Origin: Embleya scabrispora DSM 41855
GTDB lineage: Bacteria > Actinomycetota > Actinomycetes > Streptomycetales > Streptomycetaceae
Length of the DNA: 64,000 nucleotides
Reading direction: 5' to 3'
Assembly: GCF_000372745.1 (NCBI RefSeq)
Contig: NZ_KB889640.1
Coordinates: 194-64,193, forward strand
Position 1 is the stretch's first letter. Each line of letters starts with the position of its first letter. Of the stretch, positions 1 through 64,000 are shown one piece after another. The notes under the pieces were generated by a model. The model made no database searches. It was not told where the DNA came from and worked only from the letters and a program-made list of their open reading frames with translations. Made by a program: the position numbers and the translations under genes.

Positions 1-914
1 CGACCACACTCGGTACACGTGGAGAAGTCCAGCAGACCCTTCCAGGTGAAATGCTCCACCTGCGAGACCCCGAACACCGCATCGTCCGCCGGGTCCTCGA
101 AATCGATCACCTCACCACCCGAACGCATCGGCTGCAACGCACCCAACGCGACCCCACCATCCGCCTCACGCTTGAAGTAGATGTTGAAGAACGCCAGGAA
201 CCGATGCCACGCGACACCCATACTCGGCTTGAGGCCGATGGTGATCGCCCACGTCATCGAGATGACGATCTTGATCGTCGCGACGAGGTAGATCAGGTTC
301 TCCAGCGAACCGTCGGAGAGCCCGCCGAACGCGGACACCAGGGGGTAGCTCACCCAGTAGCCCGGCTCGTACCCGTCGACCCCGGCGAGCGCGCCCTCCA
401 GGCCGCGGAGCAGCATGATGCACACGCCCACCGAGCCGACCACGAACTCGACGAAGTACGCCTGGCCGAACCTGGATCCGGCGAATCGGCTCTTGCGCCC
501 GGCTCGACGCGGGTGGGAGCGCTGTCGGATCACGATCAGCACGAGGATGCCGACGATGGTCATCAGGCCCATGAACTCGGTGAAGACCTCGAACACGTCC
601 CAGTGTCCGAGACCCCACAGCGCGAACTCCGGCGAGAAGAGTTGTCCGTACGCGTTGACCAGGGTCAGGACGAGCGCGCCGAAGCCGACCATGACGAACC
701 AGTGTGCCGCGCCGACGATGCCCCAACGGAGCATCCGGGTGTGCCCGACCGTCTCGGTGAGCATCGTGCGCAAACGGGTGCCGGCCGCGCTGGTCCGGCC
801 GCGCACGGGCTGCCCGAGTTTGACGAACGAATGGATGTAGGCGGCGGTGCGCCCGAGTAGGGCGAATCCGATCACGCTGATCAGCAGCGAGATCACGATC
901 CCTGCGAGCTGCAT
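1..914 (-). CDS. Membrane-bound iron-sulfur-binding reductase (N-terminal part)
   Basis: The visible part is about 304 residues; the C-terminus lies outside the window. Reading from ATG at 914, with GGAGGAG a few bases upstream, the protein opens with a hydrophobic helix and has about five further membrane segments (roughly residues 65-90, 110-130, 155-172 and 205-230). It then enters a soluble domain that begins with a Cys-x-x-Cys pair exactly at the window edge, the first cysteines of a 4Fe-4S cluster. This architecture (a NarI-like membrane part followed by ferredoxin and CCG domains) is that of the actinobacterial HdrD-like iron-sulfur reductases related to Rv0338c. They are thought to pass electrons between the membrane and soluble dehydrogenases; the partner is unknown. 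Family assignment is fairly secure, function is inferred. Confidence 0.8.
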   Translation of the reverse strand, partial: MQLAGIVISLLISVIGFALLGRTAAYIHSFVKLGQPVRGRTSAAGTRLRTMLTETVGHTRMLRWGIVGAAHWFVMVGFGALVLTLVNAYGQLFSPEFALWGLGHWDVFEVFTEFMGLMTIVGILVLIVIRQRSHPRRAGRKSRFAGSRFGQAYFVEFVVGSVGVCIMLLRGLEGALAGVDGYEPGYWVSYPLVSAFGGLSDGSLENLIYLVATIKIVISMTWAITIGLKPSMGVAWHRFLAFFNIYFKREADGGVALGALQPMRSGGEVIDFEDPADDAVFGVSQVEHFTWKGLLDFSTCTECG

Positions 915-989
915 GGGCGTTCGACTCCTCCGGTGGGACGTCCCTTCCGGGGCGTGTATCGGCCGACCGGGCAAGGCCGTTCGAGCGCC

Positions 990-1003
990 TTACCCATTGG
1001 TAA
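990..1003. promoter_or_regulatory. TTACC-N4-GGTAA inverted repeat upstream of Fe-S reductase
   Basis: A perfect inverted repeat (TTACC, CATT, GGTAA) sits about 75 bp upstream of the Fe-S reductase start, in a locally AT-richer patch. Its position suits an operator for that gene. The sequence resembles sites seen upstream of beta-oxidation genes in actinomycetes, but this comparison is from memory. No dedicated regulator for it is visible in the window. Confidence 0.35.
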
Positions 1004-1212
1004 CTTGATCACTGCGTCGATGATATCCGTCCGCCGAACGCCATCGACCTCGCGGGTTTCGCCCGTTCCGTCGCGACGTCGGACGATCGTGTCCTGTCGT
1101 GTTCCGCACCGACCCGGCCGACTCGCCAGTTGTGTGACGCACCGTCAGATCAGTCGACATGCATGCTGCCATGCCACGGCTACGGAATCCGCAACAGGTC
1201 CCGGCATCGTGA

Positions 1213-1938
1213 TCACACCGATCCCGACACCAGCCGTCCACCGACGTCGGGACGCCGTCGACTCGCCTCGGTGGACGTCGGGTCGAAGCCCTTGGCGATC
1301 AGCCGGACGGCCAGCGCCACCTCCCACCCGAAGACCGGAACGGCCGCGATCGCCCCGACCGCGGAGACCTGGGCGTAGAGCCCGAACAGCACGGCGGTCG
1401 CCGAGGCGCAGATCAGCGGACCGCCGATCAGCCCGCATACGGCGATCGTTCGCGGCACCAGTCGCGACGCGTACGCCAGGGCCGCCAGCACCACCGTGTT
1501 CGCCCCCAGGATGAAGTTGGGGCCCAGCAGGAACGTGCAGTCGTGGATCGCCAACAGCGCCCTGCCGACCGGCACCGCCGCGTCGGCGTCGGCGTCGCCC
1601 ACCCCTTCCTGTCGCAACGTCACGATCGACACGGTGGCGACGATCCCGACGACGATGACCGCGGCTTCGAGCAGCCGCAGGCAGACGTAACCGAGCGCGG
1701 CTCCTTCGTGCCGCCTCCTGAGCACCGGGTACAGCGTGACCGCGCTGCCGATGATCGCGATCGCCAGGACGATCTCGCAGAGCGCTCCGGCGAGGACACG
1801 GCCGTCGGCGCCCGCGCCGAGGATGTAGCGCGAGTCGGTCAGGACGGGGCGATAGAGCAGCACTCCCCCGATCGCGGCCACCTCGGTGACGAGGAAGAAC
1901 ACGCCGGCGACCACCGCGATCCCTCTGGTCGGCTTCAT
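1213..1938 (-). CDS. DUF4386 family integral membrane protein
   Basis: A 241-residue protein with six or seven predicted membrane segments. The N-terminal stretch contains the GVFFLVTEVAAIGG pattern, and the LLGPNFILGANTVVLAALAY and later GWEVALAVRLIAKGF stretches are typical of DUF4386 proteins. No enzymatic motif is seen and the biochemical role of the family is unknown. The gene is transcribed away from a TetR regulator, and the 150 bp between them carry two palindromes, so it is probably the regulated target. An ATG start at 1938 is used, with GGAGTGGA upstream on the minus strand. Confidence 0.75.
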   Translation of the reverse strand: MKPTRGIAVVAGVFFLVTEVAAIGGVLLYRPVLTDSRYILGAGADGRVLAGALCEIVLAIAIIGSAVTLYPVLRRRHEGAALGYVCLRLLEAAVIVVGIVATVSIVTLRQEGVGDADADAAVPVGRALLAIHDCTFLLGPNFILGANTVVLAALAYASRLVPRTIAVCGLIGGPLICASATAVLFGLYAQVSAVGAIAAVPVFGWEVALAVRLIAKGFDPTSTEASRRRPDVGGRLVSGSV

Positions 1939-1988
1939 CCGATTCCACTCCGTTCCGGGACGGATCGACCCGCGGACGGATCCGTCGG

Positions 1989-2040
1989 GTCAGGTGTACG
2001 ACGTACACCTGACGCTCAAGCTAGGCGTACGCCGTACACT
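1989..2040. promoter_or_regulatory. Two TetR-type operators in a divergent promoter
   Basis: 1989-2013 is a perfect palindrome with 11-bp arms (GTCAGGTGTAC and its complement) around GAC. A second, less perfect copy lies at 2024-2040 and keeps the core GTAC-N3-GTAC. The two cores are 31 bp apart, about three helical turns, so two dimers could bind the same face. The site lies between the DUF4386 gene and the TetR gene and should control both. Confidence 0.7.
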
Positions 2041-2086
2041 CGTCAAGCGCGAACACCGGTCGGGTCGGCGAAGGGGCACAGCGAAG

Positions 2087-2785
2087 ATGGTCGAGATGGC
2101 TCCGCGGTCGAAGACCGCCCGCCGGGTTCCGTTGAGCAGGGACCGGGTGCTGCGTGCCGGCGTGGCGCTCGCCGACGAGGTCGGGATCGAATCGCTCAGC
2201 ATGCGCAGGCTCGCCCAGCGGCTGGGCGTCGTGCCGATGGCGCTCTACAAGCACGTGGCCAACAAGGAAGAGCTGCTGGACGGCATGGTGGACGTCGTCG
2301 TCGGCGAGGTCGAGCCGCCGGTGCGCGATGCGGACTGGAAGAGCGCGGTCCGGCAGCGGATCCTCTCCGCGCGCGAGACGCTGCTACGGCACCGGTGGGC
2401 GTACCGGGTGATCGAGTCGCGCAGCAGTCCGACCCCGGTCGTCCTGGCCTACATGGACTCGATGATCGGGATGTTCCGGGCCGGCGGCTTCTCCGTGGAC
2501 CTCACCCATCATGTGATGCATGCCCTCGGCAGCCGCATGTTGGGTTTCACCCGGGAACTGTTCGACGACTCGCCGAGCCCAGGGTCGGCGCCGGCGGCCA
2601 TGCCGCCCGAGGTCGCCGAGCGCTACCCGCACATCGCGGAGATGGCGATGACCCGGGACCACGATCGGGCGTCGACCGTCGGAGCGGGGTGCGACGATCG
2701 CTTCGAATTCGAGTTCGCGCTGGATCTTCTCCTGGACGGATTCGACCGCCTGCACCGGCAGGGGTGGACGTCCACCGGGCACTGA
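2087..2785 (+). CDS. TetR family transcriptional regulator
   Basis: A 232-residue repressor. The N-terminal helix-turn-helix covers roughly residues 15-60 (MRRLAQRLGVVPMALYKHV, then a lysine-rich helix end). The rest is an all-helical ligand domain of the tetracycline-repressor C-terminal type, with DLTHHVMHALGSRMLGF and a C-terminal FEFALDLLLDGFDRL helix. The ATG at 2087 was chosen because it follows the operator pair and gives the family's usual short N-terminus; upstream in-frame starts would run through the operators. It probably represses itself and the divergent DUF4386 gene. The inducer is unknown. Confidence 0.85.
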   Translation: MVEMAPRSKTARRVPLSRDRVLRAGVALADEVGIESLSMRRLAQRLGVVPMALYKHVANKEELLDGMVDVVVGEVEPPVRDADWKSAVRQRILSARETLLRHRWAYRVIESRSSPTPVVLAYMDSMIGMFRAGGFSVDLTHHVMHALGSRMLGFTRELFDDSPSPGSAPAAMPPEVAERYPHIAEMAMTRDHDRASTVGAGCDDRFEFEFALDLLLDGFDRLHRQGWTSTGH

Positions 2786-2944
2786 ACCCCGGGCAACCGG
2801 CACGCTCGGCCCGCCGGCGTACACCCTCGACCTGCCGGCGCAGGTCCTTGACCCGGCGGGAAGTACGAGAAATGGTGCGAGGTGCGGGGCGATTGCCCCA
2901 CGTCGCTCCGACTCTGTCCGATCCTTCCGAGAAAGGGTCCCGGA

Positions 2945-3133
2945 ATGACCGTTTCCGCTCCCGCCGATTGGACCGCCAGCACCCACTCGCAACAGGCGAA
3001 TTGCGTACGGTGGCGCAGCCTGGGCCACACGGACGTCCGCGTCGGAGACTCCAAGGCCGGTCCCGACGAGCGTCAGATCCCCGTGGCGCGATCCGCGTGG
3101 ACGGCGTTCGTGAACGCGCTGAAGCAGGACTGA
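2945..3133 (+). CDS. DUF397 domain protein
   Basis: A 62-residue protein matching DUF397 in size and pattern (W-x-x-S at the N-terminus, VRVGDSK in the centre, AWTAFVNALK at the C-terminus). These small actinobacterial proteins usually sit next to an XRE regulator and modulate it. Here no XRE gene is adjacent, so this is an orphan copy. It follows the TetR gene at 159 bp and ends before a shared hairpin terminator. Confidence 0.8.
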   Translation: MTVSAPADWTASTHSQQANCVRWRSLGHTDVRVGDSKAGPDERQIPVARSAWTAFVNALKQD

Positions 3134-3151
3134 GCGAAAGCCGACCGTCGG

Positions 3152-3182
3152 CCCGGGGCACCTGCTCGCGGGTGCCCCCGGG
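3152..3182. terminator. Bidirectional hairpin terminator
   Basis: GGGGCACC at 3155-3162 pairs with GGTGCCCC at 3171-3178, with further G/C pairs outside one bulge. It lies between the convergent DUF397 and acetyltransferase genes. There is no U-run, as is common in actinomycetes. Confidence 0.6.
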
Positions 3183-3214
3183 GCGGGGGTCGGGCCCGAG
3201 CCCCGACGCAAAGG

Positions 3215-3772
3215 TCAGGCGGCGCCGTGTGCGGCGTGCCATTCCGGGGCCAGGACGGACCAGATCTCGGTGTCCTGACGCGCCCCTCGGTAGGAGTGGT
3301 TCTGCCGCTGGACGCCGTCGCGGGTCATGCCCAGGCGCTTGGCCACGTTGATGCTCGGGGTGTTCTCGGAGGACACGAGCCACTCCACCCGGTGGATCCC
3401 GCGCTCCCGGATCGCCCAGTCGATGATCACCGTCGCCGCACGGGTGACCAAACCCCGGCCGGAGGCGGCCGGTTCGAGCCAGCAACCCGCCTCGCAGTTG
3501 CCCGCGGGCGCGTCGAAGGTCCGGAAGAGCACCCCGCCGACGAGCAGCCCGTCGAGCCAGATGCCGTACAGCCGGCCGGCGTCGGCGGCGGTCTTGTCGG
3601 CGTAGGACTGGAGCCAGCCCCGCGCGGAATCGAGATCGGCGGCGGCGTCGGCGAGCCCGACGTGCCGGCCGATGAACTCGCGGCCGCGATCGATGTGGGC
3701 GAGGAACTCCTCGGCACGCCAAGGCTCCAGTGGCCGCAACTCGGCTCCGTCGCCCAGAGATGTCGCGAACAT
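3215..3772 (-). CDS. GNAT acetyltransferase, RimJ/RimL type
   Basis: 185 residues. The protein has the ribosomal-protein-serine acetyltransferase layout: an N-terminal RPLEPWRAEEFLAHIDR helix, a GCWLEPAASGRGLVTRAA stretch corresponding to the acetyl-CoA pyrophosphate loop, and SENTPSINVAKRLGM, the classical N-x-x-S motif of the RimL/RimJ subgroup. It probably transfers acetyl groups from acetyl-CoA to an amino terminus or small amine; the substrate cannot be told. ATG at 3772 is preceded by GGAAGGA. It stands alone between convergent and divergent neighbours. Confidence 0.85.
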   Translation of the reverse strand: MFATSLGDGAELRPLEPWRAEEFLAHIDRGREFIGRHVGLADAAADLDSARGWLQSYADKTAADAGRLYGIWLDGLLVGGVLFRTFDAPAGNCEAGCWLEPAASGRGLVTRAATVIIDWAIRERGIHRVEWLVSSENTPSINVAKRLGMTRDGVQRQNHSYRGARQDTEIWSVLAPEWHAAHGAA

Positions 3773-4133
3773 TCCCGTCCTTCCGCCATGGCCGTGCAGA
3801 TCGATCGACCGTCGGGATCCTATGCCGGATGCTCGAGACCGGCCGGCGAAATGTGAGCAGCCCAACCGGGACACGACCGCGCACGGGCCCGGCGCGCGGT
3901 CGTTCCCGCTGCTCGCGCGGCCGTGCTCGCCGGTCGGTCGACGCCGCGGGGCCTCGGTGGCGACCCCGGAAAAGCGAGTACCGCGCGTAGCGAGTAATTG
4001 CTCATAATTGGCCCATGACCTGGGCCGAAGAGCCGATGGCCCGGACCGGCCCCGAACCGGCCCCGGACCGGTGCGGTCCGATGCGATCGATGCGGTCCGG
4101 CCCCCGACGGAACGGCGAAAGCGAGAGGCAGAG
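3773..4133. other. Intergenic divergent promoter region, no gene seen
   Basis: 361 bp between the acetyltransferase and the flavoreductase. Open frames here lack coding-like third-position bias. An AT-rich patch at about 3988-4012 (GTAATTGCTCATAATTGG) is the best promoter candidate. Short direct repeats of GGACCGG and TGCGGTCCG follow at 4035-4100 just upstream of the flavoreductase. No clear iron box was found. Confidence 0.5.
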
Positions 4134-4940
4134 ATGTTGCCCAAGGTGCAACTGCCACAAACGCGGCGGATGATATCCCTGACGGTGCGTCAGAACACGC
4201 GCCTCAGCCCCAACTTCGTGCGCCTGACGCTCGGTGGACCCGAGCTGGAGCATCTGCACGAGACCGGATTCGATCAGGGCGTGCGCTTGTTCTTCCCGCG
4301 CGAGGGACAGCAGGACCTGCGCATGCCGAAGGTGTCCAACAACGCGTGGGTGGCGGAGCTGATGCTGCTGCCCAAGGCGCGTCGACCCTGGGTGCGCAAC
4401 TACACGGTCCGTGCCTTCCGGCCCGAACGGCACGAGATCGACATCGAGTTCGCGCTGCACGGCGACGCCGGACCGGCCTCGGCCTGGGCGGCCCGGGCCC
4501 GACCGGGCGACCCGGCCGGCATCTTCGATCTGGGCAGGATGTACCTGCCGCCGAGCCATGTCGACTGGCATCTGCTGGTCGGCGACGAAAGCGCGCTGCC
4601 GGCCATCCTGTCCATCCTGGAGCACGCCCCCGCGTCCCTGGTCGCGGAGGTCTTCCTGGAAGTGCCCGAGGTCGCGGACATCCGTGAGCGGGTCGAGGCC
4701 CCGGCGGGCGTGCGGGTGCACTGGACGGCCCGGAACGGCGCCGGATCCCGGCCCGGCCGACTCGCCCTGAACGCCGTCGAGTCCGCGGCCCTGCCCGCGG
4801 GCCCGTTCTACACGTGGACCGCCGGCGAGCACGGCCTGCCGACCGGGCTGCGCCGGCACCTGGTGAACGAGCGCAAGGTACCCAAGTCGGACATCACCTT
4901 CTTCGGCTACTGGCGCCACGGGCGCTCCAGTCCCGGCTGA
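4134..4940 (+). CDS. Siderophore-interacting protein family FAD-dependent reductase
   Basis: 268 residues with the SIP (FAD-binding 9) layout. The flavin-binding barrel contains the RNYTVRAFRPERHEIDIEFALHG signature (R-x-Y-T-V-R, then the acidic strand), followed by GPASAWAARARPGDPAGIFD. The nucleotide-binding half has LLVGDESALPAILSILE and ends with the family's TFFGYWRHG motif. Such enzymes reduce ferric siderophores with NAD(P)H or ferredoxin to release iron in the cytosol. ATG at 4134 was chosen because it directly precedes the conserved beginning and has GAGAGGC upstream. No siderophore gene is nearby, so it may serve a general flavin or iron reductase role. Confidence 0.85.
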   Translation: MLPKVQLPQTRRMISLTVRQNTRLSPNFVRLTLGGPELEHLHETGFDQGVRLFFPREGQQDLRMPKVSNNAWVAELMLLPKARRPWVRNYTVRAFRPERHEIDIEFALHGDAGPASAWAARARPGDPAGIFDLGRMYLPPSHVDWHLLVGDESALPAILSILEHAPASLVAEVFLEVPEVADIRERVEAPAGVRVHWTARNGAGSRPGRLALNAVESAALPAGPFYTWTAGEHGLPTGLRRHLVNERKVPKSDITFFGYWRHGRSSPG

Positions 4941-5019
4941 CACGTACGACACCGGGCGCCCACCCGGGCCGGGCGGGACGCTTCCTCGAACCCGGGGGCG
5001 GGGAGCGTGCCGCTGTGGC

Positions 5020-6561
5020 TCAGCCGAAGTCGACCCCCTGAGCGAGCGGGAGTTCGTCCGAGTAGTTGATCGTGTTGGTCGCCCTGCGCATGTACGCGCG
5101 CCACGCGTCGGATCCGGACTCGCGACCGCCGCCGGTTTCCTTCTCGCCGCCGAACGCGCCGCCGATCTCGGCGCCGGAGGTGCCGATGTTGACGTTGGCG
5201 ATGCCGCAGTCGGAGCCGTCCGCGGCCAGGAAGCGTTCGGCCTCGCGGTGGTCCCGGGTGAACACGCCGGACGAAAGCCCGTGCGGCACACCGTTGTTCA
5301 GGGCGATGGCCTGGTCGAAGGTGCGGTAGGTGAGCAGGTAGAGGATAGGCGCGAACGTCTCCTCCCGGACGATCTCGGTCTGCCCGGGCATCCGCACGAT
5401 CGCGGGACGCACATACACCGCGTCGGGTGCCTCCGGCCGGGGCACCCGCTCGCCACCGACCAGCACGTCGCCGCCGTCGGCCCGCGCCCGGTCCAGGGCC
5501 GCGGCCATCGCCTCCCCCGACGCGGCGCGGATCAGCGGCCCGACCAGGGTGGTCTCCGCGAACGGATCGCCGATCCCCAGCTCCGCGTAGGCCCGGATCA
5601 GCCGCTCCACGAGCACATCCGCGATGTCCTCGTGCACGATCACCCGACGCAGCGTGGTGCAGCGCTGTCCGGCGGTGCCGGCCGCGGCGAAGACGATGCC
5701 GCGCACCGCCAGGTCCGGATCGGCCGACGGCGTGACGATCACGGCGTTGTTGCCGCCGAGTTCGAGCAGGCAGCGACCGAACCGGGCGGCCACCCGCGGC
5801 CCGATTTCCCGGCCCATCCGCACCGAACCGGTCGCACTCACCAACGCGACCCGCGGATCCGCGACCAGCACCTCGCCGACCGCACGATGCCCGAGCACCA
5901 GGCGATGCACATCGGTCGGCGCGCCGACGTCGGCGGCGGCCTCGGAGAGCAGCGCGGCGCAGGCCATCGAGGTGAGCGGGGTCAGTTCGGACGGCTTCCA
6001 GACCACGGCATCGCCGCAGACCAGAGCGATCGCGGTGTTCCACGACCACACCGCCGCCGGGAAGTTGAAGGCGGAGACGACGCCGACCACACCCAGCGGG
6101 TGCCAGGACTCGGAGAGGCGGTGCCCGGGCCGTTCGGAGGGCATGGTCCGCCCGTACAGCTGCCGGGAGAGTCCGACGGCGAAGTCGCAGACGTCGACCA
6201 TCTCCTGCACCTCCCCACGCGCCTCGGTGCGGATCTTGCCCGCCTCCAGGGTGATCAGCTCGGCCAGGTCCTCGTGGTGCTCCGCCAGCAGTTCCCCCAG
6301 TCGCTTGACCAACGCCCCGCGTACCGGCGCGGGCGTCGTGCGCCAGACGCCGAACGCACGGTGCGCGGCGCCGACCGCCTCGGTGACCTGCTCCGGTGTG
6401 GAGGAGGCGAGCCGACGCAGCACGCCGCCGGTGATCGGGGTACGCGCGACCAGGTCGCCGGCGTCGGGTCCGGGCACGGCGCCACAGCGGCGCAGGCAGG
6501 CGTCCGCTCGCGCGCGCAGCCGGTCGGTGTCGGGAAGGGGGGTGGTGGCGGGGTCGGGCAT
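5020..6561 (-). CDS. pcd: L-piperidine-6-carboxylate / alpha-aminoadipic semialdehyde dehydrogenase
   Basis: 513 residues, an aldehyde dehydrogenase of the ALDH7 (antiquitin/AmaB/Pcd) group. Visible catalytic features are the FNFP motif with Asn166, LELGGNN with the general base Glu267, and the nucleophile Cys301 in AGQRCTTLRR. The spelling NVNIGTSGAEIGGAFGGEKETGGGRESGSDAW near the C-terminus is characteristic of ALDH7 and places it there rather than among betaine aldehyde dehydrogenases. The expected reaction is NAD-dependent oxidation of aminoadipate semialdehyde, formed from lysine or pipecolate, to 2-aminoadipate. ATG at 6561 has AGGAGC upstream. It lies 89 bp behind the HglS-type gene on the same strand, so the two probably serve one lysine route. 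Confidence 0.88.
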   Translation of the reverse strand: MPDPATTPLPDTDRLRARADACLRRCGAVPGPDAGDLVARTPITGGVLRRLASSTPEQVTEAVGAAHRAFGVWRTTPAPVRGALVKRLGELLAEHHEDLAELITLEAGKIRTEARGEVQEMVDVCDFAVGLSRQLYGRTMPSERPGHRLSESWHPLGVVGVVSAFNFPAAVWSWNTAIALVCGDAVVWKPSELTPLTSMACAALLSEAAADVGAPTDVHRLVLGHRAVGEVLVADPRVALVSATGSVRMGREIGPRVAARFGRCLLELGGNNAVIVTPSADPDLAVRGIVFAAAGTAGQRCTTLRRVIVHEDIADVLVERLIRAYAELGIGDPFAETTLVGPLIRAASGEAMAAALDRARADGGDVLVGGERVPRPEAPDAVYVRPAIVRMPGQTEIVREETFAPILYLLTYRTFDQAIALNNGVPHGLSSGVFTRDHREAERFLAADGSDCGIANVNIGTSGAEIGGAFGGEKETGGGRESGSDAWRAYMRRATNTINYSDELPLAQGVDFG

Positions 6562-6650
6562 CGGTGCTCCTGGCTGGGGCGGGGTGGGGCGAGCGCGGAG
6601 GCGGGGGCGGCGGGCCCGGTCGTCGCGGCGGATCGCGCGGCGGCCGCAGG

Positions 6651-8051
6651 TCAGCCCGGCGCGGAGGGTGGGAGTCCGAGGGCGGCGCGGGCCTCGGCCA
6701 GCGATGCGTCCCGTTGCGCGCCGTAGAGGTCGACCGGGTCGTGGACGGGTCGCTCGATGACCTCGGACAGCCATCGCCGGTCGTAGTGTGCGCCGGAGCG
6801 GGCGGCGTCCCGGGTGCCGGCGTCGGTCAGGTTGGATTGGAAGATGCCGGCGGCGGAACGGGGCAGGAAGTCCTCGTACACGATCGGCTCGGCGTCGATC
6901 CAGCCCTGGTCGAGTTGGCCGGCCAGGTCCGCCGGGGGGTGTCGATCGGCGGGGCGCCGGTCGGCTGCGACCGCCCGGTAGGTGAAGAACGCCTGTGCGT
7001 TCAGGGCCAATTCCCGTTCGGTGTGGGGGAAGCGCGCGGTCCACAACGCGCGGGCGATCTCGGCCCGGTCCGCCGCTGCGGCTCCGCCGGCCCGCCGGTC
7101 GGTCTCGGCCATGAGGTCGTCGTACAGGGCGCGGCCGGTCGCGGTCAGGGCGATGCCCCGGGCCTCGACCTCGCCGAACCGCACCCGCAGTGTGGCGGTC
7201 TCGGTGCCGCCGTCGGCACGCCGGAAGTGCCGCTTCTCCTCCAGGGCTCGGAACGAGGTCTGCCGCAGCAGCACATCGGGACCGTCCCAACGGGGCGGTC
7301 CCTGGATCGCGTCGATCATGGTGATCCCGCGTCGTTGCATCTCCCGGTAGAGCCGGTCGATATCCAGTACCCGAGGGGTGAGGTGGTTGATGTGTGTCCC
7401 GGACACCCCGCCGATGTCCGCGGCCACCGCGGACACCCGGGCCAGTTCCTCGTACCAGGCCCGGTCGATCGGCGTGGCGGACAGCCGGAAGGCGTCGACG
7501 GCGAGCGTCAGGAAACGCTCGGCCGGCTCCGGGGCCAGGCCGCCCTCGCGCTCGCCCCGTTCGGCCAGCTCCGTCAACTCCGCGGGAAAGAGCTCGCGTC
7601 GGGCCAGGAACGCCTCCAGCCGGTCCCGCAGATCCGGATCGAAGTATCGGCGATCGGCCGTGGTCAGCAAGGACGTGAAGACCCGGAAGGGATTGCGGGC
7701 CAACTCGGCCGCTTCGATCGGGCGAAAGGCCGTGGACACCACGGGAACCGAGCTGCTACTGGCCTCGCGCAGGTCGTAGAAGTCGACCGGGTGCATCCCC
7801 ATCGCGCCGAAGATCGCGGCGACCTGACGCAATTCCCGGGCCGTGCCGACCCGGATCGCGCCGTGTCGTTCCGCCGCGACGCGCTCGATGCCGCCCAGTC
7901 GGCCGGCGGCGCCGTCGCCGCGCGACACGTCCTCGTTGATCTCCGCGACCGCGGCCAAGAGTGTGGTGTAGGCCGGGACTTCGGATCCGTACATATCCGA
8001 CAGACGGCGTGCGAAGGCGGCTCGCAACTGCCAGGCCGGCACGGTGCCCAT
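6651..8051 (-). CDS. hglS: 2-oxoadipate dioxygenase/decarboxylase, HglS (YdcJ/DUF1338) family
   Basis: 466 residues, the full length of this VOC-related family. HglS enzymes convert 2-oxoadipate, the transamination product of 2-aminoadipate, to D-2-hydroxyglutarate with Fe(II) and oxygen. Candidate metal and substrate residues are visible: MGMHPVDFYDLR (His87, Arg95), GTHINHLTPR (His220, His223) and RFGEVEARGIAL (Glu294/Glu296), in the order expected for the two-His-one-Glu site. The assignment of individual ligands is by pattern, not alignment. ATG at 8051 follows a strong GAGGAGG. The downstream aminoadipate-semialdehyde dehydrogenase supplies the previous step of lysine breakdown; the needed aminotransferase is not in the window. 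Confidence 0.85.
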   Translation of the reverse strand: MGTVPAWQLRAAFARRLSDMYGSEVPAYTTLLAAVAEINEDVSRGDGAAGRLGGIERVAAERHGAIRVGTARELRQVAAIFGAMGMHPVDFYDLREASSSSVPVVSTAFRPIEAAELARNPFRVFTSLLTTADRRYFDPDLRDRLEAFLARRELFPAELTELAERGEREGGLAPEPAERFLTLAVDAFRLSATPIDRAWYEELARVSAVAADIGGVSGTHINHLTPRVLDIDRLYREMQRRGITMIDAIQGPPRWDGPDVLLRQTSFRALEEKRHFRRADGGTETATLRVRFGEVEARGIALTATGRALYDDLMAETDRRAGGAAAADRAEIARALWTARFPHTERELALNAQAFFTYRAVAADRRPADRHPPADLAGQLDQGWIDAEPIVYEDFLPRSAAGIFQSNLTDAGTRDAARSGAHYDRRWLSEVIERPVHDPVDLYGAQRDASLAEARAALGLPPSAPG

Positions 8052-8301
8052 GGGTCCTCCTCGGTCGGGTCGGCACCGAGGTCGTCACCTCGATCCCCGA
8101 ATCACGCAACCCCCGGGTCGTACCCCCGCACCCGGTGCGTGTATTCCCACCTTCGCCGGGTCGACCCCGTCCCGGTCCGCGCCACGCCCTGCGGCCCGGT
8201 CGCCGTGCCCCGGTCGGGCGACCCGGCGGTCCGGTCTCCGCGCTCCGGGAGGGTCGGGGCATGTCGGGTCGGTGCGCGCTCGCGGAATCGGGCCCGCGAC
8301 A

Positions 8302-8955
8302 ATGTCCGCCATGGAACCGAAGATCGAATTGTTTCGGCCCACCGACGCCGACGACCGGCTGCGCACGGAGATCCACCGGGTCTTTCACGACGTCGCGCGC
8401 CTCGGTGGCGCGATCGGCTACCTGTCCCCGCCGAGCAAGCCCACCACGGACGTCTGGCTGGAGGACGCGCTCGCCGCCGTCCGGGCCGGCGACGCCGCGC
8501 TCGTCGTCGCGCTGGTCGACGGCAGCGTCGCCGCGACCGGCCTGTGGCGACGCCGGCCCGAGCCGGTCTTCGCCCATACCGCCGACGTCGAGAAGGTCAT
8601 GGCCCACCCCACCAGCCGCGGCCTGGGCCTGGGCCGGCTGCTGATGACGGCCCTGATCGACAGCGCCCGCCGAGCCGGCATCGAGACCCTCGCCCTGGGC
8701 GTGCGGGGCAACAACCACGGCGCCATCGAGCTCTACGAGGAGTTCGGCTTCACCGTGTGGGGGCGCCTGCCCAACGTCATCGAGGTCGACAACGAGCGCT
8801 TCGACGACATCCGGATGGCGCTGACCCTGGGCCACGGCCCCGACGTCGTGCTGCGCGGATCCACGCCCGGCGGCCCCGGCTCCTCGCCCCGCCGCCCGCT
8901 CTCGCGCCGACCTCCGATGTCGGAAGTCGGCGAAGGCGTCAGTGGTCGACGGTGA
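8302..8955 (+). CDS. GNAT family N-acetyltransferase
   Basis: 217 residues. The acetyl-CoA site is clear: VEKVMAHPTSRGLGLGRLLM contains the Q/R-x-x-G-x-G/A loop, and LGVRGNNHGAIELYEEFGF is the usual C-terminal helix-turn with the Asn and Tyr of the GNAT fold. Residues after about 175 are a Pro/Ser/Arg-rich tail not part of the domain. The substrate is unknown. Start ATG at 8302 (or 8311) has no good ribosome-binding site, so translation may be leaderless. Its 3' end overlaps the convergent oxidoreductase by 17 bp. Confidence 0.8.
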   Translation: MSAMEPKIELFRPTDADDRLRTEIHRVFHDVARLGGAIGYLSPPSKPTTDVWLEDALAAVRAGDAALVVALVDGSVAATGLWRRRPEPVFAHTADVEKVMAHPTSRGLGLGRLLMTALIDSARRAGIETLALGVRGNNHGAIELYEEFGFTVWGRLPNVIEVDNERFDDIRMALTLGHGPDVVLRGSTPGGPGSSPRRPLSRRPPMSEVGEGVSGRR

Positions 8956-9940
8956 CCACGATCTTGCCGACCTGGGCGCCCGCCTCCAGGTAGCGGTGCG
9001 CGTCGACGATCCGCTCCAGATCGAAGGTGCGGTCCACGCTCGCCTCGAAGGCGCCGCTACGCACGCCGGAGGTGACGAACGCCTCGGCCCGGCGCAGCCG
9101 CTCCGGATCGGTGGTGGTCTCCAGGGCGGTGTAGGTGCGCATGTTCAGCGCGGGCATGCCGAGGTCGAATCCCGGATAGGGGGTCACCTCCCCGCTCAGC
9201 GCGCCGTAGATCAAAAGCGTGCCGCCGGGGGCGACCACCCTGGCCAGGTCCACCACGCCGGGGCCGGCGACGGCGTCGAAGACGAATTCGGCGCCGCGGC
9301 CTCCGGTGAAGGCGCGCACCCGCTCGACGATGTCCTCCTCCTCGGTGACGATCACCTCGGCGGCGCCGGCCTTGCGCAGCTGTTCCACCTTGGCCTGCGT
9401 GCGGGTGGTGGCGATCGGCACCGCGCCGACCCGGTGCGCCACCCGGATCGCGGCCAGGCCCACGCTGCTGGAGGCCGCGGTCAGCACGACCGTGTCGCCG
9501 GCGCGCATCCCGCCGACCTCGACCAGCGCGCCGTATGCGGTCAGGTACGGCATCCACACCGCCGCGCCGGCGACCGGGTCCAGGGACTCGGTCCGGTGCA
9601 GCACGGCCGACGCGGGAACGATCGCGCGTTCGGCATAGACGCCGTAGTCGTTCATCGAGAAGGCGGGCACCACGCTGATCGGCCGGCCGACCTCGAATCC
9701 GGTGACCCCGGCGCCGACGGCCTCGACCACGCCGGATGCCTCCAGGCCGAGGCGGGCGGGGAACTCCTTGACGTCCTGGATGTAGTTGCCGCTGCGGAAC
9801 AGGGCCTCGGCCCGGTTGATGCCTATCGCGTCCACTCGGATCGCCAGTTCACTGGGACCCGGTGCGCCGAGCTCGACGTCCTCCACGCGCAGCACGTCCG
9901 GCCCGCCGAGTTCGTGGAAGCGCACTGTCCTGACCATCAC
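8939..9940 (-). CDS. Quinone oxidoreductase-like zinc-independent alcohol dehydrogenase
   Basis: 333 residues of the medium-chain dehydrogenase/reductase superfamily. The N-terminal GroES-like half (GINRAEALFRSGNY, GLEASGVVEAVG) lacks the catalytic and structural zinc cysteines. The Rossmann half has TAASSSVGLAAIRVAHRVGA and FDAVAGPGVVDLARVVAPGGTLLIYGALSG, typical of QOR/zeta-crystallin proteins that reduce quinones or enones with NADPH. The start is GTG at 9940 or ATG at 9937, behind GGAAGGA. It is divergent from an ArsR regulator, and the shared promoter holds four tandem repeats, so it is the likely target of that regulator. Confidence 0.88.
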   Translation of the reverse strand: MMVRTVRFHELGGPDVLRVEDVELGAPGPSELAIRVDAIGINRAEALFRSGNYIQDVKEFPARLGLEASGVVEAVGAGVTGFEVGRPISVVPAFSMNDYGVYAERAIVPASAVLHRTESLDPVAGAAVWMPYLTAYGALVEVGGMRAGDTVVLTAASSSVGLAAIRVAHRVGAVPIATTRTQAKVEQLRKAGAAEVIVTEEEDIVERVRAFTGGRGAEFVFDAVAGPGVVDLARVVAPGGTLLIYGALSGEVTPYPGFDLGMPALNMRTYTALETTTDPERLRRAEAFVTSGVRSGAFEASVDRTFDLERIVDAHRYLEAGAQVGKIVVTVDH

Positions 9941-10019
9941 GCATCGTTCCTTCCGAGCACCGGCGACACGGGACCGCGTCGACGTGCCTCACTCAAGCGG
10001 AAGGTACGGCGGCTGTCAA

Positions 10020-10087
10020 ACTTTGATGGCCATCACACTTTGACGAAGGTCGCCCTTTGACGAAGGTCGCACTTTGATGAGTGTCGT
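10020..10087. repeat. Four tandem 17-bp units in a divergent promoter
   Basis: Units start at 10020, 10037, 10054 and 10071, each close to ACTTTGACGAAGGTCGC. Every copy keeps CTTTGA; the two central copies differ at one base. The first unit also embeds the perfect palindrome TGATGGCCATCA. The array fills the space just upstream of the ArsR gene start and of the oxidoreductase start, so it is probably the operator for both. Confidence 0.8.
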
Positions 10088-10115
10088 ACCATGCGGACAG
10101 GAGGTACAACGATCG

Positions 10116-10454
10116 ATGGCGACAACACAGCGCGGTGGACGCGAACGTGTCCCACCCCACCCGGACATCCGGACGATCGGCCTGCAGCAGGTCCTCGAAG
10201 CCCTCGTCGACCCGGTGCGCCGACTGATCGTCAGCGAGCTCTACGCCGCCCCGGAGGCCCTCAGTTGCGGCACGATCGAACTGCCCGTCAGCAAGTCCAC
10301 CGCGACCCACCACTTCCATGTCCTGCGCGAGGCCGGCCTCATCCGCCAGTACTACGCGGGCACCTCGCGGATGAACGCGCTGCGCCGCGACGAGTTCGAC
10401 GAATCCTTCCCCGGCCTGCTGGACGCCCTGATGGCCAGGGCCGACCGGGCCTGA
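10116..10454 (+). CDS. ArsR family winged-helix regulator
   Basis: 112 residues. The winged helix is plain: LQQVLEALVDPVRRLIVSEL opens the domain, ELPVSKSTATHHFHVLREAGLI is the recognition helix with the ArsR spelling S-x-S-T-x-T-H-H-x-x-x-L-x-x-A-G-L-I, and RMNALRRDEFDESFPGLL closes it. No metal-binding CxC pair is present, so it probably senses an organic ligand or redox state. ATG at 10116 has AGGAGG eleven bases upstream. It is divergent from the quinone oxidoreductase across the 17-bp repeat array. Confidence 0.88.
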   Translation: MATTQRGGRERVPPHPDIRTIGLQQVLEALVDPVRRLIVSELYAAPEALSCGTIELPVSKSTATHHFHVLREAGLIRQYYAGTSRMNALRRDEFDESFPGLLDALMARADRA

Positions 10455-10506
10455 GCGGCGGCAGCGGTCGGTTGGGACGGCGTCGCCGGTGCCGGGGCGG
10501 GTCCGC

Positions 10507-11166
10507 TCAGCCGCCGTAGGCCGTCCCGTTGCGGCGGTTGTTCTCCACCAGTTCCAACCGCACGACCATGTCCGCGAGATACGACGAGAGTTCGTGCACC
10601 ACGCGCTCCTCCACGCCGTCCCCGATGGCGCGGTAACAGTGCACCAGGTTCGTCGCCCGATCCACGAACAGACCACCCGCGCGCACCGACGCCGACGGCG
10701 CACTCGCGTCGGCCATGTCGATGCCGTCCAGCAGCGCCGCGAAGCCCTCCGGCCCCGGCAACCGGTAGTCCATCGAGAAGTGGCCACTGCGGGTCAGCAC
10801 CAGGCCGTCCGACGTCCAGCCCGCCAGGTTCAGCGTCTCCCGCGTTCCCCGAAAGGAGGGTGCCAACGGCCAGAAGTGCCGTCCGCGCCGTGCGAACAGT
10901 CCCGAGCGCGAACGATCGGTGTGGGTTCGCATCGGGATCCGCGACGCCTCCAGTCGCCGGCGCAGCGGCTCGACCAGCGCCGCCAACGCCGGCTCGGCGA
11001 CGGCCCGAGCGTGCGATCGGCCATCCTCGGCGTGCCGTCCGCGAGTCTGCTCGGCCCGGAGCGCGTCCGCCTGCCGCTCGGCGGCGGCCCGGTACGCATC
11101 GTCGAATGAGGGAGCCAAGACGTCCACCCCGCGCAGGTGAGTCACGACGGCAACCGAGGCGAGCAC
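10507..11166 (-). CDS. Hypothetical protein
   Basis: 219 residues if read from GTG at 11166. I do not recognise the family. It is an Arg/Ala-rich soluble protein without signal peptide or membrane segment. The second half (from the RGRHFWPLAPSFRG stretch) has a balanced, domain-like composition with strands and a final long helix (HELSSYLADMVVRLELVENN), while the first 80 residues look weakly conserved, so the true start may be further in. It follows the NTF2-like gene by about 100 bp on the same strand and may be the tail of that operon. Confidence 0.5.
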   Translation of the reverse strand: MLASVAVVTHLRGVDVLAPSFDDAYRAAAERQADALRAEQTRGRHAEDGRSHARAVAEPALAALVEPLRRRLEASRIPMRTHTDRSRSGLFARRGRHFWPLAPSFRGTRETLNLAGWTSDGLVLTRSGHFSMDYRLPGPEGFAALLDGIDMADASAPSASVRAGGLFVDRATNLVHCYRAIGDGVEERVVHELSSYLADMVVRLELVENNRRNGTAYGG

Positions 11167-11268
11167 CCCGACGACCGGAGCCCGGCGTTCCGGGCGGCAC
11201 GGCCATCATGCAGGAACCGGGCGCGCGCATGGGTGACTTTCCCCGACGAGGCAGCAGCGCGCCGCCTG

Positions 11269-11715
11269 CTATGCCAGCAGGTCCTCGTGGTTGTGCACCA
11301 CCAGCCAGCCGTGGTCGAAGCGGCGGGCGACCGCCGTGTTGCGGATGTGTTCGGAGGCCGGGGTCGAGCCGTCGGCGGCGGGGGCGAAGTCGACGCGCAG
11401 TGTGTAACGGGCGAGGGCGGTGTCGTCCCAGACGTCGATCACCTCGTCGCTCGCGTGGATCCCGGTGACCACCGGCGCGTCCGGGCCGACCGGCCGGGCG
11501 GCGCGGATCCGGTCCAGGTCGGCCCGGCCGAACAGGAGTTCCGGCGCGGCCGAGTCCCAGATGGTGGCCTCGGGGTGGATGCGGCTGTCGATCCGCTCGC
11601 GGTCGCCGGCCGTGAAGCCGGCGTAGATGTCCAGCAGGGCGCTCCAGACGGCGGCGCGGTCCTCGGCCGATCCGGCGGGTCGGTGCGTGTCGCGCGCGGC
11701 GAAGGCGTCGGTCAT
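11269..11715 (-). CDS. NTF2-like (SnoaL/DUF4440-type) protein
   Basis: 148 residues with the cone-shaped NTF2 fold pattern: an N-terminal helix ending in LLDIYAGFTAGDRERIDSRIHPEATIWD, a central pair of strands (DEVIDVWDDTALARYTLRVDF), and a C-terminal strand RRFDHGWLVVHNHEDLL. Members either bind or isomerise small hydrophobic ligands, or act as accessory domains. It lies 79 bp after the amidohydrolase and in the same direction as the peptide transporter, so it probably belongs to that operon. Its exact role is unknown. Confidence 0.75.
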   Translation of the reverse strand: MTDAFAARDTHRPAGSAEDRAAVWSALLDIYAGFTAGDRERIDSRIHPEATIWDSAAPELLFGRADLDRIRAARPVGPDAPVVTGIHASDEVIDVWDDTALARYTLRVDFAPAADGSTPASEHIRNTAVARRFDHGWLVVHNHEDLLA

Positions 11716-11794
11716 GGCACGAATGTCCTTACGTCGAGGGTGGGTCGGGTCGCGGCGCGGCTCCCGGGCCGGGGCCGGCCAGGTGCGCCCGGAG

Positions 11795-12988
11795 TCAGGC
11801 GGCCAGGTCTTCGCGGACGATCCGGCCGCCCTGCATGACGAACGACAACCGGCCCAGGGCCGAGATGTCGTGCATCGGGTCGCCGTCGACGGCGATCAGG
11901 TCGGCGGTGAAGCCGGGCGCGACCTGTCCCAGCCGGTCCTCGGCCTTCACCAGTCGCGCCGCGGTGGTGGACACCGACTGGAGCACGCGCAGGTTGTCCA
12001 GGCCGCCGCGGGCCATCAGGAACATCTCGTACACCGCCGCCGGCACGCCCTCGACCAGGTCGGCGGGCGGAATGTCGGTGCCGTTGACCAGTTGTACGCC
12101 GGCCGCGACCGCGCGCCGGAAGCTCTCCTGGTGCGGTTCGATCGCGTTCTGGGCGTTGTTGATCGACGCCTCCTCGAAGCGGTTCTCCCGCATCCAGCCG
12201 AGCGAGTTGGTCACGCACAGCGTGGGGGTCACGAACGCGCGCCGGTCGGCGAGCAGGCGCGCGGTGTCGTCGTCGAGTGCGTACGCGTGCTCGAAGGAGC
12301 GCACACCCTGGGCCAGGGCCGCGCGGATCGCGGCGGACTCGCCGGAGTGGGCGACCACGTACGCGTCGTGTTCGTGGGCGGCCTTGACCGTGGCGGCGAT
12401 CTCCTCGTCGGTCATCTCCGCGTGCTCGAAGTCCTCGCCCTCGCGGGCCAGACCGGAGTTGATGAAGATCTTCAGGTGGTCGGCACCGGCGGCCAGTTCG
12501 CCCAGCGCCGCGCGGTAGAAGCCGTCCGCGCCGCTCGCGTAGGAGCAGTCCGCGCCCTCGCCGTGCCCGTGTGGTGTGGACAGCGCGCGGCCGGCGCCGA
12601 AGATCCGCGGAGCCTGGATCCAGCCGCGCTTTTGCGCGTCGCGCAGCACCAGGTCGATCTGGTTCTGCTCGTGCACGCAGCGCAGCGTGGTGATGCCGGC
12701 CCGCAGCGCGTCGTGCGCGCGCTGGGCGGCGCGGAACGCGGTCAGGCCCGGCGATTCGTCCTCGCGCGTATCGGAGAAGGGGAAGACCACCGACAGGTGC
12801 GAGTGGCAGGAGATCAGCCCGGGCAGCAGGTGCCGCCCGCCCAGGTCGTGCGCGTCCGCGTTGGGCGGCAGCGCGGCTCGCACCTCGGCGATGGTCGAAT
12901 CCTCGACCCGCACGCTGCGGTCGCGCAGCACCTCGCCCGTGACGACGTCGACGACGTGACAATTGGTCAGCCACATGAGTGTGGTCAC
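11795..12988 (-). CDS. Metal-dependent amidohydrolase, imidazolonepropionase/Xaa-Pro dipeptidase-like
   Basis: 397 residues of the amidohydrolase superfamily. The H-x-H metal pair is in GLISCHSHLSVVFPF, the bridging lysine is probably in HLKIFINSG, further histidines are in AYVVAHSGESAA and SFEHAYALD, and the Asp is in LVNGTDIPPAD. This pattern fits the subgroup that contains imidazolonepropionase and metal-dependent proline dipeptidases. The start GTG at 12988 overlaps the stop of the preceding transporter ATPase (GTGA), so it is translationally coupled to a peptide importer. A cytosolic peptidase acting on the imported dipeptide is the best inference; the exact substrate is not shown. Confidence 0.82.
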   Translation of the reverse strand: MTTLMWLTNCHVVDVVTGEVLRDRSVRVEDSTIAEVRAALPPNADAHDLGGRHLLPGLISCHSHLSVVFPFSDTREDESPGLTAFRAAQRAHDALRAGITTLRCVHEQNQIDLVLRDAQKRGWIQAPRIFGAGRALSTPHGHGEGADCSYASGADGFYRAALGELAAGADHLKIFINSGLAREGEDFEHAEMTDEEIAATVKAAHEHDAYVVAHSGESAAIRAALAQGVRSFEHAYALDDDTARLLADRRAFVTPTLCVTNSLGWMRENRFEEASINNAQNAIEPHQESFRRAVAAGVQLVNGTDIPPADLVEGVPAAVYEMFLMARGGLDNLRVLQSVSTTAARLVKAEDRLGQVAPGFTADLIAVDGDPMHDISALGRLSFVMQGGRIVREDLAA

Positions 12989-13989
12989 CCGACTTTCTCG
13001 AGGGTCGGCGCGAGGACGGTGCACGCGGCGCGCCGGCGCGGAAGGAACTCGACCAGTGCGGGTTCGGCGTCCGCGCAGGCGTCGACGGCGACCGGGCACC
13101 GGGGATGGAAGCGGCAGCCGGCCGGCGGGAAGGCCGGGTCGGGCACGTCGCCGGGCAGGTCCACGGGCAACTCGCCGCTGCCGTCGGCGCGCGGCACCGC
13201 CGCGATCAGCGCCTTGCTGTACGGGTGGCGCGGCTCGGCCCACACCTGGTCGGTGGGGCCGCTCTCCACGACGGTGCCCAGGTACATCACCGCGACCGTG
13301 TCGGCGATCTGCCGCACGATGGACAGGTCGTGCGAGATGAACAGCAGGCCCACGTTGCGCTCGCGGGCCAGTTCGAGCAGCAGGTTGGCCACCGACGCCT
13401 GCGCCGAGGCGTCCAGCGCGGCGATCGGCTCGTCGGCGACGATGCACGTGGGTTCGGCGGCGAGCACCCGGGCGATGGCGATGCGTTGGCGCTGACCGCC
13501 GGAGAACTCGTGCGGGAAACGGTCGGCGAACTCGGGCGGCAGGCCGACCCGTTCGAGCAGTTCGCGGGCCACGCCGCGGCCCTTTTCGCGAGTGCCGCCG
13601 GCCAGGACCACGGCGTCGGAGATCTGTTCGCCGACCCGGCGACGCGGGTTCAGCGACGCGTACGGGTCCTGGAAGACCATCTGCAGGCCGCGTTGCCCGG
13701 TCGGTCGCGAGCGCAGCCCGAGCGGGACGACCGGGCGTCCGTCGAACTCGACCAGGCCGGCGGCCGGTTTGAGCAGCCCGACCGCGGCCTTGCCCAGGGT
13801 CGACTTGCCGCAGCCGGACTCGCCGACCAGGCCGACCACCTGCCCCGGGGTCACGCTCAGGCTCACCCCGGCGACGGCGCGCACGGTGGGCCGGCCCGGC
13901 GTGCGGTACGCCACGGACAGGTTGCGCAACACCAGTCCGGGGGCCTTCGAGGTGACGGCGATGGTGGAGGTGACGGAGGACAGGGTCAT
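12985..13989 (-). CDS. dppF: Dipeptide/oligopeptide ABC transporter ATP-binding protein (DppF-like)
   Basis: 334 residues. Walker A is GESGCGKSTLGK, the Q-loop is MVFQDPYASLNPRR, the signature is FSGGQRQRIAIARVLA, Walker B is CIVADEPIAALD and the switch histidine is in LLFISHDLSIV. The C-terminal oligopeptide-transporter extension is present with GCRFHPRCP, a cysteine-containing element common in this group. It pairs with the DppD-like ATPase to power the importer. The ATG at 13989 overlaps the DppD stop (ATGA), and its own stop overlaps the amidohydrolase start. Confidence 0.92.
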   Translation of the reverse strand: MTLSSVTSTIAVTSKAPGLVLRNLSVAYRTPGRPTVRAVAGVSLSVTPGQVVGLVGESGCGKSTLGKAAVGLLKPAAGLVEFDGRPVVPLGLRSRPTGQRGLQMVFQDPYASLNPRRRVGEQISDAVVLAGGTREKGRGVARELLERVGLPPEFADRFPHEFSGGQRQRIAIARVLAAEPTCIVADEPIAALDASAQASVANLLLELARERNVGLLFISHDLSIVRQIADTVAVMYLGTVVESGPTDQVWAEPRHPYSKALIAAVPRADGSGELPVDLPGDVPDPAFPPAGCRFHPRCPVAVDACADAEPALVEFLPRRRAACTVLAPTLEKVG

Positions 13990-15026
13990 CGGCTATCCAC
14001 CTTCGAAGCGGCGACGGCGAGGGGATCGATCGGGCAGGCCCCGGCGTGGGTGGGCGTCAGCGCCAGCAGCCGCGGGCGATCCTGCCGGCAACTGTCGACC
14101 GCGTGCGGGCAGCGCGGGTGGAACGCGCATCCGGTGGGCGCCTGGCCCAGCTTGGGCGGGGCACCGACGATCGGCACGAGCGCGGCGGTACCGCCGTCGG
14201 GGTGCGGCAGCGCGTCGAGCAGGCCGCGCGTGTAGGGGTGGCGGGGTTCGCGCAGCACGTCCGCGCGCGGCCCGCTCTCCACGATCCGGCCCGCGTACAT
14301 CACCGAAACCCGGTCGGCGAGTGCGGACATCACGCCCAGGTCGTGCGTGATGATCAGCACCGACAGGCCGTTCTCCCGACGCAGCCGGTCCAGCAGGCGC
14401 AGGATGCCGGCCTGCACGGTGACGTCCAGCGCGGTGGTGGGCTCGTCGGCGAGCAGCAGCGCCGGGTCGCAGGCCAGCGCGATGGCGATGGCGATGCGCT
14501 GGCGCATGCCACCGGAGAACTGGTGCGGGTAGCGGCGCAGTGCCCGCTCGGGGTCGGGGATGCGCACCGTGGCGAGCAGTTCCACTGCCCGGGCATCGGC
14601 CGCGCGCTTGTCCAACTTCTTGTGGTGGCGGAGGTGTTCGGTGAGTTGCTTGCCGATGCTGAGCATCGGGTGCAGTGAGGTCATCGGGTCCTGGAAGACC
14701 ATCGCGACGCGGTTGCCGCGCAGGTCGCGGACCTGACGCGGGGTCATGGTCAGTACGTCCTGGCCCTCGACGAGCATCTGCCCGCTCGCGCTGCCGCCCT
14801 GGGGCAGCAGCCCGAGCAGCGCGAGTGCGGTCATCGTCTTGCCGGAACCGCTCTCGCCGGCCAGGCCGACGATCTCGCCGCGGCCCACGGTCAGGTCGAC
14901 GCCGTCGATGGCGCGCAGTCGTTCGCCGTCGGGTCCGGGCAGTTCGACGACGAGGTCGCGAATCGCCAGCAGCGGCTCCTCGGCATCGACCGCCGGCGGG
15001 GTCGGGGTGTCGTTCATGTCCGTCAC
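13986..15026 (-). CDS. dppD: Dipeptide/oligopeptide ABC transporter ATP-binding protein (DppD-like)
   Basis: 346 residues. Walker A GESGSGKTMTAL, Q-loop MVFQDPMTSLHP, signature FSGGMRQRIAIAIAL, Walker B LLLADEPTTALD and switch VLIITHDLGVM are all intact. The C-terminal oligo_HPY extension has GCAFHPRCPHA. The GTG at 15026 is used as the start because it overlaps the stop of the DppC gene (GTGA); an internal ATG at 15017 is an alternative. Together with the DppF-like subunit it forms the heteromeric motor of the importer. Confidence 0.92.
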   Translation of the reverse strand: MTDMNDTPTPPAVDAEEPLLAIRDLVVELPGPDGERLRAIDGVDLTVGRGEIVGLAGESGSGKTMTALALLGLLPQGGSASGQMLVEGQDVLTMTPRQVRDLRGNRVAMVFQDPMTSLHPMLSIGKQLTEHLRHHKKLDKRAADARAVELLATVRIPDPERALRRYPHQFSGGMRQRIAIAIALACDPALLLADEPTTALDVTVQAGILRLLDRLRRENGLSVLIITHDLGVMSALADRVSVMYAGRIVESGPRADVLREPRHPYTRGLLDALPHPDGGTAALVPIVGAPPKLGQAPTGCAFHPRCPHAVDSCRQDRPRLLALTPTHAGACPIDPLAVAASKVDSR

Positions 15027-15937
15027 TTTCGGATCGCCCGTGCCGTACGCGGGTCCAGCGCGTCGCGCAGGGTGTCGCCCAGGAAGTTGAAGGCCAGCAC
15101 CGAGAGCAGGATGGCCGCGCCGGGGAAGACGGCGACCCACCACGCGTCGAAGTTCGCCGAGCCCGCGTTGACCATCGCGCCCCACTCGGCGGCGGGCGGC
15201 TGCGCGCCCAGGCCCAGGAAGGACAGCCCGGACAGCAGCAGTACGGCGTTGCCCAGGTCGAGCGCGGCGAGCACGGCGACCGGGCCGGCCAGGTTGGGCC
15301 GCAGGTCCACGGCCAGCACCCGCCACCCGGAGGCGCCGAGCAGGCGATCGGCCTGGACGAAGTCGGATTGGCGCAGCGTCAGCACCAGCCCGCGGACCAC
15401 CCGGGCGTAGGTGGGCCAGCTGACGATCACCACCGCGAGCACGGCGTTGGTCAGGTTGGGGCCCAGTGCCGCGACCACGGCCATGGCCAGGATGATCGCC
15501 GGGAAGGCGAGCACCAGGTCGGCGCAGCGCATCACGACCATGTCGATCCAGCCGCCGAAGTATCCGGCGACCGCGCCGAGCACGGTGCCGATGACCATGG
15601 CGAGCACGACCAGCAGCAGGGCGAGCGGCAGCGAGATGCGGGTGCCGTGGATGACCCGGGAAAGGATGTCGCGGCCCAATTGGTCGGTGCCGAACCAGTG
15701 TTCGCCGGACGGCGACTGGTACTTGGGCCATTTCTGGGCGAGCGGGTCCTCGGGCGAGATCACCGACGCGAAGACCGCCGCGATCAGGAAGACGCCGATG
15801 ATGACGATGCCGGTGATGGCCAGGGGGCTGCGCCACGGCGACTTGCCGGGGCGGCGCTTGCGCCGCGGGGCGGGGTCGTCCGTGCCGGTGCGGTCGGCTC
15901 CGAGCCGATCGCCGAGGAAGAGGCGCGTGGCGTTCAC
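15023..15937 (-). CDS. dppC: Dipeptide ABC transporter permease (DppC-like)
   Basis: 304 residues. After a basic N-terminal tail comes the family's first membrane helix (AITGIVIIGVFLIAAVFA), then the extracytoplasmic WFGTDQLGRDILSRVIHGTR motif that marks DppC/OppC permeases, and five further helices. The coupling loop that docks on the ATPase is in ADRLLGASGWRVLAVD. The start GTG at 15937 overlaps the DppB stop (GTGA), and the end overlaps DppD, so all subunits should be made at linked rates. Confidence 0.92.
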   Translation of the reverse strand: MNATRLFLGDRLGADRTGTDDPAPRRKRRPGKSPWRSPLAITGIVIIGVFLIAAVFASVISPEDPLAQKWPKYQSPSGEHWFGTDQLGRDILSRVIHGTRISLPLALLLVVLAMVIGTVLGAVAGYFGGWIDMVVMRCADLVLAFPAIILAMAVVAALGPNLTNAVLAVVIVSWPTYARVVRGLVLTLRQSDFVQADRLLGASGWRVLAVDLRPNLAGPVAVLAALDLGNAVLLLSGLSFLGLGAQPPAAEWGAMVNAGSANFDAWWVAVFPGAAILLSVLAFNFLGDTLRDALDPRTARAIRK

Positions 15938-17055
15938 GAGAGGCGAATCCTCGGGTCGATGACCCCGTAGAGCAGGTCCACGAGGAGGTTGATCACGACG
16001 TACACGACCGCGACGAACAGGCAGACGCCCATGATCGACGGCAGGTCCAGGTTCAGTGCGCTCTTGTACGCGTACTGGCCCAGGCCCGGCCAGGACAGCA
16101 CGTTCTCGACCAGGACGGTACCGGCGAGCATGCCACCGAAGGTGAGCCCGGCGACGGTCAGGATCGAGGTGAGTGCCGGTCGCAGCACGTGCCGGCGGAT
16201 CACGGTGAACTCGGGCAGGCCCTTGGCCCGGGCGGCGCGGACGTAGTCGTTGCCGAGGGCTTCCAGAACCGCGGCGCGGGTGAAGCGGGTGAGCACGCCG
16301 ATGTTGAACGCGGCCAGCACACACGCGGGCAGCACCAGGCGGGAGAACGCCTCGCCGAAGGTGCCCGTGTCGCCGGTGAGCAGCGAGTCGAGCGTGTACA
16401 GGCCGGTGATGTCCTCGGGTGGGATGGCGCCGGGTGAAAGGCGTCCGCCCGCCTGGATCCAGCCGAGTTTGAAGGAGAAGAGGTAGAAGGAGACCTGGGC
16501 GAGCCAGAACACCGGCATGGACACGCCCGCCAGGCTGACGACCCGGATGATCCGGTCCGGCCAGCGGTTGCGGGTCACCGCGGCGACGATGCCCAGTCCG
16601 ACCCCGATCACCAGCGCCAACACGATGGCCACCAGGGCCAGTTCGAAGCTGGCGGGCACCCGGTCGGCCAGGTCGTCCCACACGGGCCGGTGGGTCTGCT
16701 GGGAGGTGCCCATGTCGCCGTGCAGAAGGTTGTCGAGATAGGTGCCGTATTGGGAGGGCAGCGACTCGTTGAGCCCGTTCTTCTCCTTGAACGCGGCCAC
16801 GGCGGCCGGGTCGTTCTGGGCACGGTCGCCGAGGTTGGCGGCGACCGGGTCGCCGGGCACGGCGTGGGTGAGCACGAAGGCCAGGATCGTGATGCCCAGG
16901 CACAGCAGCAACCCGACGGACAGGCGCACCAGCACGAAGCGGGCGAAGGGATGGGAGCCGCGCGCGGCCCGGGGGCCGGGGGCCGCACCCTTGCGGGGTG
17001 CGGCCGTCCGGGGGGTGCCGCGGTCGACCGTGGGGTCAGCCGAGCTTGTCGACAT
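15934..17055 (-). CDS. dppB: Dipeptide ABC transporter permease (DppB-like)
   Basis: 373 residues. The N-terminal 40 residues are a Pro/Arg/Ala-rich cytosolic tail longer than usual. The core has the DppB landmarks: the first helix (LSVGLLLCLGITILAFVLTHAVPGDP), LGDMGTSQQTHRPV-like periplasmic segment, and the loop VRAARAKGLPEFTVIRRHVLRPAL that contacts the ATPase. The ATG at 17055 lies within the last 20 bp of the substrate-binding protein gene. This is the second gene of the importer operon. Confidence 0.92.
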   Translation of the reverse strand: MSTSSADPTVDRGTPRTAAPRKGAAPGPRAARGSHPFARFVLVRLSVGLLLCLGITILAFVLTHAVPGDPVAANLGDRAQNDPAAVAAFKEKNGLNESLPSQYGTYLDNLLHGDMGTSQQTHRPVWDDLADRVPASFELALVAIVLALVIGVGLGIVAAVTRNRWPDRIIRVVSLAGVSMPVFWLAQVSFYLFSFKLGWIQAGGRLSPGAIPPEDITGLYTLDSLLTGDTGTFGEAFSRLVLPACVLAAFNIGVLTRFTRAAVLEALGNDYVRAARAKGLPEFTVIRRHVLRPALTSILTVAGLTFGGMLAGTVLVENVLSWPGLGQYAYKSALNLDLPSIMGVCLFVAVVYVVINLLVDLLYGVIDPRIRLS

Positions 17056-18661
17056 CGATGTACCAGATCGGGTTGTAGTGCAGGTTCTTCACCGTGTTGT
17101 TCGCGGCGATCACCTGTGCGGGCTGGAGCAGCGGCATGAACGGGCCGGTCTTGTTCATCGCTTCCTGGAGCTGCTTGTACAGCTGGACGCGCTCGGCGTC
17201 GGAGGTGGCGACCTTGGCCCGTTGGGCGAGGCCGGACACCTCGGCGTTGGCGTCGGCCTTCCAGCCGGCGCGCAGCGCGACCAGTTCACCCGGGGTGAAC
17301 GCGAGGTAGTCGCTGGCGTCGGGGTAGTCGGCCTGCCACCACCACAGGCCCATCGCCTCGCTGCCGTTGCGGTAGGAGTCCAGCGCGGTCTGGGTGGGGG
17401 CCGGCTTGAGGTTGATGGTGATGCCGACCTCCTTGAGGTTGGCCTGCACCCGGGCGCCGAGGTCGCCGAAGTTGATCCCGTTGATGGTCACGTCGGAGGC
17501 GTAGTACAGGTCGACGCTGGGGTTGTTCAGCCCGGCGCGGGCCAGCGCGGCCTTGGCCCGCGGGACGTCGCGCTGGACGGCCTTGGCCGGGTCGAGCGCG
17601 CCGGTGAAGAAGCTGGGCACGATGCCGGCCGCCTGTGCGGAGCCGGCGCCGGCCACGTCCAGCAGGCTCTTGTAGTCCAGGCCGTAGCGCACCGCCTCCT
17701 GGAAGTCCTTGTTGGAGGTGGTCGGCGAGGTGGCCGGGTTGTCGTTGCTGAACAGGAACGCGGTGGTGGGCGTGGGCTGTTGCAGCACCTGCGCCTGGCC
17801 CTTGACCTTGACCGCCTGGTCCGGCGACATGTCCAGGGAGATTTGGCTCTCACCGCTGAGCACGTTCAACTGCTGCGTGTTCGCGGGCACGTTGCGCACC
17901 ACGACCTTGGCGTACTTGGGCTTGGCGCCCCAGTAGTTGTCGTTGCGGGTGAGGATGACCTCGCTGCTGACGTCGTACTTGGTGATCCGGTACGGGCCGC
18001 TGCCCTGCGAGTCGCTGTTGAGGAACTGCTCGGCCTTGTCGCCCTGGTCGGCGCCCGGCGCGTCGGTGCCGCCGTGTGCGGCGACGGTCTTGGAGTTGAC
18101 CACGCCGAGTGCGGGGGTGGCGATGCGGAACGGCAGCGCGGGGTCGGCGGCCTCGGTGGTGAGCACCACCGTGTGCTCGTCCTTGGCGCTCGCGGTGACG
18201 CCGTCGAGCAGGAAGGCCGGGTTGCCCTTGAGGTTCTTGACCCGGTTGAACGAGAACACCACGTCCTTGGCGGTCACCGGCGTGCCGTCGGAGAACTTGG
18301 CCTCCGGGCGCAGCGGGAAGGTGAACGTCTTGGCGTCCGGGGCGGCCTCGTAGGACGCGGCGAGCAGCGGTACGGGCTTGGTCACGTCGCCGCCCGCGAA
18401 GGTGAGCAGCGTGTCGTAGACAGGGCGGGTGACCAGGATCCCGGTGGGCTCGAAGGTCCGACCGGGGTCGGCGGTCTTGAGACTGAAAGAGGTGTCGACG
18501 ACGAGTGTGCCGCCGTCGCCCTGCGCGTCGCCGGACTGCTTCTTGGCGCCGCCGCACGCGGCGAGCATCAAAGCGGCGGCGACGGTGACCGCCAATGGGG
18601 CGGCGGCCCGACGCACGGCCTTGGCCCGGCGACTGTCCCCGATGGGGTGATTGCCCTGCAT
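17036..18661 (-). CDS. dppA: Peptide ABC transporter substrate-binding lipoprotein (DppA-like)
   Basis: 541 residues. The signal peptide is basic (DSRRAKAVRR), then hydrophobic, and ends in a lipobox LMLAACGG, so the protein is a membrane-anchored lipoprotein. The mature part is an SBP_bac_5 domain: DTSFSLKTADPGRTFEPTG and FRPEAKFSDGTPVTAKDVVFSFNRV are the usual opening and hinge elements, and YASDVTINGINFGDLGARVQANL closes the fold. Peptides or related cations bind in the cleft. It is the first gene of the importer operon and faces a 450-bp regulatory region. The ligand is unknown. Confidence 0.9.
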   Translation of the reverse strand: MQGNHPIGDSRRAKAVRRAAAPLAVTVAAALMLAACGGAKKQSGDAQGDGGTLVVDTSFSLKTADPGRTFEPTGILVTRPVYDTLLTFAGGDVTKPVPLLAASYEAAPDAKTFTFPLRPEAKFSDGTPVTAKDVVFSFNRVKNLKGNPAFLLDGVTASAKDEHTVVLTTEAADPALPFRIATPALGVVNSKTVAAHGGTDAPGADQGDKAEQFLNSDSQGSGPYRITKYDVSSEVILTRNDNYWGAKPKYAKVVVRNVPANTQQLNVLSGESQISLDMSPDQAVKVKGQAQVLQQPTPTTAFLFSNDNPATSPTTSNKDFQEAVRYGLDYKSLLDVAGAGSAQAAGIVPSFFTGALDPAKAVQRDVPRAKAALARAGLNNPSVDLYYASDVTINGINFGDLGARVQANLKEVGITINLKPAPTQTALDSYRNGSEAMGLWWWQADYPDASDYLAFTPGELVALRAGWKADANAEVSGLAQRAKVATSDAERVQLYKQLQEAMNKTGPFMPLLQPAQVIAANNTVKNLHYNPIWYIDVDKLG

Positions 18662-19114
18662 GGCACACCTTCCTCAAGCCACCCGATCGGCCGATGACGG
18701 AACCGAGTGTTTGATCTGGCTGAACGGTGGGCTCGAAAGTAGGCGTGGCCGAGCGTGATGGTCAATGACTTTCTTGCCCGTCTCGGCATTTGGGACCAAA
18801 GTTCCTTTCACGGTGATCACTCGTCCACGTGGAGCGACGATTTTTCGCCTTGATAACGGTTTGATGACTGATCAGAGCCCACATGGAGGTCAAATGGCAG
18901 ACCTGCCGACAGCGCCGCGTCAGGTGCCCGACACCCGGGCTTCATCGACTCGCGACCGGAGGGATCACCCACTCGGCGCAGTGATCTTGACGGGGAGTCA
19001 GCTTCATGCCTATGTTCGCCCCGAAGCGTTCAACCACATTGAACACGCCATGAGGCACAAGCCAGGATCCGCGAGTCGAGGGTGCTCGGCACCGGAGCGA
19101 ACGGGGATCGGACC
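18662..19114. promoter_or_regulatory. Divergent control region between peptide importer and XRE-cupin regulator
   Basis: 453 bp without a convincing gene. Three palindromes follow each other: TTTGG-GA-CCAAA at 18789-18800, GTGATCAC at 18813-18820 and CCACGTGG at 18825-18832. AT-rich promoter-like stretches lie at 18758-18800 and 18838-18880. The neighbouring XRE-cupin regulator is the obvious candidate to bind here and control the importer, itself and the downstream dehydrogenase genes. Confidence 0.5.
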
Positions 19115-19651
19115 ATGCTGGGTGACCGACTGCGCGAACTACGGCAGGCGCACGACCTGACCTTGCGTCAGTTGGCCGTCCAAGCCGGGATATCGGCGGG
19201 CATGCTCAGTCAACTGGAGAACGGCGCCGCGGAACCGAGTTTGAGCACCCTGCGCAAGCTCGCCCGCGTCTTCGACACCTCCATCGCGACCCTGTTCGAC
19301 GATCCGGACGTACCGCGCGTGGCCGTGACCACGCGCGACCGGCGCATGCGGCTCGGCGCGGCCCGCCAGCACATCACCTACTCCAGGCTCACCCCCGGAT
19401 CGGGCGATCTCGAAGTGCTGGAGGCCGACATCGAGCCCGGCCAGGCATCCTCCGACGAGCCGTACAGCCATCCCTCCACGGAATGCGCCACCGTGCTCGC
19501 CGGACGACTCGACGTCGAGGTGGACGGCCGCGTCCATCACCTCGAAGAGGGCGACGCGATCACCTTCGACTCGCGCCTGCCGCACCGGTTCGTCAACTCC
19601 TCCGACGCACCGGCCCGGCTGCTCGTCGCGGTGACGCCCCCGATGCCGTAG
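19115..19651 (+). CDS. XRE family regulator with C-terminal cupin domain
   Basis: 178 residues. The N-terminal HTH (GDRLRELRQAHDLTLRQLAVQAGISAGMLSQLENG) is followed by a small-molecule-sensing cupin with PYSHPSTECATVLAGRLDVEVDGRVHHLEEGDAITFDSRLPHRFVN. Such proteins (PuuR, SutR type) commonly control amino-acid or polyamine catabolism genes and sense the substrate through the cupin. ATG at 19115 was chosen over an upstream GTG because it directly precedes the conserved GDRLRELR and has a GGGGA site. It sits between the peptide importer and the DapA/dehydrogenase genes and probably regulates both. Confidence 0.87.
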   Translation: MLGDRLRELRQAHDLTLRQLAVQAGISAGMLSQLENGAAEPSLSTLRKLARVFDTSIATLFDDPDVPRVAVTTRDRRMRLGAARQHITYSRLTPGSGDLEVLEADIEPGQASSDEPYSHPSTECATVLAGRLDVEVDGRVHHLEEGDAITFDSRLPHRFVNSSDAPARLLVAVTPPMP

Positions 19652-19748
19652 CGGTGCCCGGCCGGGAACGGTGCCCGTTTCCGGCCGCGGCACCCACGGG
19701 GACCACGTCACCCGGATCCCGCGTTTGTGCCCCGAAAGGACCGAGGGC

Positions 19749-20669
19749 ATGGACCGCAACACCGTCGACTGGCACGGCTACATACCGGCCGTGACAACCC
19801 CCTTCACCTCCCAGGGCGACCTCGATCTGGCCGCGTGGGACGAACAGTTGGAGTGGTTCGCCGCCGAACGCCTCGACGGCGTGATCATCGCCGGCACCAC
19901 CGGCGAGTGGTACACCCTCACCGCCACCGAACGCGCCGCCCTGTTCACCCGCGCCGCCCGCCGGGTCCGCGGCCGCTTCACCCTGCTCGGCGGCTGCAAC
20001 GCCTACACCGCCTCCGCGGCCATCGGCCACGCCCGCGCCGCGCGCGCCGCCGGTCTGGACGGCATCCTGCTCACCCCGCCGCCGTACGTGGTGCCCAACT
20101 CGCGCGAGATCGTGGCCTTCTATCACGAGGTCTGCACCGCCGTCGACATCCCCGTCTGCGTGTACAACTGGCCCCGGGGCACCGGCGTGGACCTGGACAC
20201 CGACACCCTGAGCGCGCTGGCGGACCTGCCCAACGTGGTCGCGATCAAGAACTCCACCGGCGACTTCGGCGCCTTCGTCAAGGGCCTGATCGCGCTGCAC
20301 GAGCGGGTGCGCTACTTCGGCATCACCACCGACCGGGTCGGACTCGCCCTGATGCGCGGCATCGGCGGCGACGGGCTGATGGGCGCGGGCGCCGTCCTGG
20401 GCCGCGACCACCCCGACTTCTTCCACCACCTGGCCGCCGGGGACGAGGCCGCCGCGCTGGCCGTGGGCGCCCGCGACCGGGTGCTGATGCGGGCCTGGTT
20501 CACCGCCGACTACGGACCGCGCTTCGGCAGCGCACCGGCCATCCTCAAGCACGCCCTCACCCTGCGCGGCGTGCCCGCCGGCCACCCGCGCCGCCCCCTG
20601 CTGCCGCTGACCGTCGCCGAGGCCGAGCAGGTCCGCGCCACGGTCGCCGAACTCGGACTGCTGGCCTGA
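19749..20669 (+). CDS. DapA-family lyase, putative 1-pyrroline-4-hydroxy-2-carboxylate deaminase type
   Basis: 306 residues, a full (beta/alpha)8 dihydrodipicolinate-synthase-family barrel. The pyruvate/substrate-binding GTTGEW motif is at residues 49-54, Tyr139 is in PVCVYNWP and the Schiff-base lysine is Lys167 in VVAIKNSTGD. The family includes DapA, N-acetylneuraminate lyase, KDG aldolases and the hydroxyproline-pathway deaminase (LhpC/HypD). True DapA is unlikely in this context. The stop overlaps the next flavoprotein start (TGATG), and the three following genes look like a D-hydroxyproline dehydrogenase, which favours the deaminase role. That assignment is by context only. Confidence 0.75.
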   Translation: MDRNTVDWHGYIPAVTTPFTSQGDLDLAAWDEQLEWFAAERLDGVIIAGTTGEWYTLTATERAALFTRAARRVRGRFTLLGGCNAYTASAAIGHARAARAAGLDGILLTPPPYVVPNSREIVAFYHEVCTAVDIPVCVYNWPRGTGVDLDTDTLSALADLPNVVAIKNSTGDFGAFVKGLIALHERVRYFGITTDRVGLALMRGIGGDGLMGAGAVLGRDHPDFFHHLAAGDEAAALAVGARDRVLMRAWFTADYGPRFGSAPAILKHALTLRGVPAGHPRRPLLPLTVAEAEQVRATVAELGLLA

Positions 20670-21853
20670 TGACACCCGACCCGACGAAACCCACCGAAGT
20701 CCTGGTCGTCGGCGGCGGGTTGCTCGGCTGCGCGCTGGCCTACCACCTCGCCCGCGCGGGCGCCTCGGTCCAATTGATCGAGAAGGACCAACTCAACCGG
20801 CACGCCTCCGGGCAGAACGCGGGCAGCCTGCACTTCCAACTCGAATACCGGATGATCCAACACGGCCCCACCGTCGCCGCCCGCGCCGCCGAGGCGCTGC
20901 CGCTGCACCTGGACGCCATGCACTCGTGGGCCGGCCTGGAGGACGAACTCGGCGAATCCTGCGGCGTGCGCCGCTCCGGCGGCCTGATGCTCGCCGAATC
21001 GCCCGAGGACATGGCGCTGCTCGCGCACAAGGCACACCTGGAACACACCCACGGACTGCACGTCGAACTGCTCGATGCCCGCGCCACCCACGAACGCGCC
21101 CCCTACCTCTCCGACCGCGTGATCGGCGCCGCGTGGTGCCCGGGCGAGGGCAAGGCCAACCCGCGCCTGGTCACCCACGCCTATGCCCGGGCCGCCCGCC
21201 GCCACGGCGCCCGGATCGACACCGGCGTACGGCTGACCGCGCTGCGCCACGACGGCCGACAGTGGCTTGCCGAGACCGCCGGCGGGCGCCGCATGGCCGC
21301 GCGCGCGGTCGTGGTCGCGGCCGGCGTGTGGACCGGCGAGGTGGCCGCCATGGCCGACATCCGGCTGCCCCTGGTGCCCGTCGCGCTCACCATGACGGTC
21401 ACCGCCGCCGCGCCGCCGCTGATCCCGCACCTGGTCCAGCACGCCGGGCGCCGCCTCTCGCTCAAGCAGACCGAGGAGGGCAACGTGCTGATCGGCGGTG
21501 GCCGCGCCGCCAAATTCGTCCAGCACGCCGGTGCCCTCGACCTGGACGCCCGCCCCGAACTGCGGCTGGACTCGGTGTTCGCCGGCGCCGACGCCGCGCG
21601 CGTGGTGCCGGCCGTACAGCGCCTGCCGGTGCTGCGCATCTGGTCCGGCGCCACCTCGCTGGCCCCCGACCAACTGCCCCTGCTCGGGCCCGTCCCTCGT
21701 CGGCCGGACTTCTTCGTGGCCACCGGCGGGTCCGGCTTCACCCTGGGCCCCACCTACAGTCGCCTGCTCGCCGAACAGGTCCTCACCGGCACCACCGGGC
21801 TGCCCCTCGACGACTACTCCCCCGCACGGTTCGGAGCACTGAACTTTGTCTGA
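20669..21853 (+). CDS. FAD-dependent amine/D-amino acid oxidoreductase (dehydrogenase beta-like subunit)
   Basis: 394 residues of the DAO/glycine oxidase/sarcosine oxidase-beta fold. The FAD dinucleotide motif GGGLLGCALAYHLARAG is at the N-terminus, followed by the isoalloxazine region HASGQNAGSLHFQLEYRM, and the C-terminal FVATGGSGFTLGP closing motif. It is the size and type of the catalytic beta subunit of D-hydroxyproline dehydrogenase (LhpB/HypO-like). The next two genes give the small 2Fe-2S and the FAD/NAD-type partner. ATG at 20669 overlaps the stop of the lyase gene, so the genes are tightly coupled. Confidence 0.85.
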   Translation: MTPDPTKPTEVLVVGGGLLGCALAYHLARAGASVQLIEKDQLNRHASGQNAGSLHFQLEYRMIQHGPTVAARAAEALPLHLDAMHSWAGLEDELGESCGVRRSGGLMLAESPEDMALLAHKAHLEHTHGLHVELLDARATHERAPYLSDRVIGAAWCPGEGKANPRLVTHAYARAARRHGARIDTGVRLTALRHDGRQWLAETAGGRRMAARAVVVAAGVWTGEVAAMADIRLPLVPVALTMTVTAAAPPLIPHLVQHAGRRLSLKQTEEGNVLIGGGRAAKFVQHAGALDLDARPELRLDSVFAGADAARVVPAVQRLPVLRIWSGATSLAPDQLPLLGPVPRRPDFFVATGGSGFTLGPTYSRLLAEQVLTGTTGLPLDDYSPARFGALNFV

Positions 21854-22364
21854 CCACCCGGCGCAGGTGTCCATCACCCTCGACGGCCGCCCGCACACCG
21901 TGCCGCGCGGCCGCTCGCTGGCCGCCGCCCTGATCGCCACCGACCACCCCGTCACCCGGCACGACCGGGCCGGCCGCCCGCGCGCGCCCTATTGCGGGAT
22001 GGGCGTGTGCTTCGACTGCGCCGTCACCGTCGACGGCATCCCACTGGTACGGGCCTGCCAGGAGCCGGTCCGCGCGGGGATGCGCGTCGACACGGGCGGC
22101 GGGGTCGGCACGGGTGTGCGTGTGGACACCGGCTGCGGAGTCGATACGAGGGCGCGTGACGACGCCGGCGCCGAGGGCCGGGAGGACGTGCATGTCGATG
22201 CGGGTCCCGAGGTCGGCAGGGACGTGCGTCTCGACGCCGACCGCGGGATCCGGGCGGACGGGCGTTCGGACACCGGCCACAAGGATGGCCCGGGCCTGCG
22301 TCTCGACACCGACCCCGAAGTCCGGGCGGACGTGCGTGGCGACACCGACCGCGAGGACGTGTGA
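21846..22364 (+). CDS. (2Fe-2S)-binding small dehydrogenase subunit with repetitive C-terminal tail
   Basis: 172 residues starting at a TTG that overlaps the previous gene by 8 bp. Residues 1-77 match the small ferredoxin-like subunit of sarcosine-oxidase/D-hydroxyproline-dehydrogenase complexes, with cluster ligands Cys50, Cys55, Cys58 and Cys71 in a C-x4-C-x2-C...C pattern. Normal relatives end shortly after this point. Here 95 more residues follow, made entirely of eight degenerate 12-residue repeats rich in Asp, Arg, Val and Gly. The tail is unlikely to fold like the ferredoxin domain and is acidic-basic mixed, so it may be disordered. The stop overlaps the start of the next gene (TGATG), so the extension leaves coupling intact. 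Confidence 0.8.
   Translation: MSDHPAQVSITLDGRPHTVPRGRSLAAALIATDHPVTRHDRAGRPRAPYCGMGVCFDCAVTVDGIPLVRACQEPVRAGMRVDTGGGVGTGVRVDTGCGVDTRARDDAGAEGREDVHVDAGPEVGRDVRLDADRGIRADGRSDTGHKDGPGLRLDTDPEVRADVRGDTDREDV
22077..22361 (+). repeat. Eight in-frame 36-bp (12-residue) tandem repeats
   Basis: Repeats occupy residues 78-172 of the 2Fe-2S subunit in strict 12-residue register. Clear copies are GVRVDTGCGVDT (90-101), DVHVDAGPEVGR (114-125), DVRLDADRGIRA (126-137) and GLRLDTDPEVRA (150-161). The conserved core is x-V-R-V/L-D-T/A. The last copy is cut to 11 residues by the stop codon. Copies have diverged at the DNA level, so the expansion is not recent. Confidence 0.85.
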
Positions 22365-23887
22365 TGACCGCCACCGAACCGCAGGTGCTGATCGTCGGTG
22401 CCGGCCCCGCCGGTCTCGCCGCCGCCGTCACCGCCGCCCACCACGGCGCGCAGGTCCTGGTCGTCGACGAACAGGCCCGCCCCGGCGGGCAGATCTGGCG
22501 TCGGCCCGATCCCGGCGCGGGCGGCCCCGACCCGCTCGCCGGCCCCGCGTACGCCGCCGGTCGCGCGCTGCTCGCCCGGGCCGCCGCGCACCCGCGGATC
22601 ACCTTCGCGCACGACACCACCGCGTGGGGCGTCTTCGGCACGAGCACCACACCCGACGGCTTCGCCGCGCCCCCCGGCACGCTCGTGCCCGACGGTCCCC
22701 GGGTCGCGGTGCATGGCCCCGACGGGGTGCACATCCTGCTGCCCAGGGCCCTGTTGCTCACCGCCGGCGCCTACGACCTGCCGGTGCCGGTACCCGGCTG
22801 GACCCTCCCCGGCTTCTTCACCGTCGGCGGCATCCAGGCCCTGCTCAAGGGCCACCGCACCCTCGCCGGCCGACGCATCGTGCTGGCCGGCGCCCATCCA
22901 CTCCTGCTGATCGCCGCCGCGCAGTTGGTGCGCGCCGGCGCCGACGTCGCCGAAGTCGCCTTCGCCCAGGGCCTGCCCGCCCCCACCGAGCTCACCCGCG
23001 CACTCGCGGCGCTGCCCGGCAACCGGGCCAAGGTCGCCGAGGGCCTCGCCGCCGTGCGCACCCTGCGGCAGGCGGGCGTACCGATCCGCACCCACACCCT
23101 GGTCCTGCGCGCCGAGGGCGACGAGCACGTCAACGCCGCCGTGCTGGCCCGGGTCGACCGGAACTGGCGTCCCGTACCCGGCACCGAACGCACCATCGCC
23201 TGCGACACGGTCGGCACCGGCTACGGCTTCGTCCCCTCCACCGAACTGGCCCGCCAGGCCGGGTGCGCGGCGACCTGGAACGGCTCCGCCGGCGGCTGGG
23301 TCCTGGTCCACGACCACGCGATGCGCACGACCCTCCCGCACATCTGGGCCGCCGGCGAACTCACCGGCATAGCCGGCGCCGAACACGCGGTCGCCGCCGG
23401 CAAACGCGCCGCGCTGGACATCTGCCGCAGCCTCGGCATCCTCGACACCGCCGACCACGACCGGGAACTCCCGGCCGTCGAACGCGAATTGGCCGCCACC
23501 ACACGAATGGCCAGACTGCTCGAACACACCTGTACGCCCGACCGCGCCGCGCTGAACGCGCTCGCCGAGGACGACACGTTGTTGTGCCGCTGCGAAGAGG
23601 TGACCTACCGGAAGATCCGCCACACGCTGCGGGACAACCCCGGCCTGGGCACCGCCGACGCGGTCAAACTGCTCACCCGGGCGGGCATGGGCCCCTGCCA
23701 GGGCCGCATGTGCGCTCCCGCCCTCGTCGAACTCCTGCACCAGGAAACCCGCATCCCCCGGGAAACCCTCGGCCCCTTCACCGCCCGCCCCCCGATCAAG
23801 CCCCTCCCACTGGCTGCCCTCGCCGACGCCCACGACGCCACCACCCATACACCCCCGGCACCCGCCGACACCGAAACGCCCCGGTAA
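22364..23887 (+). CDS. FAD/NAD(P)-dependent oxidoreductase with BFD-type 2Fe-2S domain (dehydrogenase alpha-like subunit)
   Basis: 507 residues. The N-terminal FAD motif VGAGPAGLAAAVTAAHHGAQVLVVDE is followed by RPGGQIWRR, typical of the alpha subunit of D-hydroxyproline dehydrogenase, opine oxidase subunit A and heterotetrameric sarcosine oxidase. A second Rossmann segment and AAGELTGIAGAEHAVAAGKRAA follow. From about residue 405 a bacterioferritin-associated-ferredoxin-like domain carries Cys408 and Cys410 (LLCRCEEVTY) and a later C-x4-C in GPCQGRMC. It should accept electrons from the beta flavoprotein through the small 2Fe-2S subunit. ATG at 22364 overlaps the preceding stop. Last gene of the operon. 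Confidence 0.88.
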   Translation: MTATEPQVLIVGAGPAGLAAAVTAAHHGAQVLVVDEQARPGGQIWRRPDPGAGGPDPLAGPAYAAGRALLARAAAHPRITFAHDTTAWGVFGTSTTPDGFAAPPGTLVPDGPRVAVHGPDGVHILLPRALLLTAGAYDLPVPVPGWTLPGFFTVGGIQALLKGHRTLAGRRIVLAGAHPLLLIAAAQLVRAGADVAEVAFAQGLPAPTELTRALAALPGNRAKVAEGLAAVRTLRQAGVPIRTHTLVLRAEGDEHVNAAVLARVDRNWRPVPGTERTIACDTVGTGYGFVPSTELARQAGCAATWNGSAGGWVLVHDHAMRTTLPHIWAAGELTGIAGAEHAVAAGKRAALDICRSLGILDTADHDRELPAVERELAATTRMARLLEHTCTPDRAALNALAEDDTLLCRCEEVTYRKIRHTLRDNPGLGTADAVKLLTRAGMGPCQGRMCAPALVELLHQETRIPRETLGPFTARPPIKPLPLAALADAHDATTHTPPAPADTETPR

Positions 23888-24049
23888 CGCAACGGTGTTC
23901 GTGGGCCGTTGCCGCGTCGGTCGTGCCGGCCGAGACGGGCCTGACATCGGCGCCGTCCGCGCCGGGTGGCCCTTGATCGCCCGGCGGACCCTTCCCGACG
24001 ATGGCGACACCGGCTCCCGACCGGCTCCCGACTCGCGCACAACGCGGAG

Positions 24050-24081
24050 ATCCCGCCGGCCCCCATCGGAGCCGGCGGGAT
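24050..24081. terminator. Strong hairpin terminator between convergent genes
   Basis: ATCCCGCCGGC at 24050-24060 pairs perfectly with GCCGGCGGGAT at 24071-24081 across a 10-nt loop. It lies between the dehydrogenase operon and the convergent transglycosylase gene and can serve both. Confidence 0.75.
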
Positions 24082-24169
24082 TCGCACGGTCGGCGGATCA
24101 ATGATCCAGGGCGCCTTCGGCGAATCCCGGGGCCTGGGCAAGCCGATCCTCGGCCGACCCGCCGCCCGA

Positions 24170-24211
24170 GGTGGTGGTGGTGGTGCCGGTGGCGGGGTGC
24201 CGGTGGCGGGG
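24170..24211. repeat. GGT trinucleotide run and GCCGGTGGCGGGGT duplicate
   Basis: Five to six GGT triplets are followed by two copies of a 14-bp G-rich unit. It lies in the noncoding 357-bp gap (23888-24244) that otherwise holds only the terminator. No gene is seen in the gap. Confidence 0.6.
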
Positions 24212-24244
24212 TTCACCGGACAGGCGTCACCGGGCACGCCGGCG

Positions 24245-24889
24245 TCAACCCTTGACCTCCCGGCCGGACTTGGCCCAGTTGTCGTGCAGTCGGTCGAGGT
24301 ACGAACTCGCCTGTGAGCCCGGCTTCACGCCGCGTGCGAAGGCCCGCATGTTGCCCGCGCCGGTGTTGTAGCCCAGTGCGAGGAGTTCGTTCTTCGTCAG
24401 CGCACCGGCCCACTTCGCGGGCAGTTGCGCGGCCAGGTCGTGCAGGTGCCAGGCCGCGGCCTCGATCGCCAGGTCCGGGTCGTCCGGCAGGTCCCGCCAG
24501 TCCCGATCGGCGAAGTCCCGGCCCTGTTTGGCCTCGTCGAAGGCGGCCTTGTGCATGTTCGCGATCCCGAAGGCGGAATCCGGCTTAAGCTTCTGCCAGG
24601 CCCGCTCCAGCGCCGAGTCGTGCGGCTTGTACGACTCGTTGTGCAGGATGGCCATCAGCAGCTGCGGATCGATGCCGGCCGCCCGCGCGTGCTTGACCAC
24701 CTGCGGCGCGTAGCGGGCCGGTTGCCCGCCGCCGCCCTTGGGCGCCGCCGTGTCCGCGACGCCCGGTCCCGCCGAGCCGGACGCCCGGGCGGAACCGGTC
24801 TTCGGCGGCTCGCACGCCACCGCTCCGGTGCTCGCCACGACGAGCACCACCGCCGCCGGCCACCACCGATACCCGCGAGACTTCCCCAC
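24245..24889 (-). CDS. Transglycosylase SLT-domain lipoprotein
   Basis: 214 residues. The N-terminus is a signal sequence with a likely lipobox (STGAVACEP), so the protein is probably lipid-anchored outside the membrane. After a Gly/Ala/Pro linker, the lysozyme-like domain contains the catalytic glutamate in [15 protein letters not shown], the usual [11 protein letters not shown] equivalent of the G-L-M-Q motif, and [19 protein letters not shown] at the C-terminus, the typical A-Y-N-A-G-x-G-x-V element. It should cut peptidoglycan between MurNAc and GlcNAc. Monocistronic, convergent with the dehydrogenase operon. Confidence 0.85.
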
Positions 24890-24994
24890 GCCGCGCCCCT
24901 CCGTCCGTACCCCACCCGATCGACCAGCCTACGCGCCGGGCCGCGGCGGCCCCGGTACGACCCGATCCGGGACCGGGCGCGGTCCACCGGCCGC

Positions 24995-26071
24995 CTACCC
25001 GGCCGCCAGGCTCGGGTAGTCCACGTATCCCTCCGCGCCACCCCCGTACAGCCCGCTCTCGCGCGGCGCGTTCAGCGCGGCGCCGGCGGCGATCCGCTGT
25101 GGCAGATCCGGGTTGGCCAGGAACAGCCGGCCGAACGCGTAGACGTCGGCGAGGCCGGTGCGCAGCGCCCGCTCGGCCTGCTCCCGACCGCCGGGCTCGG
25201 GGCCGTCGTAACTGCCCACGAGCGTGCCCCGCCAGCGCGGACGCAGATCGGCCGGCGCCGGATACTCCCCGGACTGCACCACATGCAGATACGCCAACCC
25301 CATGCCGTCGAGCGCGTCCACCAACCGGTGGTAGCGCCCGGCCGGGTCGGACTCGACGATGTCGTGGAGCCGGTTGTCGGGCGAGATGCGCAGCGCGGTC
25401 CGATCCGCCCCGATCGCGGCGGCGACGGCCTCGACCACCTCCACCGCGAACCTGACCCGGTCGGCGTGGACGTCGGTGCGCAGGTTGGCGCTGTCGGAAA
25501 GGAACTGGGCCAGGAGGTAGCCGTAGGCGCCGTTGACCTCGACGCCGTCGAAGCCGGCGTCGACGGCGTTGCGCGCCGCCGCGGCATGCGCCTCGACCGC
25601 CTCGACGACCTCGCCCGCCGACATCGCGCGCGGCCGGACGTAGTCCCTGGGACCCGCGGCGGTGTGGATGGAGCCGTGCGAGACGGCTACGGCGGAGGGC
25701 GCGACGGGCTGCGCGCCGCCGAGGAGATCGGGGTGGCAGACCCGGCCCACATGCCACAGCTGGGCGAAGATCCGACCGCCCGCGGCATGCACGGCGCGGG
25801 TGATCCGGCGCCGGCCCTCGACCTGGGCGGGATCGGTCAGGCCGGGGACACCGGGGCCGCCCTTGCCGAGGCGGTGCGGCCAGATGCCTTCGCTGACGAT
25901 CAGGCCGGCGGCGGCACGTTGGGTGTAGTACTCGGTCATGATCGCCGTGGGAACTCCGGTGGCGTCGTCGGCGCGGGAACGGGTCATCGGCGCCATGGCC
26001 ACGCGGTTCGGCAGCCGGAGGGCGGGCCCGTGATAGGGCTCCAGCAGGGGGGAGCGCACGGTCGTCCTCAC
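24995..26071 (-). CDS. Old yellow enzyme homologue (NEM reductase-like) with altered active site
   Basis: 358 residues, an FMN-binding TIM barrel of the OYE family: [17 protein letters not shown] at the N-terminus, [17 protein letters not shown] in the middle and [16 protein letters not shown] near the end. Normal members carry His-x-x-Asn or His-x-x-His two residues before the proton-donor Tyr (VEVHGANGYLL). Here the sequence is [11 protein letters not shown], so the substrate-binding pair is Asn180 and Tyr183 while Tyr185 is kept. The usual YGGSxxNRxRF loop after RTD is shortened to VHADRVRF. The fold and FMN site look intact, but substrate preference or activity may differ. Start GTG 26071 or 26059. 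Confidence 0.85.
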
Positions 26072-26084
26072 AGCGCGACGCGCC

Positions 26085-26192
26085 GTGGTGTCGAACTCGT
26101 GGACCCCGGGCGTGCCGGTGCACCGGATCGGCGACGTGCCGCTGCCCGAGGCGGCTGCCTTCGTGGAACTGCCGCACCGTGCCTACCGGGCC
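26085..26192 (+). pseudogene. C-terminal fragment of an aminotransferase class IV gene (inverted piece)
   Basis: This plus-strand stretch reads [19 protein letters not shown] and then a short helix ending HRAYRA, which looks like the C-terminus of a class IV aminotransferase of the type whose N-terminus lies next to it on the minus strand. Third codon positions are almost all G or C in this frame and not in the opposite one. It has no start of its own and is cut off just before the natural end by the GGGCCGGCC sequence. Confidence 0.5.
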
Positions 26193-26193
26193 G

Positions 26194-26442
26194 GCCGAAC
26201 ATCTCCACCGAGGCGATCCGCAGCCGCTCCAGGTGCGGGTCCAGGCCCCGAACCCGACCTGCGCGCACCCGCATGGCGGTGAAGTGGGCATAACCCGCGA
26301 AGGCGGGCGGCGCCAACTCCTCGACGCTCGCCGGCCGGCCGTCGCGGAGCGCGACAAAGCCCGCGTGTCCCCTGTGTTCGGCAAGCTCTGCCGACGCCTC
26401 GTCGGCGGCGACCGGCGCGGCCTGGACGGCATCCCTACTCAT
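26194..26442 (-). pseudogene. N-terminal fragment of an aminotransferase class IV gene
   Basis: From ATG at 26442 (with a GGGAG-like site) the reading frame gives about 83 residues ending [20 protein letters not shown] and then [14 protein letters not shown], the well-conserved start of PLP-dependent class IV aminotransferases. After Met-Phe-Gly the frame runs into unrelated sequence, so the PLP lysine and the whole catalytic half are missing. The gene is therefore dead. The rest of the protein's C-terminus appears on the other strand immediately beyond the break. Confidence 0.65.
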
Positions 26443-26617
26443 GGCAATCTCCCGGGTCGTGATCGGTCGCCCCCGCCGACGACTCGACCGGAGGGGGTGA
26501 CCACGAGCGTGCCGCACCGCAGCCGGGTCACCCAGAGCCCTGTTCGGCTTACGACCGGTGGTCCTACCACTGCCAGGGTCAGGCTCGCCCGCCCTCGTGG
26601 ACCCACCACTGCGGACA

Positions 26618-27571
26618 ATGGACGGTATGAACGATCGGCCCCAGACGGCGCAGACCACGACCGAGACGGCACAGGCGTGGGACCTCGGCGGCGAGCCGAT
26701 CGATCCACGCGCCGAGATCAGCGAGTTCCTGCGCAATCGACGAGCCCGGCTGCGCCCGGAGGACGTCGGCCTGACCGGTGCGACCGGGCGGCACCGGCGC
26801 GTGCCGGGGCTGCGCCGCGAGGAGTTGGCCCAGATGGCCGGCGTGTCGGTCGCCTACCTCACCCGGCTCGAACAGGGCCGGGGTCACAACGTGTCGGAGG
26901 AGGTACTCGACGCCATCGCACGCGCGCTGCGACTGACCGACGCCGAGGCCGAGTACCTCGACCACCTGGTCAGGTGCCAGCGCCGCAGGCGCACCACTCC
27001 CCCGCGACAGCAGCAAGTACGCGGCGCGCTCCGGGGTTTGCTGTCCTCCTTGGCGGGCGTGCCGGCGTACGTGACCGGGCAGCGCTCGGACATCCTGGCC
27101 TGGAACCCGATGGCGGCGGCGCTGTTCGGCGACTGGGACCGACTGCCGCCCCGGGAACGCAACTGGGCCCGGCTGGTGTTCCTGCGCCCGGATCAGCGCC
27201 GGCTGTTCGTGGACTGGGAGGCCAAGGCGGCCGACATCGTCGGCGCCCTGCGGCTGGACGCGGGCTGCCATCCGGACGATCCGCAACTGTCCACTCTGGT
27301 GGGTGAACTCTCGGTCAAGAGCGAGGAGTTCCGCTGTCTGTGGGCCAGACACGACGTCAGGGAGCAGCACCACGGCACAATTCGCCTGCACCACCCCCTG
27401 GTCGGCGACCTGAGCCTGTCCTTCGAATCACTGCGCCTACCCGACGATTCCGAACAGTCGCTGACCATGTACCACGCCGAGCCGGGCTCGACCACGGCGG
27501 AAAACCTGCGCCTGCCGGCCAGTTGGGGCGCGGACGCGACCACGACGGAGTCCGGCGCCCGGCGCGCCTGA
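26618..27571 (+). CDS. XRE/MmyB-type transcriptional regulator
   Basis: About 317 residues. The HTH is RVPGLRREELAQMAGVSVAYLTRLEQGRGHNVSEEVLDAIARALRL. The C-terminal half is the MmyB-like ligand-binding domain (VPAYVTGQRSDILAWNPMAAALFGDW, LSTLVGELSVKSEEFRCLWARHDV, HPLVGDLSLSFESLRLPDDSEQSLTMYHAEPGS), a PAS-like domain thought to bind fatty-acid-type ligands. The start may be ATG 26618 or 26627. Such regulators in Streptomyces usually control a divergent oxidoreductase; here the divergent neighbour is the broken aminotransferase and behind it the OYE gene. Confidence 0.87.
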   Translation: MDGMNDRPQTAQTTTETAQAWDLGGEPIDPRAEISEFLRNRRARLRPEDVGLTGATGRHRRVPGLRREELAQMAGVSVAYLTRLEQGRGHNVSEEVLDAIARALRLTDAEAEYLDHLVRCQRRRRTTPPRQQQVRGALRGLLSSLAGVPAYVTGQRSDILAWNPMAAALFGDWDRLPPRERNWARLVFLRPDQRRLFVDWEAKAADIVGALRLDAGCHPDDPQLSTLVGELSVKSEEFRCLWARHDVREQHHGTIRLHHPLVGDLSLSFESLRLPDDSEQSLTMYHAEPGSTTAENLRLPASWGADATTTESGARRA

Positions 27572-27622
27572 TTGCGGGCGCGACGAACCGGGGTCACCCG
27601 GCGGCTCGATTGTGGTGACCGA

Positions 27623-28372
27623 CTACGGGATACCGGCGGCCGGCTTCCCTTCACCGAGCCGAATGCTCACCTGGAAGCCCGCCTCCCGGAAACCCAGGGC
27701 GAGCGCCACCCGCTTGGACGGCTCCGGTCGTGCTCGCCATTGCGGAAGCAGGCCGGCGTCCAGGGCGTGGGCCACCGCCGCCGACGCGACGGTCCGCGCC
27801 AAACCCCGGCCGCGACTCCCCGGCGCCACCAGCACACCGTGCTGAGCCACGGACCGCGGCCAAACCTGATAGCCGGCCGCCGCGACCACACCCGCACCGG
27901 CACGGACGACGAAGACCGGCGACGTGACGTCCGACAAGCCGCTCTCGTCCGCGTCCGCCGCGCCGACCCGGTCCAGGAGGACGGCCATCTCGGCACCGTC
28001 GCACGCCACTTCCTCCACAACGGCAGCACCCTCGTGCGGCAGGAAGGCCGCGCGGTCCAGGTAGAGGAGAGAGGCCGGCCCCAGCACGTCGACGACGGCC
28101 AACGCCTCGAGCAACCGGTCCGCGGCGACAGGCTCCCCCGCCGGGGCCGACTTCCGGACGGCGCCCGCCAACAACTCGGCCTCCCGCGCGTCGGGCGCGG
28201 TGGCGATACCGGCACCGCCGAGCAGTACGACCCCCGCCCACCCGGGCGGGCACAACTGCGAGCCGGGCGAAACCACCACGTCCACCTCACCCGGTGCCGG
28301 GAATGCCACCGCGGCCCCCGCGGCCTCGACCCACAACTCCCGAGCCCGGCCGAGCAAGAGATCGCCGTCCAT
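27623..28372 (-). CDS. GNAT family acetyltransferase (C-terminal domain) with unassigned N-terminal half
   Basis: 249 residues. The C-terminal half is GNAT-like: SPVFVVRAGAGVVAAAGYQVWPRSVAQHGVLVAPGSRGRGLARTVASAAVAHALDAG contains the acetyl-CoA loop R-G-x-G-L-A, and PSKRVALALGFREAGFQVSIRL is the closing element. The N-terminal 120 residues show no motif I recognise. ATG at 28372 lacks a clear ribosome-binding site and could be leaderless. It follows the P450-like gene by 104 bp on the same strand. Confidence 0.78.
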   Translation of the reverse strand: MDGDLLLGRARELWVEAAGAAVAFPAPGEVDVVVSPGSQLCPPGWAGVVLLGGAGIATAPDAREAELLAGAVRKSAPAGEPVAADRLLEALAVVDVLGPASLLYLDRAAFLPHEGAAVVEEVACDGAEMAVLLDRVGAADADESGLSDVTSPVFVVRAGAGVVAAAGYQVWPRSVAQHGVLVAPGSRGRGLARTVASAAVAHALDAGLLPQWRARPEPSKRVALALGFREAGFQVSIRLGEGKPAAGIP

Positions 28373-28476
28373 GCCCGTATCGTGCCCGACCCCACGACCC
28401 CGAGCGACCGAATTCGCCGGCTCCCCCGCCCTCTTACCGGCCCCGGCCGGACGGATCCGACCGTTTCCGGCTCTCC

Positions 28477-29127
28477 TCACGAACGCGTGTGGCCGGGGTC
28501 GACCGGGCACCCGCCGACGGCCGAGCGGAGCAGTCCGCTCGCCAGGGCGAGCGCGTGCGCCTGTCCGGGGCAGGCGTGCGCGCCGAGGCCGAACGGCGCC
28601 TCGGACAGGTCGACTTCCACCAGGGCGCCGTCGGGTGCGATCCGACGGGTGAGCGGTACGGGTGCGTCGGTGCGCCCGGCCGCCAGATTCGCGACCAGGG
28701 TTTTGGTCGAGTCGCATGCCTGGACGAGCAGGCCGATGCGGCTAGCGGTGGCCTCGTCGGCGACGCCACCGCAGGCCCGGACCAGTCGCCGCACAGCCCG
28801 GTCGGCCGCCTCGGTGATCGGGGTGTGCGGTTGGTAGGACCGGGCCACCACCGCGACGTCGGCCGCGACGTCGGCGGGCAGGTCGAGCGCCTCGGCGAGC
28901 ACCTCGACCGGCCCCGCGGCGCCGGTCGACGCGCGCTCCAGCAGCGTCCGTGGATCGATCCGGGCCAACTCGGCCATTGCCAGTGCACGTCTGCGCTCGT
29001 GCGGGCCACCTTCGCTGAACCGCGCGACCGACGCCCGCAGCCAGGCGACACCCCCGGGCGGCGCATCGGGCACGGAGGGGACCGTGTACGCGGGATTGGT
29101 CAGCACGGCGGCGGTTCGCATCGTCAT
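28477..29127 (-). CDS. Compact cytochrome P450-like protein
   Basis: 216 residues, about half the length of a normal P450. The heme-binding loop is well formed (APFGLGAHACPGQAHALALA, with the Cys after GAHA), and IGLLVQACDSTKTLVANL resembles the oxygen-binding I-helix. The span between these two is only about 50 residues and contains no ExxR motif, and the large N-terminal substrate-recognition half is missing. The reading frame is clean and codon bias is normal, so this is an intact short gene rather than a remnant. Start ATG 29127 or 29121. Whether it binds heme is untested. It lies between a degenerate decarboxylase and a GNAT gene. Confidence 0.7.
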   Translation of the reverse strand: MTMRTAAVLTNPAYTVPSVPDAPPGGVAWLRASVARFSEGGPHERRRALAMAELARIDPRTLLERASTGAAGPVEVLAEALDLPADVAADVAVVARSYQPHTPITEAADRAVRRLVRACGGVADEATASRIGLLVQACDSTKTLVANLAAGRTDAPVPLTRRIAPDGALVEVDLSEAPFGLGAHACPGQAHALALASGLLRSAVGGCPVDPGHTRS

Positions 29128-29258
29128 GGGCCCATGCTGGACCCTCGACGCTACGGCCTCGACCGAAATGTCGCCGCGCGCAGCGCGGTTGCGGCCGAAC
29201 CTTCGCCGGCATGCCCTGACGGGACCGTGCGATCGCGTCGAGTTCAACGGAAATCGCG

Positions 29259-29305
29259 GGGAACCGCAGGGAACCGCAGGGAACCAGTGAACCAGTGAAC
29301 CAGTG
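29259..29305. repeat. Adjacent 10-bp and 8-bp microsatellite runs
   Basis: Two GGGAACCGCA units (29259-29278) run into a partial third, then into three AACCAGTG units (29282-29305). They lie in the 237-bp gap between the decarboxylase-like gene end and the P450-like gene start, where no coding signal is seen. Confidence 0.85.
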
Positions 29306-29364
29306 AACTTGAGCCGCACGCGCGGAGGACCCGGGCCCGTTCGCCGTGCCGTGCGGGACGGAGA

Positions 29365-30750
29365 TCACATCACCGATTCGACCGATGCCGATCGGGCGTC
29401 CGGTTCGGCGGTGTGCACCCGGCGCGGCGCGGCGGCGGCCAGGGCGGTGAGCCGCTCGTGTGCCGGGCGCACGTGGGCGACGCACTCCGGGCCGAGCAGG
29501 GTGCTGCGCAGGATGTGGGTGTCGTTGCGGTCGGCGACCGCGCGCGGGTGTCGGATCAGGAAGTCCAGGACGCGCACCCGCAGTGTGCTCAGGTGCACGG
29601 GGGGTTCGGCATCCGGCGGGTCGGCCTTCACGATGTGCCGGCTGGCGGTCGCCACGGACGACAGGCGCGGGCGGGGTTCGCCGGTGAGGGGCAGGTAGGT
29701 CAGGATGTCCAATTCGGGTTCCTGATACAGCATCAGCTCCGGTTCGCCGTCGATCAGGTCGCGCCAGCGGCGGGTGCTTCGGAGCCGGTCGGCGAGCAGC
29801 TCGCCCAGGCCGTCGGGGGTCAGCGGCAGGGCCCGCAGGGTCAGCCACAGAGCCGCCGCGGTGGCTCCGGGCGGGGCCTGGTCGAGGCCGGTTTCGCCCG
29901 GGCGCCTTCCCTGCCCCGGGCCTGCCTCCTCCGAACCGTTGGTGCCGCGCGTCAACAGCGCGCCGCACGCGTGCGGGTGCAGGCCCCGGCGGTGCGGGTC
30001 CACGGCCACCGAGTCGCAGCCGGCGATCGCGCGAAGGTGCCGGGCGGCGGGGGTGCCGCGCAGTTCGACCGCGCCGGCCAGCAGGGTGAAGAACCCGCCG
30101 TGGGTGGCATCCACGTGTACGCGCACATCGTGGTTCCGGCACAGCGCCAGGATGTCGGCGATCGGATCGACCGCGCCGAGCGTGTCGGTGCCGGCGCCGA
30201 CCACGACCGTACCGACGCGTTCCTTGGCCAATAGCGTCGCGAGGGCGTCGAGGTCGATCCGGCCGGCGGCGTCGGTGCGGACGCAGTGCGCCGGCACCCG
30301 CAACACGTCGCACCCGCGTTCGTGCGCGGCGTAGCCGTCGGCGCTGTGCGCGATGCCCCGTTCGGGGTGGGCCTCGCGAGCCACCCGGAGGGCCTCCAGG
30401 TTGGCCATGGCGCCGCCCGAGGTGAGCCGACCGTACGCCGCCGGCAGCCCGAACATCGCCGCCAGCTCGGCGACGACCTCGTCCGCCAACGCGGCCGTGC
30501 CCGGATCGCCGTCGCACACCCGCCCCTCGAGCTCGACCAGCGTGGCGGCGAACCGACCGACGAGCGCGGCCCGGTACGGTGGCTCGACCGGGTGCCCGGC
30601 ACCGGCCCGGGGCGGGGACGGCCGCCCACCGCGCAGCCGCGCGGCCAGGTCCGCCAGGTGCGGTTCGAAGCGGTCCCCGTCGGCGGCCCGCGCGTCGGCC
30701 CACGCGGACCACGTGTCGAATGCCTCGGTCAGCCGGCGACGGGTGTCCAT
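29365..30750 (-). CDS. Group II PLP-dependent decarboxylase homologue lacking the PLP lysine
   Basis: 461 residues with the aspartate-aminotransferase fold of glutamate/tyrosine decarboxylase-like proteins: GRLTSGGAMANLEALRVARE, HVDATHGGFF with Asp214 that would contact the pyridine nitrogen, and DSVAVDPHRRGLHPHACGALL. In active members the last motif is D-P-H-K, the lysine forming the Schiff base. Here the codon is CGC and residue 254 is Arg. The following segment, normally about 40 residues with a conserved Y-x-F motif, is replaced by a shorter Gly/Glu-rich stretch. The frame is open over the whole length, so the protein is probably made. It may be inactive or have another function. ATG 30750 has AAGGGA upstream. 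Confidence 0.8.
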   Translation of the reverse strand: MDTRRRLTEAFDTWSAWADARAADGDRFEPHLADLAARLRGGRPSPPRAGAGHPVEPPYRAALVGRFAATLVELEGRVCDGDPGTAALADEVVAELAAMFGLPAAYGRLTSGGAMANLEALRVAREAHPERGIAHSADGYAAHERGCDVLRVPAHCVRTDAAGRIDLDALATLLAKERVGTVVVGAGTDTLGAVDPIADILALCRNHDVRVHVDATHGGFFTLLAGAVELRGTPAARHLRAIAGCDSVAVDPHRRGLHPHACGALLTRGTNGSEEAGPGQGRRPGETGLDQAPPGATAAALWLTLRALPLTPDGLGELLADRLRSTRRWRDLIDGEPELMLYQEPELDILTYLPLTGEPRPRLSSVATASRHIVKADPPDAEPPVHLSTLRVRVLDFLIRHPRAVADRNDTHILRSTLLGPECVAHVRPAHERLTALAAAAPRRVHTAEPDARSASVESVM

Positions 30751-31220
30751 GGTGTCCCTTCGGATGATGCGGCGGTTGACGGATGGCCCGGCAACTCGAC
30801 ACCCTCGACCCGGACCCGGTATCCGCGCGGCGAGGACGCCTCGTGCGGGATCGGGTCGAGCGGGACGCGGGCGGCCGCGCCGTCGGGACGAAACCGGACC
30901 ATCAGACTTCCCGACCGAATCTCGATCATGCACACCCGAGACCCGGATGGCCGCCGCCCTCGTCCCCGGGGCACCCGCGAGCGCGTATCACCCGAGCCGG
31001 GACGAGGCCGAACCGGTACCTCGGTCCCGAAACCGCGGTGGGGCAGGACCGGAGTCCGGGGTCGAGATCGTCACTGTGGTGGTCTACCGCGGTCGCCGGA
31101 ACCGATGGAATGGAGGGCGACTCCATTCCCGCGAGAAGGGCTCGTCCCGAACTCGCGGCAGACCCGGCCGACCGGCTTCGCGTCCGTCGACCACCGACAA
31201 TCAGCTAAGGAGACCCGAGA
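30751..31220. other. 470-bp divergent intergenic region, no gene seen
   Basis: Located between the decarboxylase-like gene and the histidine kinase. Several open frames cross it but none shows coding-like third-position bias or a domain. The kinase ribosome-binding site (AAGGAG) is at the right end. No strong palindrome was noticed. Confidence 0.5.
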
Positions 31221-32468
31221 ATGGGGTCCGACCATCTTCCGGCGGCCTCGGCGGTTCCCGGCGAGGTCATCACCCTGAGCCCGAGGGCGGGGGCATACGC
31301 ACGGCTGCGGCGCGCGATCACCGACCATCGTGCGTACCGCAACGAGCTGCTGCTCGTGATCGCCTCCGCCGTCATGGATTCACTCGCCTTCGTCACGACC
31401 ACCGAGTTCGACTCCGCGGGCGTGACCACGCGGGTGATCGGGTTCGGGCTGGCGACCGCGGGCGGGGCGGTGCTGATCGCGCGTCGCCGGTATCCGATGC
31501 AGGTGCTGATCGCCGTCGTGCTGCTCCAGGCGGTCTTCGTCCTGTGCACCGACGCGGCCACGCGCAGCTTCGGCTGCGCACTGATGGTCGCGCTGTACAC
31601 GGTTTCCCGGTATCGCGGTCCTCTCGACATCGGCTTCGCCGGGTGCCTGGCGGTGGCGGTTCAGCTGCTGCGGGCGCTACCCGGCGCCGGCGAGCCCGTC
31701 GCGCAGGCGTGTGCTTCCGGCTTCGGCGGCGCCGCCCTGGTGATCACGGTCGGCGTCGGCACCGCCAAGTGGCAGCAGCAACTGGCCATCAATCGGCAGT
31801 TGCGCGCGGACCGGGCGGTGACCGAGGAGCGCCGGCGGATCGCCCGCGAGCTGCACGACATCGTGGCGCACCACATCACCACGATGTACCTGATGTCGGG
31901 AGGCGCTCGGGCAACCCTGGAACGCGATCCCGAAACGGCCCGGGAGGCGCTGTTCACGCTGGAGGCGTCCGGGCGCACCGCGCTCGGCGAGATGCGCCAG
32001 TTGCTCGGCGTGCTGCGCAGCACCGACGGCCCCGAGGAAGCACCGTCGGAGCCGCAACCGGGGATGCCCGAGATCCATCGGCTGATCACCGAGTCGCGTG
32101 CGGCCGGCCTGCCGATCGAGTACGAGGAGATCGGCGAACGGCGGTCGTTGTCGGCCGCGACCGGACTGACCCTGTACCGGATCGTGCAGGAGGCACTCAC
32201 CAACACGCGCAAGCACTCGGGGGCCGCCCGGGCGTCCGTACGGGTTCGGCATCTGCCCGATCGGGTCGTGCTGGAGGTGCTCGACGACGGCGCGGGCGGC
32301 TCGGCGCCGCCGAGCGGCATCACGGGCAGCGGCTACGGCCTGATGGGCATGCGTGAGCGGGTGACCCTGCACGGCGGCACCCTGGAGGCCGGACACCGTC
32401 CGGAAGGCGGTTTCCGGGTCGTCGCCGACGTGCCCCTGCCGCCGAGCGAACCCGCCTGGACCGGCTGA
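31221..32468 (+). CDS. Sensor histidine kinase, NarL/DesK type (orphan)
   Basis: 415 residues. Five or six membrane helices span residues 40-180. The HisKA_3 dimerisation helix carries the phosphorylated His212 in RRRIARELHDIVAHHITTM, and the ATPase domain has VQEALTNTRKHSGAAR (N box), VLDDGAGG and GLMGMRERVTLHGG (G boxes). No response regulator is adjacent on either side, which is unusual because these kinases nearly always have a LuxR-type partner. ATG at 31221 has AAGGAG at a good distance. The stimulus is unknown. Confidence 0.88.
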   Translation: MGSDHLPAASAVPGEVITLSPRAGAYARLRRAITDHRAYRNELLLVIASAVMDSLAFVTTTEFDSAGVTTRVIGFGLATAGGAVLIARRRYPMQVLIAVVLLQAVFVLCTDAATRSFGCALMVALYTVSRYRGPLDIGFAGCLAVAVQLLRALPGAGEPVAQACASGFGGAALVITVGVGTAKWQQQLAINRQLRADRAVTEERRRIARELHDIVAHHITTMYLMSGGARATLERDPETAREALFTLEASGRTALGEMRQLLGVLRSTDGPEEAPSEPQPGMPEIHRLITESRAAGLPIEYEEIGERRSLSAATGLTLYRIVQEALTNTRKHSGAARASVRVRHLPDRVVLEVLDDGAGGSAPPSGITGSGYGLMGMRERVTLHGGTLEAGHRPEGGFRVVADVPLPPSEPAWTG

Positions 32469-32494
32469 CCCGCCGACTCGTCCCGGCCCCGTCC

Positions 32495-32526
32495 GGTCCG
32501 TCCCGCCCGCGCGGGCGGGAAGGACC
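32495..32526. terminator. Palindromic GC-rich terminator
   Basis: TCCCGCCCGC followed directly by GCGGGCGGGA forms a 20-bp perfect palindrome at 32501-32520, extended by GGTCC/GGACC outside one mismatch. It separates the convergent histidine kinase and Ser/Thr kinase genes. Confidence 0.75.
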
Positions 32527-32532
32527 TCGGGC

Positions 32533-34683
32533 TCACGGCCCTTCGCCCGTCTTCGCGTCCACCGCGTACAACGCGCCGTCCGCCGTCGCCGCGTACACCA
32601 TCCGGTCGGCCACGACCGGCGCGGTCTTGATCGCGCCGGTCGTGCTCCGGGTCCACCGGACCTCGCCCGTGCCGGCGTCCAGCGCGTACAGATTGCGGTC
32701 CTCGCTGCCGGCGTGAACGAGGCCGTCGGACACCGCCAGGGGCGCGCGCACCGGGCCGCCCGGGGTGCTGCTCCAGCGCTCGACGCCCGTGCGGGCATCG
32801 AGCGCGATGATCGTGCCTTCCGCCGAACCGACATAAAGCATCCGGTTGTGCGGCGCCAGGCCGGTCACGGTTTTACTCCCGAGCGCATACTCCCAGGACA
32901 TCTTTCCGGTGGACGTGTCGAAGGCGCGCAGCACCTCGGGCACGTCCGCGTCGACACCCGCGTGATAGGCGGTGTAGTCCGCGAACGCCACTTGGGCCCA
33001 CGGGATTCCGGTCGTGTCCGAGGCCCACTCCGGCACGCCGGTCAGGTGGTGGATCGCGTACAACTGGGGCTTTCCCGAGGCGGTGCGGCCGGTGCAGAAC
33101 ACCCGCCCGTCCGCGACCACGGGATCCCACGGGCCCTCGCCGGCCGGATCGAAGGTCCAGATCTTGGCGCCGTTCTGCGCATCGAGGCCGTACAGCCGAC
33201 CGTCCCAGCCCGCCGCGACCACGACGCCCTTCCAGGTCGCGAGCGGGTCGTTCACCACGTTGTTCGTCGCGAACTCCCAGCGCTTGCTGCCGGTGCCGGC
33301 GTCGAACGCGTAGACCAGCCCGTTGTCGCGACCGCCGACGTAGACCACACCACCGGTGGCGATCGGGGTGCCGAGCACCTCGCCGGTCGGGTGCTCCCAG
33401 CGTTTGACGCCGGTCGCCGCGTCGAGCGTGTACAGCTTGTCGAGGTGGCCGATCACGTGCACGACCCCGCCGGCCACCAGCGGCCGCTCCAGCAGGCCGT
33501 CCGCCTCGAAGGACCAGCGCTGCGTGCCGGTGGCGGTGTCGATGGCGTACACGTGGTGGTCGTCACTCGTGATGTACGCGGTGTCCGCGACGATCGTGGG
33601 CGCGGTGTTGATCGCCTCCCGCGCGGCGAACCGCCATCCGATCGGGCGGGGCGCGCCGGTGGACGCGCCGGCGAGCGGTTTGGCCGAGGCATCGGCGGAC
33701 GGTGTGGCGGACTTGCCCGGGCGGGCCGGCCCCCCTCGTCCGGTACCGGTCCCGGCGCCGCGGTTGTAGAGGGACAGCCACACCCCGGCGCCCACGACGC
33801 CGAGTCCGCCGACGAGCACCCCCCGGCGACCGATCTGCGGCCGAGTGCCGCGGTCGAGCACCACCGTGTCCGTGCCCTCGGCGAACGGCCGGAGCAGGCG
33901 CGCCACTTCGGCGGCATCGCGCGGTCGGTCGGCCGGTTTCTTGGCCAGCATGCGCAGCACCACGGCATCGAGCGCCGCCGGGACGTCCGAGCGCAGCCGA
34001 CTCGGCGGATCGGGCGCCGTGCGCAGGTGCGCGTACATCAGCGCCACCGGCTCGCTCGTACCGAACGGCTTATCTCCGGTGAGGAGTTCGTGCAGCACCC
34101 AGCCGAGCGAGTACAGGTCGCCGCGGGCGTCGCCGGAGGTGCCGCGCACCCGCTCGGGCGGCATGTAGCCGAGCGTGCCGATCAATCGGGTCGACTCCCG
34201 GGTCGCGGCGGCGTAGCGGGCGATGCCGAAGTCGAGGACCTTGATCGTGCCTTCGGGGGTGAGCATCAGGTTGGCGGGCTTGACGTCGCGATGCACGATG
34301 CCGGCCCGGTGCGCCGCGTGCAGCGCGACGGCGGCCTGCGCCACCCGGTCGGCGGCGATCGGGACGGGCGGCGGGCCGTCCTCGCGCAACACCCGGGCCA
34401 GGTCCCGGCCTTCGACGTGCTCCATCACGAGGTAGAGCGTGCCGTCGGCGGCGTCCCGCCCCACGTCGTGAACGGTGACGATACCCGGGTGGTCGACACC
34501 GCCGGCGGTGCGCGCCTCGCGCAGGAACAGTGCGGTGTCGCCGTCGTCGGCACCGGTGCGCAGCAGCTTGACCGCGACTCGCCGGTCGATCGTCAGGTCG
34601 CGGGCGGCCCACACCTCGCCCATGCCGCCGCGGCCGAGCAGTGTCGTCAGTTGGTAGCGCTCGGCCAGGATCCGAACCGTCAT
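32533..34683 (-). CDS. Membrane serine/threonine protein kinase with C-terminal PQQ-like beta-propeller
   Basis: 716 residues. The kinase domain (about 9-270) is complete: G-x-G-G-M-G-x-V loop, Lys39 in VAVKLL, HRDVKPAN with Asp133, DFG at 151-153 and YMPPERVRG. A single membrane helix (about 288-306) is followed by a Pro/Ala/Ser linker and then seven or more PQQ/WD-like blades with the recurring pattern V-Y-A-I/L-D-A-x-T-G-x-x-x-W (for example LYALDAGTGEVRWTRS). The propeller should be extracellular and may sense a ligand or protein. ATG 34683 follows AGGAAG. Kinase-propeller fusions of this kind are known in Streptomyces. Targets are unknown. Confidence 0.9.
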   Translation of the reverse strand: MTVRILAERYQLTTLLGRGGMGEVWAARDLTIDRRVAVKLLRTGADDGDTALFLREARTAGGVDHPGIVTVHDVGRDAADGTLYLVMEHVEGRDLARVLREDGPPPVPIAADRVAQAAVALHAAHRAGIVHRDVKPANLMLTPEGTIKVLDFGIARYAAATRESTRLIGTLGYMPPERVRGTSGDARGDLYSLGWVLHELLTGDKPFGTSEPVALMYAHLRTAPDPPSRLRSDVPAALDAVVLRMLAKKPADRPRDAAEVARLLRPFAEGTDTVVLDRGTRPQIGRRGVLVGGLGVVGAGVWLSLYNRGAGTGTGRGGPARPGKSATPSADASAKPLAGASTGAPRPIGWRFAAREAINTAPTIVADTAYITSDDHHVYAIDTATGTQRWSFEADGLLERPLVAGGVVHVIGHLDKLYTLDAATGVKRWEHPTGEVLGTPIATGGVVYVGGRDNGLVYAFDAGTGSKRWEFATNNVVNDPLATWKGVVVAAGWDGRLYGLDAQNGAKIWTFDPAGEGPWDPVVADGRVFCTGRTASGKPQLYAIHHLTGVPEWASDTTGIPWAQVAFADYTAYHAGVDADVPEVLRAFDTSTGKMSWEYALGSKTVTGLAPHNRMLYVGSAEGTIIALDARTGVERWSSTPGGPVRAPLAVSDGLVHAGSEDRNLYALDAGTGEVRWTRSTTGAIKTAPVVADRMVYAATADGALYAVDAKTGEGP

Positions 34684-34898
34684 CTTCCTGGATTCCCCCC
34701 GTCCGGTTCCCGATCCACCGACCGGGATACGGGGTTCGGGCCGCATCCTACGGCGATCCGCCGGCGACGAACGCGCGCAGGTCACCGGTGCGGTGCCGCC
34801 GGTGTGTGCCGCGCGCCGGTACCCTCCTGGGATCTCGGCGCGTGCGCGAGCGCGCCGGGTGACCCGCTCGCCCGTACCCGACCCAGGGAGAACGCACA

Positions 34899-36575
34899 GT
34901 GGACGCTGACGTGATCGTCGTCGGGGCCGGGCTCGCCGGTCTGGTGGCCACCCACGAACTCACCGCGCGGGGCCGGAAAGTCGCGCTGGTCGACCAGGAG
35001 GGCCCGGCGAACCTGGGCGGGCAGGCGTTCTGGTCGTTCGGCGGACTCTTCCTGGTCGACTCGCCCGAGCAACGCCGGTTGGGCGTGCGGGACTCCTTCG
35101 AACTGGCCTGGAGCGACTGGCGCGGCAGTGCCGGGTTCGACCGACTCGACGACGAGGACTCCTGGGCGGTGCGCTGGGCCCGCGCCTACGTCGAGTTCGC
35201 CGCCGGCGAGAAGCGCTCGTGGCTGGCCGGCCACGGCATGCGTTTCCTGCCCACGGTCGGCTGGGCCGAACGCGGCAATCTGCGCGCCGACGGGCACGGC
35301 AACTCGGTACCCCGCTTCCACGTCGCGTGGGGCACCGGCCCGGGCGTGCTGGAGCCCTTCGTCCGGTCGGCCCGCCGAGCCGTCGCCGACGGGTTGCTCA
35401 CCTTCCACCATCGGCACCGGGTGGACGAGTTGGTCGTCGAGGACGGCGCCGCCCGCGGGATCCGCGGCCGGGTCCTGGCCCCCGATTCCGCCCGCAGGGG
35501 CGCGCCGAGCAACCGGGACGAGGTCCGCGACTTCGAACTCACCGCGCAGGCGCTCGTCCTGACCACCGGCGGGATCGGCGCCGACCACGACCTGATCCGC
35601 CGCCACTGGCCCGCCCGGATGGGCAGCGCACCCGCGAGCATGGTCACCGGCGTACCCGCGTACGTGGACGGGCGCATGCTCGACATCGGCGCCGCGGCCG
35701 GGGTCCGGGTGGTCAACCGCGACCGGATGTGGCACTACACCGAGGGCCTGCGCAACTGGGACCCGATCTGGCCCGGCCACGGCATCCGGATCCTGCCCGG
35801 CCCGTCCTCGATGTGGTTCGACGCGCTCGGGCGCCGGCTGCCCGAGCCGTGCCTGCCCGGCTACGACACCCTGGCCACGCTTCGGCACCTGCGTACCACC
35901 GAGGATCTCGCGGACCACGACCACTCCTGGTTCATCCTCACCCAGCGGATCATCGAGAAGGAGTTCGCCCTCTCCGGTTCCGAACAAAACCCCGACATCA
36001 CCGCCAAGGACCGGGTCGGCTTCCTGCGCGCCCGCCTGATCGGCAAGGGCGCACCGGCTCCCGTGGAGGCTTTCAAACGGCACGGCGCGGACTTCGTCGT
36101 CGCCGACACCCTGGACGAACTCGTCGCCGGCATGAACCGCTCGACCCCCGAGCCGCTCCTGGACCCGGCGCTGATCCGCCGTCAGATCGAGGCCCGCGAC
36201 CTACAGATCGCCAACCCGTACGGCAAGGACGCGCAGATCCAGGGCATCCACAACGCCCGCCGCTACCTGGGCGATCGGCTCGGTCGGGCCGCCGCCCCAC
36301 ACCGCGTCCTGGACCCGGCGGCCGGCCCGTTGATCGGCGTCAAGCTGCACATCCTCACTCGCAAGACGCTCGGCGGCATCCAGACCGACCTCGACGCGCG
36401 CGCCCTCGGACTCGACGGACGGCCCATCGACGGCCTGTACGCGGCCGGCGAGGTGGCCGGCTTCGGCGGGGGCGGCGTGCACGGCTACAACGCCCTGGAG
36501 GGCACCTTCCTGGGCGGCTGCCTGTTCGGCGGTCGACTCGCCGGACGCGCCGCGGCCCGCGCGACCGGCGGGTAG
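34899..36575 (+). CDS. FAD-binding dehydrogenase (fumarate reductase/3-ketosteroid dehydrogenase-like)
   Basis: 558 residues. The FAD motif DVIVVGAGLAGLVATHELTARG at the N-terminus, NLGGQAFWSFGGLF, the LVLTTGGIGAD element, and the C-terminal GLYAAGEVAGFGGGGVHGYNALEGTFLGGCLFGGR belong to the family containing KstD and FAD-binding dehydrogenases of steroid and alicyclic breakdown. It may introduce a ring double bond, preparing a substrate for the dioxygenase encoded nearby, but this is inference. The start is GTG 34899 behind GGGAG. It is the first gene of a plus-strand run that leads into the lower meta-cleavage pathway. Confidence 0.82.
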   Translation: MDADVIVVGAGLAGLVATHELTARGRKVALVDQEGPANLGGQAFWSFGGLFLVDSPEQRRLGVRDSFELAWSDWRGSAGFDRLDDEDSWAVRWARAYVEFAAGEKRSWLAGHGMRFLPTVGWAERGNLRADGHGNSVPRFHVAWGTGPGVLEPFVRSARRAVADGLLTFHHRHRVDELVVEDGAARGIRGRVLAPDSARRGAPSNRDEVRDFELTAQALVLTTGGIGADHDLIRRHWPARMGSAPASMVTGVPAYVDGRMLDIGAAAGVRVVNRDRMWHYTEGLRNWDPIWPGHGIRILPGPSSMWFDALGRRLPEPCLPGYDTLATLRHLRTTEDLADHDHSWFILTQRIIEKEFALSGSEQNPDITAKDRVGFLRARLIGKGAPAPVEAFKRHGADFVVADTLDELVAGMNRSTPEPLLDPALIRRQIEARDLQIANPYGKDAQIQGIHNARRYLGDRLGRAAAPHRVLDPAAGPLIGVKLHILTRKTLGGIQTDLDARALGLDGRPIDGLYAAGEVAGFGGGGVHGYNALEGTFLGGCLFGGRLAGRAAARATGG

Positions 36576-36720
36576 GACCGGTCCGGTCGCGTAGGGCCGG
36601 CGGTCGCGGGAGCCCGCCCGGCGTGTCCCGATCGCCGGAACGCTCGGCCCCGCGCGCGCCGGTCCGTTCGTAGCCTTGCGGCCTTCCGTCCCGTGGGGGA
36701 CGGGGAGACCGGAGGCACAC

Positions 36721-38103
36721 ATGGGCGACGAGACGCATCACCATGTCATCGTCGGAGGGAGCGCGGCCGGCATCTCCGCCGCTCTCGCGCTGCGCCGGCA
36801 CGGCTTCGCCGGGCGCGTCACCGTCGTCGAGGCGGGTCACGAACTCCCGTACGAACGACCACCGTTGTCGAAGGCGTTGGCCGGCGGCGAGCACGCCTTC
36901 CTGCATGCGATCCTGCCCCGGCAGGCGTACGCCGAGCACCGCATCACCCTGCTGCCGGCCACCCGCGCGCTGGCCGTGGACCCCCGGCGCCGGGCCGTCG
37001 AACTGGACGACGGACAGACGCTGTACGCCGATCGTGTCCTGCTGGCCACCGGTGTGCTCCCGCGCACCCTGCCGGTGCCGGGCGCCGAACTGGCCGGCGT
37101 GCTGACCCTGCGCGACGTCCGCGATGCCCGGGCGCTGGCCGCCCGCCTGCGCGCGGGCGGGCCGGTGGTCGTGGTGGGCGGCGGCTTCATCGGCCTGGAG
37201 GTCGCGGCGGTCGCGCGCGAGGCCGGCCTGGACGTCACCGTGGTCGAAACGGGCGCCCGGCCGTTGGAGGGCCCCCTCGGTCCGGTGTTGGCGTCGCGGG
37301 TGACGGCGCTGCACGAGCGGGCCGGGGTGCGGCTGCGCACCGGGGTGTCGGTGGCCGCGTTCACCGGCACGACCCACGTCACCGGGGTCCGCCTCACCGA
37401 CGGGCGGGTGCTGCCCGCCGCGACCGTGGTGGTCGGCGTCGGGGTGCGACCCGACACCGCGCTCGCCGAGGCCGCCGGCGTGCTCTGCGACGACGGCATC
37501 GTCGTCGATCGGCACTGCCACACCAGCGTGCCGTGGATTCTCGCCGCCGGCGACGCCACGAACCAGCCGCATCCGCACCTGCCCACCCGGGGCCGGATCG
37601 AGCACTGGGACAACGCCATGCAGCAGGGCGCGGTCGCCGGGGCCGTGCTCGCGGGCGTCCTGGAAAGCCACACCGCGCTGCCCTACTTCTACTCCGAACA
37701 GTACGGCCGGACCCTGCAGATGTACGGACGCCCGGCCCCCGGCGACGAGTTCGTGCCACGCGCCGAGGCCACGTCCGCGGTGGATTCGGTGGACCCGGCC
37801 GAGGCGGACGAACCGGAGGACGGCGGCTTCCTCGGCTTCTGGACCCGAGAGGGCGTCCTGGTCGCCGCCGCCGGCCTGGACCGTCCCCGCGAACTGCGCG
37901 CGGCACGCACGCTCATCGAGCGTCGTGTACCGGTGGACGCCGCCACGCTGGCCTCCCCCACGACCGACCTGCGGGCCCTGGCCAGGACTTCCGCCCCGCC
38001 CGGCCCATCGGTGGCCCGGCTCCGCTCCCGCCCGCAGACCCGATCACCGCACGCGGGCGGCACGAGCGGCACGAGCCTCGCGAGCGGCAAGGAGGCACCG
38101 TGA
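36721..38103 (+). CDS. Ferredoxin reductase component of aromatic ring dioxygenase
   Basis: 460 residues of the FAD/NAD(P) reductase family that includes BphA4/HcaD. FAD motif VIVGGSAAGISAALALRRHG, NAD motif VVVVGGGFIGLEVAAVAREAGL, and ILAAGDATN before the reductase C-terminal domain are all present, as is ELPYERPPLSK, typical of this group. The last 40 residues are an Arg/Ser/Pro/Gly-rich extension longer than usual. It would pass electrons from NADH to the Rieske ferredoxin encoded at 42026-42445, on the opposite strand. The stop overlaps the hydratase start (GTGA). Confidence 0.88.
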   Translation: MGDETHHHVIVGGSAAGISAALALRRHGFAGRVTVVEAGHELPYERPPLSKALAGGEHAFLHAILPRQAYAEHRITLLPATRALAVDPRRRAVELDDGQTLYADRVLLATGVLPRTLPVPGAELAGVLTLRDVRDARALAARLRAGGPVVVVGGGFIGLEVAAVAREAGLDVTVVETGARPLEGPLGPVLASRVTALHERAGVRLRTGVSVAAFTGTTHVTGVRLTDGRVLPAATVVVGVGVRPDTALAEAAGVLCDDGIVVDRHCHTSVPWILAAGDATNQPHPHLPTRGRIEHWDNAMQQGAVAGAVLAGVLESHTALPYFYSEQYGRTLQMYGRPAPGDEFVPRAEATSAVDSVDPAEADEPEDGGFLGFWTREGVLVAAAGLDRPRELRAARTLIERRVPVDAATLASPTTDLRALARTSAPPGPSVARLRSRPQTRSPHAGGTSGTSLASGKEAP

Positions 38104-38900
38104 CCGAGCACCCCACCGACCCGCGGATCGCCCGCGTCGCGGACCGCCTGTACGAGGCCGACCGCAGCGGCGCGGCCATTCCGCCGATCCGCACCGAACT
38201 GCCGGACGCCGACCCGGCCGCCACCGGTTACGCCGTACAACGCCACAACGTCGCGCGCTGGATCGCCGAAGGCCGCCGCCCGGTCGGCTACAAGATCGGT
38301 CTGACCTCCGCCGCCGTACAGCGCCAACTCGGGGTCGACCGACCCGACTTCGGCACCCTCTTCGCCGACATGGCGTACGCCGACGGCGCCGAACTGCCGC
38401 TCGCCGGCCTGATCCGGCCGCGCGCCGAGGCCGAGGTCGCGCTGGTCCTGGACCGCGATCTGGACCTGGGCCGGCATACGATCGTCGACATCCTGCGGGC
38501 CACCGCGTTCGTGCTGCCCGCGCTGGAGATCGTGGACAGTCGCATCGCCGACTGGGACATCGCACTGGTGGACACGATCGCCGACAACGGCTCGTCCGGG
38601 GCGTTCGTACTGGGCACCGTCCCGGTCTCGCCCGCCGCGGTGGACCTGGGCAGTTGCGTGATGACGCTGACCCGCGCCGGCGACGCGGTCTCCTGGGGCA
38701 CCGGCAGCGACTGCCTGGGCCACCCGCTCACCGCCGCCGTCTGGTTGGCGGACACCCTCGGCGCACTGGACACCCCGCTGCGTGCGGGCGACATCGTGCT
38801 CACCGGCGCGCTGGGCCCGATGGCCACCCTGGGCGCCGACGACCACCTCACCGCGCACATCACCGGCCTCGGGTCGGTCGGCATCCGGACCGGGAAGTGA
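38100..38900 (+). CDS. 2-hydroxypenta-2,4-dienoate (2-keto-4-pentenoate) hydratase
   Basis: 266 residues, full length for the MhpD/BphE/HsaE family. Characteristic stretches are [43 protein letters not shown] (metal-binding glutamates), [34 protein letters not shown] and the closing [12 protein letters not shown]. It adds water to the dienol released by the meta-cleavage hydrolase, giving 4-hydroxy-2-oxovalerate. GTG 38100 overlaps the reductase stop and has a perfect AAGGAGG. The next two genes complete the lower pathway. Confidence 0.92.
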
Positions 38901-38904
38901 CACC

Positions 38905-39900
38905 GTGATCGATTCCAGCACGGCAACGACATCGACGACGTCCGTCGAAGGCCGCCGAGCCGCGCCGGCGAAGGTCGCGATCATCGGCTCGGGCAACATC
39001 GGCACCGACCTGATGATCAAGGTGCTGCGCACCTCCTCTGTCCTGACCATGGGCGCCCTGGTCGGCATCGACCCCGACTCGGACGGCCTCGCCCGAGCCC
39101 GCCGGCTGGGCGTGCCCACCACGTCGGACGGCGTCGACGGGCTGCTCGCGCTGCCCGACTTCGACGAGATCGCCGTGGTCTTCGACGCCACCTCCGCCCG
39201 CGCCCACCACCGCCACGACGCGCTCCTGCGCGCGCACGGCAAGCGGGTGATCGACCTGACGCCCGCCGCGATCGGGCCGTTCGTGGTCCCGGCGGTGAAC
39301 CTGGACGCCCATCTCGCGTCGCCCAACGTGAACATGGTGACCTGCGGTGGCCAGGCCACCGTGCCGATCGTCGCCGCAGTCGCCCGCCGGGCCCCGGTGA
39401 TCTACGGCGAGATCGTCGCCTCGATCTCGTCCCGCTCGGCCGGCCCCGGCACCCGCGCCAACATCGACGAGTTCACCGAGACCACCTCCCGGGCCATCGA
39501 GCGGGTCGGCGGCGCCCGACGCGGCAAGGCGATCATCGTGCTCAACCCGGCCGAGCCGCCGCTGATCATGCGGGACACGGTGATCTGCCTGACCGGTGAC
39601 GGCGATCCGGCCGAGATCGCCGAGTCGGTGAACGCGATGGTCGCCGACGTGGCCGCGTACGTGCCCGGCTATCGGTTGCGGCACCCCGTACAGATCGACC
39701 CGGTGGACGCGGACCTGCGCGCCCGGCTGCGGCCCGACGAGGCGGACCGGGCCCGCTGGAAGATCACCGCCCTACTCGAAGTCGAAGGCGCCGGGCACTA
39801 CTTGCCCGCCTACGCCGGAAACCTCGACATCATGACCTCCGCCGCGCTCCGGGTCGCCGAACGAGTCGGCGCCCTCGCCTTCGAAGGGCCTGCCGCATGA
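38905..39900 (+). CDS. Acetaldehyde dehydrogenase (acylating)
   Basis: 331 residues of the MhpF/BphJ/HsaG family. The NAD-binding [17 protein letters not shown] motif, the catalytic-Cys segment [17 protein letters not shown] and [30 protein letters not shown] are diagnostic. It oxidises acetaldehyde, channelled from the aldolase, to acetyl-CoA. The start is GTG 38905, four bases after the hydratase stop, giving a 20-residue Ser/Thr-rich leader before the conserved core; a later start is possible. The stop overlaps the aldolase start (ATGA), as expected for partners that form one complex. Confidence 0.93.
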
Positions 39901-40922
39901 CCCCCCGTCTGTACATCCAGGACGTCACCCTCCGGGACGGCATGCATGCCGTCGGTCACCGCTATCGGCTGGAGACCGTGCGTGCCGTCGCCCGCGCGCT
40001 GGACGCCGCCGGCGTCGACTCGGTGGAGATCGCACACGGCGACGGCCTGGCCGGATCCAGCTTCACCTACGGGTTCGGCGCCCACTCGGACGACGAGTGG
40101 ATCGCCGCGGCCGTCGCCGAACTCGGCTCGGCCACGCCCGCCACGCTCATCCTGCCCGGCATCGGCACCGCCGACGACCTGCGTCGCGCGCATGCGCTGG
40201 GCATCCGCTCGGTACGCGTGGCCACCCACTGCACCGAGGCCGACATCGCCGCCCAGCACATCGCGCTGGCCCGCGAACTGGGCATGGACGTCTCGGGGTT
40301 CCTGATGATGTCGCACATGGCCGAGCCGGATCGACTGGCCGGTCAGGCCAAGCTGATGGAGTCCTACGGAGCGCACTGCGTGTATGTGGTGGACTCCGGC
40401 GGGCGGCTCACCATGGACGGCGTCCGGGACCGGGTCCACGCCTACCGCGACGTGTTGCGCGACACGACCGCCATCGGCATCCACGCCCACCACAACCTGG
40501 CTCTCGCGGTGGCCAATTCGGTCGTCGCCGTCGAGGCCGGGGTCACCCGGGTGGATGCCTCGCTCGCCGGGCAGGGCGCGGGTGCGGGCAACTGCCCGAT
40601 CGAGGCGTTCGCCGCGGTCGCCGACCTGCACGGCTGGTCGCACGGTTGCGACCTGTTCGCGCTGATGGACGCGGCCGACGATCTGGTGCGCCCGCTTCGG
40701 GAACGACCGGTCCGGGTGGACCGGGAGACCCTCACCCTGGGCTACGCGGGCGTGTACTCCTCCTTCCTGCACCATACCGAACGCGCCGCCGCCCGCTACG
40801 GCCTGGATACCCGGGACGTGCTGATCGAGGTGGGCCGGCGCGGCCTGGTCGGCGGCCAGGAGGACCTGATCGTCGACGTCGCCCTCGACCTGGTCGACGC
40901 CCGCTCGGCCACGACGGCATAG
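39897..40922 (+). CDS. 4-hydroxy-2-oxovalerate aldolase
   Basis: 341 residues of the MhpE/BphI/HsaF family. The HMGL-like TIM barrel has [17 protein letters not shown] (catalytic Arg and metal Asp), the His-rich [16 protein letters not shown] metal site and [20 protein letters not shown]. It splits 4-hydroxy-2-oxovalerate into pyruvate and acetaldehyde, the latter passed to the preceding dehydrogenase. The ATG overlaps the dehydrogenase stop by four bases. It ends the plus-strand operon; a long hairpin follows 30 bp later. Confidence 0.94.
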
Positions 40923-40951
40923 CGGCGGCCCTGGTCGCAACATCCGGACCG

Positions 40952-41006
40952 ACGCGAAGGCCGCTCCGCCCGCGACGATTCGTCGCGAGCGGGGCGGCCT
41001 TCGCGT
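40952..41006. terminator. Very long hairpin terminator after the aldolase gene
   Basis: The outer arms ACGCGAAGGCCGC and GCGGCCTTCGCGT pair perfectly, and the inner CGCGACGA pairs with TCGTCGCG; with one wobble and one mismatch the stem is about 26 bp with a 2-3 nt loop. It probably ends transcription of the plus-strand operon. Confidence 0.8.
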
Positions 41007-41159
41007 ATGACCGAGCGTCCCCTCGGTCGGAAGCTGCGTGCGGCAGGGCCGCCGACGGCCGGCGTTTGTTCGCGGACGACCCGCGTGCTCACGAGGCACG
41101 GGTCCACCCGGGAAACGGACCCGGCGGGTGTCGCGAGCCGACCTCCGAACAATCCATGC

Positions 41160-41206
41160 ACAACGCGTCGACCAGCGTGCCGATTCGGCACGCTGGTCGA
41201 CGTTGT
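41160..41206. terminator. Second long hairpin, before the SDR gene end
   Basis: CGTCGACCAGCGTGCCGA at 41166-41183 is followed after one base by its exact complement up to 41202, and ACAA/TTGT extend it past a 2-base bulge. An 18-bp perfect stem with almost no loop just past the convergent SDR gene suggests a terminator for the minus-strand operon. Confidence 0.75.
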
Positions 41207-41226
41207 CGGGCTTCACCCGTGGTGGG

Positions 41227-42039
41227 TCACCCGGCCTGCGCTCCGGGGGACGTGTGCCGGCGCGGGATGCCGGTGGTGCTGATGTCGATCACCGCTCCCG
41301 TCGTGGTCGCCGACTCCCTCGCCGCGAGCAGCACGTACGGTCCGACGCCGTCCTCGGCGCGCACCGCGACGCCGAGCGCGGACTGCTCGGTCACGATGCG
41401 GTCGATGGGCACCTCCCGGGCGATCGTGGTGTCCGCCAGCCCCATCGCCTTCGGTCCGCTGAGGCCGGTGGCCATCGGGCCCGGGGCAACCGCGTTCACC
41501 CGGATGTCCGGGGCCAGTTCGTAGGCGAGTTGGCGCACCAGGCCCAGGCCCGCGTGCTTGGCCGCGGTGTACACCGGTCCGCCCCCGGGACCGGGGTAGA
41601 ACGAGGCGTTGGACAGGGTGAACACGATGCTGCCGCGCGACCTGCGCAGCAGCGGTACCGCGGCCTTCGCGCCCAGCAGGTAGCCCTTGACGTTGACCGC
41701 GAACAACTCGTCGAAGCCGGCGGCCAGGACGTCGGCGGGCGTGTCGGTCAACGAGCGGGCGAAGTCCCACAGTCCGGCGTTGCCGACGAGGGTGTCCAGG
41801 CCGCCGAACGCCTCCTCGGCGCACGCGCACGCGCGCTCGTGGGCCTCGTAGCGGGTCACGTCGCCGACGACGGTACGGATCGCATCGCCCAACGCGGTGG
41901 TGAGTTCGTCCAGCCGCTCGGCGGACCGGTCGAGCACGACCACCCGCGCGCCCTCGGCGACGAAGCGCTCCACGACGGCCCGGCCGACGCCGGATCCGCC
42001 GCCGGTGACCAGGATCGACGAGCCCTCAAGCCATCCCAT
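41227..42039 (-). CDS. Short-chain dehydrogenase, cis-dihydrodiol dehydrogenase type
   Basis: 270 residues. The SDR cofactor motif is TGGGSGVGRAVVERF, NAG is in LVGNAGLWD, the catalytic Ser is in TLSNASFYPGPGGGPVYTAAKHAG with Tyr-x-x-x-Lys, and RVNAVAPGPMATGL follows. The order of the motifs and the NAGLWD spelling match dihydrodiol dehydrogenases of the BphB/HcaB group, which restore the aromatic ring after dioxygenation to give a catechol. ATG 42039 lies inside the 3' end of the ferredoxin gene (14-bp overlap). Last gene of the minus-strand operon. Confidence 0.88.
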   Translation of the reverse strand: MGWLEGSSILVTGGGSGVGRAVVERFVAEGARVVVLDRSAERLDELTTALGDAIRTVVGDVTRYEAHERACACAEEAFGGLDTLVGNAGLWDFARSLTDTPADVLAAGFDELFAVNVKGYLLGAKAAVPLLRRSRGSIVFTLSNASFYPGPGGGPVYTAAKHAGLGLVRQLAYELAPDIRVNAVAPGPMATGLSGPKAMGLADTTIAREVPIDRIVTEQSALGVAVRAEDGVGPYVLLAARESATTTGAVIDISTTGIPRRHTSPGAQAG

Positions 42040-42445
42040 GGCCGGCCCCTTCCGCGTCCCGACGGCCCGCGTTCGAACCGATCGCGCCCGGGCAGTGCCC
42101 GTCGACCCGATCGTCGCCGCCCCGTTCGATACGCACATACACATCCGCCCCGTCGACCCGCACCTCGTGCGTGGCCAGCGGCCGACACGCGGGTGTGGCG
42201 AGCGCCGCGCCGGTGCGCAGGCAGAACTTGGCCAGGTGCAGCGGGCATTCCACCGCACCGTCCTCGACCCAGCCGTCCGCGAGGGAGAAGTCCTCGTGGG
42301 TGCAGGTGTCGTCGACGCAGAAGAACTCTCCGTCGGACCGGAACACCGACACCGGTGGTGTGGTGTCCAGCCGCAGGGCCTGATCCTCGGGGATCTCGTC
42401 GATCCGACCGACTCGGATCCACGGCTTTCGTGTGTACTCGCTCAT
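42026..42445 (-). CDS. Rieske ferredoxin of the ring-hydroxylating dioxygenase
   Basis: 139 residues. The Rieske ligands are Cys48 and His50 (DTCTHEDFSL) and Cys67 and His70 (VECPLHLAKF), with the spacing of BphA3-like ferredoxins. Residues 1-105 form the domain; the last 30 residues are a Gly/Arg/Asp-rich tail overlapping the next gene and not typical of the family. It carries electrons from the reductase to the oxygenase alpha subunit. The start ATG at 42445 overlaps the stop of a six-codon mini-ORF, not directly the stop of the beta subunit. Confidence 0.9.
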   Translation of the reverse strand: MSEYTRKPWIRVGRIDEIPEDQALRLDTTPPVSVFRSDGEFFCVDDTCTHEDFSLADGWVEDGAVECPLHLAKFCLRTGAALATPACRPLATHEVRVDGADVYVRIERGGDDRVDGHCPGAIGSNAGRRDAEGAGHGMA

Positions 42446-42473
42446 AGGAAGATCCCGCTCATAGGAAGATGCT
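42440..42473 (-). repeat. 17-bp tandem duplication at the beta/ferredoxin junction
   Basis: Two adjacent 17-bp units start at 42440 and 42457 on the plus strand; the first 14 bases, GCTCATAGGAAGAT, are identical and the last three differ. The duplicated segment contains the overlapping stop/start of the two genes. Confidence 0.9.
42442..42462 (-). CDS. Six-codon relay mini-ORF (Met-Ser-Gly-Ile-Phe-Leu)
   Basis: Its ATG at 42462 overlaps the beta-subunit stop in an ATGA arrangement, and its stop overlaps the ferredoxin ATG at 42445 in the same way. It arose from the 17-bp duplication, whose length is not a multiple of three. Ribosomes ending the beta subunit could restart here and again at the ferredoxin, so coupling would be kept through a hexapeptide. 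There is no proof that it is translated. Confidence 0.5.
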   Translation of the reverse strand: MSGIFL

Positions 42474-43007
42474 GATGCTCGGCGCCAAGAGCGTGGTGGT
42501 GTCCAGCACGATTCTGCGTCGGGCGATGTGGAATCCCGGCTCCTGCGGGACCCGGCGCAGCAGGTCGGTGCGTTCGCCGAAGAAGGTGTCGTGGTGGCGT
42601 TCGGCCCGACTGCGCAGCACGTGGAAGTTGACCCGGACCTCGAACTCGCCGGAGTCCAGCCGTACCGGCCGAATGTTGGTGATCAACCGGCGGGTCCTGG
42701 AGGGGGGTTCCTCCGACCACGAACGGCCGGAGGCCAACCGGCGCACCCGGCCGGCCAGGAACGCCTTGTCGTCGTCGAAGAAGGCCGCCCCGTCCCGCCC
42801 GGCGACCTCCAGGTCGCGTTCGCGGACGGTCCGGGTCATCCGGGTCGGCAACCAGTAGTGCACATCGTCGTCGAACAGCTCCAGCCATTCGTCGAACCGC
42901 TGATCGTCGAGGAGTTCGGCCTCCAGGTAGAGGAACCGTTCGATCTCGTACCGGGTTTCGACGTCGACTCCGGTGCGCGTGTGTGGTGTGGCGGCGAGTT
43001 TGCTCAT
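42459..43007 (-). CDS. Aromatic ring-hydroxylating dioxygenase, beta subunit
   Basis: 182 residues with the NTF2-like fold of BphA2/HcaF-type beta subunits: EIERFLYLEAELLDDQRFDEWLELFDDDVHYWLP is the classic N-terminal helix pair, followed by RRLITNIRPV, NFHVLRSRAERHHDTFFGERTDLLRR and the C-terminal RRRIVLDTTTLLAPSISIFL. It is structural, helping to assemble the alpha3beta3 oxygenase. ATG 43007 overlaps the alpha-subunit stop. Its last codons are inside the tandem duplication described at 42440-42473. Confidence 0.93.
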   Translation of the reverse strand: MSKLAATPHTRTGVDVETRYEIERFLYLEAELLDDQRFDEWLELFDDDVHYWLPTRMTRTVRERDLEVAGRDGAAFFDDDKAFLAGRVRRLASGRSWSEEPPSRTRRLITNIRPVRLDSGEFEVRVNFHVLRSRAERHHDTFFGERTDLLRRVPQEPGFHIARRRIVLDTTTLLAPSISIFL

Positions 43008-44338
43008 GCGAGGTGCGCCTCCTGTTCCCGCTGCTGCCGGCTCTTGTCCCGCTCGGTGATCTCCGGCCAGCTCAGCCCGGACATCAGGTCCGCCCAGCGC
43101 CGGTACATGCCGCGGGCCGCCATCTCGGTGTACATGTCGTCGGTGACCCGGCCCGGCATGCCGTCGGTGCCGTGCCGTTCGTGGCCCAGGCCCATCCGCG
43201 CGTTGAACGTGGTCTTGCGCGCCTGGTGGCCGCGCAGCACCTGCTGGATCTCGGTCCAGTTCTCGCCGTCGTCGGTCTCGAAGACGCCGGCCGCGCTGAA
43301 CGTGCGGATGGTGCTGGTGCGGACCGCCTGCTTGGCCCGCTCGTCGGCGTCCTTGGGCAGGTAGGTCCACGACCACACCTCGATCTGGCCGGGCCCGCGC
43401 GGATGCCAGACCCGCATGGTGTTGTTGATGGTCAGCCAGGAGAAGTTGGGGAAGACGGTGTTGTGTCCGTTGACGGCCAGCGCGCGGTGCTCGCCGATCC
43501 GGCGGTAGATCTGTTCGCGGTTGGCCACGACCCACGCGTCGAAGTCGGGTCCGGCCTGGGTGGGTACCAGGTCGGGGCGCAGGCCGAAGCCCGAGCCGTG
43601 GCCGTTGCCGGCGTACTGCCGGCCGGGCGCGGCGGCACTTTGTTCCTGGAACTCGGCGAGCACCGCCGGGTCTTCGATCAGCGCCACCAGTGCGGAGGCG
43701 TGCGAGGACGGCACATGGTACATATCGCTTGCGAACTGCTCCGCGGCGAACTTCCAGTTGCAGTCGATGACCCATTTGGTGGCGCCGGGTACCAGGGTCA
43801 GGCCCTCGTCGTAGCGGTCGGCGAGGGCGTCGAAGTACCAGATCATGTCGCCGAGATAGTCCTCGAAGGCGGGCGCGCTCTCGTCCCAGGTGCCGAAGAT
43901 GAAGCCCTTGTGGTTGTGCAGCCGCGGCACCTGCGTCGGACCCCACTTGGACTTGTCGATCTCGTCGTGGTACGCGCGGTCCTGCATCGGCACGTTGACC
44001 AGTTCGCCCGCCAGGTTGTAGCCCCAGCCGTGATAGGTACAGGTGAACGCGCGGGCGACGCCCTCGTCGGCGCGGCAGATGCGCATGCCTCGATGCCGAC
44101 ACTGGTTGAGGAACGCCTTGACCGACCCGTCCCGTTGGCGGACCACCAGGACCGGGTCCTCGGCCATGTAGGTCTGCACGAAGCTGCCCGGCTTGGCGAG
44201 TTGGGTGTCGTGCGCGAGGAAGAGCCAGCTGCGGGCGAAGACCCGTTCCAGCTCGCCCTGGTAGACCTCGGGGTCGGTGTAGATGCTGGGGTTGATCAGC
44301 CCTTGGTCGGGCTGGACCAGCTCGGTGACGTCGAACAT
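43004..44338 (-). CDS. Aromatic ring-hydroxylating dioxygenase, alpha subunit
   Basis: 444 residues. The Rieske centre has Cys80-x-His82 (NQCRHRGMRIC) and Cys100-x-x-His103 (FTCTYHGWGYN). The mononuclear iron ligands His208 and His213 are in ASDMYHVPSSHAS, with bridging Asp205. The protein is similar in length to biphenyl, phenylpropionate and cumate dioxygenase large subunits, but the exact substrate cannot be told by eye. It should introduce two hydroxyls into an aromatic ring, using electrons from the ferredoxin and reductase encoded in this cluster. ATG 44338 has AAAGGG upstream, 18 bp after the extradiol dioxygenase gene. Confidence 0.93.
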   Translation of the reverse strand: MFDVTELVQPDQGLINPSIYTDPEVYQGELERVFARSWLFLAHDTQLAKPGSFVQTYMAEDPVLVVRQRDGSVKAFLNQCRHRGMRICRADEGVARAFTCTYHGWGYNLAGELVNVPMQDRAYHDEIDKSKWGPTQVPRLHNHKGFIFGTWDESAPAFEDYLGDMIWYFDALADRYDEGLTLVPGATKWVIDCNWKFAAEQFASDMYHVPSSHASALVALIEDPAVLAEFQEQSAAAPGRQYAGNGHGSGFGLRPDLVPTQAGPDFDAWVVANREQIYRRIGEHRALAVNGHNTVFPNFSWLTINNTMRVWHPRGPGQIEVWSWTYLPKDADERAKQAVRTSTIRTFSAAGVFETDDGENWTEIQQVLRGHQARKTTFNARMGLGHERHGTDGMPGRVTDDMYTEMAARGMYRRWADLMSGLSWPEITERDKSRQQREQEAHLA

Positions 44339-44356
44339 GACAGGCCCTTTCTCGGC

Positions 44357-45262
44357 TCAGTCGGTCCCGGGAGCGGGCGGGGCTGCGAAGCGGTGGCCCC
44401 AGTTGCTGGGCGACTCGTAGTGGCTGACGGTCCAGTCCCGGTCGTCGATGACCCGGCCGTTGTAGCCGTATTCGATGTCGAAGCCGGAGGGGGTGCGGAC
44501 GTAGAAGGAGGTCATCCGGTCGTTGCTGTGTTCGCCGATGGACAGCGGGATGGGGAGCTCCTGCTCCTGGACGGCGTCCAGGGCACGGCCGACGGCTTCC
44601 AGGGTGTCGACTTCGAGCATCAGGTGACCCAGGCCCGAGGTCGGTGCGCCCGGGATGGCGGCGAAGGCGATCGAGTGGTGGCGGGGGTTGCAGTGCAGGA
44701 AGTGTGCGGACTGCGGGCCGAAGGCGATCGTGTCGGAGAGCCGGAAGCCGAGGTGGTCGGTGTAGAAGGCGGCGGCCTGGGCGACGTCGTCGGCCAGCAG
44801 GAAGGTGTGGCCGATGCCGATCTCGCCGACGGCGGTCTCGCCGGCGACGAAGGTGACGCCGCGCGGTGAGGTGAAGCCGGTCTTGTCGACGGTCGGGCCC
44901 CAGTACGCCTCGATGGTGTTGCCGGTCGCGTCGCGGAACGCGATCAGGCCGCGGACTCGGCGGCGTTCGGCCAGGTCCGGGTCCTCGTGCACCTCGATGC
45001 CGCGCGAGCGCAGCGTGTCGGCGAGGGTCTCCAGTCGCTCGGCCGACCTGACCTCCAGGCCGAGGGCGACCAGGGACTGCGGGCCGGCGGGTTCACCTGC
45101 CTCGACGGCCAGTCGCCAGGAACGGCTGTCGGTCTTGAACAGGAGGGTGTCCGGGTCGGCCGAGTGGGCGGGCTGCAACCCGAGGATGTCGGGGCCGAAC
45201 CGCTGCCACGCCTCCAGGGGGCCGCGTACGACGACGTAGCCCAGGGCGCTCACGATGCTCAT
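44357..45262 (-). CDS. Extradiol ring-cleavage dioxygenase (VOC family, BphC-like)
   Basis: 301 residues, the two-domain type I extradiol enzyme. The iron ligands His152 (GIGHTFLLA), His213 (GLGHLMLEV) and Glu264 (GFDIEYGY) are in the expected positions, and His195/His196 and Tyr254 match the second-sphere residues. It opens the catechol made by the dioxygenase and dihydrodiol dehydrogenase at a meta position. The gene lies 155 bp after the hydrolase gene and 18 bp before the oxygenase alpha gene. Substrate likely a substituted 2,3-dihydroxyphenyl compound. Confidence 0.92.
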   Translation of the reverse strand: MSIVSALGYVVVRGPLEAWQRFGPDILGLQPAHSADPDTLLFKTDSRSWRLAVEAGEPAGPQSLVALGLEVRSAERLETLADTLRSRGIEVHEDPDLAERRRVRGLIAFRDATGNTIEAYWGPTVDKTGFTSPRGVTFVAGETAVGEIGIGHTFLLADDVAQAAAFYTDHLGFRLSDTIAFGPQSAHFLHCNPRHHSIAFAAIPGAPTSGLGHLMLEVDTLEAVGRALDAVQEQELPIPLSIGEHSNDRMTSFYVRTPSGFDIEYGYNGRVIDDRDWTVSHYESPSNWGHRFAAPPAPGTD

Positions 45263-45418
45263 GGTCTGGTCCTGCTCCCTTGTTCGATGGACGGCGGTGC
45301 GGGGACGGGTGTGTGGTGGGACGGTGCGGGCGCAACGGCTCGCGGGTGCGACGGCCGGGTGCCGGCCCGGCTCTCGCCGTTCGTCTTTCGCCGGGGCGGA
45401 CGTTCGCGTGCGGCGGGC

Positions 45419-46267
45419 CTACAGCCGGCCGGCGAGGAACGCGCGGGTCACGGCCTGGAATCGGTCGGCCTGTTCGATCTGCGCCCAGTGGCCGCAGTGC
45501 GGAACCAGGTACAGGCGGGCGTTGGGGATCCGGCGGGCGAACCACTCGCTGCCGTCGGGCGGGACGATGACGTCCTCGCGTCCGTGCACCAGCAGTACGT
45601 CGTTGGTGATCCGCTTCAGTGCGATCTCGGGCAGCCCGGGGCCGGCTCCGGGTGCCATGGTGAAGGTCTGCCGGTGCGAGCGCTCCACCTCCGGACGGAT
45701 CGCCACCGCCAGGCGCTCCTCGGCGATGGCGCCGAGCCGGTCGCCGAACAACGTGGGGTCGTGCAGCATGAACGAGATCAGTTCGGCCATCGACCGCGCG
45801 GTGGGGTCGTCGTAGAAGGTGATCAGCCGCATCATGGCGGGCGGCGGCGTGGTCATGTTGCCCGCACCGGCGGCACCCATCAGCACGGCCTTGCCGAACC
45901 GCTCGGGAGCGCGGACCAGCAGGTGCAGCGCGAGTGCGCCGCCCAGCGAGTTGCCGACGAGGTGGACCCGCTCCAGGCCCAGTTCGTCGAGCAGGCCGAG
46001 ACAGGCCGCGACGTTCTGCCGCAGGCGCGAGCCGGGCGGGGTGTGCTCGGGGTGGCTGGAGTCGCCCCACCCGACCTGGTCCACGACCAGGCAGTCGTAC
46101 GTGTCGGACAGCGCCTCGATGGTGCCGGCGAAGTTGGACATGCCGGTGGCGCCGGGTCCCGAGCCGTGCAGGAAGAGAATGGTCTCCGCGTTGCCCTGGC
46201 CGGCGCGGTTGACCCGGAGGGTGTGCTCTCCCACCGTCACATCGGACGTGACGATCGTGTTGGTCAT
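45419..46267 (-). CDS. Meta-cleavage product hydrolase (alpha/beta fold)
   Basis: 282 residues. The oxyanion motif FLHGSGPGATGMSNF, the nucleophile elbow GNSLGG with Ser107, the acid in HGREDVIVPP and the His in HCGHWAQIEQ are those of BphD/HsaD/MhpC carbon-carbon hydrolases. It would split the ring-cleavage product into a carboxylic acid and 2-hydroxypenta-2,4-dienoate, the substrate of the hydratase in the other operon. ATG 46267 with GGGAGCC upstream makes it the first gene of the minus-strand operon. An array of 11-bp repeats lies directly upstream. Confidence 0.92.
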   Translation of the reverse strand: MTNTIVTSDVTVGEHTLRVNRAGQGNAETILFLHGSGPGATGMSNFAGTIEALSDTYDCLVVDQVGWGDSSHPEHTPPGSRLRQNVAACLGLLDELGLERVHLVGNSLGGALALHLLVRAPERFGKAVLMGAAGAGNMTTPPPAMMRLITFYDDPTARSMAELISFMLHDPTLFGDRLGAIAEERLAVAIRPEVERSHRQTFTMAPGAGPGLPEIALKRITNDVLLVHGREDVIVPPDGSEWFARRIPNARLYLVPHCGHWAQIEQADRFQAVTRAFLAGRL

Positions 46268-46289
46268 GTGTTCGGCTCCCGTGGGGTGA

Positions 46290-46380
46290 GTCGCCTGAAT
46301 GTCGCGTGGATGTCGCGTGGGTGTGGCCGGATGTCGCCTGGTTGCCGCCTGATGTCGAGGCCGCGGCATGCCGCGTGGAT
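46290..46380. repeat. Array of about eight 10-11-bp direct repeats upstream of the hydrolase operon
   Basis: Units begin at 46290, 46301, 46312, 46323, 46333, 46344 and 46370 with one longer spacer, each resembling GTCGCGTGGAT. Two exact neighbours differ by one base. The array starts 23 bp upstream of the hydrolase ATG. The remaining 46381-46662 stretch up to the MFS gene shows no gene. Confidence 0.75.
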
Positions 46381-46662
46381 GTGGCCCGCGCACGCGGCGG
46401 CCGTGCCCGCGTCGCCCGCCGCCCGCACCGGGAATTCGTCCACGCGGCCACCCGGTCGGCGCCGTTGCGGGCGAGCCGTCGTGGCGATCGCCTGCACCGC
46501 TTGCGAGTCTCGGTCGCGCGGCCCGAGCGGGGGTCGGATCGTTCCGGTGGCCGGGACACCGGCGCGCGGCGTGGCGGTATCGCCGGGCGGGTCCGCGTTC
46601 GGTCGTCCCGACCGGCGGAACGGATCGCCCGTCACCGCGCCGGCCGATGGCACGGTGCGGCC

Positions 46663-48099
46663 ATGCCAAGCCTTCAGGATCCACCGTCCGCCCGATCCGG
46701 CCCGCTGCTGTTCGCGCTGTGCTTCGCCGGAGTCGTGGCGGGCGCGATGCCGGCCGTCGTGGTCCCCGTACTGCCGGACATCGCAAGGGAGTTGAGCGTG
46801 TCGCCCGGCAGCGCGAACTGGGCGGTGACGGCGGGGCTGCTCAGCTCGGCGGTCACCGTTCCGCTGTTCGGCCGGATCGCCGACCTGCGTGCCGGCCGGG
46901 GCGTACTGGTGTGTTGCCTGTCGGTGCTCACCGTCGGCGCCGTACTGTCCGCGCTCGCCCCTTCGTTCCCGCTGTTCCTGCTCGGGCGCGCGCTCCAGGG
47001 CACGGCGGGAGCGGTGTTCCCGCTGGCGATCACCGTGCTGTATCGCGAGGTCGGCGGCGATCGGCTCACCACCGCGGTGGCGCTGGTGTCGGGCACCCTT
47101 GCGGTGGGCGGCGGGCTGGGTCCGGTGGCCGCCGGCCTGCTGAATCGGGCGTATCCCGGCTACCGGGTGCTGTTCGGGGGGTGTGCCGCGGTGGCGGCGT
47201 GCGCGGTGCTGCTGGTCGTGCTGTTCGTGCCGCGCCGGGCGGTGGTCGACCCGGCCGGGCGGGTGGATGTCGCGGGTGCGGCCGTGCTGGGGACGGGGCT
47301 GGTCCTGGTGATGCTGCCGCTGTCGCAGGGCGGCAGTTGGGGCTGGACGTCACCGGCCGTGCCGGCCATGGCGGTTGCCGCTGCGGTCGTCCTGGGATTG
47401 TTCGTCCGGTTCGAACGTGGGCGCCGCGACCCGCTGTTGGCGATGAACCTGCTGCGGCAGCGGCCGGTGATGGTGGCGAATGCGTTGTCCGCGCTGGTCG
47501 GAGCGGTGATGTTCCTTTCGGTGTTGGCGCTGACCCAGCTGGTCCGCGAACGGCCCGAATCCGCGGGCTACGGGTTCGGCGCGTCGGCGCTCACCGCGTC
47601 GGTGGTGTACCTGCTGCCGATGACGGTCGCGTCGATGATCGCCGCGCCGATCGGCGGCCGGTCGGTCGCGCGCTTGGGTGCGCGTTTCACCCTCGTGGCG
47701 GCCGGACTTGCCGGAGTGGGCGGGTTCGGCGTGCTGACCGTGGCGCACGATCGGCCGTACCAGGTGGTGGCGGCAAGCTTCACCATCGGGGTGATGGTGA
47801 GCCTGGGGTACGCCGCGATCCCGTCGCTACTGGCCGAGTTCGTGCCCGCGTCCCGAATCGGCATGGCCAACAGCGCGAACGCGTTGACCCGTTGGATCGG
47901 CGGCGCGGCCGCGAGCAGTTTCGTCGCGGCGGTCCTGGCCGCGTTCAGCACGAACGGTGCGCCGCCACGCGAGGGCGCGATCGTCGTCCTCGCCGGATCG
48001 GGCCTGGCCGTGGCACTGACCGTGGTGCTCCTGGCCCGCTTCGGCCTGCCCACGCCCCGGGCAGCCGAGGCGGCGCTAGCGCCCGTGCGGGATCGGTGA
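46663..48099 (+). CDS. MFS transporter, drug/proton antiporter (EmrB-like) family
   Basis: 478 residues with about 14 membrane helices. Family marks include LPDIARELSVSPGSANWAVTAGLL, the cytoplasmic loop LFGRIADLRAGRGV (motif A) and GRALQGTAGAVFPLAITVLYREV (motif C region). It is divergent from the aromatic catabolic operon and may import the substrate or export toxic intermediates; either is possible. ATG 46663 has only a weak upstream site. The 3' end overlaps the convergent TetR gene by 24 bp. Confidence 0.87.
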   Translation: MPSLQDPPSARSGPLLFALCFAGVVAGAMPAVVVPVLPDIARELSVSPGSANWAVTAGLLSSAVTVPLFGRIADLRAGRGVLVCCLSVLTVGAVLSALAPSFPLFLLGRALQGTAGAVFPLAITVLYREVGGDRLTTAVALVSGTLAVGGGLGPVAAGLLNRAYPGYRVLFGGCAAVAACAVLLVVLFVPRRAVVDPAGRVDVAGAAVLGTGLVLVMLPLSQGGSWGWTSPAVPAMAVAAAVVLGLFVRFERGRRDPLLAMNLLRQRPVMVANALSALVGAVMFLSVLALTQLVRERPESAGYGFGASALTASVVYLLPMTVASMIAAPIGGRSVARLGARFTLVAAGLAGVGGFGVLTVAHDRPYQVVAASFTIGVMVSLGYAAIPSLLAEFVPASRIGMANSANALTRWIGGAAASSFVAAVLAAFSTNGAPPREGAIVVLAGSGLAVALTVVLLARFGLPTPRAAEAALAPVRDR

Positions 48100-48741
48100 T
48101 TCGGCGGCGACGCTCTCCTCCGCGGTGGCTTGCCGGGGGGTGCTTCGCGGGTCCGCGGCTTCCCTGATGGTGGCCAGGACCAGTTGGCGCAGCCGATGGA
48201 TGCCGGCGGGGATGCCGACCGCTTCCGCGTCGGTGAAAACCACCAGGCCAGCGGTGAACGACATGGTCAACTCCGCTAGCTCCAGCGCGAGTTCCGTCGG
48301 ACGGGGGACGCCACAGCTGCGCGCGACCGGCTCGATCACGGCGATCAGCTCGGTCCGTACCCGGCGCCGGGCCTCGTGCACCAGCGGCGCGATGGTCCCG
48401 TCCTTGTCCTCCTGGAGTTGCAGCAGGAACATCAGCCGCATGAACAGCACCCGGTCACCGATCACGTGCGCGGCCGCGTCGTAGAAGATGCCGAGCCGGT
48501 CCAGCGGGTCGCCGGGCAGGTCGTCCACGGCCGGCAGCGACTCGAAGAACAGCCCGGAGGAGCGTTCGAACACCGCCGCGAGCAGGCCGTACTTGTTGGT
48601 GAAGTGATGGTAGATCGAGCCCACCGGGAAGCCGGACGCCTGGCAGACCTGGCTGACGGTGACGTCCGCGTAGCCTCGGGTGCTGAACAGACGCTCGGCC
48701 GCGTCCAGGATCCGGTCCCGGTTCGCGCTGGTCTTGTCCAT
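48076..48741 (-). CDS. TetR family transcriptional regulator
   Basis: 221 residues. The HTH is NRDRILDAAERLFSTRGYADVTVSQVCQASGFPVGSIYHHFTNKYGLLAAVF, a textbook TetR spelling. The ligand domain is helical with RVLFMRLMFLLQLQED. It is convergent with the MFS transporter and 10 bp downstream of the IclR gene on the same strand, so the two regulators are probably co-transcribed. Likely targets are the transporter and aromatic operons. Confidence 0.87.
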   Translation of the reverse strand: MDKTSANRDRILDAAERLFSTRGYADVTVSQVCQASGFPVGSIYHHFTNKYGLLAAVFERSSGLFFESLPAVDDLPGDPLDRLGIFYDAAAHVIGDRVLFMRLMFLLQLQEDKDGTIAPLVHEARRRVRTELIAVIEPVARSCGVPRPTELALELAELTMSFTAGLVVFTDAEAVGIPAGIHRLRQLVLATIREAADPRSTPRQATAEESVAAESPIPHGR

Positions 48742-48751
48742 GGCCGCCACC

Positions 48752-49627
48752 CTACCCACCGGTCGCGATCAGTCGCCCGGCCGAGCCGGCCAGGAGCGAC
48801 CGGGAGATCGCGGCGGCCGTGTGGCGCAGCGGGTCGACCAGTACGGTGCCACTGCCGGCCGCCGCCGCGAAGCCGACCGACACCGCGGCGACGGGCCGAC
48901 CGCCGGCCAGCACCGGGACCGCGACGCAGGCCAGTCCGTCGACGGCCTCCTCGCGGTCGACGGCGTAACCGTCGGCTCGGATCGCGGCCAGGCGTCGACG
49001 AATGGCCGCCGGCGAGGTCACCGAGTGGGCGGTCCGCCGCTCCAGCGGCGCGGCCAGTACGTCGGCGACCGTGCGCTCCGCGGAGAAGGCCAGCATGGCC
49101 TTCCCGATCGCGGTGCAATGGGCCGGCAGCCGGCCACCGACCAGGGCCGGGGACCGGTCGTGTCGGCGGCTGCGGAGCTTCTCCAGGTAGACGGCGTCGC
49201 CGTCGCGCAGGATCGCGAGATGCAGCGTCTGCCCGGTCACCCGATGCAGCTCCTCCAAATGCACCAGGGCCGCGTCCCGCAGCGCGACCTCCGGCGAGAG
49301 CGCGCCGAAGGAGAACATCCGCAGCCCCATCCGATACCCGTCGCTGTGCTGCTCGACCGCGCCGACCTCCAGCAGCATCGCCAGCACCCGATGCGCGGTG
49401 GACTTCGGCAACCCGCTGCGGCGCACGATCTGCGCGAGCGTCAGTACGCGCCGACTGTGGCTGAACACCCCCAGCACGCGAAACGCCTTCCACAACACCG
49501 ACGGAGCCGACCTCGCCTCGGCCCCGGGCTCCGCGGCCCTCACCACCGACCGATCGGTCACGTCCGCGTGCGTGTTCATCTGCATGTCCGTATCCATGCC
49601 CGCGTCCATATCCATATCCGACACCAC
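48752..49627 (-). CDS. IclR family transcriptional regulator with repetitive N-terminus
   Basis: 291 residues. The winged helix is RVLGVFSHSRRVLTLAQIVRRSGLPKSTAHRVLAML, and the effector domain has LHLAILRDGDAVYLEKLRS, PAHCTAIGKAMLAFS and DGLACVAVPVLAGGRPVAAVSVGF. IclR proteins typically control aromatic catabolism, which fits the cluster. The first 20 residues alternate Met and Asp because the DNA is a degenerate hexamer repeat, and several in-frame ATGs exist, so the true start is uncertain. A palindrome lies just upstream. Confidence 0.88.
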   Translation of the reverse strand: MVSDMDMDAGMDTDMQMNTHADVTDRSVVRAAEPGAEARSAPSVLWKAFRVLGVFSHSRRVLTLAQIVRRSGLPKSTAHRVLAMLLEVGAVEQHSDGYRMGLRMFSFGALSPEVALRDAALVHLEELHRVTGQTLHLAILRDGDAVYLEKLRSRRHDRSPALVGGRLPAHCTAIGKAMLAFSAERTVADVLAAPLERRTAHSVTSPAAIRRRLAAIRADGYAVDREEAVDGLACVAVPVLAGGRPVAAVSVGFAAAAGSGTVLVDPLRHTAAAISRSLLAGSAGRLIATGG

Positions 49628-49639
49628 CTCACCATGGCC

Positions 49640-49671
49640 CTAGAACAAAGACTCTAGAATCAATATTCTAG
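49640..49671. promoter_or_regulatory. CTAGAAT palindrome upstream of the IclR gene
   Basis: CTAGAAT at 49654-49660 and its complement at 49665-49671 flank CAAT; a further half-site CTAGAAC lies at 49640-49646. This AT-rich block is 12-45 bp upstream of the IclR start on the minus strand and is a plausible autoregulatory operator overlapping the promoter. Confidence 0.6.
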
Positions 49672-50121
49672 GCAAGCAACCTCGACCCGCAAACGAGGTC
49701 GACCGGGGCCGCGGAGCGTCGGGCTGCGGAGCGTCGGAGTGGGGGGCGGCGCGCGGAACGAGGGATCGGGGTGCCGTGGCTCGGCGGCGTACGAGGGTTG
49801 CCGCAGCCATCGGTGCGCCGCACGCCGACCCGAGCAAAAGCGGAACGCACGGAAATCGCGGTCACGGTCGCCGACTTCCCGGTCGCACCGGCGTACAGCG
49901 ACCCTCGGCCGGGTCGATACATACTATGATCTGATTACTAAACGCCATCGAACATACACTCGTGGTACACGTCGCAGGTCACGGGGTATGCCCTGAGCGA
50001 CGTCAGTGTGCGCTTCGTGCCGGTTGCGGGGCGCGCCCGGGGTGTGGGGGGCCCACCGGAACGGGGTCCCCACCCCGGCCATCGTGTGTACGTTCCGCCC
50101 GGCGTGAAATGGGGGGCGTCC
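49672..50121. other. 450-bp intergenic region with an AT-rich promoter patch
   Basis: No gene recognised. A distinctly AT-rich stretch at about 49915-49975 (TACTATGATCTGATTACTAA) is the probable promoter for the cell-wall hydrolase at 50122, leaving a leader of roughly 150 nt that can fold a G/C-rich hairpin near 50035-50080. Confidence 0.45.
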
Positions 50122-50925
50122 ATGGCCACATGGGACGACCTGATCGCACATCTGCAAGCTGTTCCCGAGGGCGTGTACGAGGGCTGGAACGCCCGGGACG
50201 GATACGACAACCACACCAAGTGGGGTCGGGAGTTCGGCGAGGACGGCGTCGCGTGGTGCGTCATCTTCGACTGGTGCATGTACAACGACGTCGGCCTCGC
50301 CCGTATCGTGCCCAAGGTGGACAACGTGTCCGCGTTCGCCGACTGGGCGCGGGCGCGTGGCCAGTGGTCGGAGTATCCGAGTTGGGGCGCGTGGGTCGAC
50401 TTCGGCAACGGGGCGCACACCGAGATCGTGGTGCGCTTCGACGACGTGCACGTGTACACGAAGGGCGGCAATACGATCCCGACCGGCGGCGACGCGGGCC
50501 AGGGCAACGGCGTGTACTCGCACACCTTTCGCCGCACCGACCCGAGGGTGACCGGCTACCTCGCGCCTCGCTTTCCCGACGGATGCCCACCCACCGCGGA
50601 TCCGCACGACCCGCGCGGCGGCGCGCCGCGCACCGGCAAGCCCACGGTCGCGCTCGCGAACGTGATCGACTCGGCCCGGCACGACCCGCCCGCACCGCAG
50701 GGCGCCGCGGCGCACCGTACCGACGTCCTGCTGGTCGAACAGGCGCTCCAGGCCGAGGGGTTGCTCGCGTCCGGCCTGGTCGACGGGTCGTACGGCACGG
50801 CGACGATCCGGGCCTACGCGGCCTACCAACGCCGCCTGGGCTTCTCCGGCACCGACGCCAACGGCATCCCGGGCCAGACCTCCCTGACCCGCCTCGGCAA
50901 CCAACACGGCTTCCGAGTGAGCTGA
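50122..50925 (+). CDS. Endolysin-like CHAP-type amidase with peptidoglycan-binding domain
   Basis: 267 residues. The first 150 residues resemble CHAP/NlpC-type amidase domains: Cys46 in GVAWCVIFDWCMYNDVG and His99 in NGAHTEIVVRFDD are the candidate catalytic pair. The C-terminal 60 residues (VLLVEQALQAEGLL, VDGSYGTATIRAYAAYQRRLGFSG, GQTSLTRLG) are a peptidoglycan-binding-1 domain. No signal peptide or membrane segment is present, which is typical of phage endolysins and unusual for a secreted autolysin. Start ATG 50122; GTG 50104 is possible. No other phage gene is nearby. Confidence 0.78.
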   Translation: MATWDDLIAHLQAVPEGVYEGWNARDGYDNHTKWGREFGEDGVAWCVIFDWCMYNDVGLARIVPKVDNVSAFADWARARGQWSEYPSWGAWVDFGNGAHTEIVVRFDDVHVYTKGGNTIPTGGDAGQGNGVYSHTFRRTDPRVTGYLAPRFPDGCPPTADPHDPRGGAPRTGKPTVALANVIDSARHDPPAPQGAAAHRTDVLLVEQALQAEGLLASGLVDGSYGTATIRAYAAYQRRLGFSGTDANGIPGQTSLTRLGNQHGFRVS

Positions 50926-51099
50926 CCCGCGAACCGTGACGACCGACGAACAGGAGTGACGTACCACCACACCAACCACGCGGCGATCGAACCGGCCCCG
51001 ACCACCACGGCGCCCGGTCCGATCGCCGCGTGGACGCGATGCGGCGGCCCGGCTGCCGGGAGTGGCGCCGGGCCGGCCCCTGTCGTCCGTGTTCGGTGC

Positions 51100-51130
51100 T
51101 TGACCTGGAGCGCGCTCCAGATTGTTGACT
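51100..51130 (+). promoter_or_regulatory. MerR-type operator/promoter of the aldo/keto reductase
   Basis: TTGACC at 51100-51105 is a good -35 element and directly abuts the perfect palindrome CTGGAGCGCGCTCCAG (51105-51120). A dyad placed between -35 and a distant -10 is the hallmark of MerR-family promoters. The matching regulator is not adjacent. Confidence 0.65.
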
Positions 51131-51177
51131 CCATTTCCGGGCCCGACACGACGGGCCCGGAACGGGAGGGAAGACCC

Positions 51178-52164
51178 ATGAAGTACCGCACCATAGGCAC
51201 CGAGCCGGCCACCCGTCGCACGGTGAGCGTGCTCGCTCTCGGCGCGATGCTCTTCGGTACTCGGACCGACGAGAAGACCTCCTTCGCGGTGCTGGACCGC
51301 TACGTCGAGGCCGGTGGCACCTTCATCGACACCTCGGACAACTACGCCTTCTGGGCGGACGGCGGCATGGGCGGCCAGAGCGAGGCGTTGCTCGGGCGGT
51401 GGCGGCGCAGCCGCGGCGTCGGCGACGAGATCGTGATCGCCACCAAACTGGGCGCGGCCCCGTCGACACCGGGCACCGGCTACCTCGACAATCCCGAGGG
51501 CCTGTCCGCGAAGGTGATCCGCGAGGCCGCCGAGCGCAGCCGCGAACGCCTGGGCGTGGACCGGCTCGACCTGCTCTACGCGCACATCGAGGACCGGACC
51601 GTGCCGCTGCGCGAAACCGTGGAAGCCTTCGGCGAGTTGGTGGCGGAGGGCACGGTCGGGCTGCTGGGCGTGAGCAACCATGCGATATGGCGGGTGGAGC
51701 GGGCCCGCGCGCTGGCGGCGGCGGCCGGGTTGCCCGGCTATGAGGTGCTGCAGTACCAGCACAGCCATCTGCGGCCGCGCTACGACATGCCCGACGCGCT
51801 GTTCGAGGACGGCAGCCTCGGTCACGCCGGGCCCGACCTGCTGAGCTACCTGCGGGCCGAGCCGGACCTGACCCTGGTCGCCTACTCGCCGCTGCTGGGC
51901 GGTGCGTACGGGCGCGAAGACAAGCCGCTGCCGCCGGACTACGACCACCCGGGCACGCCCGCGCGGCTGGCGGTCCTGCGCGAAATCGCGAAAGAGACCG
52001 GAGCCACGGTGAACCAGGTGGTACTGGCCTGGCAGCTGGGCGGCTCGTTCCCGATCATCCCGCTCGCCGGCGCCTCCTCCGTCGCGCAGTCGGAGGAGAA
52101 TTCGGCCGCGGTGGACCTGGAACTGTCCGGGGACCAGCGCACCCGCCTGGACGCGGCCCGGTAG
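51178..52164 (+). CDS. Aldo/keto reductase
   Basis: 328 residues of the AKR TIM-barrel family. FIDTSDNYAFW carries the catalytic Asp and Tyr, the Lys is in VIATKLGAAPS, and the position of the catalytic His is in LLYAHIEDRTVPL. The NADP site at the C-terminus reads IPLAGASSVAQSEENSAAVDL, slightly different from the usual I-P-G-x-x-x. It reduces a carbonyl with NADPH, substrate unknown. ATG 51178 follows GGGAGGGAAG. A MerR-type operator 60-75 bp upstream suggests induction by a xenobiotic or stress signal. Confidence 0.87.
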   Translation: MKYRTIGTEPATRRTVSVLALGAMLFGTRTDEKTSFAVLDRYVEAGGTFIDTSDNYAFWADGGMGGQSEALLGRWRRSRGVGDEIVIATKLGAAPSTPGTGYLDNPEGLSAKVIREAAERSRERLGVDRLDLLYAHIEDRTVPLRETVEAFGELVAEGTVGLLGVSNHAIWRVERARALAAAAGLPGYEVLQYQHSHLRPRYDMPDALFEDGSLGHAGPDLLSYLRAEPDLTLVAYSPLLGGAYGREDKPLPPDYDHPGTPARLAVLREIAKETGATVNQVVLAWQLGGSFPIIPLAGASSVAQSEENSAAVDLELSGDQRTRLDAAR

Positions 52165-52283
52165 GACTTCGGCCCGGCATCGGGGTCCCTATCGCGGTCG
52201 GGCCCGTGGTGTGCTGGTCGGGGTGCACGAAGACGGTGCCGAGATTTCAGCCGCGCGGACGGACCCGGCCCGGTGTCGACTGC

Positions 52284-52299
52284 CTAATCTGTGGTCCCA
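52284..52299 (+). promoter_or_regulatory. -10 element of a probably leaderless transcript
   Basis: TAATCT at 52284-52289 lies eight bases before the amidohydrolase ATG, with no ribosome-binding site between, suggesting transcription starts at or next to the start codon. Confidence 0.4.
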
Positions 52300-53792
52300 T
52301 GACGCAATCAGCCGCTCTGCCATCCGGGACCCACGACCTCGTGCTGCGGGGTGGTCGCGTGCTCGATCCCGAAACCGGGTTCGACGCGGTGGCCGACGTG
52401 GGTGTGACCGCCGGAGCCATCAGCGCCGTCTCCCGGGAGCCCCTGACCGGCCTGCGGACGCTGGACGCGCGGGGTCTGGTGGTCGCGCCGGGCTTCATCG
52501 ACATGCACAGCCATTCACACGACGTGGCCGGCCACCGCCTCCAGGCCATGGACGGGGTCACCACCGCGCTCGACCTGGAAGCCGGCCTGTCGCCGGTCGA
52601 CGAGGGCTATCGGCAGGCCGGCGCCGAGGGCCGACCGCTCAACTACGGCTTCTCCGCCTCCTGGTGCCAGGCCCGGATGACCGCCGTCGGCGGGCTTCCG
52701 CACGGCGGTGGCATGCGCGTTGCCCTCGCCCAACTCGGCACGACCGCGTGGCAACACGAGGCGGACGACCGCCAGGTGGACGAGCTGCTCGAACTGTTGC
52801 GCAAGGACCTCGCCGCCGGCGCGCTCGGCATCGGGATCGTGGTCGGCTACGCACCGCGGGTCAAGCCCGAGGAGTACCTCGCCGTCTCGCGGTTGGCCGC
52901 CGACGCGGGCCGCCCGACGTACACGCACGCCCGGAACCTGGTCGAGCAGGACGAGAACACGCTCGTCGACGGCGCCGAGGAGATCGCCCGCGCCGCGGCG
53001 GAGACCGGCGTGCACGCGCACTTCTGCCACGTCCAGTCCACGTCGCTCCGACACAGTGACCGGGTGCTGCGACTGATGGAGAACGTGCGCGCCGAAGGCG
53101 GCCGGGTCTCCACCGAGGTCTACCCCTACGGCGCCGGGATGACGGCCATCGGCGCGGCCTTCCTCGCCCCCGAGAACCTCGGCTGGGCCGGCATCACACC
53201 GTCCGACATCGTCTACGCCCCCACCGGCGAACGCCCGGCCGACGCCGCGCGACTGCGCGAGCTGCGCGCGAAGGACCCGGGCGGCCTGGCCGTCGTGCAC
53301 TTCCTGGACGAGACCGACCCGCACGATCGCGCGTTCGTGGACCGGGCCCTGCTGCATCCCGGCAGCGTGGTCGGCTCCGACGCGATGCCGCTGACCTGGA
53401 CGAACGGGCCGGCCGACCCGATGGCGTGGCCGCTGCCGCCGAGCGCGATGACCCACCCGCGCACCTCGGGCACCTTCTCGAAGGTGCTGCGCCGCTACGT
53501 GCGCGAGCAGGGCGCGCTCACCCTCATGGACGCGATCGCGCGCAGCAGCTTCGGGCCCGCGCAAATCCTCCAGGACAGCGTGCCCGCGATGCGCCGCAAG
53601 GGCCGCGTGCAGGCGGGGTGCGACGCCGACCTGATCGTCTTCGACCCCGACACGGTCACCGACCAGGCGACCTACGAACACAGCACGCGCCCGGCCACCG
53701 GTTACGCCCACGTCCTGGTCGGCGGCGTACCGGTCGTCCAGGACGGCGTCCTCTGCCTCGACGCCCTCCCGGGCACCGCGGTCCGCGTCTGA
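52299..53792 (+). CDS. N-acyl-D-amino-acid deacylase-type amidohydrolase
   Basis: 497 residues of the D-aminoacylase branch of the amidohydrolase superfamily. The metal-binding H-x-H is in GFIDMHSHSHD, further histidines are in RPTYTHARNL and VHAHFCHVQS, and the late GSVVGSDAMPLT carries the catalytic Asp. SGTFSKVLRRYVREQGALTLMDAIARSSFGPAQIL and GRVQAGCDADLIVFDPDTV are the conserved C-terminal elements. Zinc-dependent release of D-amino acids from N-acyl derivatives is the family reaction; the specific substrate is unknown. It follows the aldo/keto reductase but has its own promoter-like element. Confidence 0.85.
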   Translation: MTQSAALPSGTHDLVLRGGRVLDPETGFDAVADVGVTAGAISAVSREPLTGLRTLDARGLVVAPGFIDMHSHSHDVAGHRLQAMDGVTTALDLEAGLSPVDEGYRQAGAEGRPLNYGFSASWCQARMTAVGGLPHGGGMRVALAQLGTTAWQHEADDRQVDELLELLRKDLAAGALGIGIVVGYAPRVKPEEYLAVSRLAADAGRPTYTHARNLVEQDENTLVDGAEEIARAAAETGVHAHFCHVQSTSLRHSDRVLRLMENVRAEGGRVSTEVYPYGAGMTAIGAAFLAPENLGWAGITPSDIVYAPTGERPADAARLRELRAKDPGGLAVVHFLDETDPHDRAFVDRALLHPGSVVGSDAMPLTWTNGPADPMAWPLPPSAMTHPRTSGTFSKVLRRYVREQGALTLMDAIARSSFGPAQILQDSVPAMRRKGRVQAGCDADLIVFDPDTVTDQATYEHSTRPATGYAHVLVGGVPVVQDGVLCLDALPGTAVRV

Positions 53793-53940
53793 GCCCCCGG
53801 CCGCGGGGCGCACGGGCATCGCCGACGAGGCACCGCCGGCCGCACGCCCACCCCGCGGCCGCCGGACCGGCCCCGACCGGCCACCGACGGCCACCGACCG
53901 CCGGACCGAGGCGCCACCCCCGCCGAGCCGTCCCCCTCGC

Positions 53941-55218
53941 CTATCCGCCCGGCGGGGGAGCGGTGTCCAGGGGCAGGGTGAGGTGGACGCGGAAGCCGCC
54001 TTCCGGGCGTTCACCCGCGGACAGCGTGCCGCCGAGGATCTTGGCTCGCTCCCGCATGCCGATCAGGCCGTGACCCGTGCCGGGGCCGACTCGCGGTCGG
54101 GACGCGGCGCCGCGCGGGCCGTCGTTGGCGATGCTGACGCACAGCCGGTCGGAAAGGTGCCGTATCCGGACGTCGGCGCGGGGCGTCCCGGCATGCTTGA
54201 CCACATTGGTCAGCGCCTCCTGGACGATGCGGTAGACGCACAGTTCCAGGCCGGGGGCCAGGTGCCTCGGGACGCCCTCGGTGGTCAGGTCGACGGTGAC
54301 CCCGACCGCGCTCATCCGCTCGGCCAGATCCGCGAGCCGATCCAACCCCGGCATCGGATCGGCGGCGCCGTCGACCGCGTCGGCCCGTCGGCCCTCGGCC
54401 CCGCCGCTCCCGCCGTCCTCGTCGAAGTCGACTCGCAGCAGCGACAGCAGCCGCCGCATCTCGTCCAACGCGTCCCGCCCGACATCCCCGATGACGTCCA
54501 GAGCGGCGCGCGCCGCGCGGGGGTCGGAGTCGAAGACGTACGAGGCCAGGCCCACCTGCACGGTGATCACCGACATGTGGTGCGCCACCACGTCGTGCAG
54601 TTCCCGGGCGATGCGTACCCGCTCGTTGACGATCGCGCGCCGGGCCCGTTCCTCCTGTTCGCGTTCCAGCCGCGCGGTGAGCAGGATCAGTTGTCGGTTG
54701 CGCTGCGCGAGTCTGCGTACGCCGTCGCCGATCACCACCGCGACCACCGGTACGAGCACGGCCTGGGCGAGCACCAGCGCCGGCCCCAGGCGACCCCGTA
54801 TGCCGCTGAACGCGACGACGGCGGCGACGAACACGGCGCCCATGGCGGCACTCCGCGGCGGACGCTGCCCGGCCAGGGTCACCAGTGCGATCACCGGCGC
54901 CCAGAAGTTCAGCGAGGGTTGGTAACCGACGGCCAGGTACACCACGTACATCGAGCCCGAGGCGATCAGCACCGGCACGGGAGCGCGCCGGCGCAGCGCG
55001 AGCGGCAGGCTGAGCGCGCAGGTGAGCAGGTACGCGGTCGCGTCGAAGCGCACCCAACCCTCCGGGTGGAACTGCTGCCCGGCCACGCAACCGCCCGCGG
55101 CCAGCGCCACCGCCAGGATCGCGTCGACCACCCGCGGGTCCGGCCGCCGGATCCGTGCCCGGACCCGGCCCCGCCCGAATCCCTCCCGGCGCGAGCCGCG
55201 CGGCCTATCGCCGAACAC
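53941..55218 (-). CDS. Sensor histidine kinase, NarL/DesK type (orphan)
   Basis: 425 residues. Membrane helices lie between residues 32 and 165. The coiled linker QLILLTARLEREQEERARR leads to the HisKA_3 helix with His208 (ARELHDVVAHHMSVITV), and the ATPase domain has VQEALTNVVKHAGTPRAD, ANDGPRG and GLIGMRERAKILGG. GTG 55218 follows GGAGG. As with the kinase at 31221, no response regulator gene is adjacent, so it may act on a distant regulator. Confidence 0.87.
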   Translation of the reverse strand: MFGDRPRGSRREGFGRGRVRARIRRPDPRVVDAILAVALAAGGCVAGQQFHPEGWVRFDATAYLLTCALSLPLALRRRAPVPVLIASGSMYVVYLAVGYQPSLNFWAPVIALVTLAGQRPPRSAAMGAVFVAAVVAFSGIRGRLGPALVLAQAVLVPVVAVVIGDGVRRLAQRNRQLILLTARLEREQEERARRAIVNERVRIARELHDVVAHHMSVITVQVGLASYVFDSDPRAARAALDVIGDVGRDALDEMRRLLSLLRVDFDEDGGSGGAEGRRADAVDGAADPMPGLDRLADLAERMSAVGVTVDLTTEGVPRHLAPGLELCVYRIVQEALTNVVKHAGTPRADVRIRHLSDRLCVSIANDGPRGAASRPRVGPGTGHGLIGMRERAKILGGTLSAGERPEGGFRVHLTLPLDTAPPPGG

Positions 55219-55615
55219 TGGGCCTCCGGCTCCGCCGCCCGGTGGGCGGTACCCGTTCGTTCATGCCGTACCGGCGACGGTCGACGGAAGTCGCGCCGGA
55301 CCCCGGCGGTCCGAACCGAGCCCGCCGTCCCCCGAGTCGCGTCTACGTTCTACCGCACGCATCGCGCTTCCGTCTCCCGTCGACCATCCCGCGCCGCCGG
55401 CCGCTGTCCTTCGACGTCGGCCGGCCGAGAACAACGCTACGAATCCGGCGCCCGGTTCGACATGCCCTCATCGGATGAAAACCGGGTCGAACTCCGGCGG
55501 TACACGCCATGCCGACTCCACCCACCGCGGTATGCCCGGCCGGCGATCCGCGCGGAGGCACGACCCCGCCGGCAGGTCGCCGCGCGTTCGCGGCGCGGCT
55601 CATCGCGGCGGCGAA
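55219..55615. other. 397-bp intergenic region, no gene seen
   Basis: It separates two genes on the minus strand. A pair of imperfect inverted segments (CCGGTTCGAC near 55450 and GTCGAACTCCGG near 55488) could form a hairpin. Other frames lack coding-like bias. Confidence 0.45.
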
Positions 55616-56386
55616 TCAGCGAGCGGGCGCGGTCCGTTGCAGCCAGCCGTGTGGGTGGCTGGTCACGCCGTACAGTTCCAGGTCGCGCCGGGTGATGAAG
55701 GCGCCGCCCTGTTCGGTGACCAGCCAGTCGGCGACGGCGGGCAGTACGCCGCCCGGCATGCCGGGCGGGCACAGGTCGGGGTCGTCGACGATGCCGTCCT
55801 CGACGACGAAGAACCCGCCCTCCGGGACCAGATGCGCGAAGTTGCGCAGCGCGGCACTGGTCGTGGCGTATTCGTGCAGAGTGTCCTCGACCACCAGGCA
55901 GCGCGCACCGGGCGGGACCATGTCCGCGACGCGCTCGGCGAGCTCGGGGTCGGTGACGTCGCCGGCCACGAGGGTGATCTCCCGTTCGAAGCCCGGGTCG
56001 GCGGCGCGGAGCAGAGCGGCGGCGCGATCCTGATCGAGGTCCACCGAGATCACCCGGATCGCCTCCGGGACGCGCCCGTATCCGGCCTGGGTGCGCAGCC
56101 GGTCGCGGAACCACAGGGCCGAGCCGCCCAGGTGGGTACCCAGTTCCACCACCACCTGCGCGCGTGAGGACCACAGCACATGCTCGAACACGCGCAGGTC
56201 CTCGGGAAACTTCTTGATCCGCAGCCCGGCGTACCAGTCGCGGACGTGTTGCCGCCCGCGTGCTCGCCGGTATTCCAGGAGCGTCGCCTCGTGGTCGGCG
56301 GTGACGGTCGGCGGCAGCTGCGCGACCTCGATGTGATCGGTGATGGTGATCCTCTCCTGTCCCGGTGTCTCGACGGGTCGGGCCAC
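55616..56386 (-). CDS. CmcI/rhamnosyl O-methyltransferase-like protein
   Basis: 256 residues of the cephalosporin hydroxylase (CmcI) family, which are SAM-dependent methyltransferases in fold. YAGLRIKKFPEDLRVFEHVLW opens the domain, VVELGTHLGGSALWFRDRL is the SAM loop, VISVDLDQDRAA follows, then the metal/acid motif CLVVEDTLHEYATTSAALRNFAHLVPEGGFFVVEDGIVDD. It probably methylates a hydroxyl on a sugar or secondary metabolite; no partner gene is nearby. The start is GTG 56386. It stands 117 bp after the MerR gene on the same strand. Confidence 0.83.
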   Translation of the reverse strand: MARPVETPGQERITITDHIEVAQLPPTVTADHEATLLEYRRARGRQHVRDWYAGLRIKKFPEDLRVFEHVLWSSRAQVVVELGTHLGGSALWFRDRLRTQAGYGRVPEAIRVISVDLDQDRAAALLRAADPGFEREITLVAGDVTDPELAERVADMVPPGARCLVVEDTLHEYATTSAALRNFAHLVPEGGFFVVEDGIVDDPDLCPPGMPGGVLPAVADWLVTEQGGAFITRRDLELYGVTSHPHGWLQRTAPAR

Positions 56387-56503
56387 GGTCCGGCCGCGAA
56401 GGGCTCGGTCCGCTTCCCATTGAAGAGGGGGATTTCCGATTCGGGCGGCCTTTTACCCATCGTTTCACCACGATTGGGGCATTCGACGCCTCGTCGTACG
56501 GAA

Positions 56504-56884
56504 TCAGTGCGGCAGGATCGAGCGATACCAGTCGATCTTGCCCCGCAGATGCCCCTGCTGGGTGCGCAGCAGTGCGATCTGTCGCTCGACGGCGGTGTCG
56601 TGCTTTTCCAGCAGGGCTATCCGCTCGGCCAGCGACTCCTGGTCGCCCGTGCGCGCCAGTTCGGCGTAGCGCCGCATGTCGGCGATCGGCATGCCGGTGT
56701 CCCGCAGACAGCGCAGGATGCCGAGCCATTGGAGATCGTCCTCGGTGAAACGGCGGTGGCCGCTGGGCGCCCGGTCCACGTCGGCCAGGAGGCCGATGCG
56801 TTCGTAGTAGCGCAGGGTGTCCAGACTGAAGCCGGATCGTTCCGCCGTCTCGGCCGGGGTGAGGTAGCGCGTCGCGGTGGTCAT
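56504..56884 (-). CDS. MerR family transcriptional regulator
   Basis: 126 residues. The HTH reads YLTPAETAERSGFSLDTLRYYERIGLL, followed by SGHRRFTEDDLQWLGILRCLRDTGMPIADMRRYAEL, the standard MerR wing and linker. The C-terminal long helix (ERIALLEKHDTAVERQIALLRTQQGHLRGKIDWY) forms the dimer coiled coil. No cysteine metal site is present, so it belongs to the small-molecule-sensing type. It is divergent from the BtrH-like gene, whose promoter contains a MerR-type operator, so that gene is its most likely target. Confidence 0.9.
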   Translation of the reverse strand: MTTATRYLTPAETAERSGFSLDTLRYYERIGLLADVDRAPSGHRRFTEDDLQWLGILRCLRDTGMPIADMRRYAELARTGDQESLAERIALLEKHDTAVERQIALLRTQQGHLRGKIDWYRSILPH

Positions 56885-57039
56885 GACCGCATTGTGCCCG
56901 CAGTCCCCCACACGCCGCGCCCCCTTGCCGGAGAAGTCGCGACCGCGCCGGCCGCGAGTTCGCGCACGGGTCGGCGGGCGGGTACGGCGCGCCGGTTCGG
57001 CGGGCGGGTACGGCGCACCGGTTCGAGCCCGTCCCCCGG

Positions 57040-57070
57040 TTGACCCTGACACCGTGTCAGGCACTGTGCT
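57040..57070 (+). promoter_or_regulatory. MerR-type operator/promoter of the BtrH-like gene
   Basis: TTGACC at 57040-57045 is followed by the perfect dyad CCTGACAC-C-GTGTCAGG (57045-57061) and a -10-like TGTGCT at 57065-57070, giving the long 19-bp spacer typical of MerR-activated promoters. Transcription would begin at about the ATG 57078, implying a leaderless message. Confidence 0.75.
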
Positions 57071-57077
57071 GGGTCGC

Positions 57078-58010
57078 ATGATCGCCTACAACGGCTCCGG
57101 GCCGTACTGCTACACCCATTGTCTGTGCATGATGCTCGGCTCGCACGCGCCGGCTCCGGCCGTGGTCGAGACCCTCACCGGCTCGCCCTTCGGGGTGCAA
57201 CTCGTGGCCGGCACAACGCCGTTCTTCGATCCGTTCGGCTGGGATCCGGAGATCGGCCTGGACGCCGCGATCGCCGCGCTGGGCTGGACCTGCGAGCGCG
57301 AGCGCGGCGGGACCGCGGACGAGGCGCCGGACCGGTTGCGGGCCGCCTGCGCCCGGGGCCCGGTCCTGGCCGGGCCGCTGGACCTGGGACTGCTGACGTA
57401 TCGACCCGGCACGCCGGTGGCGAACGGCGGCGACCACTATGTGGTGGTCCTGGCCGCCGACGAGGACACCGCGCTCGTGCACGACCCGCAGGGGTATCCC
57501 TACGCCCGGCTGCCCATCGGCGAGTTCACCGCCGCGTGGCGCGGCGCGTCGATCGCCTACCTGGACGCGCCGTACGTGCTGCGCACCCGGTTCGTCCGGG
57601 TCCGCGAGGTCGCCGTCGCCGACGCGCTGCGCGAGTCGCTGCCCGCCGCCGTGCGCTGGCTCGACGGCCGGCAGGACCTGCCCGTGCCGCCGGGCACGCT
57701 CGGCGGCGCGGACGCCCTGGCGGCGCTGGCCGAGTCGATCCCGCGCGGGCTCGCCCCGGATGTCCGCACCCTGCTGGCGACGTTCGGCATCCGGGTCGGC
57801 GCCCGCAGGCTGAACGACGCCGCCGGCTGCCTGGCCGAGTCGGGCCTGGTCCGGGCGGCGCGCGTGGCCGCCCGACAGGCCGCGTCGGTCGGAGCGCTGC
57901 AATATCCCCTGGTGGTCGAGGACGACCCGGCCCTGGCTGCCGGGCTGCGGCAACTGGCGCCCACCTACTCGGAATTGCGCCGGGAGATCGCGTCGGCCCT
58001 GACCGGCTGA
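57078..58010 (+). CDS. BtrH N-terminal-domain (C39-peptidase-like) protein
   Basis: 310 residues. It opens with YNGSGPYCYTHCLCMMLG, the Cys-containing segment of butirosin BtrH-type proteins, then PFFDPFGWDPEIGLDAAIAALGW and GGDHYVVVLAADEDTALVHDPQGYPYARLPIGEF, the His/Asp-containing core of a papain-like or C39-like fold. The second half is helical with no motif I know. BtrH-type proteins are acyltransferases or peptidase-like proteins in antibiotic pathways, but no such pathway is seen here. The start ATG 57078 was chosen because it lies right behind the MerR-type promoter; upstream GTGs overlap the operator. Confidence 0.72.
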   Translation: MIAYNGSGPYCYTHCLCMMLGSHAPAPAVVETLTGSPFGVQLVAGTTPFFDPFGWDPEIGLDAAIAALGWTCERERGGTADEAPDRLRAACARGPVLAGPLDLGLLTYRPGTPVANGGDHYVVVLAADEDTALVHDPQGYPYARLPIGEFTAAWRGASIAYLDAPYVLRTRFVRVREVAVADALRESLPAAVRWLDGRQDLPVPPGTLGGADALAALAESIPRGLAPDVRTLLATFGIRVGARRLNDAAGCLAESGLVRAARVAARQAASVGALQYPLVVEDDPALAAGLRQLAPTYSELRREIASALTG

Positions 58011-58155
58011 CTCCTCGTCGGGACGCGTCGCCGCCGCACGCGGCCCACATCCGTGTCGCCGCCGCGCACGTCCCACGCCCCCGGCGTACACGTCGCGATC
58101 CGGTCCGGGTGCGAGCGCATCACGCGCGCACCCGGACCGCCGACAAGGTCGCGCG

Positions 58156-58566
58156 TCACGGGGACTTGCTGTAGCCCAGGGCCTCGACGATGCGTCCGTC
58201 CCGGATCTGCATCAGGTTGACACCCGCCACCCACGCGGAGTCGGCGTGTGCGTCGCCGAACACCTCGTTGACCTCGCCGGCGCCGAAGGACACGTGCCAC
58301 TTGATCACCGCGCGGTCCCCGAAGACGTACACGTCCTGCGGCTGGAAATTGGTGTTGGTGTCCGCCGCCAGGTCCTGCCAGAACCCGAGGCAGGCGTCCA
58401 GGCCCTCGTACCGTGTGCCCTCGGGCGCCGGTTGCACGCTCACCATCACGCAGTCGTCGGCGACCAGGCCGACCAACAGCGCCGGGTCGTGCGTGGTGAA
58501 CGCGTCGTTGAACCGGGCGATGACCTCGGCGGTCGTCAGGGTGGCGGTGGCGGTGTTCTCCGACAT
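58156..58566 (-). CDS. NTF2-like / SnoaL-type protein
   Basis: 136 residues. VIARFNDAFTTHDPALLVGLVADDCVMVSVQPAPEGTRYEGLDACLGFW is the N-terminal helix and strand pair of the NTF2 fold, and EVNEVFGDAHADSAWVAGVNLMQIRDGRIVEALGYSKS closes the barrel. Such proteins bind or isomerise small molecules. ATG 58566 has CAGGAGCCAGC upstream. A striking repeat array lies directly upstream of the ribosome-binding site. Confidence 0.8.
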   Translation of the reverse strand: MSENTATATLTTAEVIARFNDAFTTHDPALLVGLVADDCVMVSVQPAPEGTRYEGLDACLGFWQDLAADTNTNFQPQDVYVFGDRAVIKWHVSFGAGEVNEVFGDAHADSAWVAGVNLMQIRDGRIVEALGYSKSP

Positions 58567-58582
58567 GGCGCTGGCTCCTGTT

Positions 58583-58661
58583 GTACTCGGTGTGCTCGGT
58601 CTACTGCGTGCTCGGTCCGTACTCGGCGTGTGTGCTCGGTACGTGCCGGGTGCGTACTCGA
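58583..58661. repeat. Seven GTRCTCGG direct repeats, mostly 11-13 bp apart
   Basis: Copies start at 58583, 58592, 58608, 58619, 58632, 58643 and 58654: GTACTCGG, GTGCTCGG, GTGCTCGG, GTACTCGG, GTGCTCGG, GTGCCGGG, GTACTCGA. Three consecutive steps near the right end are 13, 11 and 11 bp. The array begins 17 bp upstream of the NTF2-like gene start. Confidence 0.8.
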
Positions 58662-58765
58662 TCGGGCCGTCCGTCTCGCCGCGGCCCGTGGGAACGATCC
58701 TGCGACCATCGCGCGGCCCGAACAATTCCCTCCGGGGAATCGCCGGCACCACCGGCGCCGCGGGA

Positions 58766-60013
58766 TCAGATCCGGCGCGTGCCCCATACGGCCAGCGAGG
58801 TCAGCGCGCTGAGGGCGGCGCCGAAGAGCAAAACGCCCGCGGTGGAGACGGTGTTGACCAGGATGCCGCCGAACAGCGCACCCAGTGCGATGGCCAGGTT
58901 GAACATCGAGGTGTTCAGCGCGGTGGCCGCCTCGGTGGCGTCGGGGGCGGCCTTGAGGATCCAGGTCTGGACACCCACCGGCACGCCGCCGAAGGCCAGA
59001 CCCCACAGGATCAGCAGCGCCACGCCACCGATCGCGGTGCCGCCCGCGAGCGGGAACAGGGCCAGCAGGGCGGCCAGGGCGACGCTGATCGTGATGATCG
59101 TGCCGCGTACGTTGCGGCCCGCCGCCGCACCGGCCAGGAAGTTGCCGACGATGCCGGCCAGGCCGAAGGCGAGCAGAACCGGGCCGATCAGGCCCTCGTC
59201 GATCCCGGAACGGTCCTGCAGGATCGGGCTGATGAAGGTGAATGCCGCGAAGTGGCCGCTCACCAGCAGGAATGTGGCCAGGACGCCGGCCCGGACGATC
59301 GGGTTGCGGAACTGCTCGCCCAGCGTGCGCAGTCGCACCGGCGCGGTGGCGGGCATCGGCGGCAGCAGCAGGAGCAGCGCGACCACGACCAGCAGGCCCA
59401 GGCCGCCCAGGGCCACGAACGCGATCCGCCAGTCGGTGAGTCCGCCGATGAGGGTGCCGGCCGGGACGCCCAGGACGTTGGCGGCGGTGGCCCCGCCGAA
59501 GGCGATCGCGGTGGCTCGGGGCACGTACCGTTCGGGCACCATGCGCACGGCCAGCCCGGCGGCCAGCGACCAGAATCCGCCGATGCTGATCCCGACCAGG
59601 AAACGCGAGACGATCAGGACGGCGAAGTTGGGCGCGGTCGCGGACAGGATGTTGGCGACCACCATCAGGGTGACCAGTCCCAGCAGCACGATCCGCCGAT
59701 CCAGCCGGCCGATCAGCACCGGCAGGATGGGCGCGGTGGCCGAGGCCACCAGTCCGGGGACGGTGACCATCAGGCCCGCCGTGCCCTCGGAGACGCCCAG
59801 TTCGCCGCCGACGGAGGTGAGCAGGCCGACGGGCAGTTGCTCGGCGGTCACCACGGAGAAGGTGCCGACCGCCACCGCCGCGACGGCGAGCCAGCGTTCG
59901 AGTGGCACCCGCTCCGCTTCCGAACCGGCCGGATCGCCGCCCCGGGTGCTCATCGGGTCGGCGATGGTGGACGGCGTGGGGGTGGGGACCGAGGCGGTCG
60001 CTTCGACGGGCAT
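58766..60013 (-). CDS. MFS transporter (AraJ/NepI-like)
   Basis: 415 residues with 12 predicted helices after a 35-residue Thr/Pro-rich N-terminus. FSVVTAEQLPVGLLTSVGGELGVSEGTAGLMVTVPGL is the typical first-helix pair of the DHA1 AraJ/purine efflux branch, and GRLDRRIVLLGLVTLMVVANILSATAPNFAVLIVSRFLVGISIGGFWSLA contains motif A and helix 4. It probably exports a small polar compound. ATG 60013 has CAGGAG upstream. It is divergent from a LysR regulator, the usual arrangement for a regulated exporter. Confidence 0.88.
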   Translation of the reverse strand: MPVEATASVPTPTPSTIADPMSTRGGDPAGSEAERVPLERWLAVAAVAVGTFSVVTAEQLPVGLLTSVGGELGVSEGTAGLMVTVPGLVASATAPILPVLIGRLDRRIVLLGLVTLMVVANILSATAPNFAVLIVSRFLVGISIGGFWSLAAGLAVRMVPERYVPRATAIAFGGATAANVLGVPAGTLIGGLTDWRIAFVALGGLGLLVVVALLLLLPPMPATAPVRLRTLGEQFRNPIVRAGVLATFLLVSGHFAAFTFISPILQDRSGIDEGLIGPVLLAFGLAGIVGNFLAGAAAGRNVRGTIITISVALAALLALFPLAGGTAIGGVALLILWGLAFGGVPVGVQTWILKAAPDATEAATALNTSMFNLAIALGALFGGILVNTVSTAGVLLFGAALSALTSLAVWGTRRI

Positions 60014-60238
60014 GGGAATACTCCTGACCGGGCCTGTGACGGGGGATGGTGCGAGGCTCCCAGGCTCCCGCGCCACCCACCGGCGGCGGAAACAACGATG
60101 CGCGTGGACGGCCACAACACCCACTTGTCGCACCGCGGTCGCCGCCTCACGGTGCACCGCGGCTCCGCCTCGGCCGGGCGCGGCCGGCCACCGGGCACGG
60201 GCCGCCGGCTCGGACCAGCACATTCGTATGATTACGCG

Positions 60239-61162
60239 ATGATCGATGTGGATGTGCGCCACCTGGAGTCCTTCATCGCGGTCGCCCAGGAGCTGAACAT
60301 CACCCGCGCGGCCGCCCGGGTGCACCTGACCCAGCAGGCGGTCTCCGGGCACATCCAGCAGTTGGAGCGCGCCCTGAAGGTCACCTTGTTGGTCCGCACC
60401 CACCGCGGCGTACTGCTCACCGCCGCCGGCGACGAGCTGGCAGCCGGCGGCAAGGCGGTGGTCGCGGAACTCGCCGAGCTGGTAGAGCGGGTGCAGCAGG
60501 TCGCCCGGAGGCAGACCGGCTCGCTGCGCCTGGCCTGTTGCCCCTACGCGACTTCGCTGTTCGCGGGCGAGGTCGCCGACGCGATGGAGGCGGCCGTACC
60601 GGGGCTGGCCGTGGAGTTGACGACGGTGCGCACACCGCGCGAGGAACTCGAACTCCTGGAGGCGGGATCGGCGGACGCCGCGTTCATGTGGCTGCCGGTC
60701 GGCGACACGGGCCTGCGGCACGCGGTGGTGCGCACCGACGGCCGGGCCGTCGCCGTGTCCCGCGATCACCGCCTGGCCGGACGCGACCGGGTCGAGCTCG
60801 CCGACCTGGCCGACGAACCCGTGGTCCGTCCCGACGTGTTCGCCTCCGCCGACACCGAACGTCACTGGATGGCCGACCCGCGCCCCGACGGCGCTCCCGC
60901 ACCCCGTGGCCCGGTGGTCGCCCAGATCGAGGACGCCCTGCTCACCGTCGCCCGGGGCCGTGCCGTGTGGCTGGCCCCGGAACCGCTCGGCCGCTGGGCG
61001 CCACCCGCGAACGTGCGCTGGCTCGCGGTGGCCGACGCCGAGCCCAGCGAACTGGCGCTGGTGTGGACCGAGCAGGCCCCGGAGCCACTGATCGCGCGCC
61101 TGATCGCCGAGGTCCGCGCCGTCGTCGACCGATCCGCCGAGTCCCCGCCCGCGCCCGCCTGA
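60239..61162 (+). CDS. LysR family transcriptional regulator
   Basis: 307 residues. The HTH is VDVRHLESFIAVAQELNITRAAARVHLTQQAVSGHIQQLERALKVTLLVRT, followed by the periplasmic-binding-protein-like effector domain (GSLRLACCPYATSLFAGEVADAM and later LLTVARGRAVWLAPEPLGRWA). It is divergent from the MFS transporter across 225 bp and probably activates it on binding the transported compound. ATG 60239 gives the family's usual short lead-in to the HTH. Confidence 0.9.
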   Translation: MIDVDVRHLESFIAVAQELNITRAAARVHLTQQAVSGHIQQLERALKVTLLVRTHRGVLLTAAGDELAAGGKAVVAELAELVERVQQVARRQTGSLRLACCPYATSLFAGEVADAMEAAVPGLAVELTTVRTPREELELLEAGSADAAFMWLPVGDTGLRHAVVRTDGRAVAVSRDHRLAGRDRVELADLADEPVVRPDVFASADTERHWMADPRPDGAPAPRGPVVAQIEDALLTVARGRAVWLAPEPLGRWAPPANVRWLAVADAEPSELALVWTEQAPEPLIARLIAEVRAVVDRSAESPPAPA

Positions 61163-61169
61163 GCGCCGC

Positions 61170-61799
61170 CTACCGTCCGCCTTCGCGCCCCGGACCGGAG
61201 ACCGGGCACCGGATCAGCGGCAGGTAGACGTCATCCACGATGTCCAGGATGACGGCGTCCTCGATGGGCGCCCCGAACAGCAGGAACTCGTTGCGCAGCA
61301 GGTCGGTTGCCACCGTTGCGCGGCGCGAGGTCGGCATCGTGTACTCGATCTCGCCGCGCTCGACCGCCCGTTCCAGGATGATCCGGACCGACGACGGGCC
61401 GACGGTGTGGAAGCGCTCGCGGAGCAGCCGGGCCAGTTCGGGATCGCGGCCCGTCTCGGCGAGCAGGCCGCGCAGGATGTCGCCGAGCGGACCGGCCAGC
61501 TTGGCGGAGATCCGCCGCAGCAGCGTGATCATGTCGGTGCGCAACGCCCCGGTGTCGGGCGGGTCGACGTCCGACACACCGGGCAACTTGCATGCGTCGA
61601 CGACCAGTTCGGCTCGACTGGACCAGCGGCGGTACAGGGTGGCCTTCCCGGTGCGAGCGCGGGCGGCCACCCGCTCCATGGTCAACCCCGGGTAGCCCAC
61701 CTCCACGAGTTCCGCCAGGGTCGCCGTCAGGATGGCGGACTCCAGTTCCTCGCCGCGCCGACGCGGCCCCTTGCGATGGTCGACTGCCGTGTCGACCAC
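61170..61799 (-). CDS. TetR family transcriptional regulator
   Basis: 209 residues. The HTH is AILTATLAELVEVGYPGLTMERVAARARTGKATLYRRWSSRAELVVDA, the spelling of TetR regulators with the C-terminal domain 16 type (LLRRISAKLAGPLGDILRGLLAETGRDPELARLLRERF). The start is GTG 61799. It is divergent from the P450 gene, with a clear palindrome between, so it should repress the P450-ferredoxin pair. Confidence 0.88.
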   Translation of the reverse strand: MVDTAVDHRKGPRRRGEELESAILTATLAELVEVGYPGLTMERVAARARTGKATLYRRWSSRAELVVDACKLPGVSDVDPPDTGALRTDMITLLRRISAKLAGPLGDILRGLLAETGRDPELARLLRERFHTVGPSSVRIILERAVERGEIEYTMPTSRRATVATDLLRNEFLLFGAPIEDAVILDIVDDVYLPLIRCPVSGPGREGGR

Positions 61800-61843
61800 G
61801 TTCCGACCGACGTTGGGTGACAGCGTAACTCCCTTGAGTAGTG

Positions 61844-61906
61844 GAGAGGTCGTTGCGTTCTCTGAATGGGCAGCTTAGCCTCCCAGGAGAGAACCATTCG
61901 TTCTCT
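61844..61906. promoter_or_regulatory. GAGAAC-N5-GTTCTC operator pair between TetR and P450 genes
   Basis: AGAGAAC at 61888-61894 and its exact complement GTTCTCT at 61900-61906 flank CATTC. A weaker copy (GAGAGG ... GTTCTCT) lies at 61844-61863. The strong site is about 75 bp upstream of the P450 ATG and the weak one about 45 bp upstream of the TetR start. Confidence 0.7.
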
Positions 61907-61981
61907 ACGTGACCGGCCGAGCACAAGCGAGCCCGATCACGCCAACCATGCCCAATCCGCGCCTTGGCTGCGAGGGGATCG

Positions 61982-63202
61982 ATGAACGAGACCGCTGCGA
62001 CCTTTCGGACCGGACAAACCCCAGCCTTCCCGAGCGACCGAACCTGCCCCTATCGACTCCCCGACGACTACAACAGGCTGCGCGACGAACCGAGCTCGTT
62101 GCATCGGGTGACCCTGTACGACGGCCGCCCGGCCTGGGTGGTGACCAAGCACGAGGCGGCCCGCAGGCTGCTGGCCGACCCGCGACTGTCCTCGGACCGT
62201 ACCCACGCCGACTTCCCCTCGACCTCGCCCCGCATACGGGCGCTGCGCGACCGTCACCCGGGATTCATCAGCCTGGACCCACCCGAACACGGTCCCCGAC
62301 GCCGGATGACCATCGCCGAGTTCACCGTCCGACGGATCAAGAGCATGCGTTCGGACGTCGAGCGCATCGTGCACGAGGCGATCGACGACCTGCTGGCCGC
62401 GGGCCCGCCCGCAGACCTGGTCGACCTGTTCGCGCTGCCGGTGCCCTCGATGGTCATCTGTCGACTGCTCGGCGTCCCCTACGCGGACCACGACTTCTTC
62501 CAGGACGCGAGCCGGCGACTGCTCCAGTCCACCGACGGGACCGAGGCCCGTGCCGCACGCGACCGGCTCGAACACTACCTGGACGGGCTGATCGACACGC
62601 TCCGGGCGAAACCCGCGCCGGGCCTGCTGTCCACGCTGGTCGCCGAACAGCTCGCGACCGGCGCGATCGGGCGCGAGGAACTGGTCTCGACCGCGATCCT
62701 GCTGCTCGTCGCCGGTCACGAGACCACCGCCTCGATGACCTCGTTGAGCGTGATCACCCTTCTCGAACATCCCGACCAACATGCCGCGTTGCGCGCCGAT
62801 CCCACACTCGTGCCGGGCGCTGTCGAGGAACTGCTGCGCTACCTCGCCATCGCCGACCTCGCGGGCGGCCGGTTCGCGACGGCCGACATCGAGATCGACG
62901 GGCAACTCATCCGGGCCGGCGACGGGGTGATCGTCACCAACTCCATCGCCAACCGCGACGGTTCGGTGTTCGAGGATCCGGACACCTTCGACGTGCACCG
63001 TTCGGCCCGCCATCACCTGGCCTTCGGCTACGGCGTACACCAGTGCCTCGGGCAGAATCTGGCCCGCCTGGAACTCGAGGTGATCCTCACCGCCTTGTTC
63101 GAGCGCGTTCCGACCCTGCGTCTGGCCGTCCCGGTCGAGCAACTGTCGCTGCGTCCGGGCACCACGATCCAGGGCGTCAACGAACTCCCGGTCACCTGGT
63201 GA
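61982..63202 (+). CDS. Cytochrome P450 (CYP105-like)
   Basis: 406 residues, full length. The I-helix oxygen-activation motif is AGHETT (244-249), the K-helix ExxR is Glu283-Arg286 in VEELLRYL, and the heme loop is FGYGVHQCLGQNLARLELE with Cys355 as the iron ligand. CPYRLPDDYNRLRD and FISLDPPEHGPRRRMTIAEFTVRRI are typical of actinomycete CYP105-type enzymes. It inserts oxygen into an unknown small molecule, drawing electrons from the ferredoxin encoded next. ATG 61982 has GAGGGG upstream. Probably repressed by the divergent TetR protein. Confidence 0.92.
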   Translation: MNETAATFRTGQTPAFPSDRTCPYRLPDDYNRLRDEPSSLHRVTLYDGRPAWVVTKHEAARRLLADPRLSSDRTHADFPSTSPRIRALRDRHPGFISLDPPEHGPRRRMTIAEFTVRRIKSMRSDVERIVHEAIDDLLAAGPPADLVDLFALPVPSMVICRLLGVPYADHDFFQDASRRLLQSTDGTEARAARDRLEHYLDGLIDTLRAKPAPGLLSTLVAEQLATGAIGREELVSTAILLLVAGHETTASMTSLSVITLLEHPDQHAALRADPTLVPGAVEELLRYLAIADLAGGRFATADIEIDGQLIRAGDGVIVTNSIANRDGSVFEDPDTFDVHRSARHHLAFGYGVHQCLGQNLARLELEVILTALFERVPTLRLAVPVEQLSLRPGTTIQGVNELPVTW

Positions 63203-63414
63203 GCGCCGCCAAGGCGGCCGGCCTGCGCGTCACCGCCGACCGCACCGTGTGCGTCGGCGCCGGCCTGTGCGCGCTGACCGCTCCCGAGGTCTTCGACCAG
63301 GACGACGACGGGCTGGTCACCGTCCTGGCCCCCGAGCCCGCCACCGCGCTGCACCGCGCCGCCCGTCAGGCCGGCCGGCTGTGCCCCTCCGGTGCCATCC
63401 GCACCACCGAATAG
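63199..63414 (+). CDS. 3Fe-4S ferredoxin, P450 partner
   Basis: 71 residues. The cluster ligands are Cys18 and Cys24 (VCVGAGLCALTAPEVF) and Cys62 followed by Pro (LCPSGAI), giving the C-x5-C...C-P pattern of the P450-linked 3Fe-4S ferredoxins; the fourth cysteine is absent as expected. The GTG at 63199 overlaps the P450 stop (GTGA), so the two proteins are made together. The electron source, a ferredoxin reductase, must be encoded elsewhere. Confidence 0.92.
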   Translation: MSAAKAAGLRVTADRTVCVGAGLCALTAPEVFDQDDDGLVTVLAPEPATALHRAARQAGRLCPSGAIRTTE

Positions 63415-63421
63415 CCGCCCC

Positions 63422-63451
63422 CGGGACCGGGCCGCGTGCGGCCCGGTCCCG
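63422..63451. terminator. Strong hairpin terminator after the ferredoxin gene
   Basis: CGGGACCGGGCC and its exact complement flank the six-base GCGTGC, a 12-bp perfect stem eight bases past the ferredoxin stop. Confidence 0.85.
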
Positions 63452-63462
63452 CCGATACGCGG

Positions 63463-63573
63463 CGACCCGCGCCCTGGGCGGTGATGTGCGCCTACAACGG
63501 CGTCAACGGCGTGAGCCTGTCGGAGAACACCCGGCTGCTCGCCGACGGCCCCGAAACCGATGTCGACCACCTT
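63463..63573 (+). pseudogene. Remnant of a glycoside hydrolase family 3 gene
   Basis: The frame through 63481 reads VMCAYNGVNGVSLSENTRLL followed by ADGP, which matches the conserved A-Y-N-x-V-N-G...E-N-x-x-L-L stretch of family 3 beta-glucosidases. No start codon, no catalytic Asp segment and no continuing open frame with family similarity are present, so only a short core fragment is left. Downstream sequence up to about 63640 may hold further decayed pieces in other frames. The gap from 63640 to 63821 shows nothing else. Confidence 0.55.
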
Positions 63574-63821
63574 GGGCGTGCCCGGCGGACCTCGACGGGG
63601 CCACCCTCACCCCTTCCGGCGGGACGTTCCGGCCCCGGCCCGGCCCCGGGCGGGCGGGCGGCGCCGTCACGCATGCGCGCTCCCGGGCGGACGGCACCGC
63701 GGGGCCGGCACGGGGCGCGGGAACGTGACACGCCGGTGGTGGGAGTGACACAAAGGCAGTCGATCGGATGGTGTGCCGGCGTACGCCGTTGCGGCCGAAG
63801 GCGGGCACTCGTTGATCCGTC

Positions 63822-64000
63822 ATGACCACATCCGCGTCGCTCGACGAGGCATTGGGCACACTCGCCACGGCGATCGAGGACATCCTCGACCTCCTCGCCC
63901 CCATCCGTACACCCGCGCCCGCTGCCGAACCGGCGCCCGCTCACCATCGATCCGGCCCCGACGCCCCCGAGCAGGCCGTTCCGGTGCTGCACCTGGACCC
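63822..64000 (+). CDS. Hypothetical protein (5' part only)
   Basis: Starting at ATG 63822 the visible 59 residues give a short amphipathic helix (SLDEALGTLATAIEDILDLL) followed by a Pro/Ala-rich stretch and the beginning of another segment. Third positions are strongly G/C. I do not recognise the family and the rest lies beyond the window. There is no clear ribosome-binding site, so the start is tentative. Confidence 0.4.
   Translation, partial: MTTSASLDEALGTLATAIEDILDLLAPIRTPAPAAEPAPAHHRSGPDAPEQAVPVLHLD

Follow-up and report, generated by a model that had tools for sequence, protein, structure and literature searches.

A 17-bp tandem duplication at the junction of dioxygenase beta-subunit and ferredoxin genes in Embleya, with a mini-ORF as its probable by-product

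In synthetic two-cistron, or bicistronic, designs, which are engineered and carry strong ribosome-binding sites, a short first cistron has its stop at the start of the wanted gene. A construct of Schoner 1986, cited in PMC12548453, belongs to these designs. Natural gene pairs that overlap in ATGA are described as being coupled by termination-reinitiation (Huber et al. 2023, PMC10666635; reviewed by Brown and Wade 2025, PMC12548453; see also Huber et al. 2019, PMC6728339). The reported effect of spacing differs between systems. In Haloferax volcanii, coupling at 13/14 nt amounts to 40–60% of that at the native overlap, and in E. coli at 14 nt it amounts to 60% for hyfH-hyfI and to under 20% for menD-menH (PMC10666635). 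As recounted in PMC12548453, coupling was abolished at +13 nt in the Schoner construct and, in B. subtilis, was reduced about tenfold at +12 nt, while one E. coli study described no effect on coupling from −4 to +25 nt. Given the published losses at +12 to +14 nt, a relay through a short ORF would have something to rescue; because the published systems disagree at about +13 nt, such a relay could help at this distance but would not be needed a priori.

Short ORFs beside the start of a gene are described in several natural elements. The MIRU of mycobacteria places a short ORF at a gene's start codon; the resulting −4 link probably keeps the damage to expression of that gene small (PMC12548453). 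ORF-11 and ORF-18 of the integron site attI1 encode a small peptide and bring ribosomes to a gene that has no good start region of its own, and amino acid changes in ORF-11 are reported to matter little (PMC8876359). The minigene mg2 of axe-txe is a natural mini-ORF that lies just upstream of an operon gene and affects the translation of that gene (PMC8708949). In the open-licence literature, our searches returned the general mechanism; among the matches listed, no paper on the origin of such an arrangement by duplication of the stop/start junction itself was found, nor did we find a paper on Embleya and dioxygenases.

We analyzed a window of 64,000 nucleotides from the soil-type actinomycete Embleya scabrispora DSM 41855 (contig NZ_KB889640.1, positions 194 to 64,193), in which genes for an alpha subunit, a beta subunit and a Rieske ferredoxin follow one another on the minus strand; this order, assigned with Pfam, is that of an aromatic-ring-hydroxylating dioxygenase operon. 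The ring-hydroxylating dioxygenase alpha subunit (444 aa, 43004..44338) has a Rieske domain (PF00355, E 2e-17) and a catalytic domain (PF00848, E 8.2e-26), and its gene overlaps the beta gene by 4 nt in ATGA. The beta subunit (182 aa, 42459..43007; PF00866, E 1.7e-44) has the C-terminus ...SISIFL*, with the stop TGA at 42461-42459 of the minus strand. The Rieske-type ferredoxin (139 aa, 42026..42445; PF00355, E 8.9e-17) starts with the ATG at 42445-42443, behind a weak Shine-Dalgarno (SD) match. The next gene encodes a short-chain dehydrogenase (minus strand, about 41227..42039; PF00106 over 41227-42027, E 7.4e-46; start placed at 42039 by the gene caller), whose start overlaps the end of the ferredoxin gene. 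An extradiol-type dioxygenase gene (44357-45262) lies upstream of alpha in the same operon neighbourhood.

The junction between beta and ferredoxin consists of two 17-bp tandem copies on the minus strand, ATCTTCCTATGAGCGGG (copy 1, 42454..42470) followed by ATCTTCCTATGAGCGAG (copy 2, 42437..42453), which a direct lag count showed to be identical at 16 of 17 positions, including 15 consecutive ones at lag 17. Copy 1 contains the beta stop and the start of a mini-ORF, and copy 2 contains the stop of this mini-ORF together with the start of ferredoxin. Beta terminates at the first ATGA, where the mini-ORF ATGAGCGGGATCTTCCTATGA (42442..42462, minus strand), which reads MSGIFL*, begins; the second ATGA closes the mini-ORF and starts ferredoxin. 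Both mini-ORF ends are therefore of the overlapping type found in coupled pairs, and the spacing from beta to ferredoxin is +13 nt. The coordinates and the lag count agree with an earlier note on this DNA, which had described a 17-bp tandem duplication over the stop/start junction with two successive ATGA overlaps.

The junction repeat is very probably a true duplication, since no 17-bp two-copy tandem with ≤1 mismatch occurred in 200 first-order Markov shuffles of the window. Tandem Repeats Finder gave no junction repeat in its output even at a minimum score of 30; the direct lag count detects it. Two-copy tandem duplications are real but ordinary in Embleya, given that seven of period 12–40 with ≤1 mismatch are present in the window (mean of 0.77 in 60 shuffles) and that they number 92.5 per Mb in 1.6 Mb of pieces from a related Embleya genome, designated here as G002. 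A second 17-bp two-copy tandem with one mismatch is found at 10044-10077 of the window.

The beta-ferredoxin operon was found in three of the four Embleya genomes compared, namely the window strain, G002 and G001, the last of which has the same sequence as the E. hyalina NBRC 13850 record. In the fourth genome (G003, 1650 contigs), the operon had no match. The junction reads CTA TGAGCGGGATCTTCCT ATGAGC in the window strain, CTG TGAGCGGACTCTTCCT ATGAGC in G002 and CTC TGAGCGGACTCTTCCT ATGAGC in E. hyalina. In all three, the ferredoxin start lies exactly 17 nt after the first base of the beta-stop NTGA, and ATGA is kept on the ferredoxin side; on the beta side, the overlap is ATGA in the window strain, GTGA in G002 and CTGA in E. 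hyalina. The duplication is real, is common to the three species and leaves the beta and ferredoxin genes intact, and the shared 17-nt offset indicates that it predates the split of these species. The ferredoxin tail beyond ...DVYVRI (about 42026-42140 in the window; loci L027 and L028) is highly variable in length among the three species; the total length is 149 aa in E. hyalina (G001), 139 aa in the window strain, where the next gene overlaps the tail, and 118 aa in G002.

The nearest outgroup found, Streptomyces ossamyceticus (locus L003, with the same sequence as L059), whose beta subunit is 78% identical, has a single junction, CTA TGAGT, with one ATGA. In locus L060 (beta 62%), which comes from a genome labelled with the same genus as the one that has the S. 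ossamyceticus sequence, the ferredoxin start is ambiguous, being either a GTGA over the beta stop (−4) or an in-frame ATG nine bases on. The single ATGA of the former and the possible −4 start of the latter suggest, from one clear and one ambiguous outgroup, that a single-copy −4 ATGA overlap is likely the ancestral state. The earlier note had guessed as much and had pointed to related genomes, and both the single ATGA in S. ossamyceticus and the offset common to the three Embleya species emerged from that comparison. The outgroup sample comprised 36 beta loci (5, 19 and 12, some of them duplicate places) and three further matches without a locus. When ferredoxin was searched for in these 36 loci with flanks of about 1.5–2 kb (tblastn, E ≤ 1e-3), a match directly after beta was found only in the three Embleya species, S. 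ossamyceticus and L060, and several other loci had a ferredoxin piece before beta. The beta relatives obtained in a plasmid search (225 records) were all below 60% identity; in the one plasmid examined, pBD2 of Rhodococcus erythropolis, the beta-ferredoxin gap is +8 nt, which speaks neither for nor against a −4 ancestor.

Given that copy 2 has ATG in all three species, copy 1 most likely also had ATG at its birth and would later have become GTG in G002 and CTG in E. hyalina. GTG is usable as a start and CTG is non-canonical, and a canonical start is kept in two of the three species. The peptide after the start is SGIFL in the window strain and SGLFL in both relatives, one of five codons showing an amino acid change (I/L). 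CTA is rare among the 142 leucine codons of six cluster genes (CTG 93, CTC 38); it occurs once, as the last Leu codon of beta. In the single-copy ancestor, this codon would not have been free to change, as the ferredoxin ATG takes its A from it, and the CTG and CTC of the two relatives are as expected if the duplication lifted that constraint. The start-like NTG at the end of beta carries no sign of selection, since any CTN Leu codon before TGA yields NTG. Retention of ATG in the window strain was considered as a signal of selection and rejected as uninformative. At fourfold sites the relatives differ from the window strain by only 0.15–0.24 (G002 alpha 40/217, G001 alpha 33/215, G001 beta 21/86; G002 beta was left out because of a gap), and an unconstrained base is expected to be kept about 80% of the time at such divergence; retention of CTA, and with it ATG, is thus no evidence of selection.

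The length of the duplication leads to the same conclusion. By arithmetic, a duplication of n bases over ATGA yields a closed mini-ORF whenever n = 2 mod 3, barring an internal stop. The earlier note had treated the MSGIFL frame as a special restoration of coupling; this interpretation was not supported, given that one in three duplication lengths would give such a frame anyway and that the start is not kept as ATG. In the relatives the spacing persists while the start codon of the mini-ORF differs, and the mini-ORF is therefore probably a by-product of the duplication that is tolerated, not an evolved control device. A relay is possible in the window strain, whereas the mini-ORF does not appear to be uniformly kept in the genus.

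SD strength was evaluated as the anti-SD duplex energy of the 20 bases before the start, with a 16S tail sequence that we presumed. The value for ferredoxin was −4.9 kcal/mol, compared with a median of −4.0 for 2000 random 20-mers, and the values for other cluster genes were −9.2 (alpha), −11.8 (beta) and −8.5 kcal/mol (extradiol-type dioxygenase). The mini-ORF, at −2.2 kcal/mol, is weaker than the random median and lacks an SD of its own such as that of ORF-11. In the sampled genomes, a duplex of −5.0 or weaker precedes 16.8% of 190 genes at a −4 overlap and 30.8% of 211 genes after a gap of 1–60 nt; a weak SD is uncommon yet not exceptional among short-spaced genes. Given its weak SD match, ferredoxin would depend at least partly on ribosomes arriving from beta. 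Full dependence should not be assumed, considering that in Streptomyces the RBS of rsrA itself, an ATGA-linked gene, accounts for part of its translation (PMC5472188).

Taken together, we consider it probable that an old slippage duplication opened the overlap, that ferredoxin is still fed from beta and that the mini-ORF is a by-product not maintained genus-wide. In the ancestor of Embleya, a 17-bp tandem duplication of the replication-slippage type would have arisen across the −4 (ATGA) overlap; with the beta stop retained in copy 1 and the ferredoxin ATG in copy 2, the spacing would have changed from −4 to +13 nt. Ferredoxin would most likely still be translated by ribosomes that have just left beta. 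In the window strain, these ribosomes may either pass by way of MSGIFL with its ATG start or cross the short gap and reinitiate at ferredoxin directly. The mini-ORF would then be an optional, lineage-specific stepping stone that was not kept as such across the genus. Against this account stand the persistence in the window strain of the rare CTA that gives the ATG, the usable mini-ORF start in two of three species, the lowered or abolished coupling that several published systems show at +12 to +14 nt, an ancestral state drawn from one clear and one ambiguous outgroup, and a relay geometry that occurs at about twice the expected frequency elsewhere, as described below.

We surveyed relay-like frames in 2.44 Mb, consisting of 2.04 Mb of Embleya and 0.40 Mb of G408, a genome of the same family (L071-L110, L112-L190 and the window; all 20-kb pieces were taken except L111, which overlaps the window). 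A home-made codon-score caller gave 1935 genes with predicted starts and 1118 same-strand neighbour pairs, 213 of which had a gap of 1–60 nt; two copies of the beta/ferredoxin junction were set aside, leaving 211. Open relay geometry with ATG or GTG was found in 12 of these 211 pairs, and three more had CTGA. Pairs with NTGA at both ends numbered 13/82 in the matching phase (phase 2; 7.0 expected) and 8/78 (11.2 expected) and 1/51 (2.4 expected) in the other two (phase 2 versus phase 1, Fisher p = 0.008). Twelve of the 13 are open relays, and for seven of the 13 the SD duplex is at least as strong as −8.5. The Fisher p for the association between upstream and downstream NTGA in phase 2 was 0.002 overall and 0.018 without gaps of ≤4 nt; by gap length, it was 0.012 up to 25 nt and 0.071 for longer gaps. 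No association was found in the other two phases of the same 211-pair sample. This excess of about twofold, confined to the matching phase, is exploratory and is treated as a lead, since the test was framed after a first look at the data, the starts are predicted, good SDs are frequent (7/13) and the pieces from three Embleya species are not fully independent.

One of the 12 open relays of the survey is a second relay-like junction in the window itself, at 38897-38910 on the plus strand (GTGACACCGTGATC), where a three-codon frame, GTG ACA CCG TGA, joins genes called at 38100-38900 and 38905-39900. A 600-base query around 38900/38905 had no blastn match in L094 (G002:C4:460001-480000), the 20-kb piece of G002 that contains the operon. 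Given that this stretch lies a few kb from the operon, the lack of a match in L094 indicates that the neighbourhood of the operon is not fully conserved in G002.

A relay that actually functions, in which ribosomes leaving beta start at the mini-ORF ATG, translate MSGIFL and pass to ferredoxin, so that a poor +13 step gives way to two −4 steps that determine how much ferredoxin is made, is possible but doubtful in our estimation. In the earlier note, passage through the hexapeptide was proposed as a possible means of tuning the ferredoxin:oxygenase ratio. The exact geometry in the window, the weak ferredoxin SD, the published systems in which coupling drops at +12 to +14 nt and the survey (12 of the 211 other short-gap pairs with this geometry; double NTGA in 13 pairs of the matching phase, 7.0 expected; Fisher p = 0.002) are consistent with it. 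However, the start codon is not conserved, being CTG in E. hyalina, the mini-ORF start nearly lacks an SD match (−2.2), one of the five post-start codons changes its amino acid between species, and one in three duplication lengths is expected to produce such a frame. The E. coli study recounted in PMC12548453, in which coupling was undiminished between −4 and +25 nt, also speaks against a relay.

It is unlikely that ferredoxin starts independently, either without an SD or from a weak GAGCGGG/GAGCGGA placed upstream by the duplication, with the mini-ORF and coupling to beta both irrelevant. The anti-SD duplex of ferredoxin is −2.2 kcal/mol in S. ossamyceticus and −4.9/−5.0 in Embleya, and the predicted structure of the start region is milder with the duplication (−11.9 kcal/mol) than in a single-copy version of the window junction (−16.1), although a single 70-nt fold is weak evidence; the partial use of its own RBS by rsrA (PMC5472188) would fit as well. 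The value of −4.9 is nevertheless near the random median of −4.0, and the share of −4-overlap genes with a duplex of −5.0 or weaker is just 16.8%. Birth of a new SD from the duplication was rejected as an explanation on account of the small gain, which ends near the random median.

Quite improbable in our view is the broader proposal that relay mini-ORFs are selected and recurrent in Embleya and its relatives, keeping coupling as genes drift apart, with junction duplications of 2 mod 3 length as one route of birth and the start codon (ATG, GTG or CTG) grading downstream flow between species; its best ground is the double-NTGA excess in the matching phase. An assembly or sequencing error can practically be dismissed, for although the draft assembly is in 190 contigs, the same 17-nt offset recurs with different bases in the G001 (E. 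hyalina) and G002 assemblies of two other species.

The junction is of interest on either outcome. If the relay works, the three species form a natural experiment, in which one geometry is combined with an ATG, GTG or CTG start and the ferredoxin:oxygenase ratio is directly comparable. If it does not, the junction is an example of how duplication across a stop/start junction can open a gene overlap and leave both reading frames intact. More generally, where a gene ends in CTN TGA, a Leu codon followed by the stop, a start-like codon at that position should not count as evidence for a small ORF.

Among the described systems, the ATGA termination-reinitiation pairs share with the Embleya junction the 4-nt stop/start overlap, seen here at both mini-ORF ends, partner genes of one enzyme system and a likely ancestral single ATGA. 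The junction differs from them in having two serial overlaps with a six-codon frame between. MSGIFL would be akin to the MIRU, ORF-11, axe-txe and two-cistron systems only if it is translated. Like the MIRU, it is a short ORF linked at −4 to the start of a downstream gene; in a comparison by description, the MIRU is a dispersed, apparently mobile repeat, whereas in Embleya the added bases duplicate the junction itself as a local 17-bp copy. ORF-11 is preceded by an SD of its own and belongs to the leader upstream of the first cassette, while MSGIFL is almost without an SD match and follows a full gene. Unlike MSGIFL, mg2 of axe-txe has two codons and lies 15 nt before txe, in a leader inside the antitoxin gene. 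The synthetic bicistronic designs share the geometry of a short first cistron with MSGIFL and differ from it in being engineered with strong ribosome-binding sites.
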